From Kiloniellaceae bacterium (GTDB lineage Bacteria > Pseudomonadota > Alphaproteobacteria > Kiloniellales > J153), in the NCBI GenBank assembly GCA_021776175.1, contig JAJFGJ010000016.1, forward strand, positions 74,107-138,106: a stretch of 64,000 bases of DNA. The letters run 5' to 3'. Positions 1-64,000 of the stretch are shown here, piece by piece. The position numbers and the translations under genes were made by a program. Position 1 is the first letter of the stretch, and each line of letters starts with the position of its first letter. Below the pieces are notes generated by a model. It worked only from the letters and a program-made list of their open reading frames with translations. It was not told where the DNA came from and ran no database searches.

Positions 1-1174
1 GCTCGTTGCCCAGGCCCTTCTCGGTGCCCGCGACGCGCGCGGTATAGCCGGAAAGGAAATGATACATGGCCTGGCTCGGACTCAGGGCGCTGATCGGCGG
101 AAGCACGCCAAAGGCGTCGGCGGTCAACATGACGATATTTTTAGGATGTCCGCCACGCCCGCTTTCGCTGATGTTGGGAATGAAATTGATCGGGTAACTG
201 GCGCGAGTGTTTTCGGTAAAGCGGTTGTCGTCGAGGTCGAGTTCGCCGGTCACCTCGTTCATGGCGACGTTTTCCAGGATCGTGCCAAAGCGATGTGTCG
301 TGGCGTATATCTCGGGCTCTGCTTCGCGCGACAGGTGGATCACCTTAGCGTAGCAACCGCCCTCGAAATTGAACACACCGTTGTCCGACCAGCCGTGCTC
401 GTCATCGCCGATCAGTCGCCGCGTGCTGTCCGCGGAAAGCGTCGTCTTGCCGGTGCCCGAAAGGCCGAAGAAGATCGCCGTATCGTCGGCGGGCCCGATG
501 TTGGCCGAACAATGCATCGGCAAAACGTCGCGCAAGGGCAGCATGTAGTTCAGGACCGAGAAGATCGATTTCTTGATCTCTCCGGCATAGCTGGTACCGC
601 CCACCAAGACCAGTCGGCGGCCGAAGTGGACGACGATGAAGGTCTGGGAATTGGTGCCGTCGCGCTCCGGGTCCGCCTGCAGGTAGGGGGCATGAAGGAC
701 CGTGAAGCCGGGCGTGAAATCCTTTAATCGATCGTGCCCGGGCTGAATGAACATGTTGGCCGCGAACATGGCGTGCCAGGCGCTTTCGCTGACCACGCGT
801 ATGGGCAGCCGATAGTCGGGACTGGCACCGGCATAGAGATCTTGCACGAACAGATCGCGGTTCTGAAAATACGCCAGCACCTTGGCATGGAGGCGTTCGA
901 AACGCTCCTCGCTGGTGGCGACATTGACATCGCCCCACCAGATGTCGTCGGTGGTGGTCGGCTCGTCGACGATGAATTTGTCGAGCGGCGAGCGCCCCGT
1001 GTGCTGGCCGGTGTAGGTGACAAGCGCGCCGCCGGGCGCCAGGCGGCCATGGCCGCCTCTAATGGTGTGCTCGTAAAGCGCCGGGGCGCTCAGGTTCCAA
1101 TGGGCGGTCGCGGCATTCACGATGCCATGACGCGCCAAGCCATGCCGGCTGACAACCGGTCCGATATCGCTCAA
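1..1174 (-). CDS. pckA: Phosphoenolpyruvate carboxykinase (ATP), C-terminal part outside the window
   Basis: The enzyme decarboxylates and phosphorylates oxaloacetate to PEP, the entry step of gluconeogenesis in the cytoplasm. The reverse strand reads as an uninterrupted ATP-type PEPCK: an early TGQHTGRSP segment near residue 56, the P-loop [10 protein letters not shown] near residue 231, followed by the family's IGDDEHGW segment, and [15 protein letters not shown] near the cut end. About 391 of roughly 530 residues lie in the window. No ATG fits the N-terminus. I chose the TTG at 1172-1174, preceded by a GGGAGAG ribosome site and giving MSDIGPVV. The gene is read leftwards and its promoter should lie in 1175-1268. 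The family assignment is seen directly; the TTG start is inference. Confidence 0.95.
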
Positions 1175-1268
1175 ACTATCTCTCCCTCTCGCCGACGATG
1201 CCCTTGTTATGTCGCCGTTTCCGGCACACTGGCATAACCGCGCCTGGGATGCCAAGCACAGGCTATGG

Positions 1269-1760
1269 TTAATCCGGGGCGTGGACTAAGATTTCATTCG
1301 CGCTCAACCAGCGCACTTTGCCGAAGCCGGCGACCAGGTGGGCACTTTCCACGTGCATGCGGTAGAGCCTGAAATCGCCGAATTCGGCATAGTCGCGCGC
1401 GCTTGGGTGACGGGTCAGATACCGGCTTTTCAGGCGGTCGCGCTCATCGCCCTCCTCGAGCGGGCTCACACGGCCCAAAAGCGTGACTCGGGGTAACATC
1501 AGCGGGTCCTCCGCGCCCTGACGGGCTCCCTCATCCTCGAACAAGAGGGACGCGCGCGAGTCCAGTTTCAGGTTTTTCACGTGATCGGCCAGATCGGAAA
1601 GCAGCAGGATCGGGCTGTGGTCCCGGTCAACGCAGGCCAGCACCAGCGAGGCATAGGGCCAGCCGTTGCCATCGCGCGCCAGGGCGGTGGCAAGAGCCGC
1701 TTGCCCGGCATGGCGCAACAAAGCCCGGGCTTGCCCGGCCATGGTTTCCATGAGGTTCAA
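1269..1760 (-). CDS. Pyridoxamine-phosphate-oxidase-fold (HugZ-like) flavin/heme protein
   Basis: This 163-residue protein has the split-barrel flavin-binding pattern of the pyridoxamine 5'-phosphate oxidase superfamily. It has an N-terminal helix ([15 protein letters not shown]), then strands around [30 protein letters not shown] and the [11 protein letters not shown] and [24 protein letters not shown] segments typical of HugZ-like heme-utilisation proteins. HugZ relatives bind FMN or heme and some degrade heme; which activity this copy has cannot be read from sequence. The C-terminal extra domain of long HugZ proteins is absent, so it is the short form. It ends 94 bases from the pckA start and lies just downstream of a GlxA-type regulator on the same strand, with only 9 bases between them, so the two are probably co-transcribed. 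Confidence 0.75.
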
Positions 1761-1769
1761 TCCTTGGTT

Positions 1770-2765
1770 TTACTCGGCCGCCAGCGGGCCGCTGGGCGCG
1801 GTGTGCATGGCGCCGGTTTGGCGGGTGCTTTTGGGGACCTGTTTATACTGCTCGCGGTAGCACTTGGCGAAATGCGACGGCGACACGAAACCGCAAGCCA
1901 AGGCGACTTCCATGACCGGAAGCGAGGATTCGTTCAGCAGACGCCGGGCTTGTTGCAGGCGTAGTTGCAGATAATAGCGCCGCGGCGTGCATGCCAGGTA
2001 CTTGCGGAACAAACGCTCCATCTGGCGCGACGAAATACCGCCGCCGCGCGCGAGTTCGAGGCACGATAACGGCTCCTCCAGATTTTCCTCCATCAGCGCG
2101 ATGACTTCCAGGACCTTGGGATGCCCCAGGCCCAGGCGCACGCGCAACGGCATGCGCTGGCTGTGGCCGTCTTCCCGGATGCGTTCGTGCAGCAACTGCT
2201 CCGCGACCGCGACCGCCAGTTCGCGGCCATGATCGATTTCGATCACGTGCAGCATGAGGTCGAGCGTCGCGGTTCCGCCCGAGGCGGTGAAACGGCCCCG
2301 GTCGACGCGGAACAGCTCGGCGCCGACCTCGATATCGGGAAAGGTCTCGGCAAAGCCGGGCAGGCATTGCCAATGGATGGTGCAGCGGTATCCGGTCAGG
2401 AGGCCGGCGCGGGCCAGGATAAAAGCGCCATCCGACAAGGCACCGATACGCGCGCCTTCACGCGCGGCGCGGCGCAGCCATGCGAAGACCTGCTTGTCCT
2501 TGAAGAGGTGCGCGTCGAGGCCGCCGCATACCGCGATGTCGTCGAGCCGTCCGGCGGTTTCCGTCGAAGCCTCGGCAACGATCTCCAGGCCGTTCGAGGC
2601 CGCGACCGGCCGGCCGTCGCGCGAGACCGCGCGCCAGCGGTACAGCTCCCGCCCGCTCAAGAGGTTGGCCGCGCGCAGGGGTTCGACCGCCGAGGTGAAG
2701 GCCAGCATGGCGAACTTGGGCACCAGGAAGAATCCGAAGCTTCTGGGCGGGGCAGCGCGATTCAT
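1770..2765 (-). CDS. GlxA-family AraC-type transcriptional regulator
   Basis: The 331-residue protein has an N-terminal DJ-1/PfpI-like domain (about residues 10-190, with FFLVPKFAMLAFTSAVEPLRAAN and GGLDAH and ALSDGAFILARAGLL segments) and a C-terminal AraC-type double helix-turn-helix (about 215-315, with CLELARGGGISSRQMERLF and VMEVALACGFVSPSHFAKCY). This architecture is that of the GlxA/CdhR/GbdR family, which commonly controls catabolism of quaternary amines or amino acids. The ligand here is unknown. It shares a strand with the HugZ-like gene 9 bases downstream. Start is the ATG at 2763-2765. Confidence 0.88.
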   Translation of the reverse strand: MNRAAPPRSFGFFLVPKFAMLAFTSAVEPLRAANLLSGRELYRWRAVSRDGRPVAASNGLEIVAEASTETAGRLDDIAVCGGLDAHLFKDKQVFAWLRRAAREGARIGALSDGAFILARAGLLTGYRCTIHWQCLPGFAETFPDIEVGAELFRVDRGRFTASGGTATLDLMLHVIEIDHGRELAVAVAEQLLHERIREDGHSQRMPLRVRLGLGHPKVLEVIALMEENLEEPLSCLELARGGGISSRQMERLFRKYLACTPRRYYLQLRLQQARRLLNESSLPVMEVALACGFVSPSHFAKCYREQYKQVPKSTRQTGAMHTAPSGPLAAE

Positions 2766-2826
2766 GGCGCCAGCTTATACCAAGGCCCGCGGCCGTCCCA
2801 GGCCGAAGCCGCCGGAAAGTCCGAAC

Positions 2827-3765
2827 TTAGAACCGCCGGTCCACTCGCTCCAGGGCCGGGCGGCCGGCCCCGCCGCGTTCGATCGCCAGCGCCCGGTACT
2901 TGTCCATGCCGAGCATCATCTGCTCGCTAAAGCCGCGCGCGGCGGTGCCGACCTTCTCCGGGCGGGCTTGAGCCGGGGTTCGATCTTCCGCGCGTGAAGG
3001 CAGGGTGACGGCAGGGGCCCGGAAGGCCGGGGCCAGGCCAGTCAATTCCATCGGAAACTCAGGCTCGGCGCGCAGATCGCCGAGAAGGGCGCTGAGCGCG
3101 GCGTCCCCGGTGAGGAGTCCGGTCCGCGGTTGCGCCGCGAAAGACGCGACCGGCGAAGCGGGTTTGGCGGCTGGTTCGAGGATTGCCACCGCTTCGGGGG
3201 CCTCGGCGACCAGGGTGTCGTCCGGCGGGCTCTCGCCTACGATGCTGGCGATCAAGGTCCCGCCAAGGTCATCGCCGCTGATCTCGGCGGCGATGGCATT
3301 CACGATTCCGGCCAGCATCCCGACCGGGCCGCCGTAAAGGGCCGCGCCGGCGACCCGGGCCGGGCCGGAGATCGTATCGCCGGTCAGGTTGCGGTAAATA
3401 TTGCCGACGATGGGAATATGCTGGAGCGGATTGATGACGTCCAAGAAGTCGCCGAAGCTCAGTTCGCTTTCCGGCGCGCTGTCTTCCTGGGCGAGTTCGT
3501 TCCGGTCGCGGTCGACCGGGAGGTCGTCGCCCATGCCGCGCCGCGCCTGGCTATCCAGAGCCGCACCCTGGCGCGCGGGGGAAAACCAGGGCGTGCCGGC
3601 GCGCGCGCCTTCCTCGAAAAGCTCTTCAACGAAGGGCGTGGCAGCCGCCACCGGTTCGCCGCTTGGCGCCGGAGTTCCGCCAAGGCCGGCAACGGCCGGT
3701 CCGGGCCCGGAAAGAAGCGCGCGCAGGTATTCCATCGCTAGGTAAGGAAGCAATATCGAGGCCAT
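2827..3765 (-). CDS. Hypothetical protein with a conserved glycine-rich hydrophobic core
   Basis: I do not recognise a characterised family. About 312 residues are read from the ATG at 3765; a TTG two codons upstream is an alternative, and neither has a clear ribosome site. The ends are low-complexity, Ala/Pro-rich and probably disordered. The centre (about residues 100-165) is ordered-looking: an acidic stretch, then SFGDFLDVINPLQHIPIVG, then a glycine-rich hydrophobic run (VAGAALYGGPVGMLAGIVNAIAAEI) that could be a membrane-active or glycine-zipper helix. There is no signal peptide. The C-terminus has a second short motif (GFSEQMMLGMDKYRALA). It sits between the GlxA regulator and a Gfo/Idh oxidoreductase read in the opposite direction. 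Confidence 0.65.
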   Translation of the reverse strand: MASILLPYLAMEYLRALLSGPGPAVAGLGGTPAPSGEPVAAATPFVEELFEEGARAGTPWFSPARQGAALDSQARRGMGDDLPVDRDRNELAQEDSAPESELSFGDFLDVINPLQHIPIVGNIYRNLTGDTISGPARVAGAALYGGPVGMLAGIVNAIAAEISGDDLGGTLIASIVGESPPDDTLVAEAPEAVAILEPAAKPASPVASFAAQPRTGLLTGDAALSALLGDLRAEPEFPMELTGLAPAFRAPAVTLPSRAEDRTPAQARPEKVGTAARGFSEQMMLGMDKYRALAIERGGAGRPALERVDRRF

Positions 3766-3919
3766 GTTCAACTGTTTGATTTCACGGCTTTTTTTCTACA
3801 ACCCCAGGCTCGCGGGGGCGCCGCCCGGCAGATCTTGCTTAGGCGGCGTGGACCTTTGTGTCCAAGGCATCCGCCCCTTAGATTGGCGGCCCAAGAACGC
3901 CATCTGAAAAGGAATCGCT

Positions 3920-4882
3920 ATGAAACCCCGGATCGCCTTCATCGGGCTCGGCATCATGGGTCACCGTATGTTGACCAATATGACCGCCCATGGTGGATTC
4001 ACGCTGCTTGGCGGCTGGGATCCCAGCCCGGCGGCGGCCGCGCGGACCCGTGCCGCCTTCCCCGATCTGCCGATTGCCGAGACCGCCGGGGCCTTGATCG
4101 CCGATCCGTCGGCCGATGTCGTCTACATCGCCTGCCCGCCTGGGGCGCACAGGGTCCAGGCCTTGGCCGCCATGGATGCCGGCAAGGCGGTATTTTGCGA
4201 AAAGCCCCTGGGCGTCGACCTGGCGGACAGCCGGGAAATGGTCGCGCGGGCCGAGGCGGCGGGGGCCAAGAACGCCGTCAACTTTCCCTTCGCTGACGCC
4301 CAGGCGGTCAACGCCATGCAGGCGGCGCTGGAATCCGGGGCGGTGGGGGCGGTGGCCGGGGCCGATGTGCGTCTGCACTTCGCCCGCTGGCCGCGCGCCT
4401 GGCAGGCGGACGCGGCCTGGCTGGCCGAGCGCGCCGAAGGCGGTTTCGTGCGCGAGGTCTATTCCCACTTCGCTTACCTGACCCAGCGTCTTCTCGGTCC
4501 GGCTAAACTGGTTCATGCCTCGGTCCGCTATCCGGCCGACCCGGCGTTGTGCGAAACCCACTTCCTGGCCCGCTTCGACTGTGACGGTGTGCCGGTCTCG
4601 GTGGCCGGCAGCTCGGGCGGCGTTGGGCCGGATCGGATCGAATACACGCTCTGGGGCGCGAAAACCTCTTACCGCCTGTGGGACTGGAACCGCCTGCAAT
4701 CGACCACCGGCAGCGAATGGCGCGATGAACTGACCGGAATCGAGGACCCGCGCCAGGACGGTTATAGGCGCATGCTCGACAACTTCCGCGCCTTTCTGGC
4801 CGGTGAGCCCAACACCATGCCCAGCTTTCGCGAAGCCCTGGCGGTCCAGGAACTGGTCGAGGGAATTTTGGAAAGCCGCTAA
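3920..4882 (+). CDS. Gfo/Idh/MocA-family NAD(P)-dependent oxidoreductase (copy 1)
   Basis: A cytoplasmic 320-residue dehydrogenase acting on a sugar, polyol or related hydroxy compound; the substrate is unknown. The N-terminal Rossmann fold starts at once with IGLGIMGHR (about residues 7-15). The family's EKPLG motif, whose lysine is used in catalysis or cofactor binding, is near residue 95. The C-terminal alpha/beta domain carries VAGADVRLHF and the HFAYLTQRL segment. The start ATG at 3920 follows AAAAGGAA. The stop overlaps that of the convergent YbaK-type gene by four bases. A clear paralogue lies at 19045-20004, alike along its whole length, including VGAVAG.D.RLHFA.WPR and the C-terminal NTMPSFREAL. 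This copy has no transporter neighbour. Confidence 0.88.
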   Translation: MKPRIAFIGLGIMGHRMLTNMTAHGGFTLLGGWDPSPAAAARTRAAFPDLPIAETAGALIADPSADVVYIACPPGAHRVQALAAMDAGKAVFCEKPLGVDLADSREMVARAEAAGAKNAVNFPFADAQAVNAMQAALESGAVGAVAGADVRLHFARWPRAWQADAAWLAERAEGGFVREVYSHFAYLTQRLLGPAKLVHASVRYPADPALCETHFLARFDCDGVPVSVAGSSGGVGPDRIEYTLWGAKTSYRLWDWNRLQSTTGSEWRDELTGIEDPRQDGYRRMLDNFRAFLAGEPNTMPSFREALAVQELVEGILESR

Positions 4883-5424
4883 TCTTGTTCCAAGGCATCC
4901 ATGTCCAGGATCAGGGGCGGATGGCCTTCCGCCTCCAGGAACCGGATCAGATCGGCCGATTCGAGGGACGTGGTCATGTCGTTGACCAGGGGATGCGCGT
5001 TGACCGGGTCATTGCCGAGGATGCCCTTGTCCAGGACCATGCGCACCGCATTCCCGGTGTCGTTGATCACCGCGAAGGGCGTGACCGATCCCGGCCGAAC
5101 TCCCAGGTAGGTCATCAGGCGCTCGGCGCTGCCGAAGGAAAACCGTCCCGCCTCCAGCGCCTTGCCCAGGGCCTTGAGGTCGACCGTCCGGTCCTCCAGA
5201 CAGGTGACCAACCACATGGCGCCCTTCTTGTTGCGCAGGAACAGATTCTTGATATGGGCGCCGGACAGCGAGCCGCGCAGGGCCTTGGCCTCCTCGACCG
5301 TGAAGACGGGCGGATGCATGACGCTCTTGGACTGGATGCCGAGTTCCTCAAGGCGGCGCAGCAGCGCCCCCGGACTGGTCGGCAGCTCAGGCTCGCCGTC
5401 CCCTTCGTCCTTGTTTTCGGCCAT
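4879..5424 (-). CDS. YbaK/ProX-type prolyl-tRNA editing domain protein
   Basis: A 181-residue free-standing editing domain of the YbaK/EbsC/ProX superfamily, which hydrolyses mischarged aminoacyl-tRNA such as Ala-tRNAPro in the cytoplasm. Visible signatures are HPPVFTVEEAKALRG, the FLRNKKGAMWLVTCLEDRTVDLK core with the conserved lysine region, and GSVTPFAVINDTG followed by HPLVNDMTTSL near the end. This is closest to the ProX/PrdX branch. The reading frame is open further upstream, but the ATG at 5422-5424 is preceded by GGAAGG at good spacing and begins the alignable part, so I prefer it. The tail overlaps the oxidoreductase stop by four bases. Confidence 0.85.
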   Translation of the reverse strand: MAENKDEGDGEPELPTSPGALLRRLEELGIQSKSVMHPPVFTVEEAKALRGSLSGAHIKNLFLRNKKGAMWLVTCLEDRTVDLKALGKALEAGRFSFGSAERLMTYLGVRPGSVTPFAVINDTGNAVRMVLDKGILGNDPVNAHPLVNDMTTSLESADLIRFLEAEGHPPLILDMDALEQD

Positions 5425-5572
5425 GGTGGGCCCCTTCCAAATTACCGCGCCGCCACACGGCGCCAAAGGAGGGAGATAGCCAAGCCATCCATCCCGGCGC
5501 AAGCCTTGAGGTAAATCTTGCATTCGTCTGGGAAAGGCATTATCTCCCGGCCTTGCCATAGACGACCCAGGT

Positions 5573-5647
5573 GCGGGCGTAGCTCAGGGGTAGAGCACAA
5601 CCTTGCCAAGGTTGGGGTCGGCAGTTCGAATCTGCTCGCCCGCTCCA
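5573..5647 (+). tRNA. tRNA-Gly (anticodon GCC)
   Basis: The sequence folds into a full cloverleaf. The acceptor stem GCGGGCG (5573-5579) pairs with CGCCCGC (5637-5643), the D arm is GCTC/GAGC, the anticodon arm CAACC-TTGCCAA-GGTTG has GCC in the loop, and the T arm is GGCAG-TTCGAAT-CTGCT. A T discriminator and an encoded CCA end (5645-5647) follow. GCC reads glycine GGC/GGT codons, the main glycine codons of this GC-rich genome. A terminator follows at 5680. Confidence 0.97.
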
Positions 5648-5679
5648 GTTTTTCAGTGAAATTATCATGATCTCGAAGG

Positions 5680-5702
5680 CGGCCCGGTTTGGGGCCGTTT
5701 TT
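5680..5702 (+). terminator. Rho-independent terminator after tRNA-Gly
   Basis: A six-base stem CGGCCC/GGGCCG (5680-5685 with 5692-5697) with a six-base loop is followed by five T residues, placed 33 bases after the tRNA CCA end. Confidence 0.75.
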
Positions 5703-5998
5703 CGTTTTGGCATGCGTCGCGCCGCCTGGGTCGCCGGCGCGCGGCCAGAATCGCCGTAGTTTTAGCGAAGAAATAGTCTGGCGCATACGCTAAATCCGTA
5801 GACACGCACAAACACGGGGAATTTTATAATAAATAAATACACTGAATAAAAATGGTTAATATTATTACCAATTGCTTTAATCTTTATTCTTATGTAGCGT
5901 ATTTAAAGTTTCAACGAGTGAAAGCTGAGGTTTGGCAAAATGAGCGCGTTGATTTCCTTCCGGTGCCGCCGGCGCGGCCCTTTCAAGGGGTAGCGGCA

Positions 5999-7165
5999 AT
6001 GCCCACCGCGCGCACCTCCCCGATCTCCATGTTTGTGGGCCGCGTTTTCGCGCCGCGTGAGATTTTCATCACCTGGGGCGAGCGCTTCCGCTACATCCGC
6101 TTGACGGCGCGGGCGCAGAAGATGGCCGCCGCCGCCGCGATCCTGACCCTCGCCTGGAGCCTGCTTGCCACCGCCGGCAATATCCTCGACCGAAGAACCC
6201 TGGCCGCCAGGGAAAACGAGATCGCCCGTCAAGAACGCGCTTATGACGTGCTTCAGGGCGACCTGGGGCAAGCCTTCGAAAACCGGGACAAGCTGGAGCG
6301 CCGGATTCTCACCCAGCAAGCGAGTTTGAAAGCCCAAATCGAGGCGCTGAGAGCGGCGCTCACGCGGGAAACGGACGGCCGCCTGGCGCTACGCGATCTG
6401 CGCGACACCCAGTCGCGGCGCATCCAGGGGCTGGAGCGGCGCCTGGCGAGCTTGCGCGAATCCGAGTGGAACGTGATCGAGCGCTTGAGCGAGCGCGTCA
6501 GGCAAGGGACGCAAGCGGTCGAAAAGACGATCGCGATGACGGACCTGAACGTCGACGACTTGATTGCCGGCGCCGCCGGGTCGGCTTCCGGCGATGACGG
6601 CTATATGCAGCCGGATCTTGGCCGCGGCGGCCCCTACATTCCCGCGGAAAGCTTAACCGCCGGCATGCAGCCGGGCGCCGAGCTTGAGGCCACGGTCTCG
6701 CGCTTGGAGGCGCAGCTCGATCGCTGGGCCGGCCTTCGCGAAGTCGTGCGCCGTTTACCGCTGAGCGTGCCTCTCGATCAATTCCGGATCAGCAGCGCTT
6801 ATGGCCAGCGCCGCGATCCCATGTCCGGGCGCAAGGCGCGCCATCTGGGGATCGATTTTGTCGCCCCGGCCCGCACGCCGATTCGCGCGACCGCGCCCGG
6901 CGTCGTCGTGTTCGCGGGCGATAGCGGCCGCTATGGCTACATGGTCGAGATCGACCACGGTTACGGTATCGCGACCCGCTACGCGCACATGCGTAAGATT
7001 CTGGTCCGGGAAGGGCAAGAAGTCGAACATCGCGGGAAAATCGGGCTTTTGGGCAGCTCCGGGCGCAGCACCGGCCCCCACGTCCACTACGAGATCCACG
7101 TCCAAGGGCAAAGCCGCAATCCCATGAAGTACATCCTCGCCGGCAAGTACCTGTTCAAGGACTAG
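5999..7165 (+). CDS. M23-family peptidoglycan endopeptidase with N-terminal anchor and coiled coil
   Basis: A cell-envelope zinc endopeptidase or LytM-type factor of 388 residues. The N-terminal part (IFITWGERFRYIRLTARAQ, then a hydrophobic helix at about 40-60) resembles the alphaproteobacterial DUF5930 region and anchors it in the inner membrane. A long charged coiled coil follows (about 65-160), then a linker. The C-terminal M23 domain (about 250-380) has the zinc ligands H and D in RHLGIDF, the catalytic-region YAHM, and HVHYE. All key residues are present, so it is probably active rather than degenerate. The frame is open upstream to 5852 through AT-rich, promoter-like DNA; the ATG at 5999 follows AAGGGG and is preferred. 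The stop overlaps that of the convergent hydrolase gene (CTAG). Confidence 0.88.
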   Translation: MPTARTSPISMFVGRVFAPREIFITWGERFRYIRLTARAQKMAAAAAILTLAWSLLATAGNILDRRTLAARENEIARQERAYDVLQGDLGQAFENRDKLERRILTQQASLKAQIEALRAALTRETDGRLALRDLRDTQSRRIQGLERRLASLRESEWNVIERLSERVRQGTQAVEKTIAMTDLNVDDLIAGAAGSASGDDGYMQPDLGRGGPYIPAESLTAGMQPGAELEATVSRLEAQLDRWAGLREVVRRLPLSVPLDQFRISSAYGQRRDPMSGRKARHLGIDFVAPARTPIRATAPGVVVFAGDSGRYGYMVEIDHGYGIATRYAHMRKILVREGQEVEHRGKIGLLGSSGRSTGPHVHYEIHVQGQSRNPMKYILAGKYLFKD

Positions 7166-7920
7166 GACCTGTGGACACGCAGGCGGCGGGCGAACAGGGC
7201 CAGCATGCGCTCCCAGTGCCGCTCGGCGGCAGCCTTGTCATAGGCGGCACGCTGGGGGAAGGCAAAGCCGTGACCGGTGTCGGGATAAATCTCGATACGG
7301 TGATTGGTGCCCGCGGCGCTCATGGTTCCGGGCAGCGTGTCCAGCACGGATTGGGGCACGTGGGGGTCTTGCGAAGCAAAAGCTAGATAAACCTCGCCGG
7401 TTATTTTTTCCGCCAAGAGATGGGGTGAATCCTCGGCATCGGTGACGATGCCGACCCCGTAAAAGGAAGCGATCGCGGCAAAGTCATCGGGATAGGCGGC
7501 GGCGGCGGAGATCACGAACCTTCCACTCATACAATAACCGACACAGCCAAGGGGTCCGGCGGCGGCTTGGTTATCGCCGCGCGCAACGTCCAATAGAGGG
7601 CCGGTATCGGAAACGACGTGAGCATTGGTCAGGGCGTGCATGATGTCGAACATCTTGGCCAGTTCGCCGTCATCGCTGCGAATTCGATTCAGATCGAAGC
7701 CATAATTTCCTTCGCGGCCGGTGCGGTAATAAAGATTGGGCAACAAGACGAAATAGCCCGCGGTGCCGATGCGCCGAGCCATATCGCGCAATTCCTCGCG
7801 TATCCCGGGCGCATCCATGTACATGATGACGGCCGGGAAGGGCCCGCCCTCTTCCGGGTGACAGATAAACGTATCCATGGTCCCGTCGGCGGTCTCGATA
7901 CCGATCTCGACTTCCCGCAT
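7162..7920 (-). CDS. Dienelactone hydrolase family protein
   Basis: A 252-residue cytoplasmic alpha/beta hydrolase. The dienelactone hydrolase fold is shown by the N-terminal GPFPAVIMYMDAPGIREELRDMARRIG, the nucleophile elbow GYCMSGR with a cysteine nucleophile (about residue 126), an acidic residue in FASQDPHVP, and the histidine in PDTGHGFAFP. The Cys-Asp-His triad is complete. The family hydrolyses enol-lactones in chloroaromatic degradation, but most chromosomal copies have unknown substrates and nothing here points to an aromatic pathway. It lies about 200 bases downstream of the LysR gene on the same strand and overlaps the M23 gene stop by four bases. Confidence 0.85.
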   Translation of the reverse strand: MREVEIGIETADGTMDTFICHPEEGGPFPAVIMYMDAPGIREELRDMARRIGTAGYFVLLPNLYYRTGREGNYGFDLNRIRSDDGELAKMFDIMHALTNAHVVSDTGPLLDVARGDNQAAAGPLGCVGYCMSGRFVISAAAAYPDDFAAIASFYGVGIVTDAEDSPHLLAEKITGEVYLAFASQDPHVPQSVLDTLPGTMSAAGTNHRIEIYPDTGHGFAFPQRAAYDKAAAERHWERMLALFARRLRVHRS

Positions 7921-8119
7921 TGCCTGTACTCTCCCCGAAGCGCGATGGCGATAGGTGCCTAACCCAGCTTGGCCGTAAACCGAAAAGGGCGCCCGCCCTT
8001 CGTTTCCTACAACACTTCGGCGTTATCGGAAACGACTTCCCCGGCGACCCGGCCAAGAGCGGAAACCGCGTCATGGCGGGCTGGGGTTTTCACGATTCTC
8101 CACGCTTGACGCCCGATGC

Positions 8120-9013
8120 TCAGGAACCGCTTGCCCGCGCCTCGGCCGACAGCCATTCGCAAAAGGCCTTGACGTTTGGCCGGTTCCGCGCGTTTGGCGG
8201 ATGAACCAGGCAATAGCCGCCGCCCATCTCCACGGAGCGGTCGAAAGGCCGGACCAGACGTCCTTGCGAGAGCTCGTCGTCGAGAAGGGCTTCCGCGCCC
8301 AAGGCCACCCCCTGCCCCTCGACGGCGGCCTGATGCACCACGTTGGGATCGTCCATGGTGACGCTCGACCTCGGGGTCACGGCGCCGGCGCCGACCGCAG
8401 CCAGCCAATCCCGCCAAAACCCGTGGTCTATCTCTTGCAGCAGCGTGTGGTGGCGAAGATCGGCGAGCTCGCGCAGCGGCGGGCCATTCTCGATCAAGGC
8501 AGGACTGCAAACGGCGATGATCCGCGTCGGCACCAGAAGTTCCGAAACCAGGCCCGGCCAATCGCCGCGTCCCCAGGCGACGGCTAGATCGAGGTCCATG
8601 CGGTCGAAGTCGGCGGGGGAGTTGGAGAGGTGCAGGCGCATCTCGATTTCCGGGTGCCGGGCCGAGAACAGGCCGATGCGCCGGGTCAGCCAGCGGGTCG
8701 CGAAATACGGCGTCAGGCCGACGCTCAACGGGCCGGTGGCGCTGCCGGTCCTCATTTTGCCGACCGTTTCCTCGATACGATCGAAAGAATCGCGCAGCAC
8801 CGATAGCAGCGACTCACCGTCTTCCGTCAAACGCAGCTGGCGGGTCAGGCGAAGGAACAGGCGGGAGCCTAAATCCTCCTCCAGGGTCTTGACCTGGTGG
8901 CTGACCGCCGACTGGGTCACGAACAGCTCCTTGGCGGCGCGCGTGAAGCTCAGGTGCCGCGCCGCGGCCTCGAAGGCGCGCAGGGCGACGGGCGAGGGGA
9001 GGTTTCGGGCCAT
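8120..9013 (-). CDS. LysR-family regulator, GcvA-like
   Basis: A 297-residue DNA-binding regulator. The winged helix-turn-helix is at the start (LPSPVALRAFEAAARHLSFTRAAKELFVTQSAVSHQVKTLEE), a wording typical of the GcvA/AmpR branch. The effector-binding domain follows from about residue 90. I place the start at the ATG at 9011-9013 because the family begins just before LPSP; an in-frame ATG five codons upstream is also possible and neither has a good ribosome site. The gene is divergent from the emrAB-like pair, the classic LysR arrangement, so those efflux genes are its likely target through the AT-rich gap 9014-9190. Confidence 0.88.
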   Translation of the reverse strand: MARNLPSPVALRAFEAAARHLSFTRAAKELFVTQSAVSHQVKTLEEDLGSRLFLRLTRQLRLTEDGESLLSVLRDSFDRIEETVGKMRTGSATGPLSVGLTPYFATRWLTRRIGLFSARHPEIEMRLHLSNSPADFDRMDLDLAVAWGRGDWPGLVSELLVPTRIIAVCSPALIENGPPLRELADLRHHTLLQEIDHGFWRDWLAAVGAGAVTPRSSVTMDDPNVVHQAAVEGQGVALGAEALLDDELSQGRLVRPFDRSVEMGGGYCLVHPPNARNRPNVKAFCEWLSAEARASGS

Positions 9014-9190
9014 GGCACGATCATACATTAATTTTAATAATCCATCACCGGAAATCAAATCGCTTGTCAAGGTCCCATAAACGTTGTGAGACTTAACGCT
9101 TCATTGATTCGTTGTGCCTGGGAATATGAATTCAGATTGGCTTTACCGCAGAAGGCCGTGGCGCCGCCTCAATCGCGGCGGGTGGGCGCC

Positions 9191-10261
9191 ATGACCGGTC
9201 CTCGCCGGCTGCTTCGCCTCGGTTTGCTGGTCATCGTTCCCGTGGCGGCGGTAGCCGCCAGCGCCTACTTCTATGCGCTCGGCGGCCGCCATGTGTCGAC
9301 CGACAACGCCTATGTGCGCGCCGACGTGGTCGCCATCAGTACCGAGATCGACGGCCGCGTCGCCCTGATTCTGGTCGACGACAACCAGTTCGTGTCGGCG
9401 GGTCAGCTCTTGTTCGAAATCGACCCCGAGCCGTTCCAGATCGAGTTCGCCGCCGCCGACGCCGAGCTGTCGATGGTCCGCCTGCAGATCGAATCCCTGC
9501 GCGCCCAGTACCGGGAAAGCGAGGTCGAAATCCGCGCCGCCAAAGAGCGCATCCGCTACCTCAAGCTAGAGTACGAGCGTCAGCGCGAATTGAGTTCCAG
9601 GGGCCACGGATCGCGCGCCCGCTTCGAGGCGGCGGAGCACGATCTTAAGACCGCGCGCCAGCACACCGATGCGCTCCGGCAGCGGGAACTTATGGTGATC
9701 GCCGATCTCGGCGGCGAACCGAACCTGCCCATGAAACAGCATCCCCGCTACATGCGGGCCCAGGCGGCACGCGATCGCGCCGCCCTCGATCTGGAACGCA
9801 CCTTGGTCCACGCGCCGCTATCTGGATATCTCGGCAATGTCACCCTTGAGGTTGGCGAGCAGGTGGAGGCCGGCGAAAGCGTGTTTCCCCTGGTCGCCAC
9901 CGGCGATCCCTGGGTCGAGGCCAACATGAAGGAGGTTCACCTGACCTATGTCGAGGTCGGGCAACCGGCGATAGTCGAGATCGACAGCTACCCGGATCAC
10001 GTCTGGAAGGCGTCCGTGGAGAGCATCAGCCCGGCCACCGGCGCCGAGTTCGCGCTGTTGCCGGCCCAAAATGCCACCGGCAACTGGGTCAAGGTGGTCC
10101 AGCGGGTACCGGTCAAGCTGCGCCTCAACCTGCCGCCCAACATGCCGCCGCTCAGAGCCGGCATGACGGCGACGGTGGAGATCGACACCGGTCACGAGCG
10201 CCCGCTTGGCGCTCTTATAGAGAGCGTGTTGGCGGGGACCGGCGGCGGCGATGGGCGCTGA
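9191..10261 (+). CDS. HlyD/EmrA-family membrane fusion protein
   Basis: The periplasmic adaptor of a multidrug efflux pump, 356 residues. One N-terminal membrane helix (about 10-32) is followed by the biotinyl-lipoyl half motif (VSTDNAYVRADVVAISTEIDGRV), a long coiled-coil hairpin (about 85-165), the second lipoyl half (LVHAPLSGYLGNVTLEVGEQVEAG) and a beta-barrel domain ending in LRAGMTATVEID. The ATG at 9191 follows a weak GGTGGG. A GTG at 9086 would add 35 residues with no sequence features and would read through the presumed promoter region. It overlaps the MFS gene by 11 bases, so the two are translationally coupled. Confidence 0.85.
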   Translation: MTGPRRLLRLGLLVIVPVAAVAASAYFYALGGRHVSTDNAYVRADVVAISTEIDGRVALILVDDNQFVSAGQLLFEIDPEPFQIEFAAADAELSMVRLQIESLRAQYRESEVEIRAAKERIRYLKLEYERQRELSSRGHGSRARFEAAEHDLKTARQHTDALRQRELMVIADLGGEPNLPMKQHPRYMRAQAARDRAALDLERTLVHAPLSGYLGNVTLEVGEQVEAGESVFPLVATGDPWVEANMKEVHLTYVEVGQPAIVEIDSYPDHVWKASVESISPATGAEFALLPAQNATGNWVKVVQRVPVKLRLNLPPNMPPLRAGMTATVEIDTGHERPLGALIESVLAGTGGGDGR

Positions 10262-11774
10262 AGGCGCAATCCCGCTGTCGCGGGCGCAGCGCTTTCTGAT
10301 CGTTATCGCGGGGGTCGGCGGCAGCGCCGTTTATGAGTTTATATGGACCATCGCCGGCGTGGCCTTGCCGCACATGCAGGGATCGTTCGCCGCCTCGCCC
10401 GATCAAATCGCCTGGGTGATGACGGCGTTCATCATGGGGACCGTGGTCACCATCGCCTGCACCGGGTGGCTCAGCGCCCGATTCGGCCGCAAGCGCGTGT
10501 ACCTGACCTCGATCGCCGGGTTTGCCGTCAGCCTATTGTTGTGCGGGTCGGCGACGACATTGCACGAAGAAGTCGTCTGGCGCTTGGCACAGGGAATTTT
10601 CGGCGCCGCCTTGCTGCCCCTCGGTCAGGCGATCACCGCCGACGCCTTTCCGCCCGACCGCCACGGCGCCGCCACCGCGATCTGGAGCATCGGCATCATG
10701 GGCGGCGCCATCATGGGACCGGTGGCCGGCGGCGCCGTGGTCGAGTTCCTGAGTTGGCCGTGGGTATTCTACCTTAATTTTCCGCTCGCCATCCTCGCCT
10801 TCGCCATCGCCGCGGCGGTATTGCCCAATTCCGAACCGGACCGCGACAACAAGCTGGACTGGTTCGGTTTCTCCGCCATCGTGATCGCGTTAACGGCGTT
10901 CCAGGTCATGTTCAACCGCGCCGAACGCCTCGATTGGTTCGCGTCCACGGAGGTCGTGACCGAATGCGTCATCGGGACCTTGGCCTTCTATCTCTTCGTC
11001 GCCCATTCGCTCACGGCGGAACGGCCGTTCTTCCGGCCTAGCTTGTTCCGCGACCGCAACTTCAACCTCGGCCTCGCCGCCGCCTTCGCCAACGGGACGG
11101 TGGTGACGCTGCCGCTCGTCATTATCCCGCTGATGCTCCAGCAGGTGGCCGGCTATCCGGCCCTCGACGCGGGATTGTTGATGTTCACGCGCGGTCTCGG
11201 TTTGATGATGTCGTCCGTCGTGCTGGCCCGCTTCGATCGTCAACTTCCGGCCAAACACGTGATGATCGCCGGCTTCGCGGTATTGTTGGTCACGGGCTTG
11301 GCGATGGCCGGCTGGACCGCCGACGTCAGTGCCCGGGAGGTCGCCTGGATTAATTTCGCGCAAGGCGCCGGCTCCGGCGCGGCGTTCATCGCCATCAACG
11401 CGCTGACCTTCTCGACCCTCGACGTGCGCCTGAAAACCGAAGGACTCGCCGTCTTCTACACGGTGCTCTTCACCGGTGCGACCATCGGCATCGCCGCCAT
11501 CGTCGCCGTGCTGACCCGCATGACGCAGGTCGCCCATGCCGTCGTCGGCGCTCACGTCAACCCCTTCAGCGAACGCTTCCGGTTGTTGGCGCCGCCGGAA
11601 ATCTGGGACCGCGGCGAGATCGCCGGACTTGCCGCCCTTGAGCAAGAAGTCATGCGCCAGGCGGAGATGATCGCCTACAGCGACAGTTTTCTGGTTGCCG
11701 CATTGATCCCGATCGCGGCGCTTCCCCTGGCGTTCCTATTTCGCGACCCAAATCCGGGAACCGCCGCCGATTGA
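10251..11774 (+). CDS. DHA2-type MFS drug efflux transporter (EmrB-like)
   Basis: A 507-residue inner-membrane proton/drug antiporter with about 14 hydrophobic segments. The first helix begins near residue 14. Motif A appears as GWLSARFGRKRVY after helix 2 (about 73-85), and the antiporter-type motif C region is IMGGAIMGPVAGG (about 147-159). Together with the preceding EmrA-like adaptor it should form a three-part pump with a TolC-type outer-membrane channel, which is not encoded here. The start ATG at 10251 lies inside the end of the adaptor gene. The divergent LysR regulator is its likely controller; the drug specificity cannot be read. Confidence 0.9.
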   Translation: MGAEGAIPLSRAQRFLIVIAGVGGSAVYEFIWTIAGVALPHMQGSFAASPDQIAWVMTAFIMGTVVTIACTGWLSARFGRKRVYLTSIAGFAVSLLLCGSATTLHEEVVWRLAQGIFGAALLPLGQAITADAFPPDRHGAATAIWSIGIMGGAIMGPVAGGAVVEFLSWPWVFYLNFPLAILAFAIAAAVLPNSEPDRDNKLDWFGFSAIVIALTAFQVMFNRAERLDWFASTEVVTECVIGTLAFYLFVAHSLTAERPFFRPSLFRDRNFNLGLAAAFANGTVVTLPLVIIPLMLQQVAGYPALDAGLLMFTRGLGLMMSSVVLARFDRQLPAKHVMIAGFAVLLVTGLAMAGWTADVSAREVAWINFAQGAGSGAAFIAINALTFSTLDVRLKTEGLAVFYTVLFTGATIGIAAIVAVLTRMTQVAHAVVGAHVNPFSERFRLLAPPEIWDRGEIAGLAALEQEVMRQAEMIAYSDSFLVAALIPIAALPLAFLFRDPNPGTAAD

Positions 11775-11887
11775 CGCCTCCCCTCACGGCCCCGGAGCAA
11801 GAGATGCGAAAACTCTGGCTTTGCCGGAACGGATAGAGTTTTAAGAAGTATCAATAGGCGGCAAGGCGGGGAGTGGCGAGGAATCCG

Positions 11888-12883
11888 ATGAAAGACGGTC
11901 AGGCGGCGGGCACGGCGGTGCTGGTCAATCCCGCCGGGAATGTATTGGGGATCGCCTGCGCGATCGGCGCGGTGATCACCTTCACCACCCAGGACATGGC
12001 GATCAAATGGCTCAGCGGCGACTATCCGCTGCACGAGATCATTCTCGTCCGCGCCCTGGTGGCGATTACCCTGACCCTCTCCATCCTGGTGCCCCTGGAG
12101 GGCGGATACCGCAATTTGCGCACCAAGCGCCTGCCGCTTCACCTACTGCGCGGCTTGGCGGTGGTGATCGCGAACACGGCCTTCTTTACCGGTCTCGCGA
12201 CCCTGCCGCTGGGCGAGGCGACGGCGATATTCTTCGTCGCGCCGCTTTTTATCACCGCTCTTTCCGTGCCGCTCCTGGGCGAGCGTGTCGGGCCGCGCCG
12301 CTGGTTCGTTATTCTGGTCGGCCTCGGCGGGGTCACGGTGATGCTGCGCCCCGGTGGCGAGGGCTTTCAGCCGGCCTATCTGCTGCCCCTGGCCGCGGCC
12401 CTGGCCTATGCCCTGTTGCAGATCATGACCCGCAAGCTGGGGATGGCCGAGAAAGCTTCGACCATGGCCTTTTATATCCAGCTCACCTTCGTGGCGGTCA
12501 GCGGCGCCATTGGGCTCACCCTGGGCGATGGGGGCTTGGCCGGCCGTGGCGGCCCAAGTCTGGAGTTCCTGCTACGGGCGTGGGTTTGGCCAAGCGCCGG
12601 GGACGCCATGATCATGCTCGCCATCGGCTGCCTCAGCGGGATGGGGGGCTATCTGATCAGCCAGGCCTACCGGATTTCGGAAGCCGCCCTGGTGGCCCCC
12701 TTCGAATACACGGCCTTGCCTCTGGCGATCTTTTGGAGCGTTCTTCTCTGGGGCGACTGGCCTGATCCGACCGCCTGGCTCGGGATCGCCCTCATCGCCG
12801 GCGCCGGCCTCTACGTCTTTTACCGCGAAGGCGTGCGCGGCCGCAGAATCGTTCTCCGACGGCCGATATTTCGCAACAGATAG
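11888..12883 (+). CDS. EamA/DMT-family transporter
   Basis: A 331-residue inner-membrane carrier with ten hydrophobic segments arranged as two EamA repeats (about 20-155 and 165-305). Typical wording is seen in TQDMAIKWLSGDYPLHEIILVRAL, LPLGEATAIFFVAPLFITALSVPLLGE and EAALVAPFEYTALPLAIFWS. Members export or import small metabolites, and this one's cargo is unknown. I chose the ATG at 11888, preceded by CGAGGA at six bases, over the GTG at 11873. It is separated by 113 bases from the MFS gene, so it may form its own unit. Confidence 0.88.
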   Translation: MKDGQAAGTAVLVNPAGNVLGIACAIGAVITFTTQDMAIKWLSGDYPLHEIILVRALVAITLTLSILVPLEGGYRNLRTKRLPLHLLRGLAVVIANTAFFTGLATLPLGEATAIFFVAPLFITALSVPLLGERVGPRRWFVILVGLGGVTVMLRPGGEGFQPAYLLPLAAALAYALLQIMTRKLGMAEKASTMAFYIQLTFVAVSGAIGLTLGDGGLAGRGGPSLEFLLRAWVWPSAGDAMIMLAIGCLSGMGGYLISQAYRISEAALVAPFEYTALPLAIFWSVLLWGDWPDPTAWLGIALIAGAGLYVFYREGVRGRRIVLRRPIFRNR

Positions 12884-12935
12884 GGCCGCGAAAGCCGCGA
12901 TTTCCAGTCGATCTCGGCGGCGGCGCCGGTTCCGG

Positions 12936-13808
12936 TCACGCGCCGGCCAAGCGCAGCATCAGCGGCTGGTGATCGGAGGCATCCGTATTTGTGTCGACGG
13001 TGACCTCCCGCGCGGCCCGTGCGACCCTATCCGTGACAAAGAAGAAATCGCGGCAATGGGGTCCCTGCGGCCACTGATCGCGGTCGTGGATACCGCAGGT
13101 CGGATCGTGGGGGTGGCCGGGATGTACGACCCGCCAGGCATCTTGAAAGGGCGCGGCGCCCTCGGCCAGTGGCGCCAACATTACGGCGTACTCGTCGAAG
13201 TCCGTCTCCATGTTGAAGTCGCCGCACATGACGCAGTCCTCGGGCCGCGCCAAGTCCCGGTAGGGCCCGGCCGCTTCCGTCTTCGGCGGGTTGCGCAGGT
13301 TCGAAACGATCTCGCGGTGGATGTCTCGTAGCCGCTCGATCTGGGCCCGCCGTTGGATCGCGGAATGAAATTCCAGGTGGGTGTTGACCACCCGCAAGGG
13401 GCCTTGGGCGGTGGCGACGGTGACCTCGGTCGCCTGACGCGCCATGTGACGGACCCCGCCTTCGGCCGGTTGCGGCAGGGCGTGGCGAAAGACCGAGACT
13501 ATGGGCAGGCGCGTCAGGATCGCGTTGCCGAACTGCCAGCTCGGATCGCCGGCCTCTATGGCGGCGCCGAAGACTGTCGCGTGACCGGGGAACAGGGCCG
13601 CGATCTGGGCGATCTGATCCGGCGCGCCCTCGCCCACATTCTCACTCTCACCCTGGCCCTCGATAAGCGCCAGGTGACGCGAGATTTCCTGCAGGCAGAT
13701 AACGTCCGCATCGCCCATGGCCTTGATCGCGGCGGCGATCCGCTCGAGCGAGACAACCCCATCGGTGCCCTTGCCGTTCTGGATGTTCCAGGAAAGGACG
13801 GTCGTCAT
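12936..13808 (-). CDS. Endonuclease/exonuclease/phosphatase (EEP) family phosphodiesterase
   Basis: A 290-residue metal-dependent hydrolase without a signal peptide, so cytoplasmic. EEP signatures are SWNIQNGKG at the N-terminus (metal-binding Asn), CLQEISR with the catalytic Glu (about residue 41), GDFNMETDFDEY (about 195) and the terminal SDHQPLML with the Asp-His pair. It is the last gene of a Ugp-type operon and overlaps the upstream permease gene by four bases (ATGA), so it is translated with it. In the classical ugp operon this last place is held by UgpQ, a glycerophosphodiester phosphodiesterase of a different fold. A matching role on an imported phosphodiester is inference from position. 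Confidence 0.85.
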   Translation of the reverse strand: MTTVLSWNIQNGKGTDGVVSLERIAAAIKAMGDADVICLQEISRHLALIEGQGESENVGEGAPDQIAQIAALFPGHATVFGAAIEAGDPSWQFGNAILTRLPIVSVFRHALPQPAEGGVRHMARQATEVTVATAQGPLRVVNTHLEFHSAIQRRAQIERLRDIHREIVSNLRNPPKTEAAGPYRDLARPEDCVMCGDFNMETDFDEYAVMLAPLAEGAAPFQDAWRVVHPGHPHDPTCGIHDRDQWPQGPHCRDFFFVTDRVARAAREVTVDTNTDASDHQPLMLRLAGA

Positions 13809-14635
13809 TTAATCCCCGCATGCATGAAGGACTGCACGAACTGGCGCTGGAACAGCAGGAAGGCGATCAGCAAGGGGGCCACCGACAACAGGGTCGCCGC
13901 CGAGATGATGGACCAATCGACCCCGGACTCCGGGGCGCCGAAAACCCCGAGCCCCACGGTCAGAGGGCGGGTTTCCACCGAGTTGGTGATGACCAGGGGC
14001 CACAGGAAGTTATTCCAGTGGTGGCTGATCGATACCAGCCCATAGGCCAGGTACGTCGGGCGGGCCAGCGGCACATAAACCTTCATCAAAATACCGAAGG
14101 CGCCGCAACCCTCCAGCCGGGCGGCATCCTCCAGTTCCTTGGGCGTCGACTTGAAAGCCTGGCGCAACAGGAAGATACCGAAGGCGCTGGCCATGTAGGG
14201 CAAACCGATGCCGAGAATGGTATCGACCAGGTTCATGTCGGCCAGGGTGCCGTAATTCTCGACGATCAGAATTTCGGGCGTGATCATCAATTGCACCAAG
14301 ACCAGGGCGAAGGCGATGTCGGAGCCGAAAAAACGGTAGCGGGCGAAGGCATAGGCGGCCAGGGTGCCGACAACCATCTGGGCGGCCAGCAACATGGTGA
14401 CCAATATGAAGGTGTTGAGCCCGTAGCGCAGGAACGGTGCCTGAGACAGGGCCTCGCGGAAATTGTCGAGGGTCAGCGGCGCCAGGATATCGAAGTGGAT
14501 GGAGTACTCGCTGGCGTGGAAGGCGGCCCAGAAGGCATAGAGCAGCGGCGATATCCACAACAGGGCCAGCGCCCAGGCGGCCACGGTTTCGAGGGCGTCG
14601 TGAAAGCTCCAGGCCCTTGGCGCGGATCCGGTCAT
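13805..14635 (-). CDS. ugpE: ABC transporter permease, UgpE-like
   Basis: One of two inner-membrane permease subunits of a carbohydrate-uptake-1 family importer, 276 residues with six predicted helices. The EAA loop that docks on the ATPase is visible as EDAARLEGCGAFGILMKVYVPLARP (about residues 160-185). FAARLE-type spacing and the N-terminal WAALLWISPLLYAFWAAFHASEY are typical of the MalG/UgpE branch. It overlaps UgpA upstream and the EEP gene downstream by four bases each, a tightly coupled operon. The glycerol-3-phosphate specificity implied by the symbol rests on family resemblance and the GlpR-like regulator upstream. Confidence 0.85.
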   Translation of the reverse strand: MTGSAPRAWSFHDALETVAAWALALLWISPLLYAFWAAFHASEYSIHFDILAPLTLDNFREALSQAPFLRYGLNTFILVTMLLAAQMVVGTLAAYAFARYRFFGSDIAFALVLVQLMITPEILIVENYGTLADMNLVDTILGIGLPYMASAFGIFLLRQAFKSTPKELEDAARLEGCGAFGILMKVYVPLARPTYLAYGLVSISHHWNNFLWPLVITNSVETRPLTVGLGVFGAPESGVDWSIISAATLLSVAPLLIAFLLFQRQFVQSFMHAGIK

Positions 14636-15516
14636 CGGTAGTGAACCCGCCGGTCGAGCACGAAGAACTGCCCCAGAGCCATGATCGCGAGCAGGGCTAG
14701 AAGGATAACGGTCAAGGTCGCCGCGTAGGCCGTGTCGAAGTAGGAAAAAGCGCTTTCGAAAATATAATAGAGCAACAGATTGCTGGCATTGTTCGGCCCC
14801 CCTTTGGTCAGTACGAACAGGTGATCGACCAGCTTGAAGGAATTGAGCACGGCGTTGATCAGCACGAACAACGTGGTCGGCATCAGCAGCGGGAACAGCA
14901 CCCGGCGGAAAAAGTACCAGCGCGACGCGCCTTCCAGTTTCGCGGCCTCGCGCAATTCGGGCGGGATGTGCTGCAGGGCCGCGAGATAAAAGATCATGAA
15001 GAATCCGGCTTCCTTCCAGACCGTCATGACGATGATCGCCGGCAGCACGGTAGCGGGGTCGCCCAACCAGTTGTGCCCGGCAATGCCGAACCAGCCGGCG
15101 ATTTGGTCAATCAGGCCGATATCGGGCGAATAGAAAAACAGCCAGATATTCGCCACCGCGATCATGGGCAGGATGGTCGGCGTGAAAAAGGCCATGCGCA
15201 CCAAGGCACGCCCGGGCATGGCGCGGTTGACCAAGAGCGCCATGGCGATGGCCAAGGCGATGGAGGTGGGGATGGTCCCCAGGGCGAACCACAAGTTGTT
15301 GACCAGGACCTTCCAGAAAACCGGGTCCTCGATCATGGTTTCGTAGTTGGCCAGGCCGACGAATCGCGAGGGGCGGATCGCCGTGCCCTTGGAAAACAGG
15401 CTGTTGATGACGGTGGCTACCGTCGGGTAGTGCGTGAAGGCGACGAGCAGCACGACCGCCGGTGTCAGCAGCAGCCATCCATGCACGTGCATCATGATGT
15501 TTCGCGGCGGAAACAT
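14632..15516 (-). CDS. ugpA: ABC transporter permease, UgpA-like
   Basis: The other permease subunit of the Ugp-type importer, 294 residues with six helices. The EAA loop is ELREAAKLEGASRWYFFRRVLFPLL (about residues 190-214), and GPNNASNLLLYYIFESAF near the end is typical of the MalF/UgpA branch. Start is the ATG at 15514-15516 after AGGGA. It overlaps the UgpE gene by four bases. It is separated from the binding-protein gene by 83 bases that carry a strong terminator hairpin (15544-15586), so the permeases are expected to be made at lower level than the binding protein. Confidence 0.86.
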   Translation of the reverse strand: MFPPRNIMMHVHGWLLLTPAVVLLVAFTHYPTVATVINSLFSKGTAIRPSRFVGLANYETMIEDPVFWKVLVNNLWFALGTIPTSIALAIAMALLVNRAMPGRALVRMAFFTPTILPMIAVANIWLFFYSPDIGLIDQIAGWFGIAGHNWLGDPATVLPAIIVMTVWKEAGFFMIFYLAALQHIPPELREAAKLEGASRWYFFRRVLFPLLMPTTLFVLINAVLNSFKLVDHLFVLTKGGPNNASNLLLYYIFESAFSYFDTAYAATLTVILLALLAIMALGQFFVLDRRVHYR

Positions 15517-15543
15517 TCGATTCCCTAAAGTGTCTGGATCCGT

Positions 15544-15586
15544 AAAAAAACGGGGAGTGGAACGGGAAGGTTTCGTTCCACTCCCC
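15544..15586 (-). terminator. Intra-operon terminator/attenuator between ugpB and ugpA
   Basis: Read on the minus strand, a perfect 13-bp stem (15574-15586 with 15552-15564, arm GGGGAGTGGAACG) with a nine-base loop is followed almost directly by seven T residues (15544-15550). It lies 13 bases past the ugpB stop and before ugpA. It should terminate a large share of transcripts and protect the ugpB mRNA 3' end. Confidence 0.85.
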
Positions 15587-15599
15587 CCTTCGCGCGGTG

Positions 15600-16892
15600 T
15601 TAGCGGTAGGACTTGAGCAGGCGGTCGGCGGTTGCCTGAGCTTCCTTCAGTGCCGCCGCTGGGCTCAAGGCGTCGGTCAGCGCCGCCTGGATAGCGTCAT
15701 CCAACGCCTTGCGCACCCGGCCGGTTTGATAGGTCGATAGCTCGGCCGTCGCGAACTCCAGTTGGTCGCGCGCCACCGCGGCATACGGGAATCCCTTGAC
15801 GTAGTCCTGTAGTTTCTGGGTGTCGTAAGTCGCCTGGCTAATTCCCATATAGCCGGTCTTCATGGACCATTCGGCCGAGCGCTCGGGGCTGGTCATGAAC
15901 TTGATCAGTTTCATGGCCGCCGTGCGTTCCGCCGGTGTGGTCTTCTTGAAAATGTAGAAGTTGCCGCCGCCGGTCGGCGTGCCGCGGCGCTTGTTGGCCG
16001 GTAACATGGCGACACCGAAGTCGAACTTGGCTTTCTTCTTCACGACGGTCAAGTTGCCGGTGGAATGCCACATGATGGCGGTCTTGCCCTCGAGGAAGTT
16101 CTTGCGCAGGGTGCCCCATTCGATCGTGCCCTTGGGCATGACCTTGTGCTTCGCGCCCAGGTCCTTCCAGAACTGCAAGGCCTCGATCGTCGCCGGAGCG
16201 TCGAAGTTGGTTTGGTCGCCGGCGCGGTTCATGAGTACCTGATCGTTCTGCATGGTCAGGGCGCCGAACATCCAGTACGGATATCCGGTCGAGGGAATCA
16301 TCATGCCCCACTGGGAACCGTCGCCCTTGGTCAACTTCTTACCCGTGGCGATCAGTTCGTCCCACGACGCCGGGGCCTTATCCGGGTCCAAACCGGCGGC
16401 GCGGAAGGCATCTTTGTTGTAGTACATGACGATGGTCGAACGCTGGAACGGAATGCCCCAGGTCTTTCCCCCCGTAGCGCCGTTTTCCATCAGGGTCGAA
16501 TAGAACGACTTCAGCCAGGCCCGATCGGCGTCGGTCGTGACGATGTCGTCGAAGGCAACGATGGCGTCTTGTTCGATCAGCTCGTAAAGATCGATCGAGA
16601 ACATCACCGAAAGTTGCGCCGGCTTACCGCTTTTCAGGGCCGCGAGCGCCTTGATGCGGGCGTCGTTGTAATTGCCGGCATAGATGGCTTTGACGTTGAT
16701 GTCGGGATTTTGCTTCATGAAATCCGCGACCATGCCATCGATGATCTTGGTCAAGGGACCGCCGACCGCGACAGGATAATACATGCTCAGATCGGTCTTG
16801 GCCTGGGCGGCGGTCGGGACGCCGGCGGCCATGACAGACATGCAGACCGACATGGCGACGCCGGTAAGCGCCTTTTTCATTATGTTGAACAT
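15600..16892 (-). CDS. ugpB: Extracellular solute-binding protein, UgpB-like
   Basis: The periplasmic receptor of the importer, 430 residues. A signal peptide is clear (KK, then hydrophobic TGVAMSVCMSVMAAGV, cleavage near AQA-K). The mature protein has the family-1 binding-protein fold: YYPVAVGGPLTKIIDGMVADFMKQNPDINVKAIYAGNY near the start, GIPFQRSTIVMYYNKDAFRAAGLDP in the middle, and GGGNFYIFKKTTPAERTAAMKLIKFM. These match the glycerol-3-phosphate/glycerophosphodiester branch. I prefer the ATG at 16892 with GGAGAGGA upstream; a later ATG at 16880 lacks a ribosome site. It is first after the ATPase gene in the operon and followed by a strong terminator. Confidence 0.87.
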   Translation of the reverse strand: MFNIMKKALTGVAMSVCMSVMAAGVPTAAQAKTDLSMYYPVAVGGPLTKIIDGMVADFMKQNPDINVKAIYAGNYNDARIKALAALKSGKPAQLSVMFSIDLYELIEQDAIVAFDDIVTTDADRAWLKSFYSTLMENGATGGKTWGIPFQRSTIVMYYNKDAFRAAGLDPDKAPASWDELIATGKKLTKGDGSQWGMMIPSTGYPYWMFGALTMQNDQVLMNRAGDQTNFDAPATIEALQFWKDLGAKHKVMPKGTIEWGTLRKNFLEGKTAIMWHSTGNLTVVKKKAKFDFGVAMLPANKRRGTPTGGGNFYIFKKTTPAERTAAMKLIKFMTSPERSAEWSMKTGYMGISQATYDTQKLQDYVKGFPYAAVARDQLEFATAELSTYQTGRVRKALDDAIQAALTDALSPAAALKEAQATADRLLKSYR

Positions 16893-16976
16893 CGGATACG
16901 AATCCTCTCCTGTAAGTTTCACCTCAAGGGATTGAGGGTTCCCAATCCCGCGCGAACAACCGGCATGACACGGGGG

Positions 16977-18032
16977 TCACGCCGGCACTGGCGGTACGGC
17001 CTCCTTGCCTCCCCGCCTTATGCCTTTTTCGTCAAACAGATGTATATCGCCGGGCCGCCAGGCGACTCGCAGCTTCGCGCCCAGGGCGGCCGTGGCCTGG
17101 CCGGCGATCCGGGCCATTAGATTCTGCGACCCGTGACGCAGGCGCAGCACCGTCTCGGCGCCCATGTAGTCAACGGCTGTAACCTCGACGGCCAGACCCT
17201 GTTCGGCGAAGTGGATGTTTTCCGGGCGCACGCCCAGCAACCAGTCTGGCGCGCCCGGCGGGACGGCCCCATTCAACGCGCCGCCATCCTCGATCTGGCC
17301 GAGGCGCATGACGTTCATGGGCGGCATCCCGAGGAAACGGGCGGCGAAGGTCGTGGCCGGGGTCTCGTAGAGTTCGGCGGGCGTGCCGATTTGCTCGATC
17401 CGCCCATCCTTCAATAGCACCACCTGATCGGCCATGGACATGGCCTCGATCTGATCGTGGGTGACGTAGACCATGGTCAAGGCCAGCTTGCGCTGCAGGG
17501 AATGAATCTCGTCGCGCATCTCGGCGCGCAGCTTGGCGTCCAGGTTCGATAGAGGCTCGTCCATCAGGCATACAGGCTGATTGGCGACGATCGTCCGGGT
17601 CAGGGCCACCCGCTGGCGCTGCCCGCCCGACAGATTGGCGGGCTTGCGGTCGAGCAACTCCTCCAGGCCGACCATGCGCGCCGCCTCGATCAGGCGCTTG
17701 TCGCGTTCGTCCCGCGGCACCCGGCGCACTTTCAGCCCGAACAGGATATTCTCACGCACGTTCAAATGCGGAAACAGAGCGTAAGACTGGAACACCATGG
17801 AGACACCGCGCTTGGCGGCGTCCTGATGGGTGACGTCGCGCCCAGCGATATGCACTTGCCCCGCGCCGACGTCCTCGAGGCCGGCGATCATGCGCAAGAT
17901 GGTCGACTTGCCGCAGCCCGAGGGTCCCAGCAGCACGGTCAGGGTGCCTTGCGGCACTTGAAACGAAACATCGTCGACGGCGTGGAAATTTCCCCACTTC
18001 TTGACCAGGTTCCGGATTTCAATTCCCTTCAT
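16977..18032 (-). CDS. ugpC: ABC transporter ATP-binding protein, UgpC/MalK-like
   Basis: The cytoplasmic ATPase of the importer, 351 residues. It has Walker A GPSGCGKST (about 37-45), the Q-loop FQSYALFPH, the signature LSGGQRQR, Walker B VCLMDEPLSNLD and the switch histidine in YVTHDQ. A C-terminal regulatory OB-type domain (about 240-335) identifies the MalK/UgpC branch. Its start overlaps the end of the regulator gene by four bases (ATGA), an unusual order in which the regulator heads the operon and is coupled to the ATPase. An 84-base gap separates it from ugpB. Confidence 0.9.
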   Translation of the reverse strand: MKGIEIRNLVKKWGNFHAVDDVSFQVPQGTLTVLLGPSGCGKSTILRMIAGLEDVGAGQVHIAGRDVTHQDAAKRGVSMVFQSYALFPHLNVRENILFGLKVRRVPRDERDKRLIEAARMVGLEELLDRKPANLSGGQRQRVALTRTIVANQPVCLMDEPLSNLDAKLRAEMRDEIHSLQRKLALTMVYVTHDQIEAMSMADQVVLLKDGRIEQIGTPAELYETPATTFAARFLGMPPMNVMRLGQIEDGGALNGAVPPGAPDWLLGVRPENIHFAEQGLAVEVTAVDYMGAETVLRLRHGSQNLMARIAGQATAALGAKLRVAWRPGDIHLFDEKGIRRGGKEAVPPVPA

Positions 18033-18799
18033 GGCGATCCGTCTCCCCCGCAGACCACCAACTGGGTGCCCGAGTTATCCAGAATCTCGAGGATGTCAGC
18101 GGGCGGATGGGCGTTGCAGAATACCTTCGTCGCCTCGCCGATGTAGCCGCCGCGCACGTGGGCGGCGCGTCCGAACTTGGTGTGATCGAGCACCAGGAAC
18201 GTCTTGCGGCTGTTCTTGTGGATTAACTCCCGCGCGCGAACCTCCTCCTCGTAGAAGTCCAGCAGGGTGCCGTCCTCGCCAACGCCGGCGACGCCGTAGA
18301 TACCGATGTCGACCATGTAGGACGACATGAAATTTCCCATGCCCAGGATGTCGCGATCGCTGTTGCGCAGACGACCGCCGGCGATGTTCACCTCGAAGGT
18401 GGGATTGGCGCACGACAACATGGCGATGTTGAGGTTGTTGGTGAACACGCGCAGCCGCTCGTGCTGCAACAGGGCTTCTGCGGCCACCTGCGGCGTGGTC
18501 CCGATACTGAAGGCCAGGGACGCGCCGTCCGGGACGTGACGCGCGACCTCGCGGGCAATGGCCTTCTTGGCCCCGCGAGCCAGGATCTGCCGCGAGCCGT
18601 AGGTCAGGTTGCCCGTGTCCGCCAAGGGTTCGAGCCCCCCATGACGCCGCCGGCCCAGACCGCGATCGCACAGGATGTTCAGGTCCCGCCGGATGGTTTG
18701 CGTCGTCACATCGAAACGCTCGGATAGCGCCCCCACGGTCAGAAACCCGTGTTCGCGCACCAATTCCGTGATTTCCGCCTGCCGCTCCGACAGATCCAC
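18029..18799 (-). CDS. DeoR/GlpR-family transcriptional repressor
   Basis: A 256-residue regulator with an N-terminal winged helix (SERQAEITELVREHGFLTVGALSERFDVTTQTIRRDLNIL, about 4-44) followed by the RRHGG segment, and a C-terminal sugar-phosphate sensing domain (ISB-like fold) with IGTTPQVAAEAL, LRVFTNNLNIAMLS and FLVLDHTKFGR. Family members respond to sugar phosphates, and GlpR responds to glycerol-3-phosphate. As the first gene of the Ugp-type operon it probably represses its own transcription. Start is a GTG (18797-18799) preceded by GGGAGGAAA. Phased TTATTTC repeats lie upstream at 18862-18903. Confidence 0.9.
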   Translation of the reverse strand: MDLSERQAEITELVREHGFLTVGALSERFDVTTQTIRRDLNILCDRGLGRRRHGGLEPLADTGNLTYGSRQILARGAKKAIAREVARHVPDGASLAFSIGTTPQVAAEALLQHERLRVFTNNLNIAMLSCANPTFEVNIAGGRLRNSDRDILGMGNFMSSYMVDIGIYGVAGVGEDGTLLDFYEEEVRARELIHKNSRKTFLVLDHTKFGRAAHVRGGYIGEATKVFCNAHPPADILEILDNSGTQLVVCGGDGSP

Positions 18800-18861
18800 C
18801 GCGTTTCCTCCCGCCGGGTATTTTCACCGATCATGGCACATTACATTCGAACGCGCATCAA

Positions 18862-18903
18862 TTATTTCATATGAGCATTATTTCGAGTCGGAACTTATTT
18901 CGA
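18862..18903. promoter_or_regulatory. Phased TTATTTC repeats, candidate operator of the DeoR/GlpR regulator
   Basis: TTATTTC occurs at 18862, 18878 and 18895, spaced 16 and 17 bases; the last two extend to TTATTTCGA. They lie in an AT-rich stretch 63-104 bases upstream of the regulator's GTG. TTCG-containing half sites are known for GlpR-type operators. Binding is inference. Confidence 0.4.
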
Positions 18904-19044
18904 TCGAACTTTTTGCATCGACTTTCCGACCCCGCTCCACCATTAAGGCAAGCGGGGGCATTCCGTGGGGCGGGGGCATTCCTTGGAGAGTGTCATGGGA
19001 GCTTCTCACGCGGCCAGCGCGGGCATTCGCCGCCGGCCGCCGGG

Positions 19045-20004
19045 CTAATCTTCCCGCTTCAGCAGCGCCTCGATGAGTTCTTGAACGCGGAGTGCTTCGC
19101 GAAAGCTCGGCATGCTATGAGCGCGGCCATGGAGCATCGCCGCCAGGTTATCCAGCTGGCTCATATAGGCCGCGGTGCGCGGATCGGCGATGCCGCTAAG
19201 CTGGCCGATCCAATCGCCGCCCTCGCTCATGCTCAGCCGATACCAGTCGGACAGCCGGTAGGAGGCGCGCTCACCCCAGAGCGTGCATTCAACCCGGTCG
19301 GGGCCCCGCCCGCCGACGCTGCCGGCGACGGTAACTTGCGTGCCCGCGCAGTCCAGCCGGGCGGTTATCGCGGTCTCCGCCGCCTCTCCCCCGGGATAGC
19401 GGACGCTGGCGCCGGCAATGCGTGCCGGTCCCAGCAAGCGTTCGACGAGAAAGATGAAATGCGACAGCACTTCGCGCACGAAGCCGCCCTGATCGCGTTT
19501 GCCGAGCCAGGTAGCGGCCTCTTGCCAGCCCCTTGGCCAGGTGGCGAAATGAAGTCGGATATCGACGCCCGCGACGGCGCCGATTTCACCCGCGCGCACT
19601 TTACCGGCCAGCTCCACCGCGCCCGGCGCCGACCCGAAGACGAAATTGATGGCGCTCTTGAGGCCGCTCGCCTCGACCCGCTCGGTGAGCGCGCGGCTTT
19701 CGGCAACGTCGATGCCGAGCGGCTTCTCACAGTAAATCGCCTTTCCCGCTTCGAGTGTGGCGGCCACGTAGTCGTGGTGGAATAGCGGCGGCGTGGCGAT
19801 GTAGACGACCTCGGCGCCGCTGTCGATCACCGCCCGCGCATCCGCGGCAATGGCGAGGCCGGGAACATCGCTCACGGCCGCGGCGCTGGCCTCGAAGCTA
19901 GGATCCCACGCGGCGACGACCTCGAAATCCGCGTGCGCGGTCATGTTGACGAGGCTGCGCCGGCCGACCGCCCCCAATCCGATAATTCCCGCCTTGTGCG
20001 TCAC
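19045..20004 (-). CDS. Gfo/Idh/MocA-family oxidoreductase (copy 2), end of a Liv-type operon
   Basis: A 319-residue NAD(P)-dependent dehydrogenase. The Rossmann motif IGLGAVGRR is at residues 7-15, EKPLG near 95, and the C-terminal half carries VAGVDIRLHFATWPRGWQ and HSMPSFREALRVQELIEALL. The GTG at 20002-20004 is preceded by GGGAGG at good spacing and gives the family's usual N-terminus; a longer frame would overlap livM. It is the last gene of the leftward Liv-type transporter operon, 31 bases after livM. This suggests that the imported compound or a close product is its substrate. The sequence is a clear paralogue of 3920-4882. The substrate is unknown. Confidence 0.88.
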   Translation of the reverse strand: MTHKAGIIGLGAVGRRSLVNMTAHADFEVVAAWDPSFEASAAAVSDVPGLAIAADARAVIDSGAEVVYIATPPLFHHDYVAATLEAGKAIYCEKPLGIDVAESRALTERVEASGLKSAINFVFGSAPGAVELAGKVRAGEIGAVAGVDIRLHFATWPRGWQEAATWLGKRDQGGFVREVLSHFIFLVERLLGPARIAGASVRYPGGEAAETAITARLDCAGTQVTVAGSVGGRGPDRVECTLWGERASYRLSDWYRLSMSEGGDWIGQLSGIADPRTAAYMSQLDNLAAMLHGRAHSMPSFREALRVQELIEALLKRED

Positions 20005-20035
20005 CCACGACCTCCCGGCAAGTCTTGAGCCCGTG

Positions 20036-21043
20036 TCAGTCGGCCTTGGCCTCACGGGCGCGTTTGGCGGCCAGGTCCTGGAGGCTGCCCAATATCCCCT
20101 TGGGAAGGAAGATTATGAACAGGATCAACAACAGCCCATAGATACTAAGGTCGAGGCCGATGATTTGGGCACCGAAACTGATTCGCAGGATTTCAGAGAG
20201 GGTTATGGTGAACAGGGCACCCACCGTCGGGCCGAAGGCGGTGAACATGCCGCCCACGATGACGGCGAAGACGATATGCAAGGAAACGGTGACACCGGAA
20301 ACGATGCTGGGGTTCACATAGGTCAGGTATTGCGCGTATAAGCCGCCGCCCAATGCGGTGAGCGCCGCGCTGAGGGCGGTAATCCGCAGCTTCTGCACGG
20401 TCACGCGGATGCCCAGCGAGGCGGCCGCGCCCTCGTCCTCCCCCACCGCGATCAACGCGTAGCGCATCATGCTCCGGTCGACCAGGACCCAGATGCCAAG
20501 CCCGGCAAGCCAAACCGCCAGCGCGATGTAATAAAAATATTCCTTATCCGCGAACTGCAAAGCATACCACGAGGTGCCGTCGCCGAAACGGTTCGGCGTC
20601 AAACCCAAAGAACCGCCGGTATGGTCCCTCAAGGCAATAATGGTAAGCCGCACGACCTCGCCCAAGGCCAAGGTCACGAGCGCGAAGTAGTGGCCCACGA
20701 TGCGGAAACGAAAACACGGAAAACCGATCACCAGGGCCAGAAGGACGGCCAGGACGACGCCGATGGGGATACCCAGCCAAGGCGTGATCCCAAGGAAATT
20801 CCACAGCAGCACCACCGTATAGGCGCCGATGCCCATGAAGGCGCCATGACCGAGCGACACCAGGCCCAAGCGGCCCATCAGCGCCCAGGAAGTGTAGATG
20901 AAGGCCCAAATCAACACCTGGATGAGAATATGCATGAAGTAGTCGGAGCCGCCGAGGAACGGCAGGATCAACAGCACCCCGATGCCCGCGGCCTGGAGCG
21001 CCCGCGCCCCGGTCAGCCCGGTATTCACCGCTCCCAGGCTCAC
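20036..21043 (-). CDS. livM: Branched-chain-amino-acid-type ABC permease, LivM-like
   Basis: An inner-membrane permease of the hydrophobic amino acid uptake family, 335 residues and about nine or ten helices. Typical segments are GRLGLVSLGHGAFMGIGAYTVVLL near the N-terminus, RFRIVGHYFALVTLALGEVVRLT in the middle, and YALIAVGEDEGAAASLGIRVTVQKLRITALSAALTALGGGLYA, the loop that contacts the ATPase. The GTG at 21041-21043 overlaps the livH stop (GTGA). The frame stays open upstream, but only through livH in another frame. The transported compound may not be an amino acid, since this family also carries amides, urea and other solutes. Confidence 0.88.
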   Translation of the reverse strand: MSLGAVNTGLTGARALQAAGIGVLLILPFLGGSDYFMHILIQVLIWAFIYTSWALMGRLGLVSLGHGAFMGIGAYTVVLLWNFLGITPWLGIPIGVVLAVLLALVIGFPCFRFRIVGHYFALVTLALGEVVRLTIIALRDHTGGSLGLTPNRFGDGTSWYALQFADKEYFYYIALAVWLAGLGIWVLVDRSMMRYALIAVGEDEGAAASLGIRVTVQKLRITALSAALTALGGGLYAQYLTYVNPSIVSGVTVSLHIVFAVIVGGMFTAFGPTVGALFTITLSEILRISFGAQIIGLDLSIYGLLLILFIIFLPKGILGSLQDLAAKRAREAKAD

Positions 21044-21906
21044 GATCTCGTCCCCAGGATTCCCTGCGGGCGCCAAAACATCATCCCTATGAAGAATACG
21101 AAGGCGAGTACATAGCCCCATTCGAGATCCAGATAGAGGCCGCCGATAGTGATGAATTGGCTCATGACGAAGGCGGCGATGAAGCCGCCGAGGAGACGGC
21201 CAAGCCCGCCGAGCACGCAAATCATGAAGGTGATCGGCCCGAAGCTGAGCCCCACGTCCGGATGCACGTCGTATTGCAAAACCAAAAGACAGGCCGCCAG
21301 CCCGGCGAGACCGCCGCCGATGGCCGAGGTGATGAGGTAAACCTTCTTGGTATCGACCCCCATGATCGCCATGATCTCGCGGTCTTGAGAGACCGCGCGG
21401 ATCGCCGTTCCTATGAAAGTGCGCGAAAGGAACAAGTACAGCGCGACCATGCCAAGAAGCGCCGCGCCGAAGGCCAGCAACCGCGCGAAACTAATGTACA
21501 TGTCGGCGATCACGATGATCGGCAGGCGCAGGCCGATATTGCGGAATTCGTTACCGAACAGCAGCATGGCGAAGGCTTGCAGAAAGAACAGCAGCCCGCC
21601 GGTGGCCAGTAGCTGATTGATGGGAGGGGAACTCAGAATCGGCGAGATGACGAGGTAGTGAACGAGAAAGCCGAGCGCGGCGACCCCAAGAATGGCGATG
21701 AAGCCGGCGAGCACCAAGGGCACGCCGTAATAGGCATGCAGCCAGTAGACCGCGTACATGCCGAGCATCACCAATTCGGCGTAGCTGATCCAGATCACGT
21801 CGATGACGCCGAAGATAAGATTGAGGCCGAGCGCGAGCAGCGCCAGGACGCCGCCAAGCAGCAGTCCGTTGATGATGGCCTCCAGAAGGTAGATATCGAA
21901 CGCCAT
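21040..21906 (-). CDS. livH: Branched-chain-amino-acid-type ABC permease, LivH-like
   Basis: The partner permease, 288 residues with about eight helices. Recognisable parts are the start FDIYLLEAIINGLLLGGVLALLALGLNLIFGVIDVIW, the TFIGTAIRAVSQDREIMAIMGVDTKKVYLITSAIGGGLAGLAA coupling region and the C-terminal GWGY-type segment LEWGYVLAFVFFIGMMFWRPQG. Start is the ATG at 21904-21906; open frame further upstream only shadows livF. It lies 16 bases after livF and overlaps livM by four bases. Confidence 0.88.
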   Translation of the reverse strand: MAFDIYLLEAIINGLLLGGVLALLALGLNLIFGVIDVIWISYAELVMLGMYAVYWLHAYYGVPLVLAGFIAILGVAALGFLVHYLVISPILSSPPINQLLATGGLLFFLQAFAMLLFGNEFRNIGLRLPIIVIADMYISFARLLAFGAALLGMVALYLFLSRTFIGTAIRAVSQDREIMAIMGVDTKKVYLITSAIGGGLAGLAACLLVLQYDVHPDVGLSFGPITFMICVLGGLGRLLGGFIAAFVMSQFITIGGLYLDLEWGYVLAFVFFIGMMFWRPQGILGTRS

Positions 21907-21922
21907 GAACCGTCTCCGCCCC

Positions 21923-22627
21923 CTAAATGCCGACGTATGCCTTGCGCAAGGATTCGCTGCCGAGCAGTTCCTCGGCGGTGCCGCCGCTCTTGACGGTGCC
22001 GGCCTCAAGCAGGTAGGCGCGGTCGACGAGCTTGAGGACCTGGCGCACGTTCTGCTCGACGATAAGCACCGTGTAGCCGTCATCGCGGATGCGGCGCACC
22101 AGGTCGAAAACCTGCTGTACAATGACCGGCGCCAAGCCCGCCGAGGGTTCGTCCATCAGCAACAGGCTCGGGCCCGTCATCAGCGCGCGGCCGATGGCGC
22201 ACATCTGTTGCTCGCCGCCCGACATCGTCCCGGCCATCTGGTTCCGCCGCTCCATCATGGCCGGGAACAAGTCGTAGACGAAGGCCAGGCGCTCCTTGTA
22301 TTTACCCCGCGCCGCCGGCGCGAAGGCCCCCATCTTGAGGTTCTCTTCCACCGTCATACGCGGGAACAGCCGCCGGTTTTCCGGCACATGGCCGATGCCG
22401 GTCGCCACGATCTCGTGCGGCGCGATGTCCAGGAGCGAACGCCCCTCCATGGCGATCTCGCCGGAAGTGGTCTCCAACAGGCCCGAAATGACCCGCATCA
22501 ACGTGGTCTTGCCGGCACCGTTGGGTCCGATCACCGCCACCGCCTCGCCGCGGCGCACCTCGATACTGACCCCGAACAGCGCCTGGAAAGAGCCGTATCC
22601 GGCCGAGACGGACTTGAGTTCAAGCAT
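21923..22627 (-). CDS. livF: Liv-type ABC transporter ATPase, LivF-like
   Basis: A 234-residue ATPase. Walker A is GPNGAGKTT (about 35-43), the signature MSGGEQQMCAIGRAL, Walker B LLLMDEPSAGLAP, and the switch histidine is replaced in the usual LivF way by LIVEQNVR (Gln-Asn after Glu). Length and wording (RGEAVAVIGPNGAGKTTLMRVISGLL) are typical of LivF. It sits between livG and livH in the operon, 19 bases after livG. Confidence 0.9.
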   Translation of the reverse strand: MLELKSVSAGYGSFQALFGVSIEVRRGEAVAVIGPNGAGKTTLMRVISGLLETTSGEIAMEGRSLLDIAPHEIVATGIGHVPENRRLFPRMTVEENLKMGAFAPAARGKYKERLAFVYDLFPAMMERRNQMAGTMSGGEQQMCAIGRALMTGPSLLLMDEPSAGLAPVIVQQVFDLVRRIRDDGYTVLIVEQNVRQVLKLVDRAYLLEAGTVKSGGTAEELLGSESLRKAYVGI

Positions 22628-22646
22628 GAGCGGCGCGGACCCGTCG

Positions 22647-23411
22647 CTAGATTTCAGGGCCGGCCGGCTGGCCGGATTCGCCGTGAGCCTCGTAATCGCG
22701 GCCGAAATAGACCTCGATCACCCGCCGGTCGGCGGCCACTTCCCGCGGCAGGCCTTCGGCGATCAATTCGCCGTGGTCGAGCACCATGACCCGATCCACC
22801 AGCCGCATGAGCACCCCCATGATGTGCTCGACCCAGATGATGGTCACCCCCCTCTCGCGGCGTACCCGGTCTAGCATATCGGCCGCCTGGTCCATCTCCG
22901 CCTCGTCGAGGCCCCCGAGGCTTTCGTCGGCCAGCAGCAGCCGCGGCTGGGTGGCGAGCGCGCGGGCAAGTTCCAGTTTCTTCAGGCCCGCGGCGCCCAG
23001 GTTTTCCGGGGTGGCGACGCCGTCCGTGGGCAGGTTGACGAGTGCCAGTGCCTCCTCGGCCTGCCGCCATGCCTGGGGGCGCGTCACCTTGCCCTCCTGC
23101 CCGAAGAAGGCGGAGAGGGCCACGTTTTCCATCAGCGACAGGCTTCCGAACGGGCGCGGAATCTGAAACGTCCGGGCCACGCCAAGATGACAGACGCGGT
23201 CCGGCGGCATGCCGGCGATCTCCTGGCCATCGAACTTGACCGAACCGGCGGACGCGCGAAGAGCGCCTGAAATCAGATTGAAGAGCGTGCTCTTGCCCGA
23301 TCCATTGGGCCCTATGAGGCCCAATATCTCCCCGGCCCGCACCTCGAAGGAAACGCCGTTTACAGCGACGAATCCCCCGAAGTTCTTGGTGATGCCATCG
23401 ACGACAAGCAC
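22647..23411 (-). CDS. livG: Liv-type ABC transporter ATPase, LivG-like
   Basis: The second ATPase, 254 residues. Walker A is GPNGSGKST, the Q-loop is followed by FQIPRPFGSLSLMENV as expected for LivG, and Walker B is LLLADESLGGLDEAEM with the WVEHIMGVLM switch region. I notice LGAAGLKKLELARALA where other members have LSYGQQRRLEIARAL: the signature loop is atypical and lacks the usual SGGQ/SYGQ residues, which could affect ATPase function. The GTG at 23409-23411 is the first start after the livK stop, without a clear ribosome site; open frame further upstream only shadows livK. Confidence 0.85.
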   Translation of the reverse strand: MLVVDGITKNFGGFVAVNGVSFEVRAGEILGLIGPNGSGKSTLFNLISGALRASAGSVKFDGQEIAGMPPDRVCHLGVARTFQIPRPFGSLSLMENVALSAFFGQEGKVTRPQAWRQAEEALALVNLPTDGVATPENLGAAGLKKLELARALATQPRLLLADESLGGLDEAEMDQAADMLDRVRRERGVTIIWVEHIMGVLMRLVDRVMVLDHGELIAEGLPREVAADRRVIEVYFGRDYEAHGESGQPAGPEI

Positions 23412-23439
23412 CGGGCGTGTCCAGCTCTCTCCCTGGCGC

Positions 23440-24753
23440 CTATTTAGCCGCGTAAGGCGATGACGCCGGCAGCGGAACCACCGGGTCGACCGTGCGAATG
23501 GCCGTGGGCCAGGCGATCTTGGTCTCGCCGCCGATATACTGCATGACCACCGGGGTCGAGCGCTCGTTCTGGCCGGCCATCTTGTGCCCGGGAGCGAAGA
23601 ACTTGACGCCATAGCCCTGGATGGTGCCGCCAACCGGGATGTCGGTTTCGAGCGCCGCCTCGCGCAAGGCCTCGGCGCCATAGCCGCCGTGCTGCTTGAT
23701 CGCCCGCGGCAGGACATCGGTGAGGAAAACCCAAGTATGATTGAAGCCCATGGACGCGTGGGGCGGCACTTCCTTGACGCCCTTGGCCGCCTTGTAGCGC
23801 TTGACCATCTCGGCGGTAAGATCGCCGAGGCCCGGCTTCAATGTTTTGGGATCCAGCAGCTGCGCCGCCACCGGATCGACGTTGAAGATGTGGTTCACGT
23901 CATCGCCAAAGGTCTCGATCAGCTTATCGATCTGGCCGTAACCGGCGCCGTGGCCGATCAGCATCTTGAAACGCAGGCCCATCTCGCGCGCCTGGCGGAA
24001 GAACAGCGTGATGTCCGGGTTGTAACCGGTGTGCAGAATCACGTCCGCGCGGGAGCGCTTGAGTTTGGTGACTAGCGACGACAGATCGGGCGCTTTGGCC
24101 GAATAGCCCTCCTTGAGAACAACGTTCAGGCCCATGTCATTGGCCGCGTTCTCGTTACCGGATGCGACGCCGCTGCCGTAAGGCCCGTCCTCATGGATAA
24201 TGGCGATGCGCACGTCCTTGGCGTCCATGCCCAGTTTTTTCTGGCTGATTTCGGAAAGGAACTGGATCGAGGCGACACCGTACTGATCGGAATGCACCTG
24301 CGGACGGAATACGTATTTCAGGTTACGGTCCTTGAACACCGCCGACGAAATACAGATGTTCGCCCACATGAATTTCTTCTGGGCGTCGACCTTGGCGGCC
24401 ACGGGCACGCACTGCGAGCTGGAATAGAAACCCAGCAGCAAATCGACCTTTTCCTGACTCAAAAGCCGTTCGGCCTCGTTAATGGCGATGTCCGGCTTGC
24501 TCTGGGCGTCGGCGTAGATGGCCGCGATCTTATGACCCTCGACACCGCCTCTTTCATTGATCATGTCGATGGCGATCTTGGTTCCGATCCCCCCGGCCTC
24601 GGACCCGCCGCCGGCCAAAGGACCGGAATAGTCGAAGATCACGCCGAGCTTGATGTCATCGGCCGCGCTGGCCACGCCAGCCGCCGCCAGTGGAAACGAC
24701 ACCGTAGCCGCAGCCAGCAACAGTCCGCGCGATAATTTCGATAAATTTTTCAT
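23440..24753 (-). CDS. livK: Liv-type periplasmic substrate-binding protein
   Basis: The receptor of the Liv-type importer, 437 residues, longer than typical LivK (about 370). The signal peptide is clear (KNLSKLSRG, then LLLAAATVSFPLAAAGVASAA). The mature start DDIKLGVIFDYSGPLAGGGSEAGGIGTKIAIDMINERGG is the usual first lobe of the type-I binding fold, with VDLLLGFYSSSQCVPVAAKVDAQKKFMW and RADVILHTGYNPDITLFFRQAREMGL further on. Start is the ATG at 24751-24753 with GAGGGG upstream. It is the first gene of the operon livK-G-F-H-M-oxidoreductase. The ligand is unknown; the oxidoreductase at the operon end suggests it need not be an amino acid. Confidence 0.88.
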   Translation of the reverse strand: MKNLSKLSRGLLLAAATVSFPLAAAGVASAADDIKLGVIFDYSGPLAGGGSEAGGIGTKIAIDMINERGGVEGHKIAAIYADAQSKPDIAINEAERLLSQEKVDLLLGFYSSSQCVPVAAKVDAQKKFMWANICISSAVFKDRNLKYVFRPQVHSDQYGVASIQFLSEISQKKLGMDAKDVRIAIIHEDGPYGSGVASGNENAANDMGLNVVLKEGYSAKAPDLSSLVTKLKRSRADVILHTGYNPDITLFFRQAREMGLRFKMLIGHGAGYGQIDKLIETFGDDVNHIFNVDPVAAQLLDPKTLKPGLGDLTAEMVKRYKAAKGVKEVPPHASMGFNHTWVFLTDVLPRAIKQHGGYGAEALREAALETDIPVGGTIQGYGVKFFAPGHKMAGQNERSTPVVMQYIGGETKIAWPTAIRTVDPVVPLPASSPYAAK

Positions 24754-24919
24754 GTCGATATTCCCCTCGCTCTTCCCATGCATGTACACAAAATCTTGCA
24801 TAGCTTTGCACGGCGCACGGTTCACCGCAACCGAGGCACCGGCGGGAAGGGTATCAACCTTATGTAACCATTCGCGTTTTTATAACAGCCCGTATTTTTT
24901 TAATGCCGCCATTAAGAAC

Positions 24920-25486
24920 TCACTGGGCGCGTTTTTTGCCGGTGAACATTGAACGGACCAGGTTTTCTCCATGTTGGAGACTGGTGAAGATAACGCCGAG
25001 CACATGGAGTCCAACCAGGACAAGAGTCAGATTGGCCACGGCCTCGTGGATTTCCTCAAGCCAATCGGCATCGCCGTATGCGTCGGGCAACAGCATATAA
25101 CCGGTTCCAAAAAGGATGGAGAGCATGACAAGCAGGACGACGATCATGAAACCGCCCGCCGGATTGTGACCCAGATAGCGTTTTGCACGCAAAGAAAAGA
25201 CATCTTTGAGATAGCCGATCACGGTATCCCGCCCATGGACAAAATTCGAGAACCGGGCGTATCGTGTCCCGATAATACCCCAGACGAGGCGGAATGCGAT
25301 TAACCCCCCAACGGCGTAGCCGGCCCATTCATGAAGCCGGTCCCATTCATCGGCGCTGATCCAGGCGACTAGGAAACTCAATACAAGAGACCAATGGAAA
25401 ATCCGCACCAGCGGGTCCCAGACCTTGACTTCCGTGGGAGGCGGGGCGCGGCCGATTTCCATGCCCGCCGGATTATTTATGTTCAT
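24920..25486 (-). CDS. Cytochrome b (b561/Ni-hydrogenase-type) of the SHP/DHC cluster
   Basis: A 188-residue membrane protein with four helices and four likely heme-ligand histidines: H31 (RIFHW), H52 (LHEWAGY), H147 (EEIHEAV) and H161 (LVGLHVLGV). This is the pattern of the small cytochrome b family that carries two b hemes and passes electrons between quinol and periplasmic c-type cytochromes. The start ATG (25484-25486) shares one base with the stop of the diheme cytochrome gene. The same domain occurs fused in 26394-27533. A partnership with the diheme cytochrome c is well known for homologous clusters; direction of electron flow here is inference. Confidence 0.85.
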   Translation of the reverse strand: MNINNPAGMEIGRAPPPTEVKVWDPLVRIFHWSLVLSFLVAWISADEWDRLHEWAGYAVGGLIAFRLVWGIIGTRYARFSNFVHGRDTVIGYLKDVFSLRAKRYLGHNPAGGFMIVVLLVMLSILFGTGYMLLPDAYGDADWLEEIHEAVANLTLVLVGLHVLGVIFTSLQHGENLVRSMFTGKKRAQ

Positions 25487-25926
25487 CAGTCGTCCTCGAA
25501 GTAGCCGCGGCCGGCACCACGATGGCAGGCGGCGCAATCGGCCATGGTCTTGACGTTGCGATTTTTCCACAACCATGTGACCTCGTGGTCGCGATGCTCG
25601 CTAGTGAACCACTTGAGGTTGGTGATACGCAAAGGCGGGCTGGCGCGGCGGGCGCGGCCGCGCCCGGCATTGGCGGCAAGGTAGGATTCGATCTGGCCGC
25701 GGGTTTCGGGGTCCAGGCTGGCGTCCTCGCCGAAATGATCGTCGAGGGTCGCCATGATCTCGCGCCACGATGCCGCGGGCAGAAACGCCGGCTGGTAGGC
25801 CATGTGGCATGCGCCGCATTCCTTCTTCGTCAGCGGATCGGTCACCGGCGGCACGGAATCCTCATCGGCCATGGCGGATAAAGGCACCAGAAGCGCGGCC
25901 GAGAATATGAGAGCGGTAAAGCGCAT
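25486..25926 (-). CDS. Periplasmic diheme cytochrome c (DHC)
   Basis: A 146-residue electron carrier with a signal peptide (FTALIFSAALLVPLSAMA) and two heme c sites, CGACH at 37-41 and CAACH at 131-135. Between them is the family's PAFLPAASWREIMATLDDHFGEDASLDPETRGQI region. In Rhodobacter sphaeroides and relatives DHC is encoded beside SHP and a cytochrome b and serves as SHP's electron donor. Start is the ATG at 25924-25926 after AGGGAG. The C-terminal half of the fused protein at 26394-27533 is a homologue. Confidence 0.9.
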   Translation of the reverse strand: MRFTALIFSAALLVPLSAMADEDSVPPVTDPLTKKECGACHMAYQPAFLPAASWREIMATLDDHFGEDASLDPETRGQIESYLAANAGRGRARRASPPLRITNLKWFTSEHRDHEVTWLWKNRNVKTMADCAACHRGAGRGYFEDD

Positions 25927-25946
25927 GGTTTTATCTCCCTGGAGAG

Positions 25947-26360
25947 TTACTGGCCGGTCATGAAGGTAATAAAGTCGCCTTTTTCCGGGGCCGTGCATTC
26001 ACGCCCCAGAACGCTCTTGCAATTGCGGCGGAACCACTTGGCGACCTTTTTCGGGTCGCCATAGCGATCCGGCGACGCCGAGAGCGCCATGGGTTCGATC
26101 GGCTTTCCGGCCCGGGTTTCGCCCTGTTTCAAGGGCGACGGCGTATGGCACACCGTGCAAGCCGGGGTGTCGGGTTTACCGCCGGCAAACGAGGTGCGGA
26201 ACAGGTTCTCGCCGCGCGAGGCGGAGAAACCGGCGAAACCGGAGTCGGCGGCCTTGGCTTGAGTGGCGAAGCCGTCGAGAAGGGCCTGGCGCGCCCCGGC
26301 TTCGGCGTCGACCGTGGCCAACAAGGCAATAACGGCGGGTAAGATGAGCAAGCTACGCAT
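25947..26360 (-). CDS. SHP-type monoheme cytochrome c (DUF1924)
   Basis: A 137-residue periplasmic protein with a signal peptide (LLILPAVIALLATVDAEA) and one heme site, CTVCH at 68-72. The C-terminal part has YGDPKKVAKWFRRNC and a second cysteine in GRECT: Asn113, Cys114 and Cys122. Sphaeroides heme protein (SHP) is known for an asparagine as the labile sixth heme ligand and a disulfide close to it, binding O2 and NO in the reduced state. The Asn-Cys...Cys pattern here fits that, which is family knowledge applied to visible residues. It lies between the fused cytochrome gene and the diheme cytochrome gene (20 bases to the latter). Confidence 0.85.
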   Translation of the reverse strand: MRSLLILPAVIALLATVDAEAGARQALLDGFATQAKAADSGFAGFSASRGENLFRTSFAGGKPDTPACTVCHTPSPLKQGETRAGKPIEPMALSASPDRYGDPKKVAKWFRRNCKSVLGRECTAPEKGDFITFMTGQ

Positions 26361-26393
26361 GAAATCGTGGTTCCTTCTTGTCGAGCAGGGTCT

Positions 26394-27533
26394 CTAGCGG
26401 GCCGGAATGGCGATCATCTGGTCGTCGAAGCGTCCGCTTCCGGCGTCCCGGTGGCAGGCCCCGCAGTTGCTCCGCCCGCGCAGCGGCTTGGTCTCGAACA
26501 CGGATTTCTCGATTTGGCGGTGCTTGCGCTTCCAGAAGGGAGTCGCGGAGATTTGCCCTGGCGCGGTGCCATCGACCGCCCGAAGGCGATTGGCGGCCTC
26601 GGTATCCCAGGCCTCGGAAGCGTAGTTGTCGAGGTAGGCGGTAATGGCCTGGGCCGTTTCCGGGGCAAGGCTGGCATCTTCGCCGAAATGGTTTTCGAGG
26701 CCGGCCATCGTCGCCGACCACGAAGCGCGCGGCAGCAGGCTGGGATGATAAACCTCGTGGCAGTCGCCGCATTCTTCCTGGTAAGCGGCCTGACGGGGCA
26801 TGGCGATCAGGCCGGAGGCCGGAACCATGCCCGCGAGCGAGCTTGCTATCAGGATGGCGGTCCCCGCGCAGATCGCGGCGAGGGTCGCGGCGCGCCGCCG
26901 TGCCGGCCGTGGGTTGAGCAGGAGGGCGCCGGCGGGAACACGCTTGCGCCCGATAATCATGGCGCGGACCAAGGATTCGCGGCCCAGCCAACTATCGACG
27001 ATTACGCCCAGGACATGCAGTCCGATCATCGCCAAGAGGGCCATGGCCAGAATCGAATGGGCCTTCCTGGCGATATCGCCGGCGCTAAACCCCAGGAAAC
27101 CGGCGAGTGGGCCCTGATTTTCCACGCCGCCAAGGGCCAGGAGACCGCTGACCCCGATCCCCGCCATGACGGCGATCATCGCGAACACCATCAACGCGCC
27201 CAGCGGGTTGTGTCCCATGGCGTGCGGGGGGCGGCCCTCGATGAGCCCGCGGATGTGATTCCAGATTTGACGCGGCGGATGAATGAAGCTGGCGAAAAGG
27301 CTGAATTGAGACCCGAACACCCCCCAGATCAGGCGGAAGACGATGAGTCCGGCGACGCCATAGCCGAGCCAGACGTGCACGCCCATCCACCATTCCGGGG
27401 CCAGAAAGCCGATGGCCAGGGCGGCGGCCACCAGGACGGCCTGCAGCCAATGGTACAGCCGTGTCGGCAGATCCCATACAGCTAGCGATGGCACGGGTGA
27501 CGAGCGCGGCGTCGGCACGGTATCGACCTCCAC
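26394..27533 (-). CDS. Fused cytochrome b / diheme cytochrome c
   Basis: A 379-residue protein joining two modules that are separate genes just downstream. Residues 15-195 are a four-helix cytochrome b with histidines H28, H53, H159 and H173. After a short basic linker a further hydrophobic helix (about 213-235) leads to a periplasmic diheme c domain with CGDCH at 255-259 and CGACH at 357-361. The linker region HPSLLPRASWSATMAGLENHFGEDASLAPETAQ is close to the stand-alone DHC, so the fusion and the split pair derive from one ancestor. It is the first gene of the leftward cytochrome operon, divergent from the PepSY/two-component genes. A quinol-to-periplasm electron path in one polypeptide is the likely role. 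Confidence 0.88.
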   Translation of the reverse strand: MEVDTVPTPRSSPVPSLAVWDLPTRLYHWLQAVLVAAALAIGFLAPEWWMGVHVWLGYGVAGLIVFRLIWGVFGSQFSLFASFIHPPRQIWNHIRGLIEGRPPHAMGHNPLGALMVFAMIAVMAGIGVSGLLALGGVENQGPLAGFLGFSAGDIARKAHSILAMALLAMIGLHVLGVIVDSWLGRESLVRAMIIGRKRVPAGALLLNPRPARRRAATLAAICAGTAILIASSLAGMVPASGLIAMPRQAAYQEECGDCHEVYHPSLLPRASWSATMAGLENHFGEDASLAPETAQAITAYLDNYASEAWDTEAANRLRAVDGTAPGQISATPFWKRKHRQIEKSVFETKPLRGRSNCGACHRDAGSGRFDDQMIAIPAR

Positions 27534-27591
27534 AAGAGTACTTAATCGAAGTAATCTATCCAGGGAGGGCTGACCGATGCCTTACACCCGC

Positions 27592-27607
27592 TGTCAGCGT
27601 TTTGTCA
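27592..27607. promoter_or_regulatory. TGTCA direct repeat, candidate response-regulator site
   Basis: TGTCA at 27592-27596 and again at 27603-27607, start to start 11 bases, in the 99-base gap between the divergent cytochrome and PepSY genes. Two direct half sites one helical turn apart are the usual target of OmpR/PhoB-type regulators, and such a regulator is encoded at 27971. Binding is inference. Confidence 0.4.
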
Positions 27608-27632
27608 TCTTCGGGATGGGACACTTCACCCC

Positions 27633-27971
27633 ATGACGAGATCTCTTATCCGGAAATCGACGGCCCCGATCGTCGCCGCCCTGGTGGCTATCATGCTCGG
27701 CCAGGCCCCGGCCAACGCAGGTGAGAGTCAGGATAAGGAGCGTGGCCAAGAACGGGCGCGGCGCGCCTTCGAGCAGGGCGAGGTTCTCCCCCTCGTGGAA
27801 ATCCTTAAAATCGTCAGGTCCAGAATTGACGGTGAAATCGTAGAGGCGGAATTCGAAAGGGAAGATGGGATCTGGGTATACGAAATCAAATACATCACCA
27901 AACCGGGCCGCATGAGAGAAATTTACGTCAATGCACAGAGCGGCCAGGTCATCAAGTTTGAAGACGATTAA
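27633..27971 (+). CDS. Periplasmic PepSY-domain protein
   Basis: A 112-residue secreted protein: signal peptide at 1-29 (IRKSTAPIVAALVAIMLGQAPANA) and one PepSY domain (about 45-112) with EILKIVRSRIDGEIVEAEFEREDGIWVYEIKYIT and the terminal VNAQSGQVIKFED. PepSY proteins of this size are often encoded just before OmpR-type two-component systems, as here. Its stop shares a base with the regulator's ATG (TAATG), so the three genes are coupled. A role in sensing or in modulating the kinase in the periplasm is inference. Confidence 0.88.
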   Translation: MTRSLIRKSTAPIVAALVAIMLGQAPANAGESQDKERGQERARRAFEQGEVLPLVEILKIVRSRIDGEIVEAEFEREDGIWVYEIKYITKPGRMREIYVNAQSGQVIKFEDD

Positions 27972-28639
27972 TGCGCATCTTGCTCGTTGAGGACGAACCG
28001 AGGATAGCCCGCGACCTGACCAGGACGCTGGAAGGCGCGGGCTACGTGGTTGACCGCGCGGCCGATGGCGAAGAGGCTTGGTTCAAGGGCGACGTGGAGG
28101 ATTACGACGCCGCCGTCCTCGATCTCGGCCTGCCAAAAATAGACGGCCTTTCAGTCCTGAAAAGATGGCGCGAGAATGGCCGCGGCTTTCCGGTTCTGAT
28201 ATTGACCGCGCGGGGAAGCTGGCGCGAGCGCGTCGAAGGCATTGACGCGGGGGCGGACGATTACCTGCCAAAACCATTCGAAATGGATGAGGTTCTTTCC
28301 CGGTTGCGGGCGATTATCCGGCGCACGGCGGGACACAGCAGCCCGGTGCTGGAAGCGGGCTCCTTAAGCATCGACCCCCGGCAAATGCGGGTAACGGTTG
28401 ACGGCGTTCCAAGACATCTGTCGCCGCAGGAATACCGGCTGCTGTTCTACCTTGTTCTTCACGCCGGGCGTGTCGTTTCTCAGGCCGAGCTGACGGAACA
28501 TCTCTACGCCCAGGACTTCGAGCGGGAAAGCAACGCGGTGGAAGTCCTGGTCGGGCGCGTGCGGCGCAAGATCGGTATCGATATCGTCAAGACCGTGCGC
28601 GGATTTGGCTACACCGTCGAGAAAGAGGATGGACCGTGA
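27971..28639 (+). CDS. OmpR-family response regulator
   Basis: A 222-residue transcription factor with a receiver domain (acidic pocket ED at 7-8, phospho-acceptor Asp51 in LDLGLP, Thr79, Lys101 in LPKPF) and a C-terminal winged helix (about 128-220) with LSPQEYRLLFYLVLHAGRVVSQAELTEHLY and VEVLVGRVRRKIG. All phosphotransfer residues are present. It overlaps the PepSY gene by one base and the kinase gene by four (GTGA). Its targets probably include the divergent cytochrome operon through the TGTCA repeat. Confidence 0.93.
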   Translation: MRILLVEDEPRIARDLTRTLEGAGYVVDRAADGEEAWFKGDVEDYDAAVLDLGLPKIDGLSVLKRWRENGRGFPVLILTARGSWRERVEGIDAGADDYLPKPFEMDEVLSRLRAIIRRTAGHSSPVLEAGSLSIDPRQMRVTVDGVPRHLSPQEYRLLFYLVLHAGRVVSQAELTEHLYAQDFERESNAVEVLVGRVRRKIGIDIVKTVRGFGYTVEKEDGP

Positions 28640-30015
28640 GCCGCCATTCCTTGCGACTTAGGTTGTTACTTGTTTCGATTATCTCGATCGCCGCGGCCCT
28701 CTTCCTCGCCGGCTTCGTTCTTGTCGAGCTGTTCGAACGCCATGTCGAGCGCCGCGTCGATGCGGAGCTTGCCACCAATATCCGCCAACTGGCCGGCCAT
28801 GTCGGCTTTGCCAACGGCGGCCGCATAACCTTATCGATCGACCTTGCCGATCCCCGCTTCGCCGAACCCCTTAGCGGCCTCTACTGGCAGGTTCAAGAAG
28901 ACGCCTCCGCAAACCGGCTGCATTCGAGATCCCTATGGGATTACGTTCTCCCACTTCCCTCCGACCGGCTCGAGACCGGAGTCAGCCACCGGCACCGCTT
29001 GGACGGCCCCGGCGGTTCGTCTTTGATCGTCCGGGAGCGCCTCATAATCTACGACACGCCGAATGGCGCGCGCACGATCAGGATAGCGGTCGCCATAGAT
29101 GCGCGAACCATAGCGCAAGCGACGGCCGAATTCGCATCGGATGTGCGCATGCCGCTGTTGGCGCTGGCGTTGTTTCTGGTCGCCGCCGCCGCTTTACAGA
29201 TTTGGTTCGGCCTTCGCCCCTTGGAGGCCGTCCGGCGTGGCGTCAAGCGGATCCGCTCGGAGGACGGAGACCGTCTCGAGGGGCCATTCCCCGATGAGGT
29301 CTTGCCGCTCGTTACGGAGGTCAATGAGTTACTCGACACCCAGGACCGGACCATCGAGCGGGCACGTCACCAGGCGGCGAATCTCGCCCATGCGTTAAAG
29401 ACACCGCTTACGGTCATGATGAGCGACGCGGAAAAGCTGAAGCGCGAAGGGCGCACGGAGATCGCCGACGAATTGGCGGACCTTACCCGGCAGATGCATC
29501 GCCACATCGACCGGGAACTCGCGCGGGCCCGGGCGGCGAAGCGGGCAGTGCGCCGGGATCGGGACAAGACCGACATCGTGGCGATAACGCAGTCGGTCGT
29601 TCATACCCTGCGCAGAACCCCCGGCGGCGAATCTCTGTCGTGGGAGATCGAGGGTCCATCGGCCTGCACGGTCGCGGTGGATGCGGGCGACCTTTCCGAT
29701 CTGGTGGGCAATATTCTTGAAAACTCCTCTAAATGGGCGCGGGCCCGCATCGGGGTGCGCGTGAGCGAAGTCGCCAAGGAGGTGGTTTTCACCGTTACCG
29801 ACGATGGACCCGGGGCACCCCCGGATCAACTTGAAGACCTTCGCCAACGCGGTATCCGGCTGGATGAGAAGAAGCCGGGCTCAGGAATAGGATTGGCGAT
29901 TGTTGACGATATCGCCTCGGCCTACGGCGGCAAGATGGTCTTGGAAAGCCCAGAGAGCGGCGGGTTCTGCGCTTCCGTACACCTGCCCGCGGCGGATCGA
30001 AGCGGCGATCGGTGA
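28636..30015 (+). CDS. Sensor histidine kinase
   Basis: A 459-residue inner-membrane kinase starting at a GTG that overlaps the regulator stop. Helix 1 is at about 7-30, a periplasmic sensor region of about 140 residues follows, and helix 2 is at about 171-190. Then come a HAMP-like linker, the phospho-acceptor His252 in LAHALKTPL, and an ATPase domain with the N-box NILENSSKW, DDGPGAP and GSGIGLAIVDDIASAYGG. The H-x-L-K-T-P box resembles the PhoQ/QseC-type kinases. It should phosphorylate the adjacent regulator. The signal is unknown, and redox or oxygen/NO status would fit the neighbouring cytochromes. Confidence 0.92.
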   Translation: MSRHSLRLRLLLVSIISIAAALFLAGFVLVELFERHVERRVDAELATNIRQLAGHVGFANGGRITLSIDLADPRFAEPLSGLYWQVQEDASANRLHSRSLWDYVLPLPSDRLETGVSHRHRLDGPGGSSLIVRERLIIYDTPNGARTIRIAVAIDARTIAQATAEFASDVRMPLLALALFLVAAAALQIWFGLRPLEAVRRGVKRIRSEDGDRLEGPFPDEVLPLVTEVNELLDTQDRTIERARHQAANLAHALKTPLTVMMSDAEKLKREGRTEIADELADLTRQMHRHIDRELARARAAKRAVRRDRDKTDIVAITQSVVHTLRRTPGGESLSWEIEGPSACTVAVDAGDLSDLVGNILENSSKWARARIGVRVSEVAKEVVFTVTDDGPGAPPDQLEDLRQRGIRLDEKKPGSGIGLAIVDDIASAYGGKMVLESPESGGFCASVHLPAADRSGDR

Positions 30016-30136
30016 AACGCGGGGCCATGCCATCCATGGGCCAGACACCCGAAGTTTTCTCGATTTATACGGCGCCGGCCGGTGCCGGCCGTACTTGGTT
30101 TTTTCCATAATCCAAGCCGCGTTAGGGGTGCCTTAA

Positions 30137-30168
30137 TACCAAGAAGCCTTGATAACGGCTTCTTGGTA
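30137..30168. repeat. Perfect 12-bp inverted repeat
   Basis: TACCAAGAAGCC at 30137-30148 is repeated in reverse complement at 30157-30168 with an eight-base loop, in the 214-base gap after the kinase gene. There is no T-run after it in either direction, so it may be a weak terminator, an mRNA end or an operator. Confidence 0.6.
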
Positions 30169-30229
30169 AACTTGACCGGGACAGAAGCTCGCCAGGTGCG
30201 CGCGGGTGGCGTTGTGTTAGGTTCGGGAC

Positions 30230-30934
30230 ATGTCGGGCAGAGAGCAAGACGGCCAGAGTGCCGTGCCTTTGGCGAAAGCGGCGACCCTGCTGGGCCTGAC
30301 CAGCGACGCGCTGCGCATGCGCATCCGGCGCGGAAAAGCCAAGGGCTTCAAGCGCGGCCGGCAAGTTTACGTCTGGCTCCCCGAAGACTCCCTCAAGACA
30401 CCGACGGCCGCCGCCGCGCCGCGCCGCGCCCGCGGATCTCCCCCTGAGCCGGCGCCGGCGCCGGCGCCGCGCGGCCATTTGCCCATGTTGGTCGAGATTC
30501 AAAAGGATGAGATCGCGCGCTTGATTCAGGAGACGGAGCGCCTGAACGCCCGCCTGGACCGGCACCTCGACGAAGCGAGAGATCTGCGCCAAATGCTGCA
30601 AAGAGAGCAGGTCCTCCGCCAGCAAGAGCAGTCCCTGCGCCAGGACATTCAACGGCTTCTCGACCGCCTGATCGCCTATCCAGCGCTTTTGGGCCCCCGC
30701 CTGGCGGCGGCCCGTCCCGAGACCGCGCCGCCGGCGGTGCCACGGCCGCCCCCGACTCCAGGCCCAGATCCAGGCCCAAGCCCAGGCCCAGGCCCAGGCC
30801 CAAGCGGTGAAAACCTAGATCTGGCCGAGATGTTAAAGGAAATCGGGCAGTCCTTGCGCGAGTTGGAGGCGCGCGGCCAGGCGGGGCCAGGCGTGGCGCC
30901 GGGAAAACCGAACGGCGGCGAAGAAGAGTCGTGA
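30230..30934 (+). CDS. Hypothetical protein: HTH, coiled coil and Pro-Gly repeat
   Basis: Not a family I can name. It has 234 residues. The N-terminus (12-55) looks like a MerR/excisionase-type helix-turn-helix (PLAKAATLLGLTSDALRMRIRRG, then a wing and YVWLPEDSL). A Pro/Ala/Arg linker is followed by a long coiled coil (about 85-150, rich in Arg, Glu and Gln). A Pro-Gly repeat encoded by eight copies of a six-base unit (30758-30805) comes next, and finally an amphipathic helix (NLDLAEMLKEIGQSLRELEARG). The layout suggests a DNA-binding protein that oligomerises. The start ATG at 30230 has a poor ribosome site. It lies alone between the kinase gene and the glutamate dehydrogenase gene. Confidence 0.65.
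   Translation: MSGREQDGQSAVPLAKAATLLGLTSDALRMRIRRGKAKGFKRGRQVYVWLPEDSLKTPTAAAAPRRARGSPPEPAPAPAPRGHLPMLVEIQKDEIARLIQETERLNARLDRHLDEARDLRQMLQREQVLRQQEQSLRQDIQRLLDRLIAYPALLGPRLAAARPETAPPAVPRPPPTPGPDPGPSPGPGPGPSGENLDLAEMLKEIGQSLRELEARGQAGPGVAPGKPNGGEEES
30758..30805 (+). repeat. Eight tandem hexamers (CCAGGC-like) inside a coding region
   Basis: Eight consecutive six-base units: five CCAGGC, two CCAAGC and one CCAGAT. They encode Pro-Gly, Pro-Ser and Pro-Asp pairs in the unknown HTH/coiled-coil protein. Six-base units change the length by two residues without a frameshift. Confidence 0.9.
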
Positions 30935-31156
30935 TCCACGCCAAGCGCGCCCATCGAATAACAGGCCGGCCTCGCGGGCAGGACCGCGATCCGATCAATT
31001 CTCCCCATCTTAACGTAAATAGGGTAGCGTCATTTCACGGCGCGACTCGCGGCGGTCACGGCCGGTGGACAAAAACCCGCGCCCGCGATTTTTATGGGTC
31101 ATATCCAGCGCTCCTTGGTATTGGCGACGGGAGCGATATCTACAAGGCGAAAAACC

Positions 31157-34100
31157 ATGACGGCGAAGGCTGAGCGAAAAAAAGCGGAACTGATCGACAA
31201 GGTCGCCGGGAGCGCGCTAGAGCGGCTCGACGCGGCACGCGGCGCCCTCGCGGAGCGTTTTATCCGGCAATTCTACACCCATGTTCCGCCCGACGATATT
31301 ATCGCCGAACACCCCGACAATCTTTACGGCGCGGCGCTCACGCTCTGGGAACTCGGGCAATCGCGCCAAGCCGGAACCGCCAAGGTCAGGGTCCACAATC
31401 CGCGCCCGGAGGAACAGGGTTGGCGGTCCTCGCATACGATCGTGGAGATCATCAACGACGACATGCCGTTCCTGGTCGATTCGGTGACCGCGGAGCTGGC
31501 CCGCCAGGGCATCGAGGTGTATCTGGTGATCCACCCGATTATCCGCATGACGCGAAAACCGAACGGCAAGCTGGCCAAGCTCTTCGATCCCGAAGAAGCC
31601 GGCGACGACGTGCCGCGCGAATCCGTCATGCACGTCCAGATCAGCGAACAGCCGCGCGAGCGCAACCGGGAGATCCGCGCCGGGCTGGAAGCGGTGCTGA
31701 GCGACGTGCGCGCCGCGGTCGAGGATTGGCACGCCATGCGCGCGCGCCTGCGCGAGACCCTGGAGGCCCTGCGATCCTCGCCGCCGCCCCTGCCGGCCGC
31801 GGAAATCGAGGAGGGCGCCGCCTTCCTGGAGTGGATGGAAGACGATAACTTCACCCATCTGGGCAGCCGCCAATACAGCTTCGAAGGCGAAGGCGACGAG
31901 GCCCTCGCGCGGGTTCTGCCCGACAGCGGCCTCGGAGTCCTGCGCGACGAGGAGATATCCGTCTTCGACGGCCTGCGCGACCTGGGCGCCCTGCCGGCCG
32001 ATGTGCGCGATTTCGTGACCCAACCGGTCCTGCTACGCTGCACCAAGGCCAACCGCCGCGCGAGCGTTCACCGTCCGGTGCACATGGACACCGTGGCCGT
32101 TAAGTGCTTCGACGACCAGGGGCGGGTTACCGGCGAACGCCTGTTCATCGGCCTGTTTACCTCGGCCGCCTATTCGCGCTCGCCGCGCGCCATCCCCTTA
32201 CTGCGCCAGAAAATCGACCGTGTCGTCGAGCGCACCGGATTCGCGCCGAACAGCCACGACGGCAAGGCGCTGATGCACATTCTGGATACCTTCCCGCGCG
32301 ACGAGCTGTTCCAGATCGACCCGGAGGAACTGCACAACATGGCGATGGGTATCCTGCATCTGCAGGAACGCCAGCGTATCGCGCTCTTCGTGCGCCACGA
32401 CCCCTTCGAGCGTTTTGTTTCCTGCCTCGTCTACGTCCCGCGCGACCGCTACGACACCGCGCTTAGGGTCCGTTTTCAAGGCGTTCTGACCGCGGCCTAC
32501 GGTGGCCAGATATCGGCCTTCACCACCCACCTGAGCGATGCCGCCCTGGCCCGCATGCACGTCATCGTCAAGACGACGCGCGGCGAAGTGCCCGAGGTCG
32601 ATCTCGCCGCCCTGGAGGCCAAGCTGGTCGAGGCCGGCCGGTCCTGGGCCGACCGTTTGCGGCAGGCCCTGATCGAGGATCGCGGCGAAGAGCGGGGCCT
32701 GCGCCTGCTGCACCGCTACGCGCATGCGTTCCCGGTCAACTACCGAGGCCAATTCAACGAGCATGCAGCGGTCTTCGACATAGCCCGGGTCGAGCAGACT
32801 CTCGATAGCGGCGACTTGGCCATGAATCTCTACCGGCCGATCGAAGCGGAAGAGGACGAACTGCGCTTCAAGATCTACGTCGAGGGCGCGCCAGTGCCCT
32901 TGTCCGATATCCTGCCCATGCTTGAATGCATGGGCCTCAAAGTGATAAGCGAAATTCCCTACGACGTGCGGCCCGCCGGCACCAAGGAGCCGGTCTGGAT
33001 GCACGATTTCGCGATGCGCACTCAAGGCGCCGCGAAAATCGATGTCGCGGCGGTCAAGGACGCTTTCCACGAGGCTTTCGGGAAAGTTTGGCGCGGCGAA
33101 ATAGATAACGACGGCCTCAACAGATTGGTCTTGCAGGCCGGGCTGCGGGCCCGCGAAGTTCTGGTCCTGCGTGCCTATTCCAAATACTTGCGCCAGGCGA
33201 GGATCCCTTTCAGCCAGACCTACATGGAACAAACCTTATCGCAGCATCCCTTCATCGCGCGGCGTTTGGTGGATTTGTTCCTGGCCCGATTCGCGCAACG
33301 GGAAACAGCGGATAAGACCGCCGACCCGGCCGCGATCGCCGCCGAGATAGAATCCGCGCTCGAAGACGTTAGCAACCTCGATGACGACCGGATTATTCGG
33401 CGCTTCCTCAATTGCATCGAATCGACGTTGCGCACCAACTTCGCGCAGAAGGGTCCCGATGGGCTGCCCAAGCCTTATCTTTCCATGAAATTCGATTCGC
33501 AACAATTAGAGGAACTACCCGCGCCGCGGCCGTTCCGGGAGATTTTCGTCTACAGCCCCCGCGTCGAGGGCGTGCACCTGCGCTTTGGCATGGTCGCGCG
33601 CGGCGGCCTGCGCTGGTCCGATAGGCGTGAGGATTTCCGCACCGAGGTGTTGGGCCTGGTCAAGGCGCAGCAGGTCAAGAACGCGGTCATCGTTCCAGTC
33701 GGTTCGAAAGGCGGTTTCGTGCTCAAGCGCCCGCCCGCGCCCGAAGCCGGGCGGGAGGCCCTGCTGGAGGAAGGAATCGCGTGTTATAAGATGTTCATTT
33801 CCGGCCTTCTCGACATCACCGACAATCTGGTCTCGGGCGAGCTGACGCCGCCGGGCGATGTCGTGCGCCGCGACGGCGACGATCCCTATCTTGTGGTCGC
33901 CGCCGACAAGGGAACCGCGACCTTTTCCGATATCGCGAATGGGGTATCGGCCGACTATGGTTTCTGGCTGGACGATGCTTTCGCTTCCGGCGGATCGGCC
34001 GGTTACGACCACAAGAAGATGGGAATCACCGCCCGCGGCGCCTGGGAATGCGTGAAGCATCACTTCCGGGAAATCGGCAAGGATATTCAAACCCAGGACT

Positions 34101-36001
34101 TCACCGTCATGGGCGTCGGCGATATGTCGGGCGACGTCTTTGGCAATGGCATGCTTCTGTCCAAGCACATCGCCTTGATCGGCGCCTTCAATCACCTGCA
34201 TATTTTCGTCGATCCGGACCCGGACCCGGAAACCAGCTGGGCCGAGCGCCAGCGTCTGTTCGATTTGCCCCGTTCGTCTTGGGGCGACTACGACGCCAAG
34301 CTGATTTCCAAGGGCGGAGGCATATTCGACCGCAAGGCTAAATCGATTGCCGTCTCGCCCGAAATGAAGCGGTGTTTCGGAATGGATAGGGCCAAGGTCA
34401 CGCCCAACGAACTGATGAAGGCCATGTTGACGACCGCTGTCGAGCTGTTGTGGTTCGGCGGCATCGGAACCTATGTCAAGGAAAGCCATGAGACCAATCT
34501 GGATGCCGGCGACCGGGCCAACGACGCCATTCGTATCAATGGCGAGGACCTGAAAGCCAAGGTCGTCGGCGAGGGCGCCAACCTGGGCATGACCCAAAGA
34601 GGGCGAATTGAGTTCGCGCTCGCCGGTGGGCGCATTAATACCGATTCCATCGATAATTCGGCCGGGGTCGATTGTTCCGACCACGAGGTCAACATCAAGA
34701 TCCTGCTCGGAGATATCGTCGCGGCGGGAGACATGACCCGTAAGCAGCGGGACACCTTGCTCGTAGAGATGACCGACGAGGTCGCCGACCTGGTCTTGCG
34801 CGACAACTATCTGCAAAGCGGTTCCATTTCGGTCACAAGCGGCCTTGGGGTGCATCTTCTGGATCGTCTGGCGCGTTACATGCGCACGCTCGAGAAGGCC
34901 GGGCACCTGGACCGCGCCATTGAATACCTGCCCGACGACGAGATCATTCTCGAACGCCAGGCCGCCGGCATCGGTCTGTCGCGTCCCGAGCTCGCGGTCG
35001 CTCTGTCCTACGCCAAGATCACGCTTTACGACGAGTTGCTGTCCTCGGATTTACCGGACGACCCCTACATGGCGCGGGATCTCTTGAACTATTTCCCCAG
35101 CCCCCTGCGCGAACGCTTCAAGGACCAAATCGCCCGCCACCGGCTGCGCCGGGAAATCGTGGCGACCGTGGTCACCAACGATATCGTCAACAGGGCCGGC
35201 ATCACCTTTATTCACGAGGTGAAGGAGAAATCGGGCATGGCCGCCGCCGATGTCGCGCGCGCCTACACGATCAGCCGCGAAGTTTTCGGCATGCGGGCGC
35301 TCTACGCGCAGATCGAGGCGCTCGACAATCAGGTGCCCGCCGATGTCCAGGCCGAGATGCTGACCGAGTGCGGGCGCTTGATTGAGCGGGGCACGGGTTG
35401 GTTTTTGCGCCAGGCGGCGTTTCCGCTCGATATCGAAGGCGAGGTTTCCGGTTATGCGCAGGAGATCGCCCGCATTGCCTCGAACCTGCATAACTTATTG
35501 GAGGAGTCGGACCGCGCTCTCCTGGCCGGGCGGGTCGCCAAGCTGACCTCGTCGGGCGTCCCCGAGGATCTGGCGCAACGGATCGCCAGCTTGCCGCTGC
35601 TCTATGCCGGGTGCGATATCGTGCGCATCGCGCGTGGCGGGTCCCTGGGCGGCCTCGAGGTCGGCAGGTCCTATTTCGCCATCGGCGCCCGCTTCGGATT
35701 CGACTGGCTGCGCGGCGCGGCCAGCCGCCTGCCCAGCGATAGCGCTTGGGATAAGCTGGCGGTGACCGCCATTATCGACGATCTCTATGGGCATCAGGGC
35801 GAGCTGACATCGCGGGTTGTCAACGGCGGGGCCAAGAAGCTGGATTCGCCGGAGGAGATCATAGGCTCTTGGGCCGAAGGGCGCCGCTCCCTGGTCGCCC
35901 GAACCGAACAGCTTCTGGGCGAGCTGCAGACCGTGGGAGCGCCGGACCTAGCCATGCTCGCGGTCGCGAACCGGCAACTACGCGCCATGGTCGAGAGTTA
36001 A
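31157..36001 (+). CDS. gdhB: NAD-specific glutamate dehydrogenase, large (about 180 kDa) type
   Basis: Oxidative deamination of glutamate to 2-oxoglutarate with NAD, a catabolic cytoplasmic enzyme of the large L_180 class. It has 1614 residues, the usual length. The N-terminal half carries ACT-like regulatory regions ([27 protein letters not shown]). The catalytic core begins near 805 with [46 protein letters not shown], including the catalytic lysine region. [12 protein letters not shown], the nucleotide-binding [16 protein letters not shown] and [16 protein letters not shown] follow. Start is the ATG at 31157 after AAGGCG; an in-frame start at 31094 is less likely. It is a single-gene unit. 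The symbol follows usage for this class. Confidence 0.95.
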   Translation: [1614 protein letters not shown]

Positions 36002-36024
36002 CGCCACGCGGCGCGCCACCTTCC

Positions 36025-36339
36025 TCAGGCCAGCCGGACCGCGGTTCCGCACGCGCTGACCATGAGCATGGAATCGCCGATCGTTTCGTAGTCCAGATCG
36101 ACCGCCAGGATGGCATTCGCGCCCAGATTCCGGGCCTGCCCCACCATGTCCTCCATCGCCGACTCCTTGGCGCCCCCCAGGGCTTTTTCATAGCCCCCGG
36201 CGCGCCCGCCGACGATATCGCGAACGCGGGCGAATAAATCGCGGAAAATGTTGGCGCCGACAATGGCGTCGCCGCTGACGATGCCCAGGTATTCCGCGAC
36301 TTGGCGCCCGGCGATCTCGTTCGTGGTCACGATCAGCAT
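36025..36339 (-). CDS. YbjQ-family protein (DUF74)
   Basis: A 104-residue protein of the YbjQ/UPF0145 family, a small pentameric fold of unknown function. The whole family pattern is visible: YLGIVSGDAIVGANIFRDLFARVRDIVGGRAGGYEKAL, then ARNLGANAILAVDLDYETIG, then MLMVSACGTAV. Start is the ATG at 36337-36339 after GGGGG; seven extra codons upstream are possible but not conserved. It is convergent with the glutamate dehydrogenase gene. Confidence 0.9.
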   Translation of the reverse strand: MLIVTTNEIAGRQVAEYLGIVSGDAIVGANIFRDLFARVRDIVGGRAGGYEKALGGAKESAMEDMVGQARNLGANAILAVDLDYETIGDSMLMVSACGTAVRLA

Positions 36340-36360
36340 GCATTCCCCCTTGCTTTCCAT

Positions 36361-36812
36361 GGTTGCGCCGTCCTTTCAGCAAGCCTAGCGCCTAGTGTGG
36401 TGGAAAGCCCGGTTTTCCGATGCCCCGTGGCGGGCCGGATGGCCGCTCGGTAGGAACGAATAAAGCTAGGCTGTTATCTGCGTTTCCCAAATACAGGATA
36501 TTATGCCCTATTTCTATTAGGACATAATGTCTGTTTTCTCATTCATAGGCTATATCGCCCTAGTTTAATCATATTATTCAACTATTATTAATGGCCAAGT
36601 AGAATAAATCATCTAATCATGCTGTTTTTTATTGCTTTTTTTCTTTGGATAGTTCATGTTGTGGCTGACTTCAAGGCCTAGCGCCAAAGCAGGAAATGCA
36701 AGAGGGATCGCGGGCCAAGACATTAGGAATACGGCTTGATTCGCCTCTCGCGTATTCGTCTTGGCCGGCGAACCGGGACTTTGGAAGTTCAGGAATTCGA
36801 CGGAGGACCGCC
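36361..36812. other. Intergenic region with an AT-rich core and an imperfect dyad
   Basis: About 450 bases without a convincing gene. The core 36470-36665 is strikingly AT-rich against the GC-rich surroundings. It contains an imperfect inverted repeat: 36500-36511 (ATTATGCCCTAT) faces 36517-36528, with 10 of 12 positions matching and a five-base spacer. The strong ribosome site GGAGG of the next gene is at the right end. It could be a promoter/operator region or a remnant of foreign DNA. Confidence 0.6.
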
Positions 36813-37121
36813 ATGACCGATGTTGCGCTCACCCCGACCGCTTTCGCGAACCAGACATTGGAGACAGCCGGTTCCGGCTTGATCCCCGCCGCCATTGGCG
36901 CCCTGGGCGCCGGTCTCGGCCTTATCGCCCTGACCCCCTTTCTGGCCCCGGCCAGCGTGCCCATGAGCCTGCTGGGACTGGTCTTGGCCCAGCACAAGCG
37001 GAACTGGCTGGCCATGTCGCTGGGAGCCTTGGGTATCGTCTTGGCCTTATCGGCACTTCTGCAGTCGGGCGAGTTTTGGGTCGTCTTCGCCACGGTGGTC
37101 TCTAGTCTAAAGCCCATCTAG
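36813..37121 (+). CDS. Small hypothetical membrane protein
   Basis: A 102-residue protein of unknown function. The N-terminal 20 residues are polar; three hydrophobic segments follow (about 21-45, 49-60 joined to the first by a short turn, and 65-100), giving two or three membrane helices with an AQHKRNW basic turn between them. The ATG at 36813 has a strong GGAGG ribosome site, which supports a real gene even though I recognise no family. It follows the AT-rich region; a hairpin at 37180-37220 may end its transcript. Confidence 0.6.
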   Translation: MTDVALTPTAFANQTLETAGSGLIPAAIGALGAGLGLIALTPFLAPASVPMSLLGLVLAQHKRNWLAMSLGALGIVLALSALLQSGEFWVVFATVVSSLKPI

Positions 37122-37179
37122 CGCGTTCCAGGCGCCAATCCGGGTTCCCGGCACTAAAGCATCATCCCAAAGCAGAAGG

Positions 37180-37220
37180 CTGAACCCCCGCGCCGGCCGG
37201 AATCCGGGCGGGCGGTTCAG
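37180..37220 (+). terminator. Probable terminator hairpin after the small membrane protein gene
   Basis: CTGAACC (37180-37186) pairs with GGTTCAG (37214-37220), with further GC pairing inside. A run of T residues follows about ten bases later. The spacing to the T-run is longer than ideal. Confidence 0.4.
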
Positions 37221-37340
37221 ATTCCACCGCTTTTTTTCGCTTCCCGATTCCGCGCCGCCTAAACCCGCTGTCCTTGGCGCCGGGAAGCCTCGATAGGCCG
37301 CCCTCCCGGCCTTCTTCGTTGTTGGGCCGATCTTTCTCCC

Positions 37341-38948
37341 CTAGTGGCGGAAATGGCGCATGCCGGTAAAGACCATGGCGACCCCGGCCTCGTCGGCGGC
37401 CGCGATGACCTCCTTATCGCGCAAGGATCCTCCCGGTTGGATCACCGCCCGCGCCCCGGCCTCGACCGCCGCCATCAGGCCGTCGGTGAAGGGGAAGAAG
37501 GCGTCGGACGCCGCGACCACGCCATCCAACCCACCGCCGTCCGCCGGCTTCGCCGCCTCGCGCGCCTTCCAGGCGGCGATACGCGTCGAATCGACCCGGC
37601 TCATCTGCCCGGCGCCGACCCCGAGCGTGGCCCCGTTCCGAGCCAGAACGATGGCGTTGGACTTCACGTGCTTGGCGACCCGGAACGCGAACAGCAAGTC
37701 CTCGATCTCCGTCTCGCTCGGCGCGCGCTTGGTCACGATTTTCAAGTCGTCGGGGCCAAGCCGCCCGTTATCGCGCGATTGCACCAGAAGCCCGCCGGCC
37801 AGCGACTTTATCGACAGCCCCGGCGCGCCGGGGTCCGGCATGGCGCCGGTTACCAGCACCCGCAGATTATTCTTACCCGCCAGAATCGCGCGGGCTTGCG
37901 GCTCTATATCCGGCGCGATCACGACCTCGGTAAATAGCTTTATGATTTGCGACGCGGTCGCGGCGTCGAGCGGGCGGTTGAGCGCGACGATCCCGCCATA
38001 GGCGCTCAACGGATCGCAGGCCAGCGCCTTGGCGTAGGCCTCCGCCTGGGTCGCACCCAGGGCAATGCCGCAGGGATTGGCGTGCTTGATAATCGCCACC
38101 GCCGCTTGACCGGAATCGGTGGCCTCGAATTCCGCCACCGCTTCAAAGGCGGCATCGGTGTCGTTCAGGTTGTTGTAGCTTAGCGCCTTGCCTTGGATCT
38201 GCTCCGCCGTCGCGACCCCGGGCCGGGTCACGCCGCCGGTGTAGAGGGCGGCGTGCTGATGCGGGTTTTCGCCGTAACGCAGAGTCTGGCGCAGCTGTCC
38301 GGGGACGCTGAGGCGTTCCGGGAACCGCTGCTCTTGACGGCCTTGCATCCACATCGAGATGGCGGCGTCGTAGGCCGCCGTGTGCGCGAAAGCGGTGGCG
38401 GCCAGGCGGGTTCTCAAATCCGCGCCCGCCGCGCCGTCGTGCGCCCGCATCTCGCTTATGACGGATTCGTAGTCGGCCGGGTCGGTCACGACAGTGACAA
38501 AGGCATGATTCTTGGCCGCCGCGCGCACCATGGCCGGGCCGCCGATATCGATATTCTCGATGCAGGTTTCCGCGTCCGCCCCGGAGGCGAGCGTGGCCTC
38601 GAAGGGATAGAGGTTGACCACCACCAGATCGATCGGCGCGATATCGTATTCACCCATGGCGGCGCGATGGTCGGCCAAGTCACGGCGCGCCAGGATGCCG
38701 CCGTGGATCTTAGGGTGCAGGGTTTTTACCCGGCCGTCCATAATTTCCGGGAATCCGGTGTGGCTGGCGACCTCGATGACCGGGACCCCGGCTTCGACCA
38801 AGGCGCGCGCCGAGCCGCCGGTGGATAAAATCTCAACCCCGGAGTCGGAGAGGAATTTACCAAGCGGCGCCAGTCCGGACTTGTCCGAAACCGAGATCAA
38901 GGCGCGCCGAATGGGCGTCAGGGGCGGCGGCGATGCCGGGCTGGTCAT
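37341..38948 (-). CDS. purH: Bifunctional AICAR formyltransferase / IMP cyclohydrolase
   Basis: It catalyses the last two steps of IMP synthesis: formylation of AICAR, then ring closure. It has 535 residues, the usual length. The N-terminal MGS-like IMP cyclohydrolase domain (about 12-160) has [48 protein letters not shown] and [17 protein letters not shown]. The C-terminal AICAR transformylase domain has [13 protein letters not shown], the catalytic-region [11 protein letters not shown] and the terminal [25 protein letters not shown]-type ending. Start is the ATG at 38946-38948. In many alphaproteobacteria purH directly follows the heparinase-like gene; here two polysaccharide genes lie between them. 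Confidence 0.97.
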
Positions 38949-39019
38949 GGAGCTTCTCCAGAATGAATCTTAGTTTGGGCGCGCGTGGGCGCGAAAAGTT
39001 CCGGTGGTGCCGCGCGCCC

Positions 39020-40972
39020 TCAAGCCGGGCTTTGAGAGCGCCGGGGGCTTGATTTGGGCGCGAGCGAGTCCGAGGGCCGGTATTCCGGGACCAGGCGCAT
39101 GACCGACGCGACCGCCTCGGCTTGACGGCCCTCCACCGCCAGGTCCGCGAGGTCGTCGAGGCTGCGCCCCAACAACTGCTGGTTCACAGTACGCGGTGCC
39201 GCCAGCATGAGGCTGGGATGGCTCGTTGGCAGCAGCGGCTCACCCTCGTGGAAGATCTCCTCGTACAACTTCTCTCCCGGCCGCAAGCCCGTGATCTGGA
39301 TTTCGATGTCCTTCTCCGGGCGCATTCCCGACAGGCGAATCATGTGGCGCGCCAGGTCTAGAATCTTGACCGGCTCGCCCATATCCAAGACGAAGATTTT
39401 ACCGGCCTCCTCCCGGGGGCTCGAAACGCCTAGGGCCGAGGCTTGCAAGACCAGCTCGACCGCCTCGCGCACGGTCATGAAATAGCGGCTCATCTTCGGG
39501 TCGGTAACGGTCAAGGGCCCGCCCCTGGCGAGCTGGCGCTGAAACAGCGGGACCACCGACCCGGTGGACCCAAGCACGTTGCCGAAACGCACGGTGACGA
39601 AACGGGTTCCCCCCGCGGCCCCTGGGCCAGCGGCGTCCCGACCCGCGATGTCGAGGGATTGGCAATAAGATTCCGCCAGACGCTTGGTCGCCCCCATCAT
39701 GCTGGTCGGGTTGATCGCCTTGTCGGTGGAAATCAGCACCATGGCCGCGACCTTGGCGCGGCGGCAGGCATCGGCCACATTGCGCACGCCGATCACGTTG
39801 GTCCGCATCCCTTCAAGCGGGCTGTCCTCGACCATGGGTACGTGTTTCAGCGCCGCGGCGTGAAAGACAAGATCGGGCGCCTCGGCTTCCAGGAGTTGTT
39901 CGATCCGGGTCCGGTCGCGCACGTCAGCCAGAATCAAGTGGAAGGACAGCTCCACTTGGCGCTCCTCAAGTTCCTTACCGACCGTGTAGAGTTGATACTC
40001 CGAATTATCGAGCAGACATAAGCGGGTTGGGTTGAAATCGGCGATTTGGCGGACCAGTTCCGACCCGATCGACCCGCCGGCGCCGGTAACGAGAACCCGG
40101 CGGCCTTCGATCAGGCGCCGCATGGCCACGCGGTCGAGTTTGGCCTCGGAGCGGCCCAGAAGATCCTCGATCGCGACCGGGCGCAACTCCAGACGCTGAT
40201 CCTCGCCGCTACGCAATTCCGTGAGGCGCGGCAGCCGGGCGATCGCCATGCCCTTCGCGTCGGCGACATCGAGGATCAGTTCCAGCTCCTCGCGATTCGG
40301 TTTCTTGGTCAGGATCAAACGCTGCGGGTCGCGCCCGCCGGTCTTAAGTTTGGTGAGAATTTGGTCCAAGCGGTCGAGTTGTCCCTGAATTGGAATCCCG
40401 TGGATACTGCGGCCGACCCGCGTGCCTTTTTCGTCGATCACGGCCAGGACTTCATAAGGCGCCTGACGGTCGCGCGCCATCTCGCGGATGAAGACCTCGG
40501 CGGCGTCCCCCGCGCCCAGAAGGACGACCGGCGTGCGAATTTGGCTTTCACGCTCGAAAAGATGATCGAAGCCGCGGTCCTTGAACACGCGGTACATGAC
40601 CCGCGGCGCGCCCAGCATCGACACCAGGACAAACCAGTTGATGATCAACGAGGTCCGTGGCACCGATTCCAGGCGCGTCATCAAGAACGTGATCGCCAGG
40701 AATAAAAGGATCGCCAGACTCGCCGCGCGCATGATCGCCACCAGATCGTTGAGCGAGGCGTAGCGCCAGATGCCGCGATACAATCCAACAAAGTGAAAGA
40801 CCAAGCCGCACACAAGGGTGAAGACCACGAGCGCTAGAACCAAATCCTTGGAAAAATAGCCAAAAGTATCGGCGCCCAGGCGCAGGGCCAGCGCGACCAC
40901 GAATGACAGGCCGGCCATGGTCAGATCGTGAAGGAAGGCTATTGTTTGGCGGGGCAGACGGTGGCGCGCCAT
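39020..40972 (-). CDS. Membrane-bound nucleotide-sugar epimerase/dehydratase (CapD/WbpM-like)
   Basis: A 650-residue inner-membrane enzyme for UDP-sugars in surface polysaccharide or glycan synthesis. Four N-terminal membrane helices (about 15-120) are followed by a first Rossmann-like domain (VVLLGAGDAAEVFIREM) and the catalytic SDR domain from about 285 (VLVTGAGGSIGSELVRQI, LVFHAAALKHVPMVE, STDKAINPTSMMGATKRLAE, RFGNVLGSTGSVVPLF). The MGATK motif in place of YxxxK is typical of inverting and retaining UDP-GlcNAc 4,6-dehydratases of this branch. I use the ATG at 40972; a GTG two codons upstream is equally possible. Its promoter should lie in the 130 bases to the right. It ends 71 bases before the purH start. 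Confidence 0.9.
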   Translation of the reverse strand: MARHRLPRQTIAFLHDLTMAGLSFVVALALRLGADTFGYFSKDLVLALVVFTLVCGLVFHFVGLYRGIWRYASLNDLVAIMRAASLAILLFLAITFLMTRLESVPRTSLIINWFVLVSMLGAPRVMYRVFKDRGFDHLFERESQIRTPVVLLGAGDAAEVFIREMARDRQAPYEVLAVIDEKGTRVGRSIHGIPIQGQLDRLDQILTKLKTGGRDPQRLILTKKPNREELELILDVADAKGMAIARLPRLTELRSGEDQRLELRPVAIEDLLGRSEAKLDRVAMRRLIEGRRVLVTGAGGSIGSELVRQIADFNPTRLCLLDNSEYQLYTVGKELEERQVELSFHLILADVRDRTRIEQLLEAEAPDLVFHAAALKHVPMVEDSPLEGMRTNVIGVRNVADACRRAKVAAMVLISTDKAINPTSMMGATKRLAESYCQSLDIAGRDAAGPGAAGGTRFVTVRFGNVLGSTGSVVPLFQRQLARGGPLTVTDPKMSRYFMTVREAVELVLQASALGVSSPREEAGKIFVLDMGEPVKILDLARHMIRLSGMRPEKDIEIQITGLRPGEKLYEEIFHEGEPLLPTSHPSLMLAAPRTVNQQLLGRSLDDLADLAVEGRQAEAVASVMRLVPEYRPSDSLAPKSSPRRSQSPA

Positions 40973-41101
40973 TTTCACGGCGTCACCGGCAAGGATCGCG
41001 CGCGGCGTATCGCACTCCCCCTCTCGCGCTTAAAAAAGTTTAGCCAGATTAACACAAAGACTACCCGTGCAATAGCGCTAGAGCACGATCCACCGCAGCA
41101 C

Positions 41102-42109
41102 TCAATGCGCCACGCCCGCCCAGCGGCGCAGGACCATCATAAACCCGCCGACCGTGACCGTGGCCAGCGTCAAGCCGATCCAAGGATGACCATGTGCCGC
41201 CAAGGACGCGCAGGCAATCAGCAATACATTGCATAAAATGACGCCGCGCGCCACTTGGCCGTGCGACGCCCGGCCCTGAACCGCGCGCTGGTAAAAGTGC
41301 TCGCGGTGCGCTTGCCAGACCTTGGCGCCGCGCAGGGCCCGACGGGCCAGGGTGACGGTCGCATCGGCCAGATAGTAGAGCGGAAGGATCAGCGCGGCGG
41401 CCCACTGACCTTGCGCGGCCCAAATCAGCAGCAGCCAGCCGAGCAGATAACCAAGCGGCACGCTTCCGACGTCACCCAGGAACAGCTTCGCGGGCGGCCA
41501 GTTCCAGGCCAGGAAACCCAGCGTCGCGGCCGCCAGCAATGTTGGAAGAAAAATGGCGGCCGTGGAACCCAGGACCGCCACCCCGCCGAGGGCGCCGATC
41601 ATGGCCAGGCCGGCGCCAATGCTCACCGTTTCGGCGCCCGCGATCCCGTCGATCCCATCCATGAAATTGAACAGGTTGATGAACCAAATCCAGACCAGGC
41701 CCGTGGCCAGGACATCCAGGAGCGGTGGCAAGAGGCCTTGGAAAACAAGGCCCGAATCGCCCATCCCAAGCAATCCCAGCGCGACGGCGGTTACTTGCGC
41801 GAGCAGGCGCGCCGCCGCCGGCAGGTCGCGCAAGTCGTCGATCCAGCCCACGGCGGCCAGGCCCGCGGCGGCGATCAAGATTAGATCGAGGCCAGGCACA
41901 TGCGGCCAGAATCCCAAGAGCCAGGCAACCAAGATCACCGGGACCAGAACCAATCCACCGCCGCGCGGCTTGGGCTGTGTATGACTGCTGCGCTCGTTAG
42001 GGGTGTCGACAATGCCGCGCCGCCTTAATCCGCGCACCAGGAACCCGGTCAAGACCCAGACCGCGAGAGCGGCGGCCAGACACGAAGCCGGAAAAACTAG
42101 CCAAGCCAT
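41102..42109 (-). CDS. WecA/MraY-type polyprenyl-phosphate glycosyl-1-phosphate transferase
   Basis: A 335-residue inner-membrane enzyme with about ten or eleven helices that starts a glycan on undecaprenyl phosphate. Family signatures are the cytoplasmic RGIVDTPNERSSHTQPKPRGGG loop (about 32-53), the metal-binding FNFMDGIDGIAG (about 150-161) and the FLGDVGSVPLGYLLG segment (about 210-224). Active-site aspartates are in place. Start is the ATG at 42107-42109 after GGATAA. It follows the heparinase-like gene by five bases and is followed by the epimerase/dehydratase gene, so all three probably contribute to an exported polysaccharide. Confidence 0.9.
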   Translation of the reverse strand: MAWLVFPASCLAAALAVWVLTGFLVRGLRRRGIVDTPNERSSHTQPKPRGGGLVLVPVILVAWLLGFWPHVPGLDLILIAAAGLAAVGWIDDLRDLPAAARLLAQVTAVALGLLGMGDSGLVFQGLLPPLLDVLATGLVWIWFINLFNFMDGIDGIAGAETVSIGAGLAMIGALGGVAVLGSTAAIFLPTLLAAATLGFLAWNWPPAKLFLGDVGSVPLGYLLGWLLLIWAAQGQWAAALILPLYYLADATVTLARRALRGAKVWQAHREHFYQRAVQGRASHGQVARGVILCNVLLIACASLAAHGHPWIGLTLATVTVGGFMMVLRRWAGVAH

Positions 42110-42114
42110 GGGTG

Positions 42115-43884
42115 TTATCCGCGCTTCGTGTCCAGGCGGCGCAGCGCCCACTTGATTCGGATTTCGTCGGGGCCCAGGGCGCCGCTCAAGACGACCTGCT
42201 GACCGCGGCGTATTTCCCCGGCCTGGCCGAGATAGATACTAGGCTCCAAGGAGACCAGCGCCCCGGCCGCGCGCAGGCTCCAGCCATCCCCCTTGGGAGG
42301 GCGCAAGAGGACGCTATCGCCGCCCTGCGCCAGGCTCGCCCGGACCCCGGGGTGAAGATGAAATCGGACCGCGAAGACGCCGCGCGGAACCCGGTGACCG
42401 AAGGGTTCCAGGCGATCCTCGCCGCGCAGGTCGCCGCCGCCGGGGCTCAGGAACAGACGCCGGCGGTGAACCGCCCCGAACCCGCGCGTGTAACCGTCGT
42501 GGGCGGCCTCCAACCAAATCCCCCCGTCCTTTTCCTCGCGCCGGCAATAGATAATCCGTGCCGCGCGGCCAAGGCCGCTGGATAGGAGTTGCGTCGAGTT
42601 GGTGTCGCCGAGCACCAGGGTCGAATGCGCCGCCGTCGCCCGCTGCGCGCCATGCCAGGTCCCATCGTTGGGCCGCGTCCCGCAGTTGACGATAATCCGT
42701 TCGCGGCCGGCGCTCACCTCAAGGCTCAGGGCCCCGGCGTGGGCATGACCGTCCAGGCCGCGTGGCGGCGGCATGCCGGTGTCGACCAGCACGGTCGTGC
42801 GTCCGGCGCGCAGGCGTTGAAACCCGCTTTCCGGTGCTTCGCCGATCGGCCGGCGCGGTCCACCCGCGCGCTGGAGCACGAGCTCGACCCGCCAAGCTTC
42901 CTCCTCGAGCGAGCCGTTGAACAAGCCCAAACCGCCGTCGCCATGCTGGTACATGCGCAGGACCGGGGCCAAGGCCTCGATGGCGGCGGTCAGCTCGCTT
43001 GGCGATACCCGCCGCGCCCCGCCCTCTTCGCCGCGCGCCGCGTCCACATCAACGCGATCCGCGCCCGCATCGATACGCGCCAGCGCGCCGCGAATGTCGA
43101 TCAAGTCCCGTAAAACCGCCATGTGGCGCGAGGGATTGCGCTCGACGTGGCCGCCGTCGGCCAGAATCTGGCGCGTCAGCTCGCGGTGCAGGATCTCCAG
43201 GCCCTTTTGGCGCCAAGCTTCGCCCCCCGGCAAGGCCGCCCCGGCGAAGATCAGCCCCTTGGCCGCCGCGATCAGCTCCGCGCCGCCCAAACCGGCCGGC
43301 AGGGCCCGGCACAGATGCTGGGCCTGCTGCGCGATGCTGGCCAGCAGCCGGTGGCGGAATTCAATTTCCGCGCTGGCGGCGAAAAACTCGAAACACCCCA
43401 GCCAGGACGCCAGGCGGCGGCCGCTGGCGAGCGGTTCCCACGCCGGCAGGGACCAGGTCCTGTGCGCCTCCAGCCAGGCGTGCGCCAGATCGCGGGCCTG
43501 ACGCCGGGCCGCGTCGCCGCCCAGGGCGCGCAGATCCCGCAACCAGGTAAAACTGTGTATTTCACTCCGCCAGCCCGCCCCCGCACCGGGCGGCGACCAC
43601 AGGGGCGCCGGGTTGGTTATCGTTTGCCCGGCGAAGGCGAAGACGCCTTGAACCAGCGCGCCCCCGGCCTCGGCCCGGCCCGGCCAGGGGTCGGCTGGCG
43701 TCACGGTCAGGGCCGTGGCGGTCAGGCCCGGGAGCGAATAGCGGTAAAATGGCAGCGCGAAGACCGGCCGCTTGAGATTATGGCCCAGACGCGAAAGGGC
43801 CCGCTCGGCCGGCAAGTGGGCGTAATCCTTCAATCGGCGGGCCAAGCCTCCCGCGCCGCCATGACCCGCTGGCCGGCGCGTCAC
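42115..43884 (-). CDS. Heparinase II/III-family protein
   Basis: A 589-residue protein with the two-part layout of this polysaccharide-lyase family: an N-terminal alpha-toroid (about 60-330, with WLRDLRALGGDAARRQARDLAHAWL and ERNPSRHMAVLRDLIDIR) and a C-terminal beta-sandwich (about 370-580) that starts with DGHAHAGALSLEVSAGRERIIVNCGT. The conserved His-rich segment and the GT.P after it are present. Alphaproteobacterial members next to purH and rsmB are widespread, and their substrate is unknown. No signal peptide is obvious. It ends five bases before the WecA-like gene and starts two bases from the end of rpe. Confidence 0.85.
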   Translation of the reverse strand: MTRRPAGHGGAGGLARRLKDYAHLPAERALSRLGHNLKRPVFALPFYRYSLPGLTATALTVTPADPWPGRAEAGGALVQGVFAFAGQTITNPAPLWSPPGAGAGWRSEIHSFTWLRDLRALGGDAARRQARDLAHAWLEAHRTWSLPAWEPLASGRRLASWLGCFEFFAASAEIEFRHRLLASIAQQAQHLCRALPAGLGGAELIAAAKGLIFAGAALPGGEAWRQKGLEILHRELTRQILADGGHVERNPSRHMAVLRDLIDIRGALARIDAGADRVDVDAARGEEGGARRVSPSELTAAIEALAPVLRMYQHGDGGLGLFNGSLEEEAWRVELVLQRAGGPRRPIGEAPESGFQRLRAGRTTVLVDTGMPPPRGLDGHAHAGALSLEVSAGRERIIVNCGTRPNDGTWHGAQRATAAHSTLVLGDTNSTQLLSSGLGRAARIIYCRREEKDGGIWLEAAHDGYTRGFGAVHRRRLFLSPGGGDLRGEDRLEPFGHRVPRGVFAVRFHLHPGVRASLAQGGDSVLLRPPKGDGWSLRAAGALVSLEPSIYLGQAGEIRRGQQVVLSGALGPDEIRIKWALRRLDTKRG

Positions 43885-43886
43885 GG

Positions 43887-44570
43887 TCAGGAACCGCCGG
43901 TGTGGGCGGCCGGGCCGCGTAGCGTCCTTATGTTTTGGGCGTAGGCTTCCGGCCCGCCGCTGAAGGTGGCGGAGCCCGCGACCAATACATCGGCGCCCGC
44001 CGCGATAATTTCCGCCGCGTTTTCGTTATTCACGCCGCCATCGACCTCCAGATCGATGGTCCGGCCGCCGGCGTCGATGCGCTTGCGCGCCGCGGCGATC
44101 TTGGACAGGGCGCCGGCGATAAAGCTCTGCCCACCGAAGCCGGGATTGACGCTCATGATCGTCACCAGATCGATATCGTCCCAGACATGGTCCAGAACAT
44201 CGAGAGGGGTCGCCGGGTTCAGGGCCACGCCGGCCTTCTTGCCCAGCGACTTGATGAGTTGCAGCGAGCGGTGCAGGTGCGGGCCCGATTCCGGATGCAC
44301 GGTGACGATATCCGCGCCGGCCTTGACGAAAGCGGGAATGTAGAGGTCGGCCGGGGCGATCATCAGATGCACGTCGAAGGTCAGGGGCGAATGCGGCCGC
44401 AGCGCCGCCACCACCGCCGGGCCGATGGTCAAGTTGGGCACGAAGTGCCCGTCCATGATGTCGATGTGGATATAGTCGGCGCCGGCCTCGGTGACGGCAC
44501 GGACTTCCTCGCCCAGCTTGGCGAAATCGGCGGCGAGAATCGAGGGCGCGATGCGCGGAGCTTGTTGCAT
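43887..44570 (-). CDS. rpe: Ribulose-phosphate 3-epimerase
   Basis: It interconverts ribulose 5-phosphate and xylulose 5-phosphate in the pentose phosphate and Calvin pathways. 227 residues, full length TIM barrel. Motifs are [14 protein letters not shown] at the N-terminus, [17 protein letters not shown] with the metal-binding His and catalytic Asp, VHLMI, and [12 protein letters not shown], then [12 protein letters not shown] with the second catalytic Asp. The stop is two bases before the heparinase-like start, and the gene follows rsmB by 45 bases, an arrangement common in this class. Confidence 0.96.
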
Positions 44571-44615
44571 GGCGTTTAGGTATCAGGATGGCGTCGCGCC
44601 TGTCCAGCGGCGGGG

Positions 44616-45977
44616 TTAAATCCGACGCAAGCGGCAGGCGTAAAAACCGTCCAGGCCGCCTAGCGCGTCCAATTGGCAGGGCAGGGTACGCAGATCGCCC
44701 AGGGGTGCGATGAGTTCGCTCAGACCGCCGATTTCCTCCGCGCCGGGGCATTGCAATTCGGCTGCGCCGATGGGCACGCGCTCAAGCGGCACGCCGCCGG
44801 TCAGCAAGGCCTCGATCCGTTCCGGCCCCTCCTCGGGCTGGAGCGAGCAGGTCGCGTAGACCAGCACCCCGCCGGGGGCCAGCATGTGGACCGCGTTGGC
44901 CAGCAGCCGGTCTTGCAAGGCGGTCAGCTTCGCCACCTCCTTGGCGCCTTTCAGGTGGGCGATGTCGGGGTGACGGCGCAGGGTGCCGGTGGCCGAACAC
45001 GGCGCATCCAGCAAGATGGCCTCGAAAGGTTGCTCCGGCCGCCATTCGCGGGCATCGACGGCGACGGTCTCGGCGCTCAGGGACAGGCGCGACAGGTTTT
45101 CCTTCAGACGGGCCAAGCGCTCCGTCGAGATGTCGAGGGCCGTGACCCGCGCCCCGGCGGCGGCCAGCTGCGCGCTCTTGCCCCCCGGCGCGGCGCAGAG
45201 GTCAAGCACCCGCTTGCCGCGAACCTCGCCCAAGAGGCGCGCCGGCAAGGCGGCGGCGGCATCCTGGACCCACCAGGCGCCTTCGTCGAAGCCGGGCAGC
45301 TTCGAGATCTCGCCCGCCCCCGGCGCCAGGCGCAGGCCGCCCGTGGGTAGTATCGTTGCCCCCAGGGCCTCGGCCCAATCGCCGCGCGCGCTTGCCTCGC
45401 GCGGCGATATATCCAGCGGCGGCTCGCGCAGGTGCATCTCGGCGATCGCGCGCGCACTGGCCTCCCCGTAGGCCGCGCTCCAGGATTTCCAGAGCCATTT
45501 CTTGGTGTTCAGGCGCGCCGCGTCCTGGGCCGCCGCCAGGCTCTCGCCTTCGCGAGAAACCCGCCGCAGAACCGCGTTGAGCAAACCCTTGTAGCCCGCG
45601 ACCTGCTGTCCCGTCGCCAAGTCGAGGGTGGTGCTGACCGCCGCGTGAGGCGGCGTGCGCAGGAACACAAGCTGGGCGGTGCCGAGACGCAACAAATCGC
45701 GCACATCGGCGTGGCGCGCTTTCAGCGGGCGCTCCAGGCAATGATCGATCAGTTCATCGATCTGCCCCAGCCGCCGCAGCACGGTGGCGACCAGCAAGCG
45801 GGCGAAAGCCCGGTCTCGCGGTTCCAGGCGCGACAGGGTCTTGGTGGCGGCCCAGGCTTCGTCCAGGGGGGTGTGTTGGCGCAGGATCGCGGCCAGCAAA
45901 TCGCGCGCCAGGGCCCGGGGGTCCTTGGTCACGGGTTTGGGACGCCGGACGGGTTGTTTCGTGCGGGTGTCGGTCAT
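44616..45977 (-). CDS. rsmB: 16S rRNA m5C967 methyltransferase (RsmB/Fmu-like)
   Basis: It methylates cytosine 967 of 16S rRNA using S-adenosylmethionine. 453 residues: an N-terminal NusB-like domain (about 20-155), a short linker and a C-terminal Rossmann methyltransferase domain with the SAM site LDLCAAPGGKSAQLA (about 260-274) and the catalytic cysteine in LDAPCSATGTLRRHPDI (about 332). The second conserved cysteine is in YATCSLQPEEG. Start is the ATG at 45975-45977. It is divergent from the Sdh8-like gene with 99 bases between starts. First gene of the leftward run rsmB-rpe-heparinase-wecA-like-capD-like. Confidence 0.92.
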   Translation of the reverse strand: MTDTRTKQPVRRPKPVTKDPRALARDLLAAILRQHTPLDEAWAATKTLSRLEPRDRAFARLLVATVLRRLGQIDELIDHCLERPLKARHADVRDLLRLGTAQLVFLRTPPHAAVSTTLDLATGQQVAGYKGLLNAVLRRVSREGESLAAAQDAARLNTKKWLWKSWSAAYGEASARAIAEMHLREPPLDISPREASARGDWAEALGATILPTGGLRLAPGAGEISKLPGFDEGAWWVQDAAAALPARLLGEVRGKRVLDLCAAPGGKSAQLAAAGARVTALDISTERLARLKENLSRLSLSAETVAVDAREWRPEQPFEAILLDAPCSATGTLRRHPDIAHLKGAKEVAKLTALQDRLLANAVHMLAPGGVLVYATCSLQPEEGPERIEALLTGGVPLERVPIGAAELQCPGAEEIGGLSELIAPLGDLRTLPCQLDALGGLDGFYACRLRRI

Positions 45978-46076
45978 GGGCGGGGTTTAACACGGTCCTG
46001 CCGCGATGAAAGTGTCATTCCCGCACGGCTGACAGTTAAGCTTGGCCGGCGCCTGTCCGCGCGTCATATTGACCCC

Positions 46077-46271
46077 ATGGTCAAACATTTCGAGTCGCAC
46101 CGCCCGAAGACCGCGCCCGCCCGCAAGCGGGACAATCCCCAAGGACCGCCCAAGGACGCAGCTCCGCGCCCAAAGGATTCCAAGGCGGCGAAGGAAATCG
46201 GCGGGCCCAGCGGACCCGAGCCGACCCGCTATGGGGATTGGGAGCGCAAGGGCATTTGCGTCGACTTTTGA
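46077..46271 (+). CDS. DUF1674 protein, SDHAF4/Sdh8-like
   Basis: A 64-residue protein. The C-terminal 24 residues (EIGGPSGPEPTRYGDWERKG, then CVDF) are the diagnostic end of DUF1674, the bacterial form of succinate dehydrogenase assembly factor 4, which in mitochondria helps the flavoprotein subunit mature. The N-terminal two thirds are Lys/Pro-rich and disordered. ATG at 46077-46079. It stands alone, divergent from rsmB, without succinate dehydrogenase genes nearby. The assembly role is transferred from the eukaryotic homologue. Confidence 0.85.
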   Translation: MVKHFESHRPKTAPARKRDNPQGPPKDAAPRPKDSKAAKEIGGPSGPEPTRYGDWERKGICVDF

Positions 46272-46593
46272 ACCGGCGCCCGGCGGCCCTGGCGGGTCTG
46301 CAGGCAATCGCATATTGTTGTATCGCTGTTGGGGGAAGGCCTGGATCGGCGTTATGCGTGCTTCGACAAGCTCAGCATGAGGACTTTTCTTTATACCACA
46401 CACGATCTTCCTCATCCTGAGCTTGTCGAAGGACGCACCGCCCGAACTGCAACGCTCAATCCGATTGCCCGGTTGAGATGATGCCGCAGGCTTGCGTCCG
46501 GCGGGCAAAATTACCATTTTAAGCGCAACGCCTTCTTACACGACCGCCGCGGCCCGAATGCCGCCCAGGTCTTCAACGCGATAGATCGGACTC
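46272..46593. other. Intergenic region holding a REP-like palindrome
   Basis: About 320 bases without a gene between the Sdh8-like and thioredoxin-like genes. Its main content is the large inverted repeat at 46355-46437, listed separately. The last 60 bases should carry the promoter and ribosome site of the thioredoxin-like gene, though no strong promoter is obvious. Confidence 0.6.
46355..46437. repeat. REP-like 29-bp inverted repeat
   Basis: Arm 46355-46383 is repeated in reverse complement at 46409-46437, matching at 27 of 29 positions, with a 25-base loop. The arm core CTTCGACAAGCTCAG is a sequence seen in mobile intergenic palindromes of many proteobacteria. The RNA would form a very stable hairpin. 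Only one such unit is in this window. Confidence 0.8.
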
Positions 46594-47544
46594 ATGAATA
46601 CACTTATCGATGCAGACGGCACCCCGGCAGGGGCGGACTTGGGCGCGGGCGCCCCGGCCAAGGCCGATCTGATCAAGGACAGCGACACCGCCAATTTCGG
46701 GCGCGATGTGATCGAAGCCTCCATGGCCGCGCCCGTGATCGTGGATTTCTGGGCCCCCTGGTGCGGGCCCTGCAAGCAGCTTGGCCCCATGCTCGAAAAG
46801 GCCGTACTGGCGGCCCGTGGCGCGGTGCGCATGGTCAAGGTCGACATCGATCAGAACCAGGCCCTGGCCGGACAATTGCGGATTCAGTCGATCCCGGCGG
46901 TTTACGCTTTTTTCCAGGGCCAGCCGATCGACGGCTTCGTTGGCGCGCAAAGCGAAAGCCAGGTCAAAGCCTTCGTTGAGCGCCTGATGAAGCAGGCGGG
47001 CGCCAATCTGGGCCCCTCGCCGGTCGATCAAGCGCTGGAAAAAGCCACGACCGCGATCGAGGCCGAGCAGTACGGCGCCGCCTCCGCCCTCTACGGACAA
47101 ATCCTGCAGCACGAGCCGGAGAATGAAGAAGCCCTGGCGGGCATGGTCCGCTGTCTCTTAAGTTCCGGCGATACGACCGGCGCGTGCGAGATGCTCGACT
47201 CCGTGCCCGAGGCCTTGCGCGCCAAGCCGGCGCTGGCCTCGGCCGCCGCCGCGCTGGAGCTGGCGGAATCGGCCGCGAAAGCCGGTCCGCTCACCGAGCT
47301 CGCGGCCCGGGTCGAAACCGATCCGGGCGATCATCGGGCCCGCTTCGACCTGGCCGAAGCCTTGCACGCGGCCGGGGAACGCGAAGCGGCGGCCAGCGCG
47401 CTCTTGGAAATTGTCCGGCGCGACCGGGCCTGGAACGAGGAAGCGGCGCGCAAGCAACTGGTCAAATTCTTCGAGGCCTGGGGACCCATGGATCCCCTGA
47501 CCGTGGAATCGCGCCGGCGTCTTTCGTCCCTGCTGTTCTCGTGA
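46594..47544 (+). CDS. Thioredoxin-domain/TPR co-chaperone, YbbN/CnoX-like
   Basis: A 316-residue cytoplasmic protein with a thioredoxin domain (about 25-135) and an active site WAPWCGPC, followed by TPR-like helical repeats (about 145-310, EQYGAASALYGQILQHEPENEEALAGM and later repeats). This is the architecture of YbbN/CnoX, a holdase working with GroEL and DnaK. In contrast to E. coli YbbN, which lacks the first cysteine, this copy keeps both, so it may also be redox-active. It is the first gene of a rightward run with the LON-domain, Trm112 and DUF971 genes. Confidence 0.9.
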   Translation: MNTLIDADGTPAGADLGAGAPAKADLIKDSDTANFGRDVIEASMAAPVIVDFWAPWCGPCKQLGPMLEKAVLAARGAVRMVKVDIDQNQALAGQLRIQSIPAVYAFFQGQPIDGFVGAQSESQVKAFVERLMKQAGANLGPSPVDQALEKATTAIEAEQYGAASALYGQILQHEPENEEALAGMVRCLLSSGDTTGACEMLDSVPEALRAKPALASAAAALELAESAAKAGPLTELAARVETDPGDHRARFDLAEALHAAGEREAAASALLEIVRRDRAWNEEAARKQLVKFFEAWGPMDPLTVESRRRLSSLLFS

Positions 47545-47572
47545 CGGCTACGCTTGGAAGCGGTAAGGGCGC

Positions 47573-48229
47573 ATGAGCCGCAATCTCTTCGATCCCAGGT
47601 TCGACGACTTACCGGCGGTGCTGCCGATATTTCCCTTGCCGGGTGCGCTCCTGCTTCCCAGCGGGCATCTGCCGCTCAATATTTTCGAACCGCGCTACAT
47701 CGCCATGGTGCGCGACGCTCTCGGTGGCGACCGCCTGATCGGCATGATCCAACCCAGCGGACGAGACGGCGAGCGGGGGGCGGCCAAGGTCTACGACACC
47801 GGCTGCGCCGGGCGCATTACCGCCTTCAGCGAGACCGACGACGGCCGTTATCTTATTACCCTGGGCGGCCTGATTCGCTTCGACGTCGCGCGCGAGTTGC
47901 CGCTGCTGAACGGCTATCGCCGCGCGGTCCCGGACTTCACCCGCTTTCGTGGCGATCTGGAGGCGGATACGGGCCCCTTCGACCGGGAGGGGTTCCTGGA
48001 AACCCTCGGCGCGTACCTGGAAACGGCGGAGATCGAAAGCGACTGGAGCGCGATCGAGGACACCGATAACGAGCACCTGATCACATCTCTGGCAATGCTC
48101 TGCCCCTTCGCGGCGCCGGAAAAGCAAGCCTTGCTCGAGGCCATGACTCTGCCCGAGCGGGTCGAAACCCTGACCGCCATCATGGTCATGGCGATGCACG
48201 AGAAACAGAAGGATGGGCCGCGCCATTGA
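47573..48229 (+). CDS. LON-substrate-binding-domain protein
   Basis: A 218-residue protein made only of the N-terminal LON domain (LPIFPLPGALLLPSGHLPLNIFEPRYIAMVRDAL near the start, IGMIQPS, the GR.T.F.E..DGRYLI.L.G strand pattern), without the AAA or protease domains. Such free-standing LON domains are of unknown function and may bind unfolded proteins. It lies 28 bases after the thioredoxin/TPR gene, a pairing common in alphaproteobacteria. Confidence 0.88.
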   Translation: MSRNLFDPRFDDLPAVLPIFPLPGALLLPSGHLPLNIFEPRYIAMVRDALGGDRLIGMIQPSGRDGERGAAKVYDTGCAGRITAFSETDDGRYLITLGGLIRFDVARELPLLNGYRRAVPDFTRFRGDLEADTGPFDREGFLETLGAYLETAEIESDWSAIEDTDNEHLITSLAMLCPFAAPEKQALLEAMTLPERVETLTAIMVMAMHEKQKDGPRH

Positions 48230-48253
48230 CCCAAGGCGCGCGGGAGTAAAACG

Positions 48254-48442
48254 ATGAGCCAAGCGAAAAGCGGTGTCGATCCCAAGCTCTTGGAGATTTT
48301 GGTGTGCCCGGTGACCAAGGCGCCCCTGGAATACGATGCCGAGGCGCAGGAATTGATCAGCCGCCAGGCCGGTCTCGCCTACCCGATCCGCGACGGCATT
48401 CCAATCATGCTGGCCGACGAAGCGCGTCAAATCGACGACTAA
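48254..48442 (+). CDS. Trm112-family zinc-ribbon-like protein
   Basis: 62 residues. The family pattern is [42 protein letters not shown]. Only one of the usual zinc cysteines (CPVTKAPL) is kept, as in many bacterial members (YcaR-type). In eukaryotes and archaea Trm112 activates methyltransferases, and bacterial copies are little studied. It lies 24 bases after the LON-domain gene and three bases before the DUF971 gene, so it is co-transcribed. Confidence 0.88.
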
Positions 48443-48445
48443 GCC

Positions 48446-48832
48446 ATGGCCGATTCATTTCAAACCGAGCATTGGCCGAAAGAGGTCCGCTACGTCTCGG
48501 AGGACAAGCGCCTGGAGGTCGATTTCGACGACGGCTCGTGCTTTTCCTACCCGGCCGAGTTGTTGCGGGTCGAGAGTCCCTCGGCGGAGGTCCAGGGGCA
48601 CTCCCCGAGCCAGAAACAAACGGTCGCGGGCCGCCGTCATGTCGGCATCATGGAGATCGAGCCGGTCGGCAACTACGCCATCCGCATCAAGTTCGACGAC
48701 CTGCACGAAACCGGCATCTTCTCCTGGACCTATCTATACGATCTGGGCCGCGACCAGGACGAAATCTGGCGCGATTATCTGGCGGCGCTCGAAGCAAAAG
48801 GTTTGAGCCGGGAACCGCCGCGGCGCGGATAG
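48446..48832 (+). CDS. DUF971-domain protein
   Basis: 128 residues. The DUF971 fold, also the N-terminal domain of gamma-butyrobetaine hydroxylase, is shown by FDDGSCFSYPAELLRVESPSAEVQGH and by VGNYAIRIKFDDLHETGIFSWTYLYDLG. It is close to the domains found in Fe-S cluster carrier proteins of the ApbC/Mrp group. Its function as a single protein is unknown. Last gene of the thioredoxin-LON-Trm112-DUF971 run; the gene to its right is convergent. Confidence 0.88.
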   Translation: MADSFQTEHWPKEVRYVSEDKRLEVDFDDGSCFSYPAELLRVESPSAEVQGHSPSQKQTVAGRRHVGIMEIEPVGNYAIRIKFDDLHETGIFSWTYLYDLGRDQDEIWRDYLAALEAKGLSREPPRRG

Positions 48833-48871
48833 GCCATGGGGCCGTCTAAAGCGGATAGGCCATGCGGCCGT

Positions 48872-49561
48872 CTAAAGATCGACCCCACGCTGCCGCACGG
48901 CGCGGCGCCAGCTCAGCGCCGGGTCCTTGGTGAAAACCGCGTCTGGTTCGGCCGGAACCGTGAACCAGTCGCCGCGCGCCAGCTCGCCGTCCAATTGTCC
49001 CGGCCCCCAACCGGCATAGCCGAAGACGAAAAGGCTGTGCTTGGGGCCTTCGCCGCGTCCGATCAGGCGCAACATGTTCACCGACGCGCCTATGGCCACG
49101 CCGGGGCTGATTTCCTCGCTGCTTTCGTCCATGACATCGGCGCTGTGTAAAAGGAAACCGCGGCCGGGCTCGACCGGTCCTCCCTGGTAGGTCGAAATCT
49201 CGCCCCGCGCCTGCCGTGCGTCGAGGCCGAGGTGCTCCATCAAGGCCGCAACCGGCGCCGCGCCCAGGGGCCGGTTGACGACCAGGCCCAGCGCGCCGTC
49301 TTCGTTATGTTCAACCATGTAGATCACGGTTTCGCGAAAACGCGGATCGCCCATGGTCTCGCTGGCGACCAGAAGCCGGCCGGTCTTGCTGGCGGCCTGG
49401 AGCGGCCCGGCGGTCGAAGGCTCCCGCGCCAGGGCACCGAAGGACAAGGCCAGGCACAATGCCGCGGCGGCGAAACGACAGCCCCACCGCGGGCGGCGCG
49501 CGGTCTTCGATGACGGTCCGGTGCCGTGCAAGGCTCGGCCTCCTATCCGCGCGCAGTGCAG
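48872..49561 (-). CDS. YqgE/AlgH-family protein with an N-terminal hydrophobic segment
   Basis: The conserved YqgE/AlgH domain (about residues 60-229 from the start used) has GRLLVASETMGDPRFRETVIYMVEHNEDGALGLVVNRPLG, STYQGGPVEPGRGFLLHS, and FVFGYAGWGPGQLDGELARGDW. Function in the cell is unknown. Unlike most members it has a basic, then hydrophobic stretch before the domain (RWGCRFAAAALCLALSFGALA) that looks like a signal peptide or anchor. No ATG fits. I chose the GTG at 49559-49561; other GTG codons up to 49687 are open, so the N-terminus is uncertain. The neighbour M24 gene is divergent. Confidence 0.8.
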   Translation of the reverse strand: MHCARIGGRALHGTGPSSKTARRPRWGCRFAAAALCLALSFGALAREPSTAGPLQAASKTGRLLVASETMGDPRFRETVIYMVEHNEDGALGLVVNRPLGAAPVAALMEHLGLDARQARGEISTYQGGPVEPGRGFLLHSADVMDESSEEISPGVAIGASVNMLRLIGRGEGPKHSLFVFGYAGWGPGQLDGELARGDWFTVPAEPDAVFTKDPALSWRRAVRQRGVDL

Positions 49562-49717
49562 CACGTTAAGCGTGCCGCGTCCACTCCCGGCCACCGTCGA
49601 ATTGCTTTGGATTCGCCGCGGCTGTGTCGCCCTGGGACTAGACAGGAACGCATGACCCGCGCCACGCTTTGACCAGCCGCCCCGCACCGGGGCGTGCCGC
49701 CGCCAAGGATGCGCCCC

Positions 49718-51004
49718 ATGTCAGATAACCATTCATTTTCCAGCGGTACCGTGGACCCGGCCACGATTTACCGGTCCAAGAAAACCCCCGCCGTGACCCT
49801 GACCGACAGCGAAGCGCAAATCGACATGGCTAAGCTGCGCGGCGACCGCCTGGAGAGGGTCCGCGCCGGATTGAAGGAGCGCGATTACGGCGCCTGCGTG
49901 CTCTACGATCCGATCAACATTCGCTACGCCACCGGCACCCGCAACATGACCGTGTGGTGCATGCACAACGCCGTGCGTTATTGCTTTATCCCGGCCGAGG
50001 GGCCGGTGGTGCTGTTCGACTTTCATAACTGCGAGCACCTCTCGCACGGAATCGAAACCGTCTCCGAGGTCCGCCACGGCACTTCCTGGTTCTATTTCGG
50101 CGGCGGGCCGCGCAGTCAAGAAAAGTCCAAGGTCTGGGCGGCGGAAATCGCGGACCTGGTGCGCGCCCACGGCGGCGGCAGCGCCCGCCTGGCCATGGAC
50201 CACTGCGATCCCTTCGGCGTCGAAGCCTTGGCCGAACACGGTGTCTCGATCCACGACGGGCAAGAAGTGCTGGAGCGGGCGCGATGTATCAAGATCGAGG
50301 ACGAAATCGCCTTGATGAATGTCTCCATCGGCGTGTGCGAGATCGGCATGGCGCGCATGCGAGAAGCGCTCGAGCCGGGCATGAGCGAAAACGAGCTGTG
50401 GTCGATTCTGCATCAGACCAACATCGCCATGGGCGGCGAATGGATCGAAACCCGCCTGCTCGCCTCCGGCGGGCGGACCAATCCCTGGTTCCAGGAATCC
50501 AGCGACCGCATCATCCGGCCGGGAGAGATGATCAGCTACGACACCGATCTGATCGGCCCCTACGGCTATTGCGCCGATATTTCGCGCAGCTATTTCTGCG
50601 GCCCCGGGCGGCCGAGTTCCGAACAGAAAAGGCTCTACCGCATTGCCTGGGATCAGATCCATTACAACATGGACATCCTCAAGGCCGGCATGAGCTTCCG
50701 CGAGATCTCGGAGAAATCCTTCAAGCTGCCCGAGAAATGCCAGCCCCTGCGTTATTCGGTGGTCTATCACGGGGTCGGCATGGCCGACGAATACCCGCAC
50801 TGCGCCTATAGGGAAGACATGGACTCGAGCGGCTACGACGGCATGATCGAGCCGGGCATGACGCTGTGCGTCGAAAGCTATATCGGCGAGGTCGGCGGCG
50901 CCGAGGGCGTGAAGCTGGAACAACAGGTCCTGGTCACCGAAACGGGCATCGAATTGCTCTCGACCTACCCCTTCGAGGACGACTTGCTGGTCAAGGAGAT
51001 TTAG
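49718..51004 (+). CDS. M24 metallopeptidase-fold protein, DddP-like (candidate DMSP lyase)
   Basis: 428 residues with the creatinase/prolidase layout: an N-terminal domain (about 40-185) and a C-terminal pita-bread domain. Metal ligands are all visible: DTD and ADISR in the SYDTDLIGPYGYCADISRS segment, His in YHGVGMADEYP, Glu in CVESYIGEVGG and Glu in GVKLEQQVLV. GGEWIETRLLASGGRTNPWFQE and the Tyr five before the ligand His, plus the Asp six after it, match what I recall of DddP, which cleaves DMSP to dimethyl sulfide and acrylate. ATG at 49718 after AAGGA. The activity is inference: this fold also holds peptidases, and no other DMSP genes are nearby. Confidence 0.75.
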   Translation: MSDNHSFSSGTVDPATIYRSKKTPAVTLTDSEAQIDMAKLRGDRLERVRAGLKERDYGACVLYDPINIRYATGTRNMTVWCMHNAVRYCFIPAEGPVVLFDFHNCEHLSHGIETVSEVRHGTSWFYFGGGPRSQEKSKVWAAEIADLVRAHGGGSARLAMDHCDPFGVEALAEHGVSIHDGQEVLERARCIKIEDEIALMNVSIGVCEIGMARMREALEPGMSENELWSILHQTNIAMGGEWIETRLLASGGRTNPWFQESSDRIIRPGEMISYDTDLIGPYGYCADISRSYFCGPGRPSSEQKRLYRIAWDQIHYNMDILKAGMSFREISEKSFKLPEKCQPLRYSVVYHGVGMADEYPHCAYREDMDSSGYDGMIEPGMTLCVESYIGEVGGAEGVKLEQQVLVTETGIELLSTYPFEDDLLVKEI

Positions 51005-51017
51005 TAAGCGAAGGGGC

Positions 51018-51085
51018 CGCGAAGATACACAAGAAGAATACTTCTTCGCGACTCCTTCGTGCCTTTGCGTCTTCGTGGTGAATTC
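51018..51085. repeat. Intergenic repeat-like element with hairpin
   Basis: CGCGAAGA (51018-51025) pairs with TCTTCGCG (51043-51050). The following stretch to 51085, with TTTGCGTCTTCGTGGTGAA, resembles a widely scattered intergenic repeat of proteobacteria, remembered by its spurious translation TKTQRHE. It begins 13 bases after the DddP-like stop and may serve as its mRNA end. Confidence 0.5.
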
Positions 51086-51111
51086 CCCGCTATCTAAAGC
51101 GCCTCGGCCCG

Positions 51112-51729
51112 CTATCGCTGTGCTAGCGCGGCGAGGCCGACCACCAGCAGCATGGAAACCGCCATGCCGCCGTTGATCCATCGCTGGGTCGTGTGCGGCA
51201 AGTCGAGCCGGCGGAGCGTGACGCCGGTGTAAAGCCAAGCAAAATGAATCGGCACCCAGATGGCGTTTAGGATCGCGAATTTGACCAAGGTCTCGCTCAT
51301 GAGGCTTTCGGGCCAAATCGGAAAGCCGCTGAAGAAGAAGGTGTTCACCGCATAGGCCTTGGGATTGATGAATTGAAGCAGAACGCCATTCGCCAGTCCT
51401 GGGGCGGTTTCGGAATGGATGAAGGCGATCTTCGATCCCGACATCGCGATCTTGAGGGCGAGGTACACGAGATAGGCGGCAGAGGCGAAAATGAGGACGC
51501 CGCGCAGATAGGGGACCGCGAAGACGGCGGCGGCCAAGCCCGAAACGACAGCCAGCGCGACCAGGTTGTTGCCGATGAACAGGCCGGTGAGGTAGCGGAC
51601 CCCAGGGCGAAAGCCGAATCCCGAGCCAACGCCCGCCGTGCTCAAAACCCCAGGCCCTGGCGTGATGATCAGGCCGAATACGGCGCCGGCGAATTCAAGC
51701 AGGGGCGTGACTGCATAGAAAAGTGTCAT
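51112..51729 (-). CDS. LysE/RhtB-family exporter
   Basis: A 205-residue inner-membrane amino-acid exporter with about six helices. The family start is LEFAGAVFGLIITPGPGVLSTAGVGSGFGFRPGVRYLTGLFIGNN (the conserved TPGP motif), and LVYLALKIAMSG and LLQFINPKAYAVNTFF (the conserved NPKA) follow. Substrate unknown. It is convergent with the DddP-like gene, and both its flanks are divergent or convergent, so it stands alone. Start is the ATG at 51727-51729. Confidence 0.9.
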   Translation of the reverse strand: MTLFYAVTPLLEFAGAVFGLIITPGPGVLSTAGVGSGFGFRPGVRYLTGLFIGNNLVALAVVSGLAAAVFAVPYLRGVLIFASAAYLVYLALKIAMSGSKIAFIHSETAPGLANGVLLQFINPKAYAVNTFFFSGFPIWPESLMSETLVKFAILNAIWVPIHFAWLYTGVTLRRLDLPHTTQRWINGGMAVSMLLVVGLAALAQR

Positions 51730-51881
51730 CTGTATCCCAGGTTACGCCGCCAGGCGGGCGTTGAAAAAATGAATTGTCACGCGGCCTGACCCCCGGCCAG
51801 GCCCATGGCGTGCTTGAACAAGCCCCGAGAGGCTCTGGCTTTCTCATCAAGAACTATTGGGGATTCAGGGCTTAGGCCTTA

Positions 51882-51911
51882 TTGAAAGAGCGCCGAGGCA
51901 ATCCTTATAGA
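51882..51911 (+). promoter_or_regulatory. Candidate sigma-70-type promoter of the glycosidase-like gene
   Basis: TTGAAA (51882-51887) and TATAGA (51906-51911) are separated by 18 bases, 42 bases before the GTG start. Both boxes are near consensus but this is a pattern match only. Confidence 0.35.
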
Positions 51912-51953
51912 CCGCCTCTGGTAATATCCCACAGGTAACCCAGGGAGGTAAAT

Positions 51954-53312
51954 GTGGCCATAGCCGTTAAACCGCCAGCATCCTATTCCATGCCGTCTTT
52001 CGGTTCGGGAGATTATGGGAACATCGATAGCCAACTCGATGCTCTCTCACAGATGGGGTTTCGCTGGGTCACCTTCACCCCGACTTACGCGGTGACCGAG
52101 AAAGTGACGACCGTGACTTTCTCCACCGGTATCCCGCTTATCGGAAAATGGTTGGATCGCCTTCTTGGCAGCCGCACCGTGCGCTTCCTCTTTCTGAACG
52201 AGAACCAGTCGCCCATCAGCGAACTTAAAAACGCCGTTATGGCAGCGGTCACCAAGGGCTTCAGCGTAAAAATCGAACCCCACCTGGACTACATCGAAAC
52301 CCTCAATAGCACCAGCGAGGCGCGCTGGCGGATGGAAATGTATTTCGACCCCAGCGACCGAAGAACCCTCATGAACGGCTACTACGAGCGCGTCCTGGTG
52401 CCGATCATGGATGTCATTCGCGATGCCGCGGCTCTCACACCGCCGAATCTCGACATGCCGCCGTGCTTCGCCCTTACTCTTGGCTCGGAGGTCGATGTAT
52501 CGCTGTTCGCCTTCGCGAGCGGATGGGAACAGGTCAAGTCTTGGATGAAACAAAGGCGCAGCGACCTGGGCCTGGATCTTCCTCACCGCCTGTCCTTCGG
52601 GCACAAGTTGAATTACGACGTTTTCATGCCGGGAGGCGCCGCCCGCCGGAAAATGAAACCGGTGCGGGAGAGATGGGGGGAATCGGAGGCAACGCCTGGT
52701 GACCTCGATCGAATGGAGCTCACGGCGCTCGCCTATCTGCGCGATCTGGATTACGTCTCTTTCAGTTTTTATCCGCCGGTGTCGAGATTCATCCCCAACG
52801 CCAATCAATTCGATTGGACCAAGGAAGACGATCCTCAGGCAATCGATGCGGTCGCCAACGCATTCAAGGCTTTCGCCCAGACACTGCGAACCAAGTTGGG
52901 GAACAACGTGCCGCTAGATATCGGCGAATTCGGTTTGGGTGGGGCCGATGTGGACGCGCCTTTCGAAGACAACCCTCAAGACTTTATCGAGCGGGATCCG
53001 CAAAGCGGTGAGTGGCGGAAAAAAGCCGACATGGAAAAAAAGCGCCGCCTGTTCATCAAAGGCATGGCCCGCTTCATGGCGCGGAACAAAGGCATGTTTC
53101 AGCCCGGCAAAGACAGCACCTGCGGCGGTTTCTTGCCGGCAACCTTTTGGACCGTCAAGCAATACGACTTCCTCGGCATCTGGGATTATCCCGTGATCGT
53201 CACCCTAAACGAGGAGGAGCCCCAAACCTTCGAGGTCCCGCATAGTCTGTTCGTGGATGAAGAATTGATCGAATATATCCAGGCCTGCAATCAACGGACT
53301 TATGAGCAGTAA
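51954..53312 (+). CDS. Glycoside-hydrolase-like TIM-barrel protein (clan GH-A type, GH113-like)
   Basis: 452 residues without a signal peptide. The wording suggests a clan GH-A (beta/alpha)8 barrel: an early GFRWVTFTPTYAV strand, FSVKIEPHLDY, CFALTLGSEVD with Glu179 as candidate acid/base, YVSFSFYPPVS, and PLDIGEFGLGG with Glu325 as candidate nucleophile. The strand-4 GxE and strand-7 GEFG spacing is as expected, and the C-terminal part has GGFLPATFWTVKQYDFLGIWDYP with a strand-8 tryptophan. I cannot assign a substrate. The GTG at 51954 has a strong GGGAGG. Base composition is somewhat less GC-rich than that of its neighbours, which may point to acquisition. Convergent with the UbiH-like gene. 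Confidence 0.65.
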   Translation: MAIAVKPPASYSMPSFGSGDYGNIDSQLDALSQMGFRWVTFTPTYAVTEKVTTVTFSTGIPLIGKWLDRLLGSRTVRFLFLNENQSPISELKNAVMAAVTKGFSVKIEPHLDYIETLNSTSEARWRMEMYFDPSDRRTLMNGYYERVLVPIMDVIRDAAALTPPNLDMPPCFALTLGSEVDVSLFAFASGWEQVKSWMKQRRSDLGLDLPHRLSFGHKLNYDVFMPGGAARRKMKPVRERWGESEATPGDLDRMELTALAYLRDLDYVSFSFYPPVSRFIPNANQFDWTKEDDPQAIDAVANAFKAFAQTLRTKLGNNVPLDIGEFGLGGADVDAPFEDNPQDFIERDPQSGEWRKKADMEKKRRLFIKGMARFMARNKGMFQPGKDSTCGGFLPATFWTVKQYDFLGIWDYPVIVTLNEEEPQTFEVPHSLFVDEELIEYIQACNQRTYEQ

Positions 53313-53340
53313 CACCTATCGCGGCGAAGTCCTTGACCCC

Positions 53341-54654
53341 CTATAGCGCCTCGCCCCTGACCAGTTTTGGCAGATCGCCGACCAGGCCCATGGCGTGGCG
53401 CATGAACAGGCGCTTTAGGGGCGGCACTTGGTTGACCGCCGCCAGGCCCAGATCGCGGGCCAGGCGGATGGGGCCGATATCGTTGGAAAACAGGCGGTTG
53501 AGGCTATCGGTCACGGCGATCAGCGCCAAGTTGTCGAAGCGCCGCCAGCGCGGATAGCCGGCCAGGACCTCCGCCCCCCCCAGATCGAGCCCCAGGCGGC
53601 GCGCCTCGACCAGGATTTCGGCCAGGGCGGCGGCATCGCGCAGGCCCAGGTTCAGGCCTTGGCCCGAGATCGGGTGAATGCCGTGGGCCGCGTCGCCGAC
53701 CAGGGCCAGGCGGTGGTCCACGATGCGTTCGGCGAACAAGAGCGACAGGGGATAGCTCCAGCGCCCGCCGACCGCGCGCAGGTCTCCCAGGCTAGGAGCG
53801 AAGCGGCGCATGAGCTCAGCCGAAAACGCGTCATCGGATAAAGCCATCATGGCGGGGACAAGCTCGCGCTTCTCGGTCCAGACCAGGGAGGAACGGTGCT
53901 GGCCTTCGTGCGTATCGGTCATGGGCAGAACCGCGAAGGGCCCGGCGGGCAGGAAGTGCTCGAACGCCATGGCGTGGTGCGGCTTGTCGTGGTGGAGGGT
54001 GGCGACGATCCCGCACTGGGGATAGTCCCATTTCGTGGTCTCGATACCGGCCGCCGCGCGCAGTTGGGAATTCCGGCCGTCGGCGGCGATGACGAGCTGG
54101 GTGCGAAGCTCGCGGCCGTCTTCCAGCCTGGCCACGGCCGCGCCCGGATCCCGGCGCAGCTCGGCGATGCTTGCCGGGGCCAGCAGTTCGAGGGCCGGAA
54201 TTTCGGCCGCGCGGGCGTGGAGCGCCTCGCGCATGACCCGGTTCTCGACGATATAGCCCAGGGGACCGGCGGTTTCCGCATCCAGATTTTCCTGGGCGAA
54301 ATGCAGGAACAAGGGCGCCGCGGCACGCCCGACGCGGCCGTCCGAGACCCGGATATCCATGATCGGCTGGGCCTGCGCGGCCATGCGCTCCCATATCCCC
54401 AAGACCGCGAGCATCTGGCTCGAGCCGCGCGCGATGGCGGAAGAACGCCCGTCGTGCGCGGCTGCCTGGAGTAACGCCGGATCGGCCCGGTCGACGACCA
54501 GGGTTTCGATTCCCGCGCCGGCCAAGGCAATGGCTTGAGTCAAACCGGCCAAGCCGCCGCCGACAATCAGGACCTCGGCCGTCAATCCGCCGTCCTGTCC
54601 CTTCGCGCTGTTTTTCTTGGCCATTGCCCCAAATTCGACCCTGTTCGCGGTCAT
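53341..54654 (-). CDS. FAD-dependent UbiH/UbiF/Coq6-family hydroxylase
   Basis: A flavoprotein monooxygenase of ubiquinone ring hydroxylation, 437 residues. It has the FAD motif VLIVGGGLAGLTQAIALAGAGI (about 28-49), the RSSAIARGS segment typical of UbiH-type enzymes, the DG motif region VIAADGRNSQLR (about 187-198) and the signature GDAAHGIHPISGQGLNLGLRDAAALAE (about 318-344). Which ring position it hydroxylates cannot be read. Start is the ATG at 54652-54654 with AGGGG upstream; an ATG ten codons later is possible. It is divergent from the ammonium transporter gene. Confidence 0.9.
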   Translation of the reverse strand: MTANRVEFGAMAKKNSAKGQDGGLTAEVLIVGGGLAGLTQAIALAGAGIETLVVDRADPALLQAAAHDGRSSAIARGSSQMLAVLGIWERMAAQAQPIMDIRVSDGRVGRAAAPLFLHFAQENLDAETAGPLGYIVENRVMREALHARAAEIPALELLAPASIAELRRDPGAAVARLEDGRELRTQLVIAADGRNSQLRAAAGIETTKWDYPQCGIVATLHHDKPHHAMAFEHFLPAGPFAVLPMTDTHEGQHRSSLVWTEKRELVPAMMALSDDAFSAELMRRFAPSLGDLRAVGGRWSYPLSLLFAERIVDHRLALVGDAAHGIHPISGQGLNLGLRDAAALAEILVEARRLGLDLGGAEVLAGYPRWRRFDNLALIAVTDSLNRLFSNDIGPIRLARDLGLAAVNQVPPLKRLFMRHAMGLVGDLPKLVRGEAL

Positions 54655-54816
54655 GTCCAGCCCCTAGATATGTCTAAAATTTAAGCAGGCGCGGCACAGC
54701 GCATAAAAAAAGGGCAACTCGCGGTTTGCCAAGCCTGGCGGCCGGGGTCCGAACCTGGGGTAGGTTTCCTGTTGTTTGTCAGCCAGTTGCCCTGGCATCG
54801 GCCGAGGCCAGGACCG

Positions 54817-54833
54817 CTGGCACGCATCTTGTA
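54817..54833 (+). promoter_or_regulatory. Sigma-54-like promoter of the ammonium transporter gene
   Basis: CTGGCACG-CATC-TTGTA at 54817-54833: the -24 GG and the -12 element have the exact ten-base spacing of sigma-54 promoters. The only deviation is GT in place of GC at -12. It lies 88 bases upstream of the ATG. Ammonium transporter genes are classic NtrC/sigma-54 targets under nitrogen limitation. Confidence 0.65.
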
Positions 54834-54921
54834 ACTCTCCGAGTCACCGTTCCTGCCCGGCCCATGGGGGACGGCAGGGGTAAAACCAATGCGGCGGTCC
54901 ATCCAAGGCAGGGGAGAATCC

Positions 54922-56271
54922 ATGAAGCTATCGGCAAAATTACTTGGCGGGGCGGCAGCCGCGCTGATCTTGCTTGGCACCGCCCCGGCCCGCGCCGAAG
55001 TTAGCGCCGAAACTCAATTCGTCTTCAACAGCTTCTCGTTTTTGATCCACGGCGTCCTGGTGATGTTCATGGCGGCGGGTTTCGCCATGCTCGAATCCGG
55101 CCTGGTGCGGACCAAGAACACGGCGACCATCTGCCTGAAGAACATCGCCCTCTATTCGGCCGCCGGCCTGCTCTATTACCTCCTCGGCTACAGCCTCATG
55201 TACACCGACGTGGATAGCTATATCGGCTCCTTCAGCCTGTTCTATAATTCCTCGGCCGAGGAGTTGGCGCTGCTCAACGCCGAGGAGGCGACGGCCGAGC
55301 TCATCGCGCCCGTCGTCGAGGGCGGCTACTCGGTCATGTCCGACTGGTTCTTCCAAATGGTTTTCGTGGCCACCGCCGCCTCGATCGTCTCAGGCACCCT
55401 GGCCGAGAGGATCAAGATCTGGCCCTTCATGCTGTTCATCGTCGCGCTCACCGGCGTTATCTATCCGATCCAGGGTTCCTGGACCTGGGGCGGCGGCTGG
55501 CTGGCCGAGATGGGATTCTCGGACTTCGCCGGCTCGACCATCGTGCATTCGGTCGGCGGCTGGGCGGCGCTGAGCGGCGCCGTGATCCTGGGCGCGCGCC
55601 GGGGCAAGTACGATGCCCGCGGCAGGGTCCGGGTCATGCCCGGCTCCAACCTGCCGCTCGCGACCCTGGGCACCTTCGTCCTGTGGTTCGGCTGGTTCGG
55701 CTTCAACGGCGGGTCGCAACTGGCATTGGGATCCGCGCTCGACGTGACCGCCATGGCGATTGTTTACGTCAACACCAACTTGGGCGCCGCCGCCGGGGTG
55801 GTGGCGGCCATGGCCCTGACCCAGATCCTCTATAAGAAGATCGACCTGACCATGGCCCTCAACGGCGCCATCGCGGGCCTGGTTTCCATCACCGCCGGGC
55901 CGGACCTGCACAACCACCTCTACGCCATTGTCATCGGCGCGGTCGGCGGCTGCCTGGTCGTGGTCGCGGTGCCCCTGCTCGACCGCTTGCGGATCGACGA
56001 CGTGGTCGGCGCCATCCCGGCCCACCTGGTAGCCGGTATCTGGGGCACCCTGGCGGTCGGTATTTTCGGTTCCGGCGATTTGATCGTCCAGATCACAGGC
56101 ATCGTCGCCATCGGGGCCTTCGTCACCCTCACCAGCGCCGCCTTGTGGTTGGCCCTGAAACATACCGTCGGCATTCGGGTCAGCGAGGAGGACGAGCACA
56201 TGGGCCTCGATCAAGTCGAACTCGGCATGGAGGCCTATCCGGAATTCGGTCACGGTTCGCAAACGATTTAG
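54922..56271 (+). CDS. amtB: Ammonium transporter (Amt family)
   Basis: Conducts ammonium or ammonia across the inner membrane. 449 residues: a signal peptide (KLSAKLLGGAAAALILLGTAPARA) and eleven helices. It has the family wording FLIHGVLVMFMAAGFAMLESGLVRTKN, a first pore histidine in STIVHSVGGWAAL, FVLWFGWFGFNGGS, and the second histidine in IPAHLVAGIWGTLAVG, where most members have HGVGG; the change is conservative at the histidine itself. ATG at 54922 after AGGGGAG. No glnK gene is next to it, unlike the usual glnK-amtB pair. A sigma-54-like promoter lies upstream and a terminator downstream. Confidence 0.93.
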   Translation: MKLSAKLLGGAAAALILLGTAPARAEVSAETQFVFNSFSFLIHGVLVMFMAAGFAMLESGLVRTKNTATICLKNIALYSAAGLLYYLLGYSLMYTDVDSYIGSFSLFYNSSAEELALLNAEEATAELIAPVVEGGYSVMSDWFFQMVFVATAASIVSGTLAERIKIWPFMLFIVALTGVIYPIQGSWTWGGGWLAEMGFSDFAGSTIVHSVGGWAALSGAVILGARRGKYDARGRVRVMPGSNLPLATLGTFVLWFGWFGFNGGSQLALGSALDVTAMAIVYVNTNLGAAAGVVAAMALTQILYKKIDLTMALNGAIAGLVSITAGPDLHNHLYAIVIGAVGGCLVVVAVPLLDRLRIDDVVGAIPAHLVAGIWGTLAVGIFGSGDLIVQITGIVAIGAFVTLTSAALWLALKHTVGIRVSEEDEHMGLDQVELGMEAYPEFGHGSQTI

Positions 56272-56285
56272 ACACAAGAGACGCC

Positions 56286-56315
56286 CAGGAGGCCGAAACC
56301 AGCCTCGGTCTCCTG
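56286..56315 (+). terminator. Stem-loop directly after the ammonium transporter gene
   Basis: An 11-bp stem (56286-56296 with 56305-56315, one G-T pair) with an eight-base loop, 14 bases past the stop. No T-run follows, so it may stabilise the mRNA end before the terminator at 56352. Confidence 0.5.
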
Positions 56316-56351
56316 GACGATCCCGGTCCGCGCCCTGTTCGGACCGACCTG

Positions 56352-56384
56352 GCCCGGAAGGCAACCGCCTTCCGGGCTTATTTT
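56352..56384 (+). terminator. Rho-independent terminator of the ammonium transporter gene
   Basis: A perfect 11-bp stem GCCCGGAAGGC/GCCTTCCGGGC (56352-56362 with 56367-56377), a four-base loop and TTATTTT. The left 23-bp repeat of the integrated island begins inside its T-run at 56381. Confidence 0.92.
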
Positions 56385-56403
56385 CGCCCACTTGCCCCGC
56401 GAA
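56381..56403. repeat. Left direct repeat of the island (attL-like)
   Basis: 23 bases identical to 59037-59059. It starts in the T-run of the ammonium transporter terminator. The base before (A) and after (C) differ from those at the right copy (T and T), so the repeat is exactly 23 bp. Confidence 0.85.
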
Positions 56404-56491
56404 CGAGCGCTTTGAATGTTAGCTTTTAGCGTATTACGTCGGCTTCACGCCAACACCCATTCACTATCGCACAGGCAGGGAGCAGCAAGTG

Positions 56492-57571
56492 TCAGTCTTC
56501 CCAATCCTCATCAAAGGCAATCGGGTCAATTGGTGGCCGACCATAGAACGCCTGCCGGTGCATGTGAATGTTTACCCGCGCAGCGACGTTCTTCTGAGGC
56601 GTGTCAATGCCTAACTCTTCATTGATCGCCGTGTTTTGGATCATTTCTTCACCCCAGATCCCGAGATTGCCGTCCCATTCGGGGCTGTTCACAGTGGCAA
56701 GCGCCGCGTCCCGGAAATCCCATTCATCCTCCTTGTTCCGCGCGATGTGCCAAGTCCGTTCGGTTGGGTAATCCACACGATCAAGTGGACGGTTCGCGAA
56801 GCCCCCGATTTCACGCGGGCGTGTACTGCCCCAATCTCCATAGATGATCCGCGCACGGTTCGAGTTCCTCGCAACTTGATCCAACAGTTGCCGATTATTA
56901 AAGGGAACCGTCGTGGGTTCGTCCGCACTAAATGAGGTGAACATCTTCGGGATCGACGTGCAGGAAAGGACGATTGGCACGGTAGCGTCAATCGCTTGAA
57001 GACTCCCCGCAATGACGCCGTCAAACCACACTGCAAGGCTCAGCGGATCGCGTGTCCAACCACCTTCCAAGATGATCGCAAAATCCGCCGCCCCGCCAGC
57101 GGCGAATGCATCCACGATATCTTCAATGTTCTCCGGGAAGCGGTCCCGCACTATCCGCATGCAATATGGACGCTCTAGGACTTGGAATGCTTCGATCTGT
57201 GTTCTGATTTCCGCCTCAGATTGTCCGCGCGATTGAATGCACGGCCAAACACGTTCATGCTCTCTGACGAATGCAATCCATTTCCCAAAGCAGTCTGCAG
57301 GATCCATAAGTTGCGCTAATGTGCGCTGCGTCTCACTCTCAAGGTTGGTGAACTGATAATCCCGGTCAATATCCAGAAAGTAAGGGCGGTTGGGAAACCC
57401 CCTTTGAATCCTTGTGATTGTGCGCCCGAGAGAGTTCGAGTTGGCCCACGGGGCGAGCAAGAAACAAGGAATCATCAGATCCTTCGTCGCACCTGGTAAG
57501 AACTCAAGCCCATTCATTTCACTGGCACGGACCGCCAGCGTTGGAACGTAGGACTTGTTCTCAAGGACCAT
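56492..57571 (-). CDS. Beta-family protein (T4 beta-protein-like)
   Basis: 359 residues, last gene of the island operon. The N-terminus KSYVPTLAVRASEMNGLEFLPGATKDLMIPCFLLAPW and the RPYFLDIDRDY strand follow the pattern of the Beta protein family (T4 beta protein, PF14350-type). These begin with Y-V-P-x-L, a K-D-x-x-x-P segment and a strand ending in an acidic pair. RPYCMRIVRDRFPENIEDIVDAFA in the middle also fits. The biochemical role of the family is unknown; members turn up on phages and in mobile or defence regions, often beside ImmA/IrrE-type genes. The ATG at 57569-57571 is nine bases after the peptidase stop. Lower GC than the flanking genes. Confidence 0.7.
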   Translation of the reverse strand: MVLENKSYVPTLAVRASEMNGLEFLPGATKDLMIPCFLLAPWANSNSLGRTITRIQRGFPNRPYFLDIDRDYQFTNLESETQRTLAQLMDPADCFGKWIAFVREHERVWPCIQSRGQSEAEIRTQIEAFQVLERPYCMRIVRDRFPENIEDIVDAFAAGGAADFAIILEGGWTRDPLSLAVWFDGVIAGSLQAIDATVPIVLSCTSIPKMFTSFSADEPTTVPFNNRQLLDQVARNSNRARIIYGDWGSTRPREIGGFANRPLDRVDYPTERTWHIARNKEDEWDFRDAALATVNSPEWDGNLGIWGEEMIQNTAINEELGIDTPQKNVAARVNIHMHRQAFYGRPPIDPIAFDEDWED

Positions 57572-57580
57572 GCTCTTTCT

Positions 57581-58099
57581 TTACACCTCTGCGTATGTGG
57601 ACAGGCGAATTTCCATCGCAGCCTTCGACACTTCGAAGCTTGCCGCAAGACTTTCAATTGTAACCTCAGTCACTACCCCACTAAAATCCCTGCTCAGCTT
57701 TTTCTCAATTAGCTCCATCGGCATCACTAATTCAGCGGCAAGGCGGTTGGCCTCATACTCGATTCTCTCAGGCGCACCTGAGCGATAAAGCACGTTGTCA
57801 GTGATCCCGTCCGGCAAGCTGTCAATCACATGTCGGTGCAGCAAGTAATGTGCCAGTTCATGCGCAATGGTAAAGCGCTGCCGTTCTCGCGCCTCATTCC
57901 GGTTCACGCGGATGATGTAACGACCATTCTTATTCGTGATTTGCCCAGAAACACCGGTGCGCATACTGGAAACCTTGATACCACTTACACCGATTTCCCG
58001 CGCTAAGCTCCCTAGCTTCACCGGATATTCAGAAAGATATTTGTCCACAATTTCTTTATGCTCTGGACTGACTTTCCGCAGCTCCCTCGAAGGCATCAT
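57581..58099 (-). CDS. ImmA/IrrE-family metallopeptidase
   Basis: 172 residues, cytoplasmic. The zinc motif is HELAH in RFTIAHELAHYLLHRH, with the downstream glutamate region YEANRLAAELVMP; both are diagnostic of the ImmA/IrrE (COG2856) family. The N-terminus PVKLGSLAREIGVSGIKV is the usual family lead. Such peptidases cut repressors of mobile elements (ImmA) or stress regulators (IrrE). Their usual partner, an HTH repressor, is not encoded in the island, so the target is elsewhere or is one of the other two proteins. ATG at 58097-58099 with a strong AGGAGA. Six bases after the membrane gene, nine before the Beta gene. Confidence 0.9.
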   Translation of the reverse strand: MMPSRELRKVSPEHKEIVDKYLSEYPVKLGSLAREIGVSGIKVSSMRTGVSGQITNKNGRYIIRVNRNEARERQRFTIAHELAHYLLHRHVIDSLPDGITDNVLYRSGAPERIEYEANRLAAELVMPMELIEKKLSRDFSGVVTEVTIESLAASFEVSKAAMEIRLSTYAEV

Positions 58100-58105
58100 T
58101 TTCTC

Positions 58106-58507
58106 CTATCTCTCGCCTGTATCTGTGGGATCAAAACCCTCTTCCAGTTCATCCATTGTAGGGGGCCTTTTGTTCCTGAACGCGATTTCATCAATGCGGG
58201 CTTTGATCACATCATCTGAAAGTGCCTCATCTGCTCGCTTTTGGGCGGCCATCTCTGCCTTTTCACTCAATTCTCTGAAAGTGAATGCCGCCACGATACC
58301 GATGAAGATGGCAACCGCAGCCAGTACCACAGTCACCGCCGTCATCATGACACTGACAAAGCTTAGATATGTTGGAAGGCTCAGCGCCGGTTCTTCTTGC
58401 GTACCGGGGATGCCATCCAGCTTGTCCACAACGCCGAGGGACAATAGCAGGTAGCAGACGATCACCCCGCCGACGAACGCGGCAGCATACCCAGCCACCT
58501 TCATCAC
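58106..58507 (-). CDS. Small membrane protein of the island operon
   Basis: 133 residues, no family recognised. Helix 1 is at about 5-27 (GYAAAFVGGVIVCYLLLSLGVV). A loop of about 20 residues follows, then a long hydrophobic segment at about 47-75 (SFVSVMMTAVTVVLAAVAIFIGIVAAFTF) and a charged cytoplasmic tail of about 55 residues with an acidic end (TMDELEEGFDPTDTGE). It starts at the GTG at 58505-58507 or at the ATG directly after it, with GAGG upstream. It is the first gene of the operon, so it is made before the peptidase and the Beta protein. A role as membrane effector or sensor is inference. Confidence 0.7.
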   Translation of the reverse strand: MMKVAGYAAAFVGGVIVCYLLLSLGVVDKLDGIPGTQEEPALSLPTYLSFVSVMMTAVTVVLAAVAIFIGIVAAFTFRELSEKAEMAAQKRADEALSDDVIKARIDEIAFRNKRPPTMDELEEGFDPTDTGER

Positions 58508-58539
58508 TGCACCCTCGTCAATGCCGCGCTCACCATTTT

Positions 58540-58568
58540 AATATATGTTCTTGATATGTTCTTGTCAA
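58540..58568 (-). promoter_or_regulatory. Near-consensus promoter of the island operon with tandem 11-bp repeat
   Basis: On the minus strand TTGACA (58563-58568) and TATATT (58540-58545) are exactly 17 bases apart, 33 bases before the first start codon. The spacer is filled by two perfect tandem copies of an 11-base unit (58543-58553 and 58554-58564, ATATGTTCTTG on the plus strand). A repressor bound there would block RNA polymerase directly. Confidence 0.75.
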
Positions 58569-58569
58569 C

Positions 58570-59036
58570 ATGAGGCCTACAACAAACTCTAACCAGGGTT
58601 GATCCCCGTCAGAGATGACCGCGGACGCAGCCCTTTGCAACGCTCAAATGCTTAAACCTTTCTATCTTTGGTCGCAATGCAAGCAGTGTGGCGGGAATCC
58701 AATACCGACCCTAACGTCCACTTACGGAAAACCACGAAGTGAGCTCGCGAGTACAGCAAAGGCCCGGAATCCTCCACGAAACCACCGGGAGCGGGCCTTT
58801 GGCCAAAGCCCGGTTCGTCCGCTTAGGGGTCGTTCGTATAACCAGGGGCTAGTGGCTGCTTTAGGTCGATTACAGCCTTTTAGATGAGTGGCTAGCAAGT
58901 CATTGAAGACCCATCCTGGCTACACCCGTACTCTCTCACCGCACGGGCACGGCGACCGCTCTCATCCGTTGAGCCGAGATGCGCACCCGCTTTGCTCTCT
59001 CAACGCATCGGATTTCAAACTGACCCACCACCTGGT
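58570..59036. other. Non-coding right part of the island
   Basis: About 470 bases without a convincing gene. It holds one notable structure: CAAAGGCCCG (58757-58766) faces its reverse complement at 58792-58801 across 25 bases. Short open frames here have no ribosome sites and no recognisable protein. It may hold an RNA, recombination sites, or decayed sequence. Confidence 0.5.
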
Positions 59037-59059
59037 TTTTCGCCCACTTGCCCCGCGAA
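59037..59059. repeat. Right direct repeat of the island (attR-like)
   Basis: 23 bases identical to 56381-56403. The right copy continues into TCGGCGGGG, so CCCCGC (59051-59056) and GCGGGG can pair. In the reconstructed empty site the repeat would be one arm of a small hairpin downstream of the transporter terminator. Confidence 0.85.
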
Positions 59060-59132
59060 TCGGCGGGGGCTAAGGTTGTTTCCGTTTTGTCCCGCCCGAG
59101 TCGCCGGGCGCGGTTCTTAATGGTGTCGGCCC

Positions 59133-60350
59133 TTGAGCGCAGCGCGATCGATCCTGAAATACTATCCCTTTGGCCGCCTGAGCCAGTTGCTCGACGGCCA
59201 CGCGCCGGGCGATCCCAAGATCGACCTGCCGGGGCTGGCCAAGGGCGCGCCGGTTCTGCTTTCGATCGGGGAACCGCAGGACGCGCCGCCGCCCTTCATC
59301 GCCGAGGAAATGGCCAAGGCGGCGGCCTCCTGGTCGCGCTATCCCCCGGCGCGCGGCACGCCCGAGTATCTGGAGACCTGCGCCGCCTGGCTGAACCGGC
59401 GCTATGGCCTGCCGCCCGGGACGATCGATCCCAAGACCATGATCCTGGCGATCCCGGGCTCGCGCGAGGGGCTGTTCTTCGCCGCCCTGGCGGCCATGCC
59501 GGAGCGCGCCGCGAACGGCCCGGCGCCGGCCATGCTCATGCCCAATCCCTGCTACCACGTTTATCCGGGCGCCGCCCTTGCCGCCGGGGCGGAGCCGGTC
59601 CCGGTTCCCGCGACCCGCGACAGCGGCCACCTGCCCGATTACGCCGCCCTGCCGGAGGCCGAGCTGGCGCGGTGCGTCCTGGCCTACTACTGCACGCCCG
59701 CCAATCCGCAGGGCGCGGCGGCCAGCGGGGCCGAGCTTCAAAAGCTTATCGTCCTGGCCCGCCGGCACGATTTCATCCTGGCTGTCGACGAGTGCTATGC
59801 CGAGATCTACACCGGCGATCCACCGGCCGGTGCCTTGCAAGCGGCGGCGGCCCTGGGCGGTTCGCTCGACAATCTTCTAGTGTTCCATTCCCTGTCGAAG
59901 CGTTCCAGCGCCCCCGGCCTGCGCTGCGGATTTGCCGTCGGGGCTCCGAACCTGATCGCGGCCTTGGAGGTCATGCTGCGCACCGGCGGCGCGGGTGTGC
60001 CCTTTCCAACTCTGGCCGCCGGCGCGAGGGCGTGGCGCGAGGAAGACCACGTCCTGGCCAACCGGGCGCGCTACCGCGAGAATTTCGAGATCGCCGAACG
60101 GGTGCTCGGCAATCGTTACGGATTCCGTAAGCCCGATGGCGGATTCTTTCTCTGGCTCGATGTCGGCGACGGGGAAGCGGCGGCGCTGACCCTGTGGCGC
60201 GAGGCGGGATTGCGGGTTTTGCCGGGCGCCTACATGGCGCGCCCAGGGCCCGATGGCGTGAATCCGGGCGAGGCCTACATCCGGGTCGCCCTGGTCTACG
60301 GCCCGGAATTGACCGAGGCGGCCTTGAACCGCCTGAGCGAAGTCCTCTAG
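59133..60350 (+). CDS. PLP-dependent class I/II aminotransferase (DapC-like)
   Basis: 405 residues, fold-type I. The PLP lysine is in VFHSLSKRSSAPGLRCGF (about residue 254), and the Asp and Tyr that hold the cofactor are in AVDECYAEIYT. NPCYHVYPGAALAAGAEPVPVPA and YYCTPANPQG are typical of the succinyldiaminopimelate transaminase (DapC) and related group, and the C-terminal arginine is in YIRVALVYG. Lysine biosynthesis is therefore plausible but the exact substrate is not certain. There is no suitable ATG; the TTG at 59133 gives the best N-terminus. Its upstream region is now interrupted by the island, 74 bases away. Confidence 0.85.
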   Translation: MSAARSILKYYPFGRLSQLLDGHAPGDPKIDLPGLAKGAPVLLSIGEPQDAPPPFIAEEMAKAAASWSRYPPARGTPEYLETCAAWLNRRYGLPPGTIDPKTMILAIPGSREGLFFAALAAMPERAANGPAPAMLMPNPCYHVYPGAALAAGAEPVPVPATRDSGHLPDYAALPEAELARCVLAYYCTPANPQGAAASGAELQKLIVLARRHDFILAVDECYAEIYTGDPPAGALQAAAALGGSLDNLLVFHSLSKRSSAPGLRCGFAVGAPNLIAALEVMLRTGGAGVPFPTLAAGARAWREEDHVLANRARYRENFEIAERVLGNRYGFRKPDGGFFLWLDVGDGEAAALTLWREAGLRVLPGAYMARPGPDGVNPGEAYIRVALVYGPELTEAALNRLSEVL

Positions 60351-60383
60351 ACGCCCAAGCGATTACGGGGTAACAGGACACAT

Positions 60384-62801
60384 ATGGTGGCACGAAGCGG
60401 CGCCGTTGGCCGGAGCCGGCCAAGAAACCGGAACGATCGCTCGAAGCTTTTGCCGAGCGGGACAGGCGAGTTCGCGCGCCGGCGCGCGGTCGAGGCCGCC
60501 AGCCTGCTCTTCGTGCTGCTCGGCGTCTTGGTCCTTCTGGCCGGGGTGACCTTCGACGCGGGCGACCCCTCCTTGAACCGCGCCGTACAAAGCCCGGTGC
60601 GCAATCTGCTCGGCCTGCCGGGCGCCTACGGCGCCGATTTCGCCCTTTATAGTCTCGGTTTGGCGCTGTTCCTCGCGCCGCCGGTGTTCTTTGCCTGGGC
60701 CTGGCGGCTGTGGCGGGGGCGCGGCCTGGGCCGGTGGTTCGCGCGCATCCTTGTTTTCGCCGTGGTAATCGTCCTCTCGGCCCTGGCCCTGGCCGCCGTT
60801 CCGGTGCCGCGCGAGGGGCTCATCGTTTGGCCGCTCGGGACCGGACTGGGCGGCTTTGTCGGCACCCTCGCCCTACAACAGGCCGCACAGGCGATTCCGG
60901 CTCTAGACCCTTGGATGATCGCCACGGCGTGCGCCTTTATGGCGGCGGCCGGCTTCGTGTGGGTCGTTGGACTGACCCGCGCCGACTGGCAGGGCCTGGG
61001 GCTCGGCTTGGCCTGGCCGTTTGTTTTGCTCGGCCGGGGCGCCTTGTGGACCGGCCACTTCCTAGCGCGCTTCCGCCTGGTGCGTGAGTCCGGCGAAGAA
61101 CCGGCGCGCGAGCCCCGCGCGCGGCACGAGCCGGCCTTATCCGGATCGCGCCGTCTCGGACATGCGGCGGCGGACTCCGAACCTCTAGGCCCGGCGCGTC
61201 CGGTGCCGGGGAACCTGGTCGCCGCGCCCAAGGCGCCGCCCAAGCCGGGCAAGCGGGCGCGCCAGGTCAAGCAGCGCCGCTTCAAGTTCCTGGACGGCGG
61301 CGGTTATGAATTGCCGTCGCTCGCCCTTTTGACCGCGGCCCCGGCCGAGGGTTTGCGCGGTGCCCTCAACCGCGACGCCCTGGAAAAGAACGCCCGCCTC
61401 TTGGAAGGCGTGCTCGACGACTTCGGCGTGCGCGGCGAGATCGTGAAGGTCCGCCCCGGACCGGTCGTGACCCGCTATGAGCTAGACCCGGCGCCGGGGA
61501 CCAAGACCAACCGCGTGGTCGGCCTGGCAGACGATATCGCCCGTTCCATGAGCGCGGTTTCGGTGCGCGTCGCGGTGGTGCCCGGTTCCAGCTCCATCGG
61601 CATCGAGCTACCGAATCGCAAGCGCGCCACGGTGTACCTGCGCGAGTTGTTGGATTCCCAAGCCTACGAGCGTTCCGGGGCCAAGCTGCCCCTGGTCTTG
61701 GGTAAGGATATCGGCGGCGCGCCCTCGATCGTCGATCTGGCGCGCATGCCGCACCTGCTGATCGCGGGCACCACGGGCTCGGGCAAGTCGGTCGGCTTGA
61801 ACTCCATGATCCTGTCGCTGCTCTACCGCCTCAGCCCCGACCGCTGCAAGTTCATCATGATCGACCCCAAGATGCTGGAGCTTTCGGTCTACGACGGCAT
61901 ACCGCATTTGCTGGCCCCGGTGGTGACGGAGCCGAAAAAGGCGGTGGTGGCGCTGAAGTGGACCGTGCGCGAGATGGAGGAGCGCTACCGCGCCATGTCG
62001 CGCCTGGGCGTGCGCAACATCGAAGGCTACAACAACCGCATCGAACAGGCGCTCAAATCCGGCGAGGTTCTGACCCGTAAGGTGCAGACCGGGTTCGATC
62101 CCGACACCGGCCAGCCCTTGCAAGAGGAAGTGCCCCTGGATCTGGAGCCCTTGCCGCTGATTGTCGTCGTGGTCGACGAAATGGCCGACCTCATGCTGGT
62201 GGCGGGCAAGGACATCGAGATGGCGGTTCAGCGCCTGGCGCAGATGGCGCGCGCCGCCGGCATCCACATCATCATGGCGACCCAGCGCCCCTCGGTCGAT
62301 GTCATCACCGGCACCATCAAGGCTAATTTCCCGACCCGGATCAGCTTCCACGTCACCTCCAAGATCGACAGCCGCACGATTTTGGGAGAACCGGGGGCGG
62401 AGCAACTGCTCGGCCAAGGCGACATGCTCTACATGATGCACGGCGGGCGGATCGAGCGCGTGCACGGCCCCCTGGTCACCGACGGCGAGGTCGAGGACAT
62501 CGTCGCCTTCCTGAAGAAGCAGGGCCAACCGTCCTACATCGAAGGCGTGACCGAGGACGACGAGGCCGAGTTCGATCCCCTGGGCGGCGGCAACACCGGC
62601 GAGGGCGACGAGCTTTACGACAAGGCCATCGCCGTCGTCCATCAGTACGGCAAGGCCTCGACCAGTTTCATCCAGCGTCACTTGCAGATCGGCTACAACC
62701 GCGCCGCGCGCATCGTCGAACGCATGGAGGCGGAGGGCGTGGTCAGCCAAGCCAACCACGTCGGCAAGCGCGAGGTCCTGTTGCCGGGCGGGGAGCGCTA
62801 G
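60384..62801 (+). CDS. ftsK: DNA translocase FtsK
   Basis: Septal DNA pump for chromosome segregation and dimer resolution, 805 residues. Four or five N-terminal membrane helices (about 35-55, 78-98, 113-133, 150-170, 185-215) anchor it at the septum. A short Arg/Pro linker, the alpha/beta motor domain (about 310-700) with Walker A GTTGSGKS at about 462-469 and Walker B LPLIVVVVDEMADLM follow. The DNA-reading gamma winged helix is at the end (QYGKASTSFIQRHLQIGYNRAARIVERME). ATG at 60384 after AGGA. Shorter linker than in E. coli, as usual in this class. The stop overlaps that of the convergent plsC-like gene. Confidence 0.96.
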   Translation: MVARSGAVGRSRPRNRNDRSKLLPSGTGEFARRRAVEAASLLFVLLGVLVLLAGVTFDAGDPSLNRAVQSPVRNLLGLPGAYGADFALYSLGLALFLAPPVFFAWAWRLWRGRGLGRWFARILVFAVVIVLSALALAAVPVPREGLIVWPLGTGLGGFVGTLALQQAAQAIPALDPWMIATACAFMAAAGFVWVVGLTRADWQGLGLGLAWPFVLLGRGALWTGHFLARFRLVRESGEEPAREPRARHEPALSGSRRLGHAAADSEPLGPARPVPGNLVAAPKAPPKPGKRARQVKQRRFKFLDGGGYELPSLALLTAAPAEGLRGALNRDALEKNARLLEGVLDDFGVRGEIVKVRPGPVVTRYELDPAPGTKTNRVVGLADDIARSMSAVSVRVAVVPGSSSIGIELPNRKRATVYLRELLDSQAYERSGAKLPLVLGKDIGGAPSIVDLARMPHLLIAGTTGSGKSVGLNSMILSLLYRLSPDRCKFIMIDPKMLELSVYDGIPHLLAPVVTEPKKAVVALKWTVREMEERYRAMSRLGVRNIEGYNNRIEQALKSGEVLTRKVQTGFDPDTGQPLQEEVPLDLEPLPLIVVVVDEMADLMLVAGKDIEMAVQRLAQMARAAGIHIIMATQRPSVDVITGTIKANFPTRISFHVTSKIDSRTILGEPGAEQLLGQGDMLYMMHGGRIERVHGPLVTDGEVEDIVAFLKKQGQPSYIEGVTEDDEAEFDPLGGGNTGEGDELYDKAIAVVHQYGKASTSFIQRHLQIGYNRAARIVERMEAEGVVSQANHVGKREVLLPGGER

Positions 62802-63439
62802 GGGCGCGGGGTCATTTTCTCGCCGGCGAGCGTTGTCATTGCTGTCTCCAGCGCCGCCATGAACGATGCCCGGTCCTTTGTCCAAGTCATCGCCCGGCCG
62901 ACAATCGCATCGAAAATGAAAGGTATGGGTAGCCTCGCACCTTTTGGCAGCGCCCTGCCAACACCGTGCAGGAACACGGGTACCACCGGGACTTCCGGGC
63001 GACGGCGGGAGAGATGAGCGATGCCGGTCTTGAGGACGGCCCGCCGCTCCGGTTCACCGCGGGATCCTTCCGGGTATAGGATCAGAATTTCGTTTCGATC
63101 CAACGCCGTGACGCAACCGGCAAGCGGGTCGCCGTCCTTTCGGCAATATCCTCCTCTTTTTATCGGGATGATCCCCAGCAGGTTGAGAGAGATCCAGGCG
63201 AGCCAAGGGTTGCGTAGAAAATAATCACCCGCTGCCAGCGGCCGCAGGCGTTTTTGAAGGCGGAGCGGAAACATGGCCATCAGCACCAGCGTATCCAGGT
63301 GCGAGTTATGATTCGCGACAACGATTGCCGGACCGGAAATCGGCAGGCGCCCGCGGTGGTGAAGATTGACACCGAACAGACCAAAGACAATCGGCCGCAG
63401 GATCGCCAAGTGCAAAAACCAGTGAACTGCCGGGTTCAT
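62798..63439 (-). CDS. 1-acyl-sn-glycerol-3-phosphate acyltransferase-type protein (PlsC-like)
   Basis: 213 residues, membrane-associated acyltransferase of phospholipid synthesis. Motif I is NHNSHLD (HxxxxD, about residues 43-49); motif III is LYPEGSRGEP; a hydrophobic N-terminal helix (HLAILRPIVFGLFGVNL) anchors it. The short length and layout fit the PlsC group paired with CdsA-like genes. Start is the ATG at 63437-63439 with a strong GGAGG. It lies 11 bases after the cdsA-like stop, so the two are co-transcribed. It converges on ftsK with a four-base overlap of stops. Confidence 0.88.
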   Translation of the reverse strand: MNPAVHWFLHLAILRPIVFGLFGVNLHHRGRLPISGPAIVVANHNSHLDTLVLMAMFPLRLQKRLRPLAAGDYFLRNPWLAWISLNLLGIIPIKRGGYCRKDGDPLAGCVTALDRNEILILYPEGSRGEPERRAVLKTGIAHLSRRRPEVPVVPVFLHGVGRALPKGARLPIPFIFDAIVGRAMTWTKDRASFMAALETAMTTLAGEKMTPRP

Positions 63440-63450
63440 GGCGCTTCCTC

Positions 63451-64000
63451 CTAGCGTGGGACAGTGTAGACGAGATGGAAAAACAACGGCGCGCTGAAGA
63501 TCAGACTATCGACACGGTCGAGGATGCCGCCGTGCCCCGGTAGCAATGTGCCGGTATCCTTAACGTTCATGTCTCGCTTCAATGCCGAAATCGTAGCATC
63601 GCCCATGAACCCAGCGGCAGCGATGGCGATGCCGATGAAAAATCCCTGTCCGGCGTTAAAAGGGGTCAACCACGGGGCCAGCGCCGCGCCTAGAACCGCG
63701 CTCGACAGCACACCGCCGATCAGACCCTCCCAGGTCTTGTTGGGGCTGACCCTGGGAAGGATTTTCCTGCGGCCAAACGACTTACCGAAAATATATTGGG
63801 CCACATCGTTGGATTGGCTCAGGAGAACCAGATAGAGAACCAAGCCGGCGCTGCCTGCGGCTGGATTGACCGAGGCCGGCAGCATCAGGAGAAGGCTGAG
63901 ATGGCCGAGCGCGAAAACCGTGGTCATCATGCCCCAACTTAGCGTGCCGGCGGCGCGCAAGAACCCTGCTGTGTCTCCCACCAAGACCATACCGATGGAT
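63451..64000 (-). CDS. cdsA: Phosphatidate cytidylyltransferase (CdsA-like), N-terminus outside the window
   Basis: Makes CDP-diacylglycerol from phosphatidate and CTP in the inner membrane. About 182 residues lie in the window; the family has 270-310. The frame is open to the right edge. Several hydrophobic helices and the diagnostic C-terminal signature are present: SALKRDMNVKDTGTLLPGHGGILDRVDS, with the Lys, Asp and Gly-His-Gly-Gly positions of the CdsA pattern. SNDVAQYIFGKSFGRRKILPRVSPNKTWEG is equally typical. An ATG at 63990 is internal, not the start. Together with the PlsC-like gene it forms a phospholipid pair. Confidence 0.92.
   Translation of the reverse strand, partial: SIGMVLVGDTAGFLRAAGTLSWGMMTTVFALGHLSLLLMLPASVNPAAGSAGLVLYLVLLSQSNDVAQYIFGKSFGRRKILPRVSPNKTWEGLIGGVLSSAVLGAALAPWLTPFNAGQGFFIGIAIAAAGFMGDATISALKRDMNVKDTGTLLPGHGGILDRVDSLIFSAPLFFHLVYTVPR

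What the first reader, a model, noticed from the sequence alone, without database searches (positions are those of the whole stretch)
56381..59059. Small island bounded by a perfect 23-bp direct repeat at the amtB terminator
The repeat copies at 56381-56403 and 59037-59059 are identical over 23 bases and differ on both sides. The interior is lower in GC, has its own promoter and operon, and lacks any recombinase. Taking out one copy plus the interior restores a plausible amtB-terminator/aminotransferase intergenic region. This is the structure of an integrated element that depends on an integrase encoded elsewhere, and it uses a terminator-adjacent site instead of a tRNA gene.
Basis: partly seen in the sequence, partly recalled or inferred. 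Interest (0 to 1): 0.85.

Follow-up and report, generated by a model that had tools for sequence, protein, structure and literature searches.

The report
Transposase-less defence cassette, left end lost
Between two housekeeping genes sits a 2.6-kb, three-gene module, predicted to be a phage-defence system, whose ends match a family of gene cassettes that lack the transposase for those ends, recur with different cargo in related bacteria and were likely moved by an IS1-like enzyme encoded elsewhere in the genome.

Summary
The 23-bp direct repeat is real and is the longest exact repeat in the window, but it is probably not an integrase attachment site. The island's right end (window 58913-59032) belongs to a ~120-bp end family found in 15 of 61 genomes of the order. 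Its partner, a ~135-bp left end, is present without profile positions 1-25. Complete members have ~21-bp terminal inverted repeats (GGTAGTGTCTCAGTTTGAAAT); 7 of 24 left-right pairs in the loci fetched from the window's family have a perfect 8-bp target duplication (control mean 0.09). They hold unrelated cargo; one tested cassette has clean empty sites in two sister genomes. The same tips bound IS1-like transposons in many bacteria (32 of 43 pairs with perfect 8-bp duplications). One intact copy lies in this genome; its tip differs from the island's right tip by one base in 21. So the island is best read as a mobile insertion cassette of an IS1-like transposon, carrying a membrane-protein + ImmA/IrrE + Beta operon. 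The 23-mer is the flank upstream of dapC, copied to the left when the left tip was lost at a CGAA microhomology. The same site in a sister species holds a cassette array including a Septu-like pair. Helper use, defence and junction history are inferred.

The parts
54889..56271 (+). amtB-type ammonium transporter gene (left neighbour, context)
   Evidence: NCBIfam TIGR03644 2.9e-171
56351..56378 (+). intrinsic-terminator-like hairpin after amtB; its T-tract region is the insertion site
   Evidence: consensus scan: 2 found, shuffles mean 3.7; sequence
56381..56403 (+). left copy of the 23-bp repeat: a copy of the dapC-side flank in the place of the lost left tip
   Evidence: interpretation inferred
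56400..56454 (+). left-end (LE) remnant, LE profile positions 26-81; positions 1-25 (the terminal inverted repeat) are absent
   Evidence: nhmmer E 1.6e-5
56492..57571 (-). Beta-protein gene (359 aa, PF14350); predicted alpha/beta fold, TIM-barrel-like
   Evidence: 1.4e-69; PADLOC 'beta' 7.5e-43; model pLDDT 89, only weak PDB matches
57581..58099 (-). ImmA/IrrE-type M78 metallopeptidase gene (172 aa, HELAH at residue 80)
   Evidence: 4e-22; PADLOC capP 1e-31; motif
58106..58507 (-). small hydrophobic (predicted membrane) protein gene, 133 aa
   Evidence: homologues; no Pfam hit above cut-off; membrane character judged by eye
58540..58568 (-). sigma-70-like promoter match upstream of the operon (11 of 12)
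   Evidence: consensus match only
58913..59032 (+). conserved right end (RE) of the cassette family, ending in the terminal inverted repeat at 59012-59032
59037..59059 (+). right copy of the 23-bp repeat: flank upstream of dapC
59133..60350 (+). dapC-type aminotransferase gene (right neighbour, context)
   Evidence: TIGR03538 9.7e-108, below its cut-off

Best explanation
The island is likely a transposase-less cargo cassette (mobile insertion cassette) of an IS1-like transposon family: its right end matches the conserved right end of that family, and its left end matches the family's left end except that the outer 25 profile positions are missing. An IS1-like DDE transposase encoded elsewhere, probably of the clade of the intact copy at G000:C37:109096-112101 in this genome, would recognise the two ~21-bp terminal inverted repeats and insert LE-cargo-RE with an 8-bp duplication; here the target was the T-tract region after the amtB terminator. 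Later the left tip was lost in a recombination at a CGAA microhomology, which placed 23 bp of the dapC-side flank to the left of the remaining LE; this made the 23-bp direct repeat and should have stranded the cassette. The cargo, a conserved membrane protein - ImmA/IrrE - Beta operon, is predicted to act as a toxin-antitoxin-like phage-defence module. Shown: the end family, duplications, empty sites for one cassette, the autonomous relative, and the operon's recurrence. Inferred: use of that helper, the events at the left junction, and defence.
For: RE has 7 further matches in the own genome at E<=0.01, of which 5 are RE-like, one is the left 23-mer and one a 22-bp tip of the autonomous element; a profile finds RE in 15 of 61 order genomes. 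LE and RE occur in fixed relative orientation around unrelated cargo. Of 24 LE-RE pairs, 7 have an 8-of-8 target duplication, best of 81 shifts (derangement control mean 0.09, max 2). Empty site for L058: 599 ungapped bp in G001, 589 bp with one gap in G003. The TIR 21-mer at <=3 mismatches has 59 matches in 13 of 38 genomes and none for the reversed control. Viral contigs: 31 of 47 pairs perfect (shuffled 0.76). Own genome: intact 3006-bp element, perfect duplication CGCTGTCG, 289-aa transposase. The window RE tip matches its tip at 20 of 21, sharing the GGGTCAG variant, which accompanies the transposases of G000, G055 and G060 but not those of G047, G043, G021 and G064 (9 of the 18 loci examined). 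Operon order kept in G086 and G160.
Against: The window copy itself has no left inverted repeat and no convincing 8-bp duplication (best 5 of 8). The autonomous copies share only the ~21-bp tip with the cassettes: full-length LE and RE matches in the 119 public loci were found only in L204, which has no transposase, and others are tip or short partial matches. Seventeen of the 24 pairs lack a perfect duplication. Ten of 36 duplicated public pairs carry no transposase, and two of the 26 transposase hits are weak (E about 1e-5, L192 and L250). No transposase match in the assemblies of G001-G003, which hold 6, 10 and 7 RE matches. Two of the 9 transposase loci examined (G004, G076) have no tip nearby. 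G002's version of this locus shares RE and flank, so arrival by homologous recombination is not excluded. No transposition or defence was measured.
Confidence: 0.82

Rival explanations
1. Integrase-dependent island: the 23-mer is attL/attR of a site-specific tyrosine recombinase encoded elsewhere.
For: Perfect 23-bp repeat at both edges, no recombinase inside, terminator-adjacent site.
Against: In G002 the occupants at the same site have no such copy next to a left end; only two 23-mers in the genome; the element has transposon-type ends with 8-bp duplications elsewhere; the left 23-mer abuts an LE lacking exactly its tip.
Confidence: 0.05
2. The cassette is IS1-like in origin but reached this site not by transposition here: an amtB-dapC segment already holding a cassette was imported by homologous recombination from a G002-like relative, and cargo was exchanged through the shared ends. 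This is compatible with the family assignment of the best explanation.
For: G002 holds cassettes at the same site with the same flank sequence after RE; G001, closer by dapC (86% against 80%; amtB 87% against 86%), is empty. G002 shows repeated terminator, LE and dapC-fragment units and an RE/LE fusion, so recombination at this locus has happened.
Against: RE identity to G002's first RE (82.5%) is no higher than to the unlinked cassette L058 (82.3%); the cargo differs.
Confidence: 0.35
3. The ends are bound by another transposase family (IS1595) or by an unidentified recombinase, and the likeness to IS1-like tips is coincidental.
For: IS1595 transposase matches exist in G000, G002, G003, G004 and as a fragment in G005; the cassettes' subterminal parts are not in the transposase-bearing IS1-like elements.
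Against: None of the 13 IS1595 loci has the inverted repeat at up to 6 mismatches; 26 of 36 duplicated pairs with the tip carry the IS1-like transposase; the tip variant follows the transposase clade.
Confidence: 0.07
4. The 23-bp repeat is a chance or slippage duplication with no relation to mobility.
For: The left tip is lost, so the repeat is not itself a product of transposition.
Against: It sits precisely at both edges of the insertion; the next longest exact direct repeat in 64 kb is 17 bp.
Confidence: 0.04

Closest known systems
Mobile insertion cassettes (MICs), e.g. MIC231 of Bacillus cereus and the qnrD mic (PMC3913671, passages read)
   Same: Cargo bracketed by inverted repeats, no transposase gene nearby, target duplication usual; MIC231A1 is mobilised in trans by the IS231A transposase.
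   Different: IS1-like rather than IS231 ends; long conserved subterminal regions (~135 and ~120 bp); diverse cargo (4.6 kb in the largest pair with a perfect duplication, 9.2 kb in the largest pair without one); tandem array with a fused junction in G002; the window copy has lost its left tip.
Transporter IS (tIS) and IS1-family transposons (PMC9330008 and PMC7986276, passages read)
   Same: The autonomous relatives are IS1-like elements with passenger genes and 8-bp duplications; transposase scores to NCBIfam IS1 at 5e-19 but below its cut-off.
   Different: The window element has no transposase.
TIMEs and TIME-COMPs, Tn3-derived miniature elements (PMC13367494, abstract read)
   Same: Non-autonomous ends moving cargo with a transposase in trans.
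   Different: Tn3 family; composite of two miniature elements, whereas here one LE and one RE bracket the cargo.
PD-lambda-2 defence system (PMC9519451, passages read) and CapP-type ImmA peptidases
   Same: An ImmA/IrrE-type peptidase in a small operon; weak PADLOC hits of ImmA to PD-Lambda-2_B (3.4e-7) and of Beta to PD-Lambda-2_C (1.2e-5), stronger of ImmA to capP (1e-31).
   Different: No HigB toxin and no Xre-peptidase fusion; a small membrane protein and a Beta protein instead.

Membership tests
Mobile insertion cassette (IS1-like) | Cargo without transposase | tested here: met
   three genes, none a transposase
Mobile insertion cassette (IS1-like) | Inverted repeats of a known IS type at both ends | tested here: not met
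   Right tip present (59012-59032, 1 mismatch to the own genome's autonomous tip); left tip absent, LE from profile position 26 on. Met for complete family members such as L058.
Mobile insertion cassette (IS1-like) | Target-site duplication | tested here: not met
   Window best 5 of 8; 7 of 24 pairs 8 of 8
Mobile insertion cassette (IS1-like) | Mobilised in trans by the related transposase | not testable with these tools
   needs a transposition assay
Integrase-dependent island / IME | Attachment-site repeat at both ends of occupants and one copy at empty sites | tested here: not met
   G002 has no copy at a left end; G003's empty site holds a homologue with 6 mismatches and G001's none at up to 6
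Integrase-dependent island / IME | Integrase associated with the repeat | tested here: inconclusive
   no further 23-mer in the genome; no genome-wide integrase search made
IS1-family transposon (autonomous relatives) | IS1-type DDE transposase | tested here: inconclusive
   PF03400 above cut-off in 3 of 4 transposases tested; NCBIfam IS1 53-69 bits, below cut-off 100; 6 of 15 listed plasmid copies annotated as IS1 transposase
Transporter IS (tIS) | Own transposase plus passenger genes | tested here: not met
   window lacks a transposase; the G000:C37 element meets it
PD-lambda-2 | HigB toxin and Xre-peptidase fusion | tested here: not met
   neither domain in the three genes
CapH/CapP | CapP peptidase with CapH partner | tested here: not met
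   capP-like ImmA (1e-31) but no hit named CapH among the three proteins

The most novel reading that the evidence does not exclude
One fixed pair of IS1-like ends (~135 bp left, ~120 bp right) works as an integrase-free cassette system in two families of one alphaproteobacterial order: it captures arbitrary chromosomal and defence genes, is moved by whichever IS1-like helper is present, piles up and fuses at hotspots such as amtB-dapC, and swaps cargo by recombination between the ends.
Probability: 0.35. Interest if true: 0.8.

Novelty: new variant of a known kind. Interest (0 to 1): 0.6.

Why it matters
It gives a concrete, testable route by which small defence operons and ordinary metabolic genes could move between chromosomes without an integrase or transposase of their own, with a likely helper in the same genome. 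The ends are easy to search for, so hidden cargo traffic can be counted: the 20-base tip was found in records assigned to eleven phyla, with 8-bp-duplicated pairs (7 or 8 matches) in six of them, and in viral contigs. It also explains a perfect direct repeat that looks like an attachment site but probably is not one.

Tried and rejected
Integrase attachment site: rejected because of the G002 occupants and the missing left tip. IS1595 as the helper (my first guess, from 8-bp duplications and passenger genes): transposases present but the inverted repeat is not near them. Conserved RNA structure in LE or RE: no consensus pairs. An Rfam hit at the amtB terminator (Scr4115, 31.5 bits, E 0.52) is below its cut-off of 58 and was discarded. 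Literature on Beta/ImmA: one search was useless because 'beta protein' and 'irre' match unrelated papers (15 of 3,827 listed). Combinations of IS1 family with passenger, MIC or non-autonomous terms listed only reviews and analyses of other elements (2, 2 and 5 papers); one search held 87 papers on MICs and passenger genes of which I saw 20 titles and abstract starts; a search joining defence systems, Septu and non-autonomous transposons gave none. So I found no description of these IS1-like cassettes in those searches of the held open-access library, which lacks most subscription papers. Beta-protein fold: no PDB relative by sequence; Foldseek gives only weak matches, several of them TIM barrels, none at E<=0.001. 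The ~32 bp of spacer missing at the G000 site relative to G001 and G003 is unexplained.
Full report
Observation. The 23-bp repeat is exact and in place, is the longest exact direct repeat in the window and has no third copy in the genome at up to 3 mismatches (the assembly is 89.65% complete). The interior is AT-richer (53.1% GC against 62.4% and 66.2%) and holds three minus-strand genes: a 133-aa hydrophobic protein, a 172-aa ImmA/IrrE metallopeptidase and a 359-aa Beta protein. The left neighbour is an ammonium transporter with a terminator-like hairpin at 56351-56378, the right one a dapC-type aminotransferase.

Empty and occupied sites. In same-genus genomes G001 and G003, amtB and dapC are about 240 bp apart. 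Seven further fetched loci with both genes, from other genera and families, have 250-640 bp between them. In G002 the two are separated by about 9 kb. G002's block repeats a unit of amtB-type terminator, left end, cargo, right end and dapC-side flank, with a 5' fragment of dapC at one junction and a shorter remnant at another. Its cargo includes an alpha/beta hydrolase, a GNAT acetyltransferase, a sulfatase and a Septu-like pair (PtuA 3.5e-61, PtuB 3.4e-43). The 23-mer-like sequence follows right ends there and never abuts a left end, which argues against an attachment site at both ends.

The end family. The window's right 110-120 bp has relatives elsewhere in G000, G002, G003 and G004. Fetching these showed a second conserved sequence, the left end, in fixed orientation and 1.1-9.2 kb away, with unrelated genes between. 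The ends finish in an inverted repeat, GGTAGTGTCTCAGTTTGAAAT. In the loci fetched, profiles gave 25 LE-RE pairs, the window included; one 144-bp RE/LE fusion was dropped, leaving 24, of which 7 have a perfect 8-bp target duplication (best of 81 shifts; derangement control mean 0.09, max 2) and 17 do not. None of the 24 contains one of the IS1-like transposase matches. For L058, G001 and G003 have the uninterrupted target (599 bp without gaps, 589 bp with one); G002 also lacks the insertion but is diverged around the site. A right-end model found matches in 15 of 61 genomes of the order: 8 of 9 in the window's family, 5 of 7 in a second family and 2 elsewhere. Cargo named by Pfam includes transglutaminase, FkbM methyltransferase, YceI, EamA and an FAD-binding oxidoreductase; three of ten proteins in each of these calls had no Pfam hit. 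One G000 cassette holds a pair whose best PADLOC hits are HEC-01A and HEC-01B.

The transposon behind it. Among 43 nearest inverted pairs, 32 have identical flanking 8-mers against 0.74 for shuffled partners, and the next 8 bp outward never match beyond 5 of 8. Of 36 pairs with 7 or 8 matches, 26 carry an IS1-like DDE transposase (two only as weak hits) and 10 do not. The transposase matches PF03400 above cut-off in 3 of 4 tested and NCBIfam IS1 below its cut-off. It is found in 12 of 98 relatives, in the genus only in G000 among four genomes. There the element G000:C37:109096-112101 is intact, with a perfect duplication CGCTGTCG. Its tip reads GGTAGTGGGTCAG; the window's right tip reads GGTGGTGGGTCAG. 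Of 9 transposase loci examined (of 18 returned), this variant lies beside those of G000, G055 and G060, TGTCTCAG beside those of G047, G043, G021 and G064, and neither beside those of G004 and G076.

The left junction. The left-end profile starts matching the window at its position 26. The 23-mer ends in CGAA, and the left end has CGAAC at positions 26-30. To the left lie 19 bp of the sequence that flanks dapC. So the left tip has been replaced by dapC-side flank at a 4-bp microhomology (inference). Partial collapse of an array like that of G002, or a crossover between empty and occupied alleles, would each give this; the data do not choose. The G000 site also lacks about 32 bp of spacer present in G001 and G003, unexplained. 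Without its left tip the cassette should no longer transpose (inference).

The cargo. The operon order membrane protein - ImmA - Beta is kept in G086 and G160, 2 of the 3 non-self genomes with a Beta homologue among 240 searched (the membrane gene there is recognised by position and look, since the window's protein gave no tblastn hit; the third, G075, has no ImmA hit). No inverted repeat at up to 5 mismatches lies in those two loci. Fifteen contig lengths besides the own one recur in all three top-120 homologue lists (counted by hand), which fits a conserved operon. ImmA has HELAH and resembles PADLOC capP (1e-31) and the solved IrrE and CapP proteins. Some autonomous relatives carry ImmA-type passengers: PADLOC RmrA in L267 and L232, PD-Lambda-2_B in L200 and L239. 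Defence function is a prediction.

Placing it. It works like a mobile insertion cassette, with IS1-like ends. The window copy fails two membership tests, left inverted repeat and target duplication, so it is filed as a damaged relative rather than a complete member. The novelty is a variant of a known kind; I found no description of IS1-like cassettes of this sort in the open-access library with the searches made.

Noticed in passing
L031 (G002:C28:74500-88500): Cassette array between amtB and dapC with a Septu-like PtuA/PtuB pair, a sulfatase, a GNAT acetyltransferase and a hydrolase, repeated terminator and dapC fragments, and an RE/LE fusion at 9076-9219.
   Followed up: partly
L062 (G000:C33) 25-4400: Cassette with an AAA ATPase plus small-protein pair whose best PADLOC hits are HEC-01A/HEC-01B, followed by a second right end behind a gene that looks like a methyltransferase (by eye); no second left end was found.
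   Followed up: partly
L162 6097-9102 (G000:C37:109096-112101): Intact autonomous IS1-like element with a NYN-domain passenger gene and other small genes.
   Followed up: yes
L201, L235, L246, L247, L353, L389, L447 and others: A small (~80-180 aa) protein of the look KRPADVIG or DxNQLA ... GGxxxARAxxLT recurs in elements with and without transposase (seen by eye); it may be an accessory factor.
   Followed up: no
L297, L298, L299 against L294, L295, L296, L301: Terminal inverted-repeat variant (GGGTCAG or TGTCTCAG) follows the transposase clade.
   Followed up: partly
L272 4486-5294: 809-bp element with near-perfect inverted repeats, duplication CGAAGTTC and one uracil-DNA-glycosylase-superfamily gene (PF03167) as sole cargo.
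   Followed up: partly
L437 1213-3717 and other viral-contig loci: The same tips, with 8-bp duplications, are common in IMG/VR viral contigs; one transposase-less element carries a gene that looks like a DNA methyltransferase (by eye).
   Followed up: partly
L152 1483-6801 (G002:C40): One LE-RE pair without target duplication contains an ORF that looks like a transposase of another IS family (by eye), perhaps a nested insertion.
   Followed up: no
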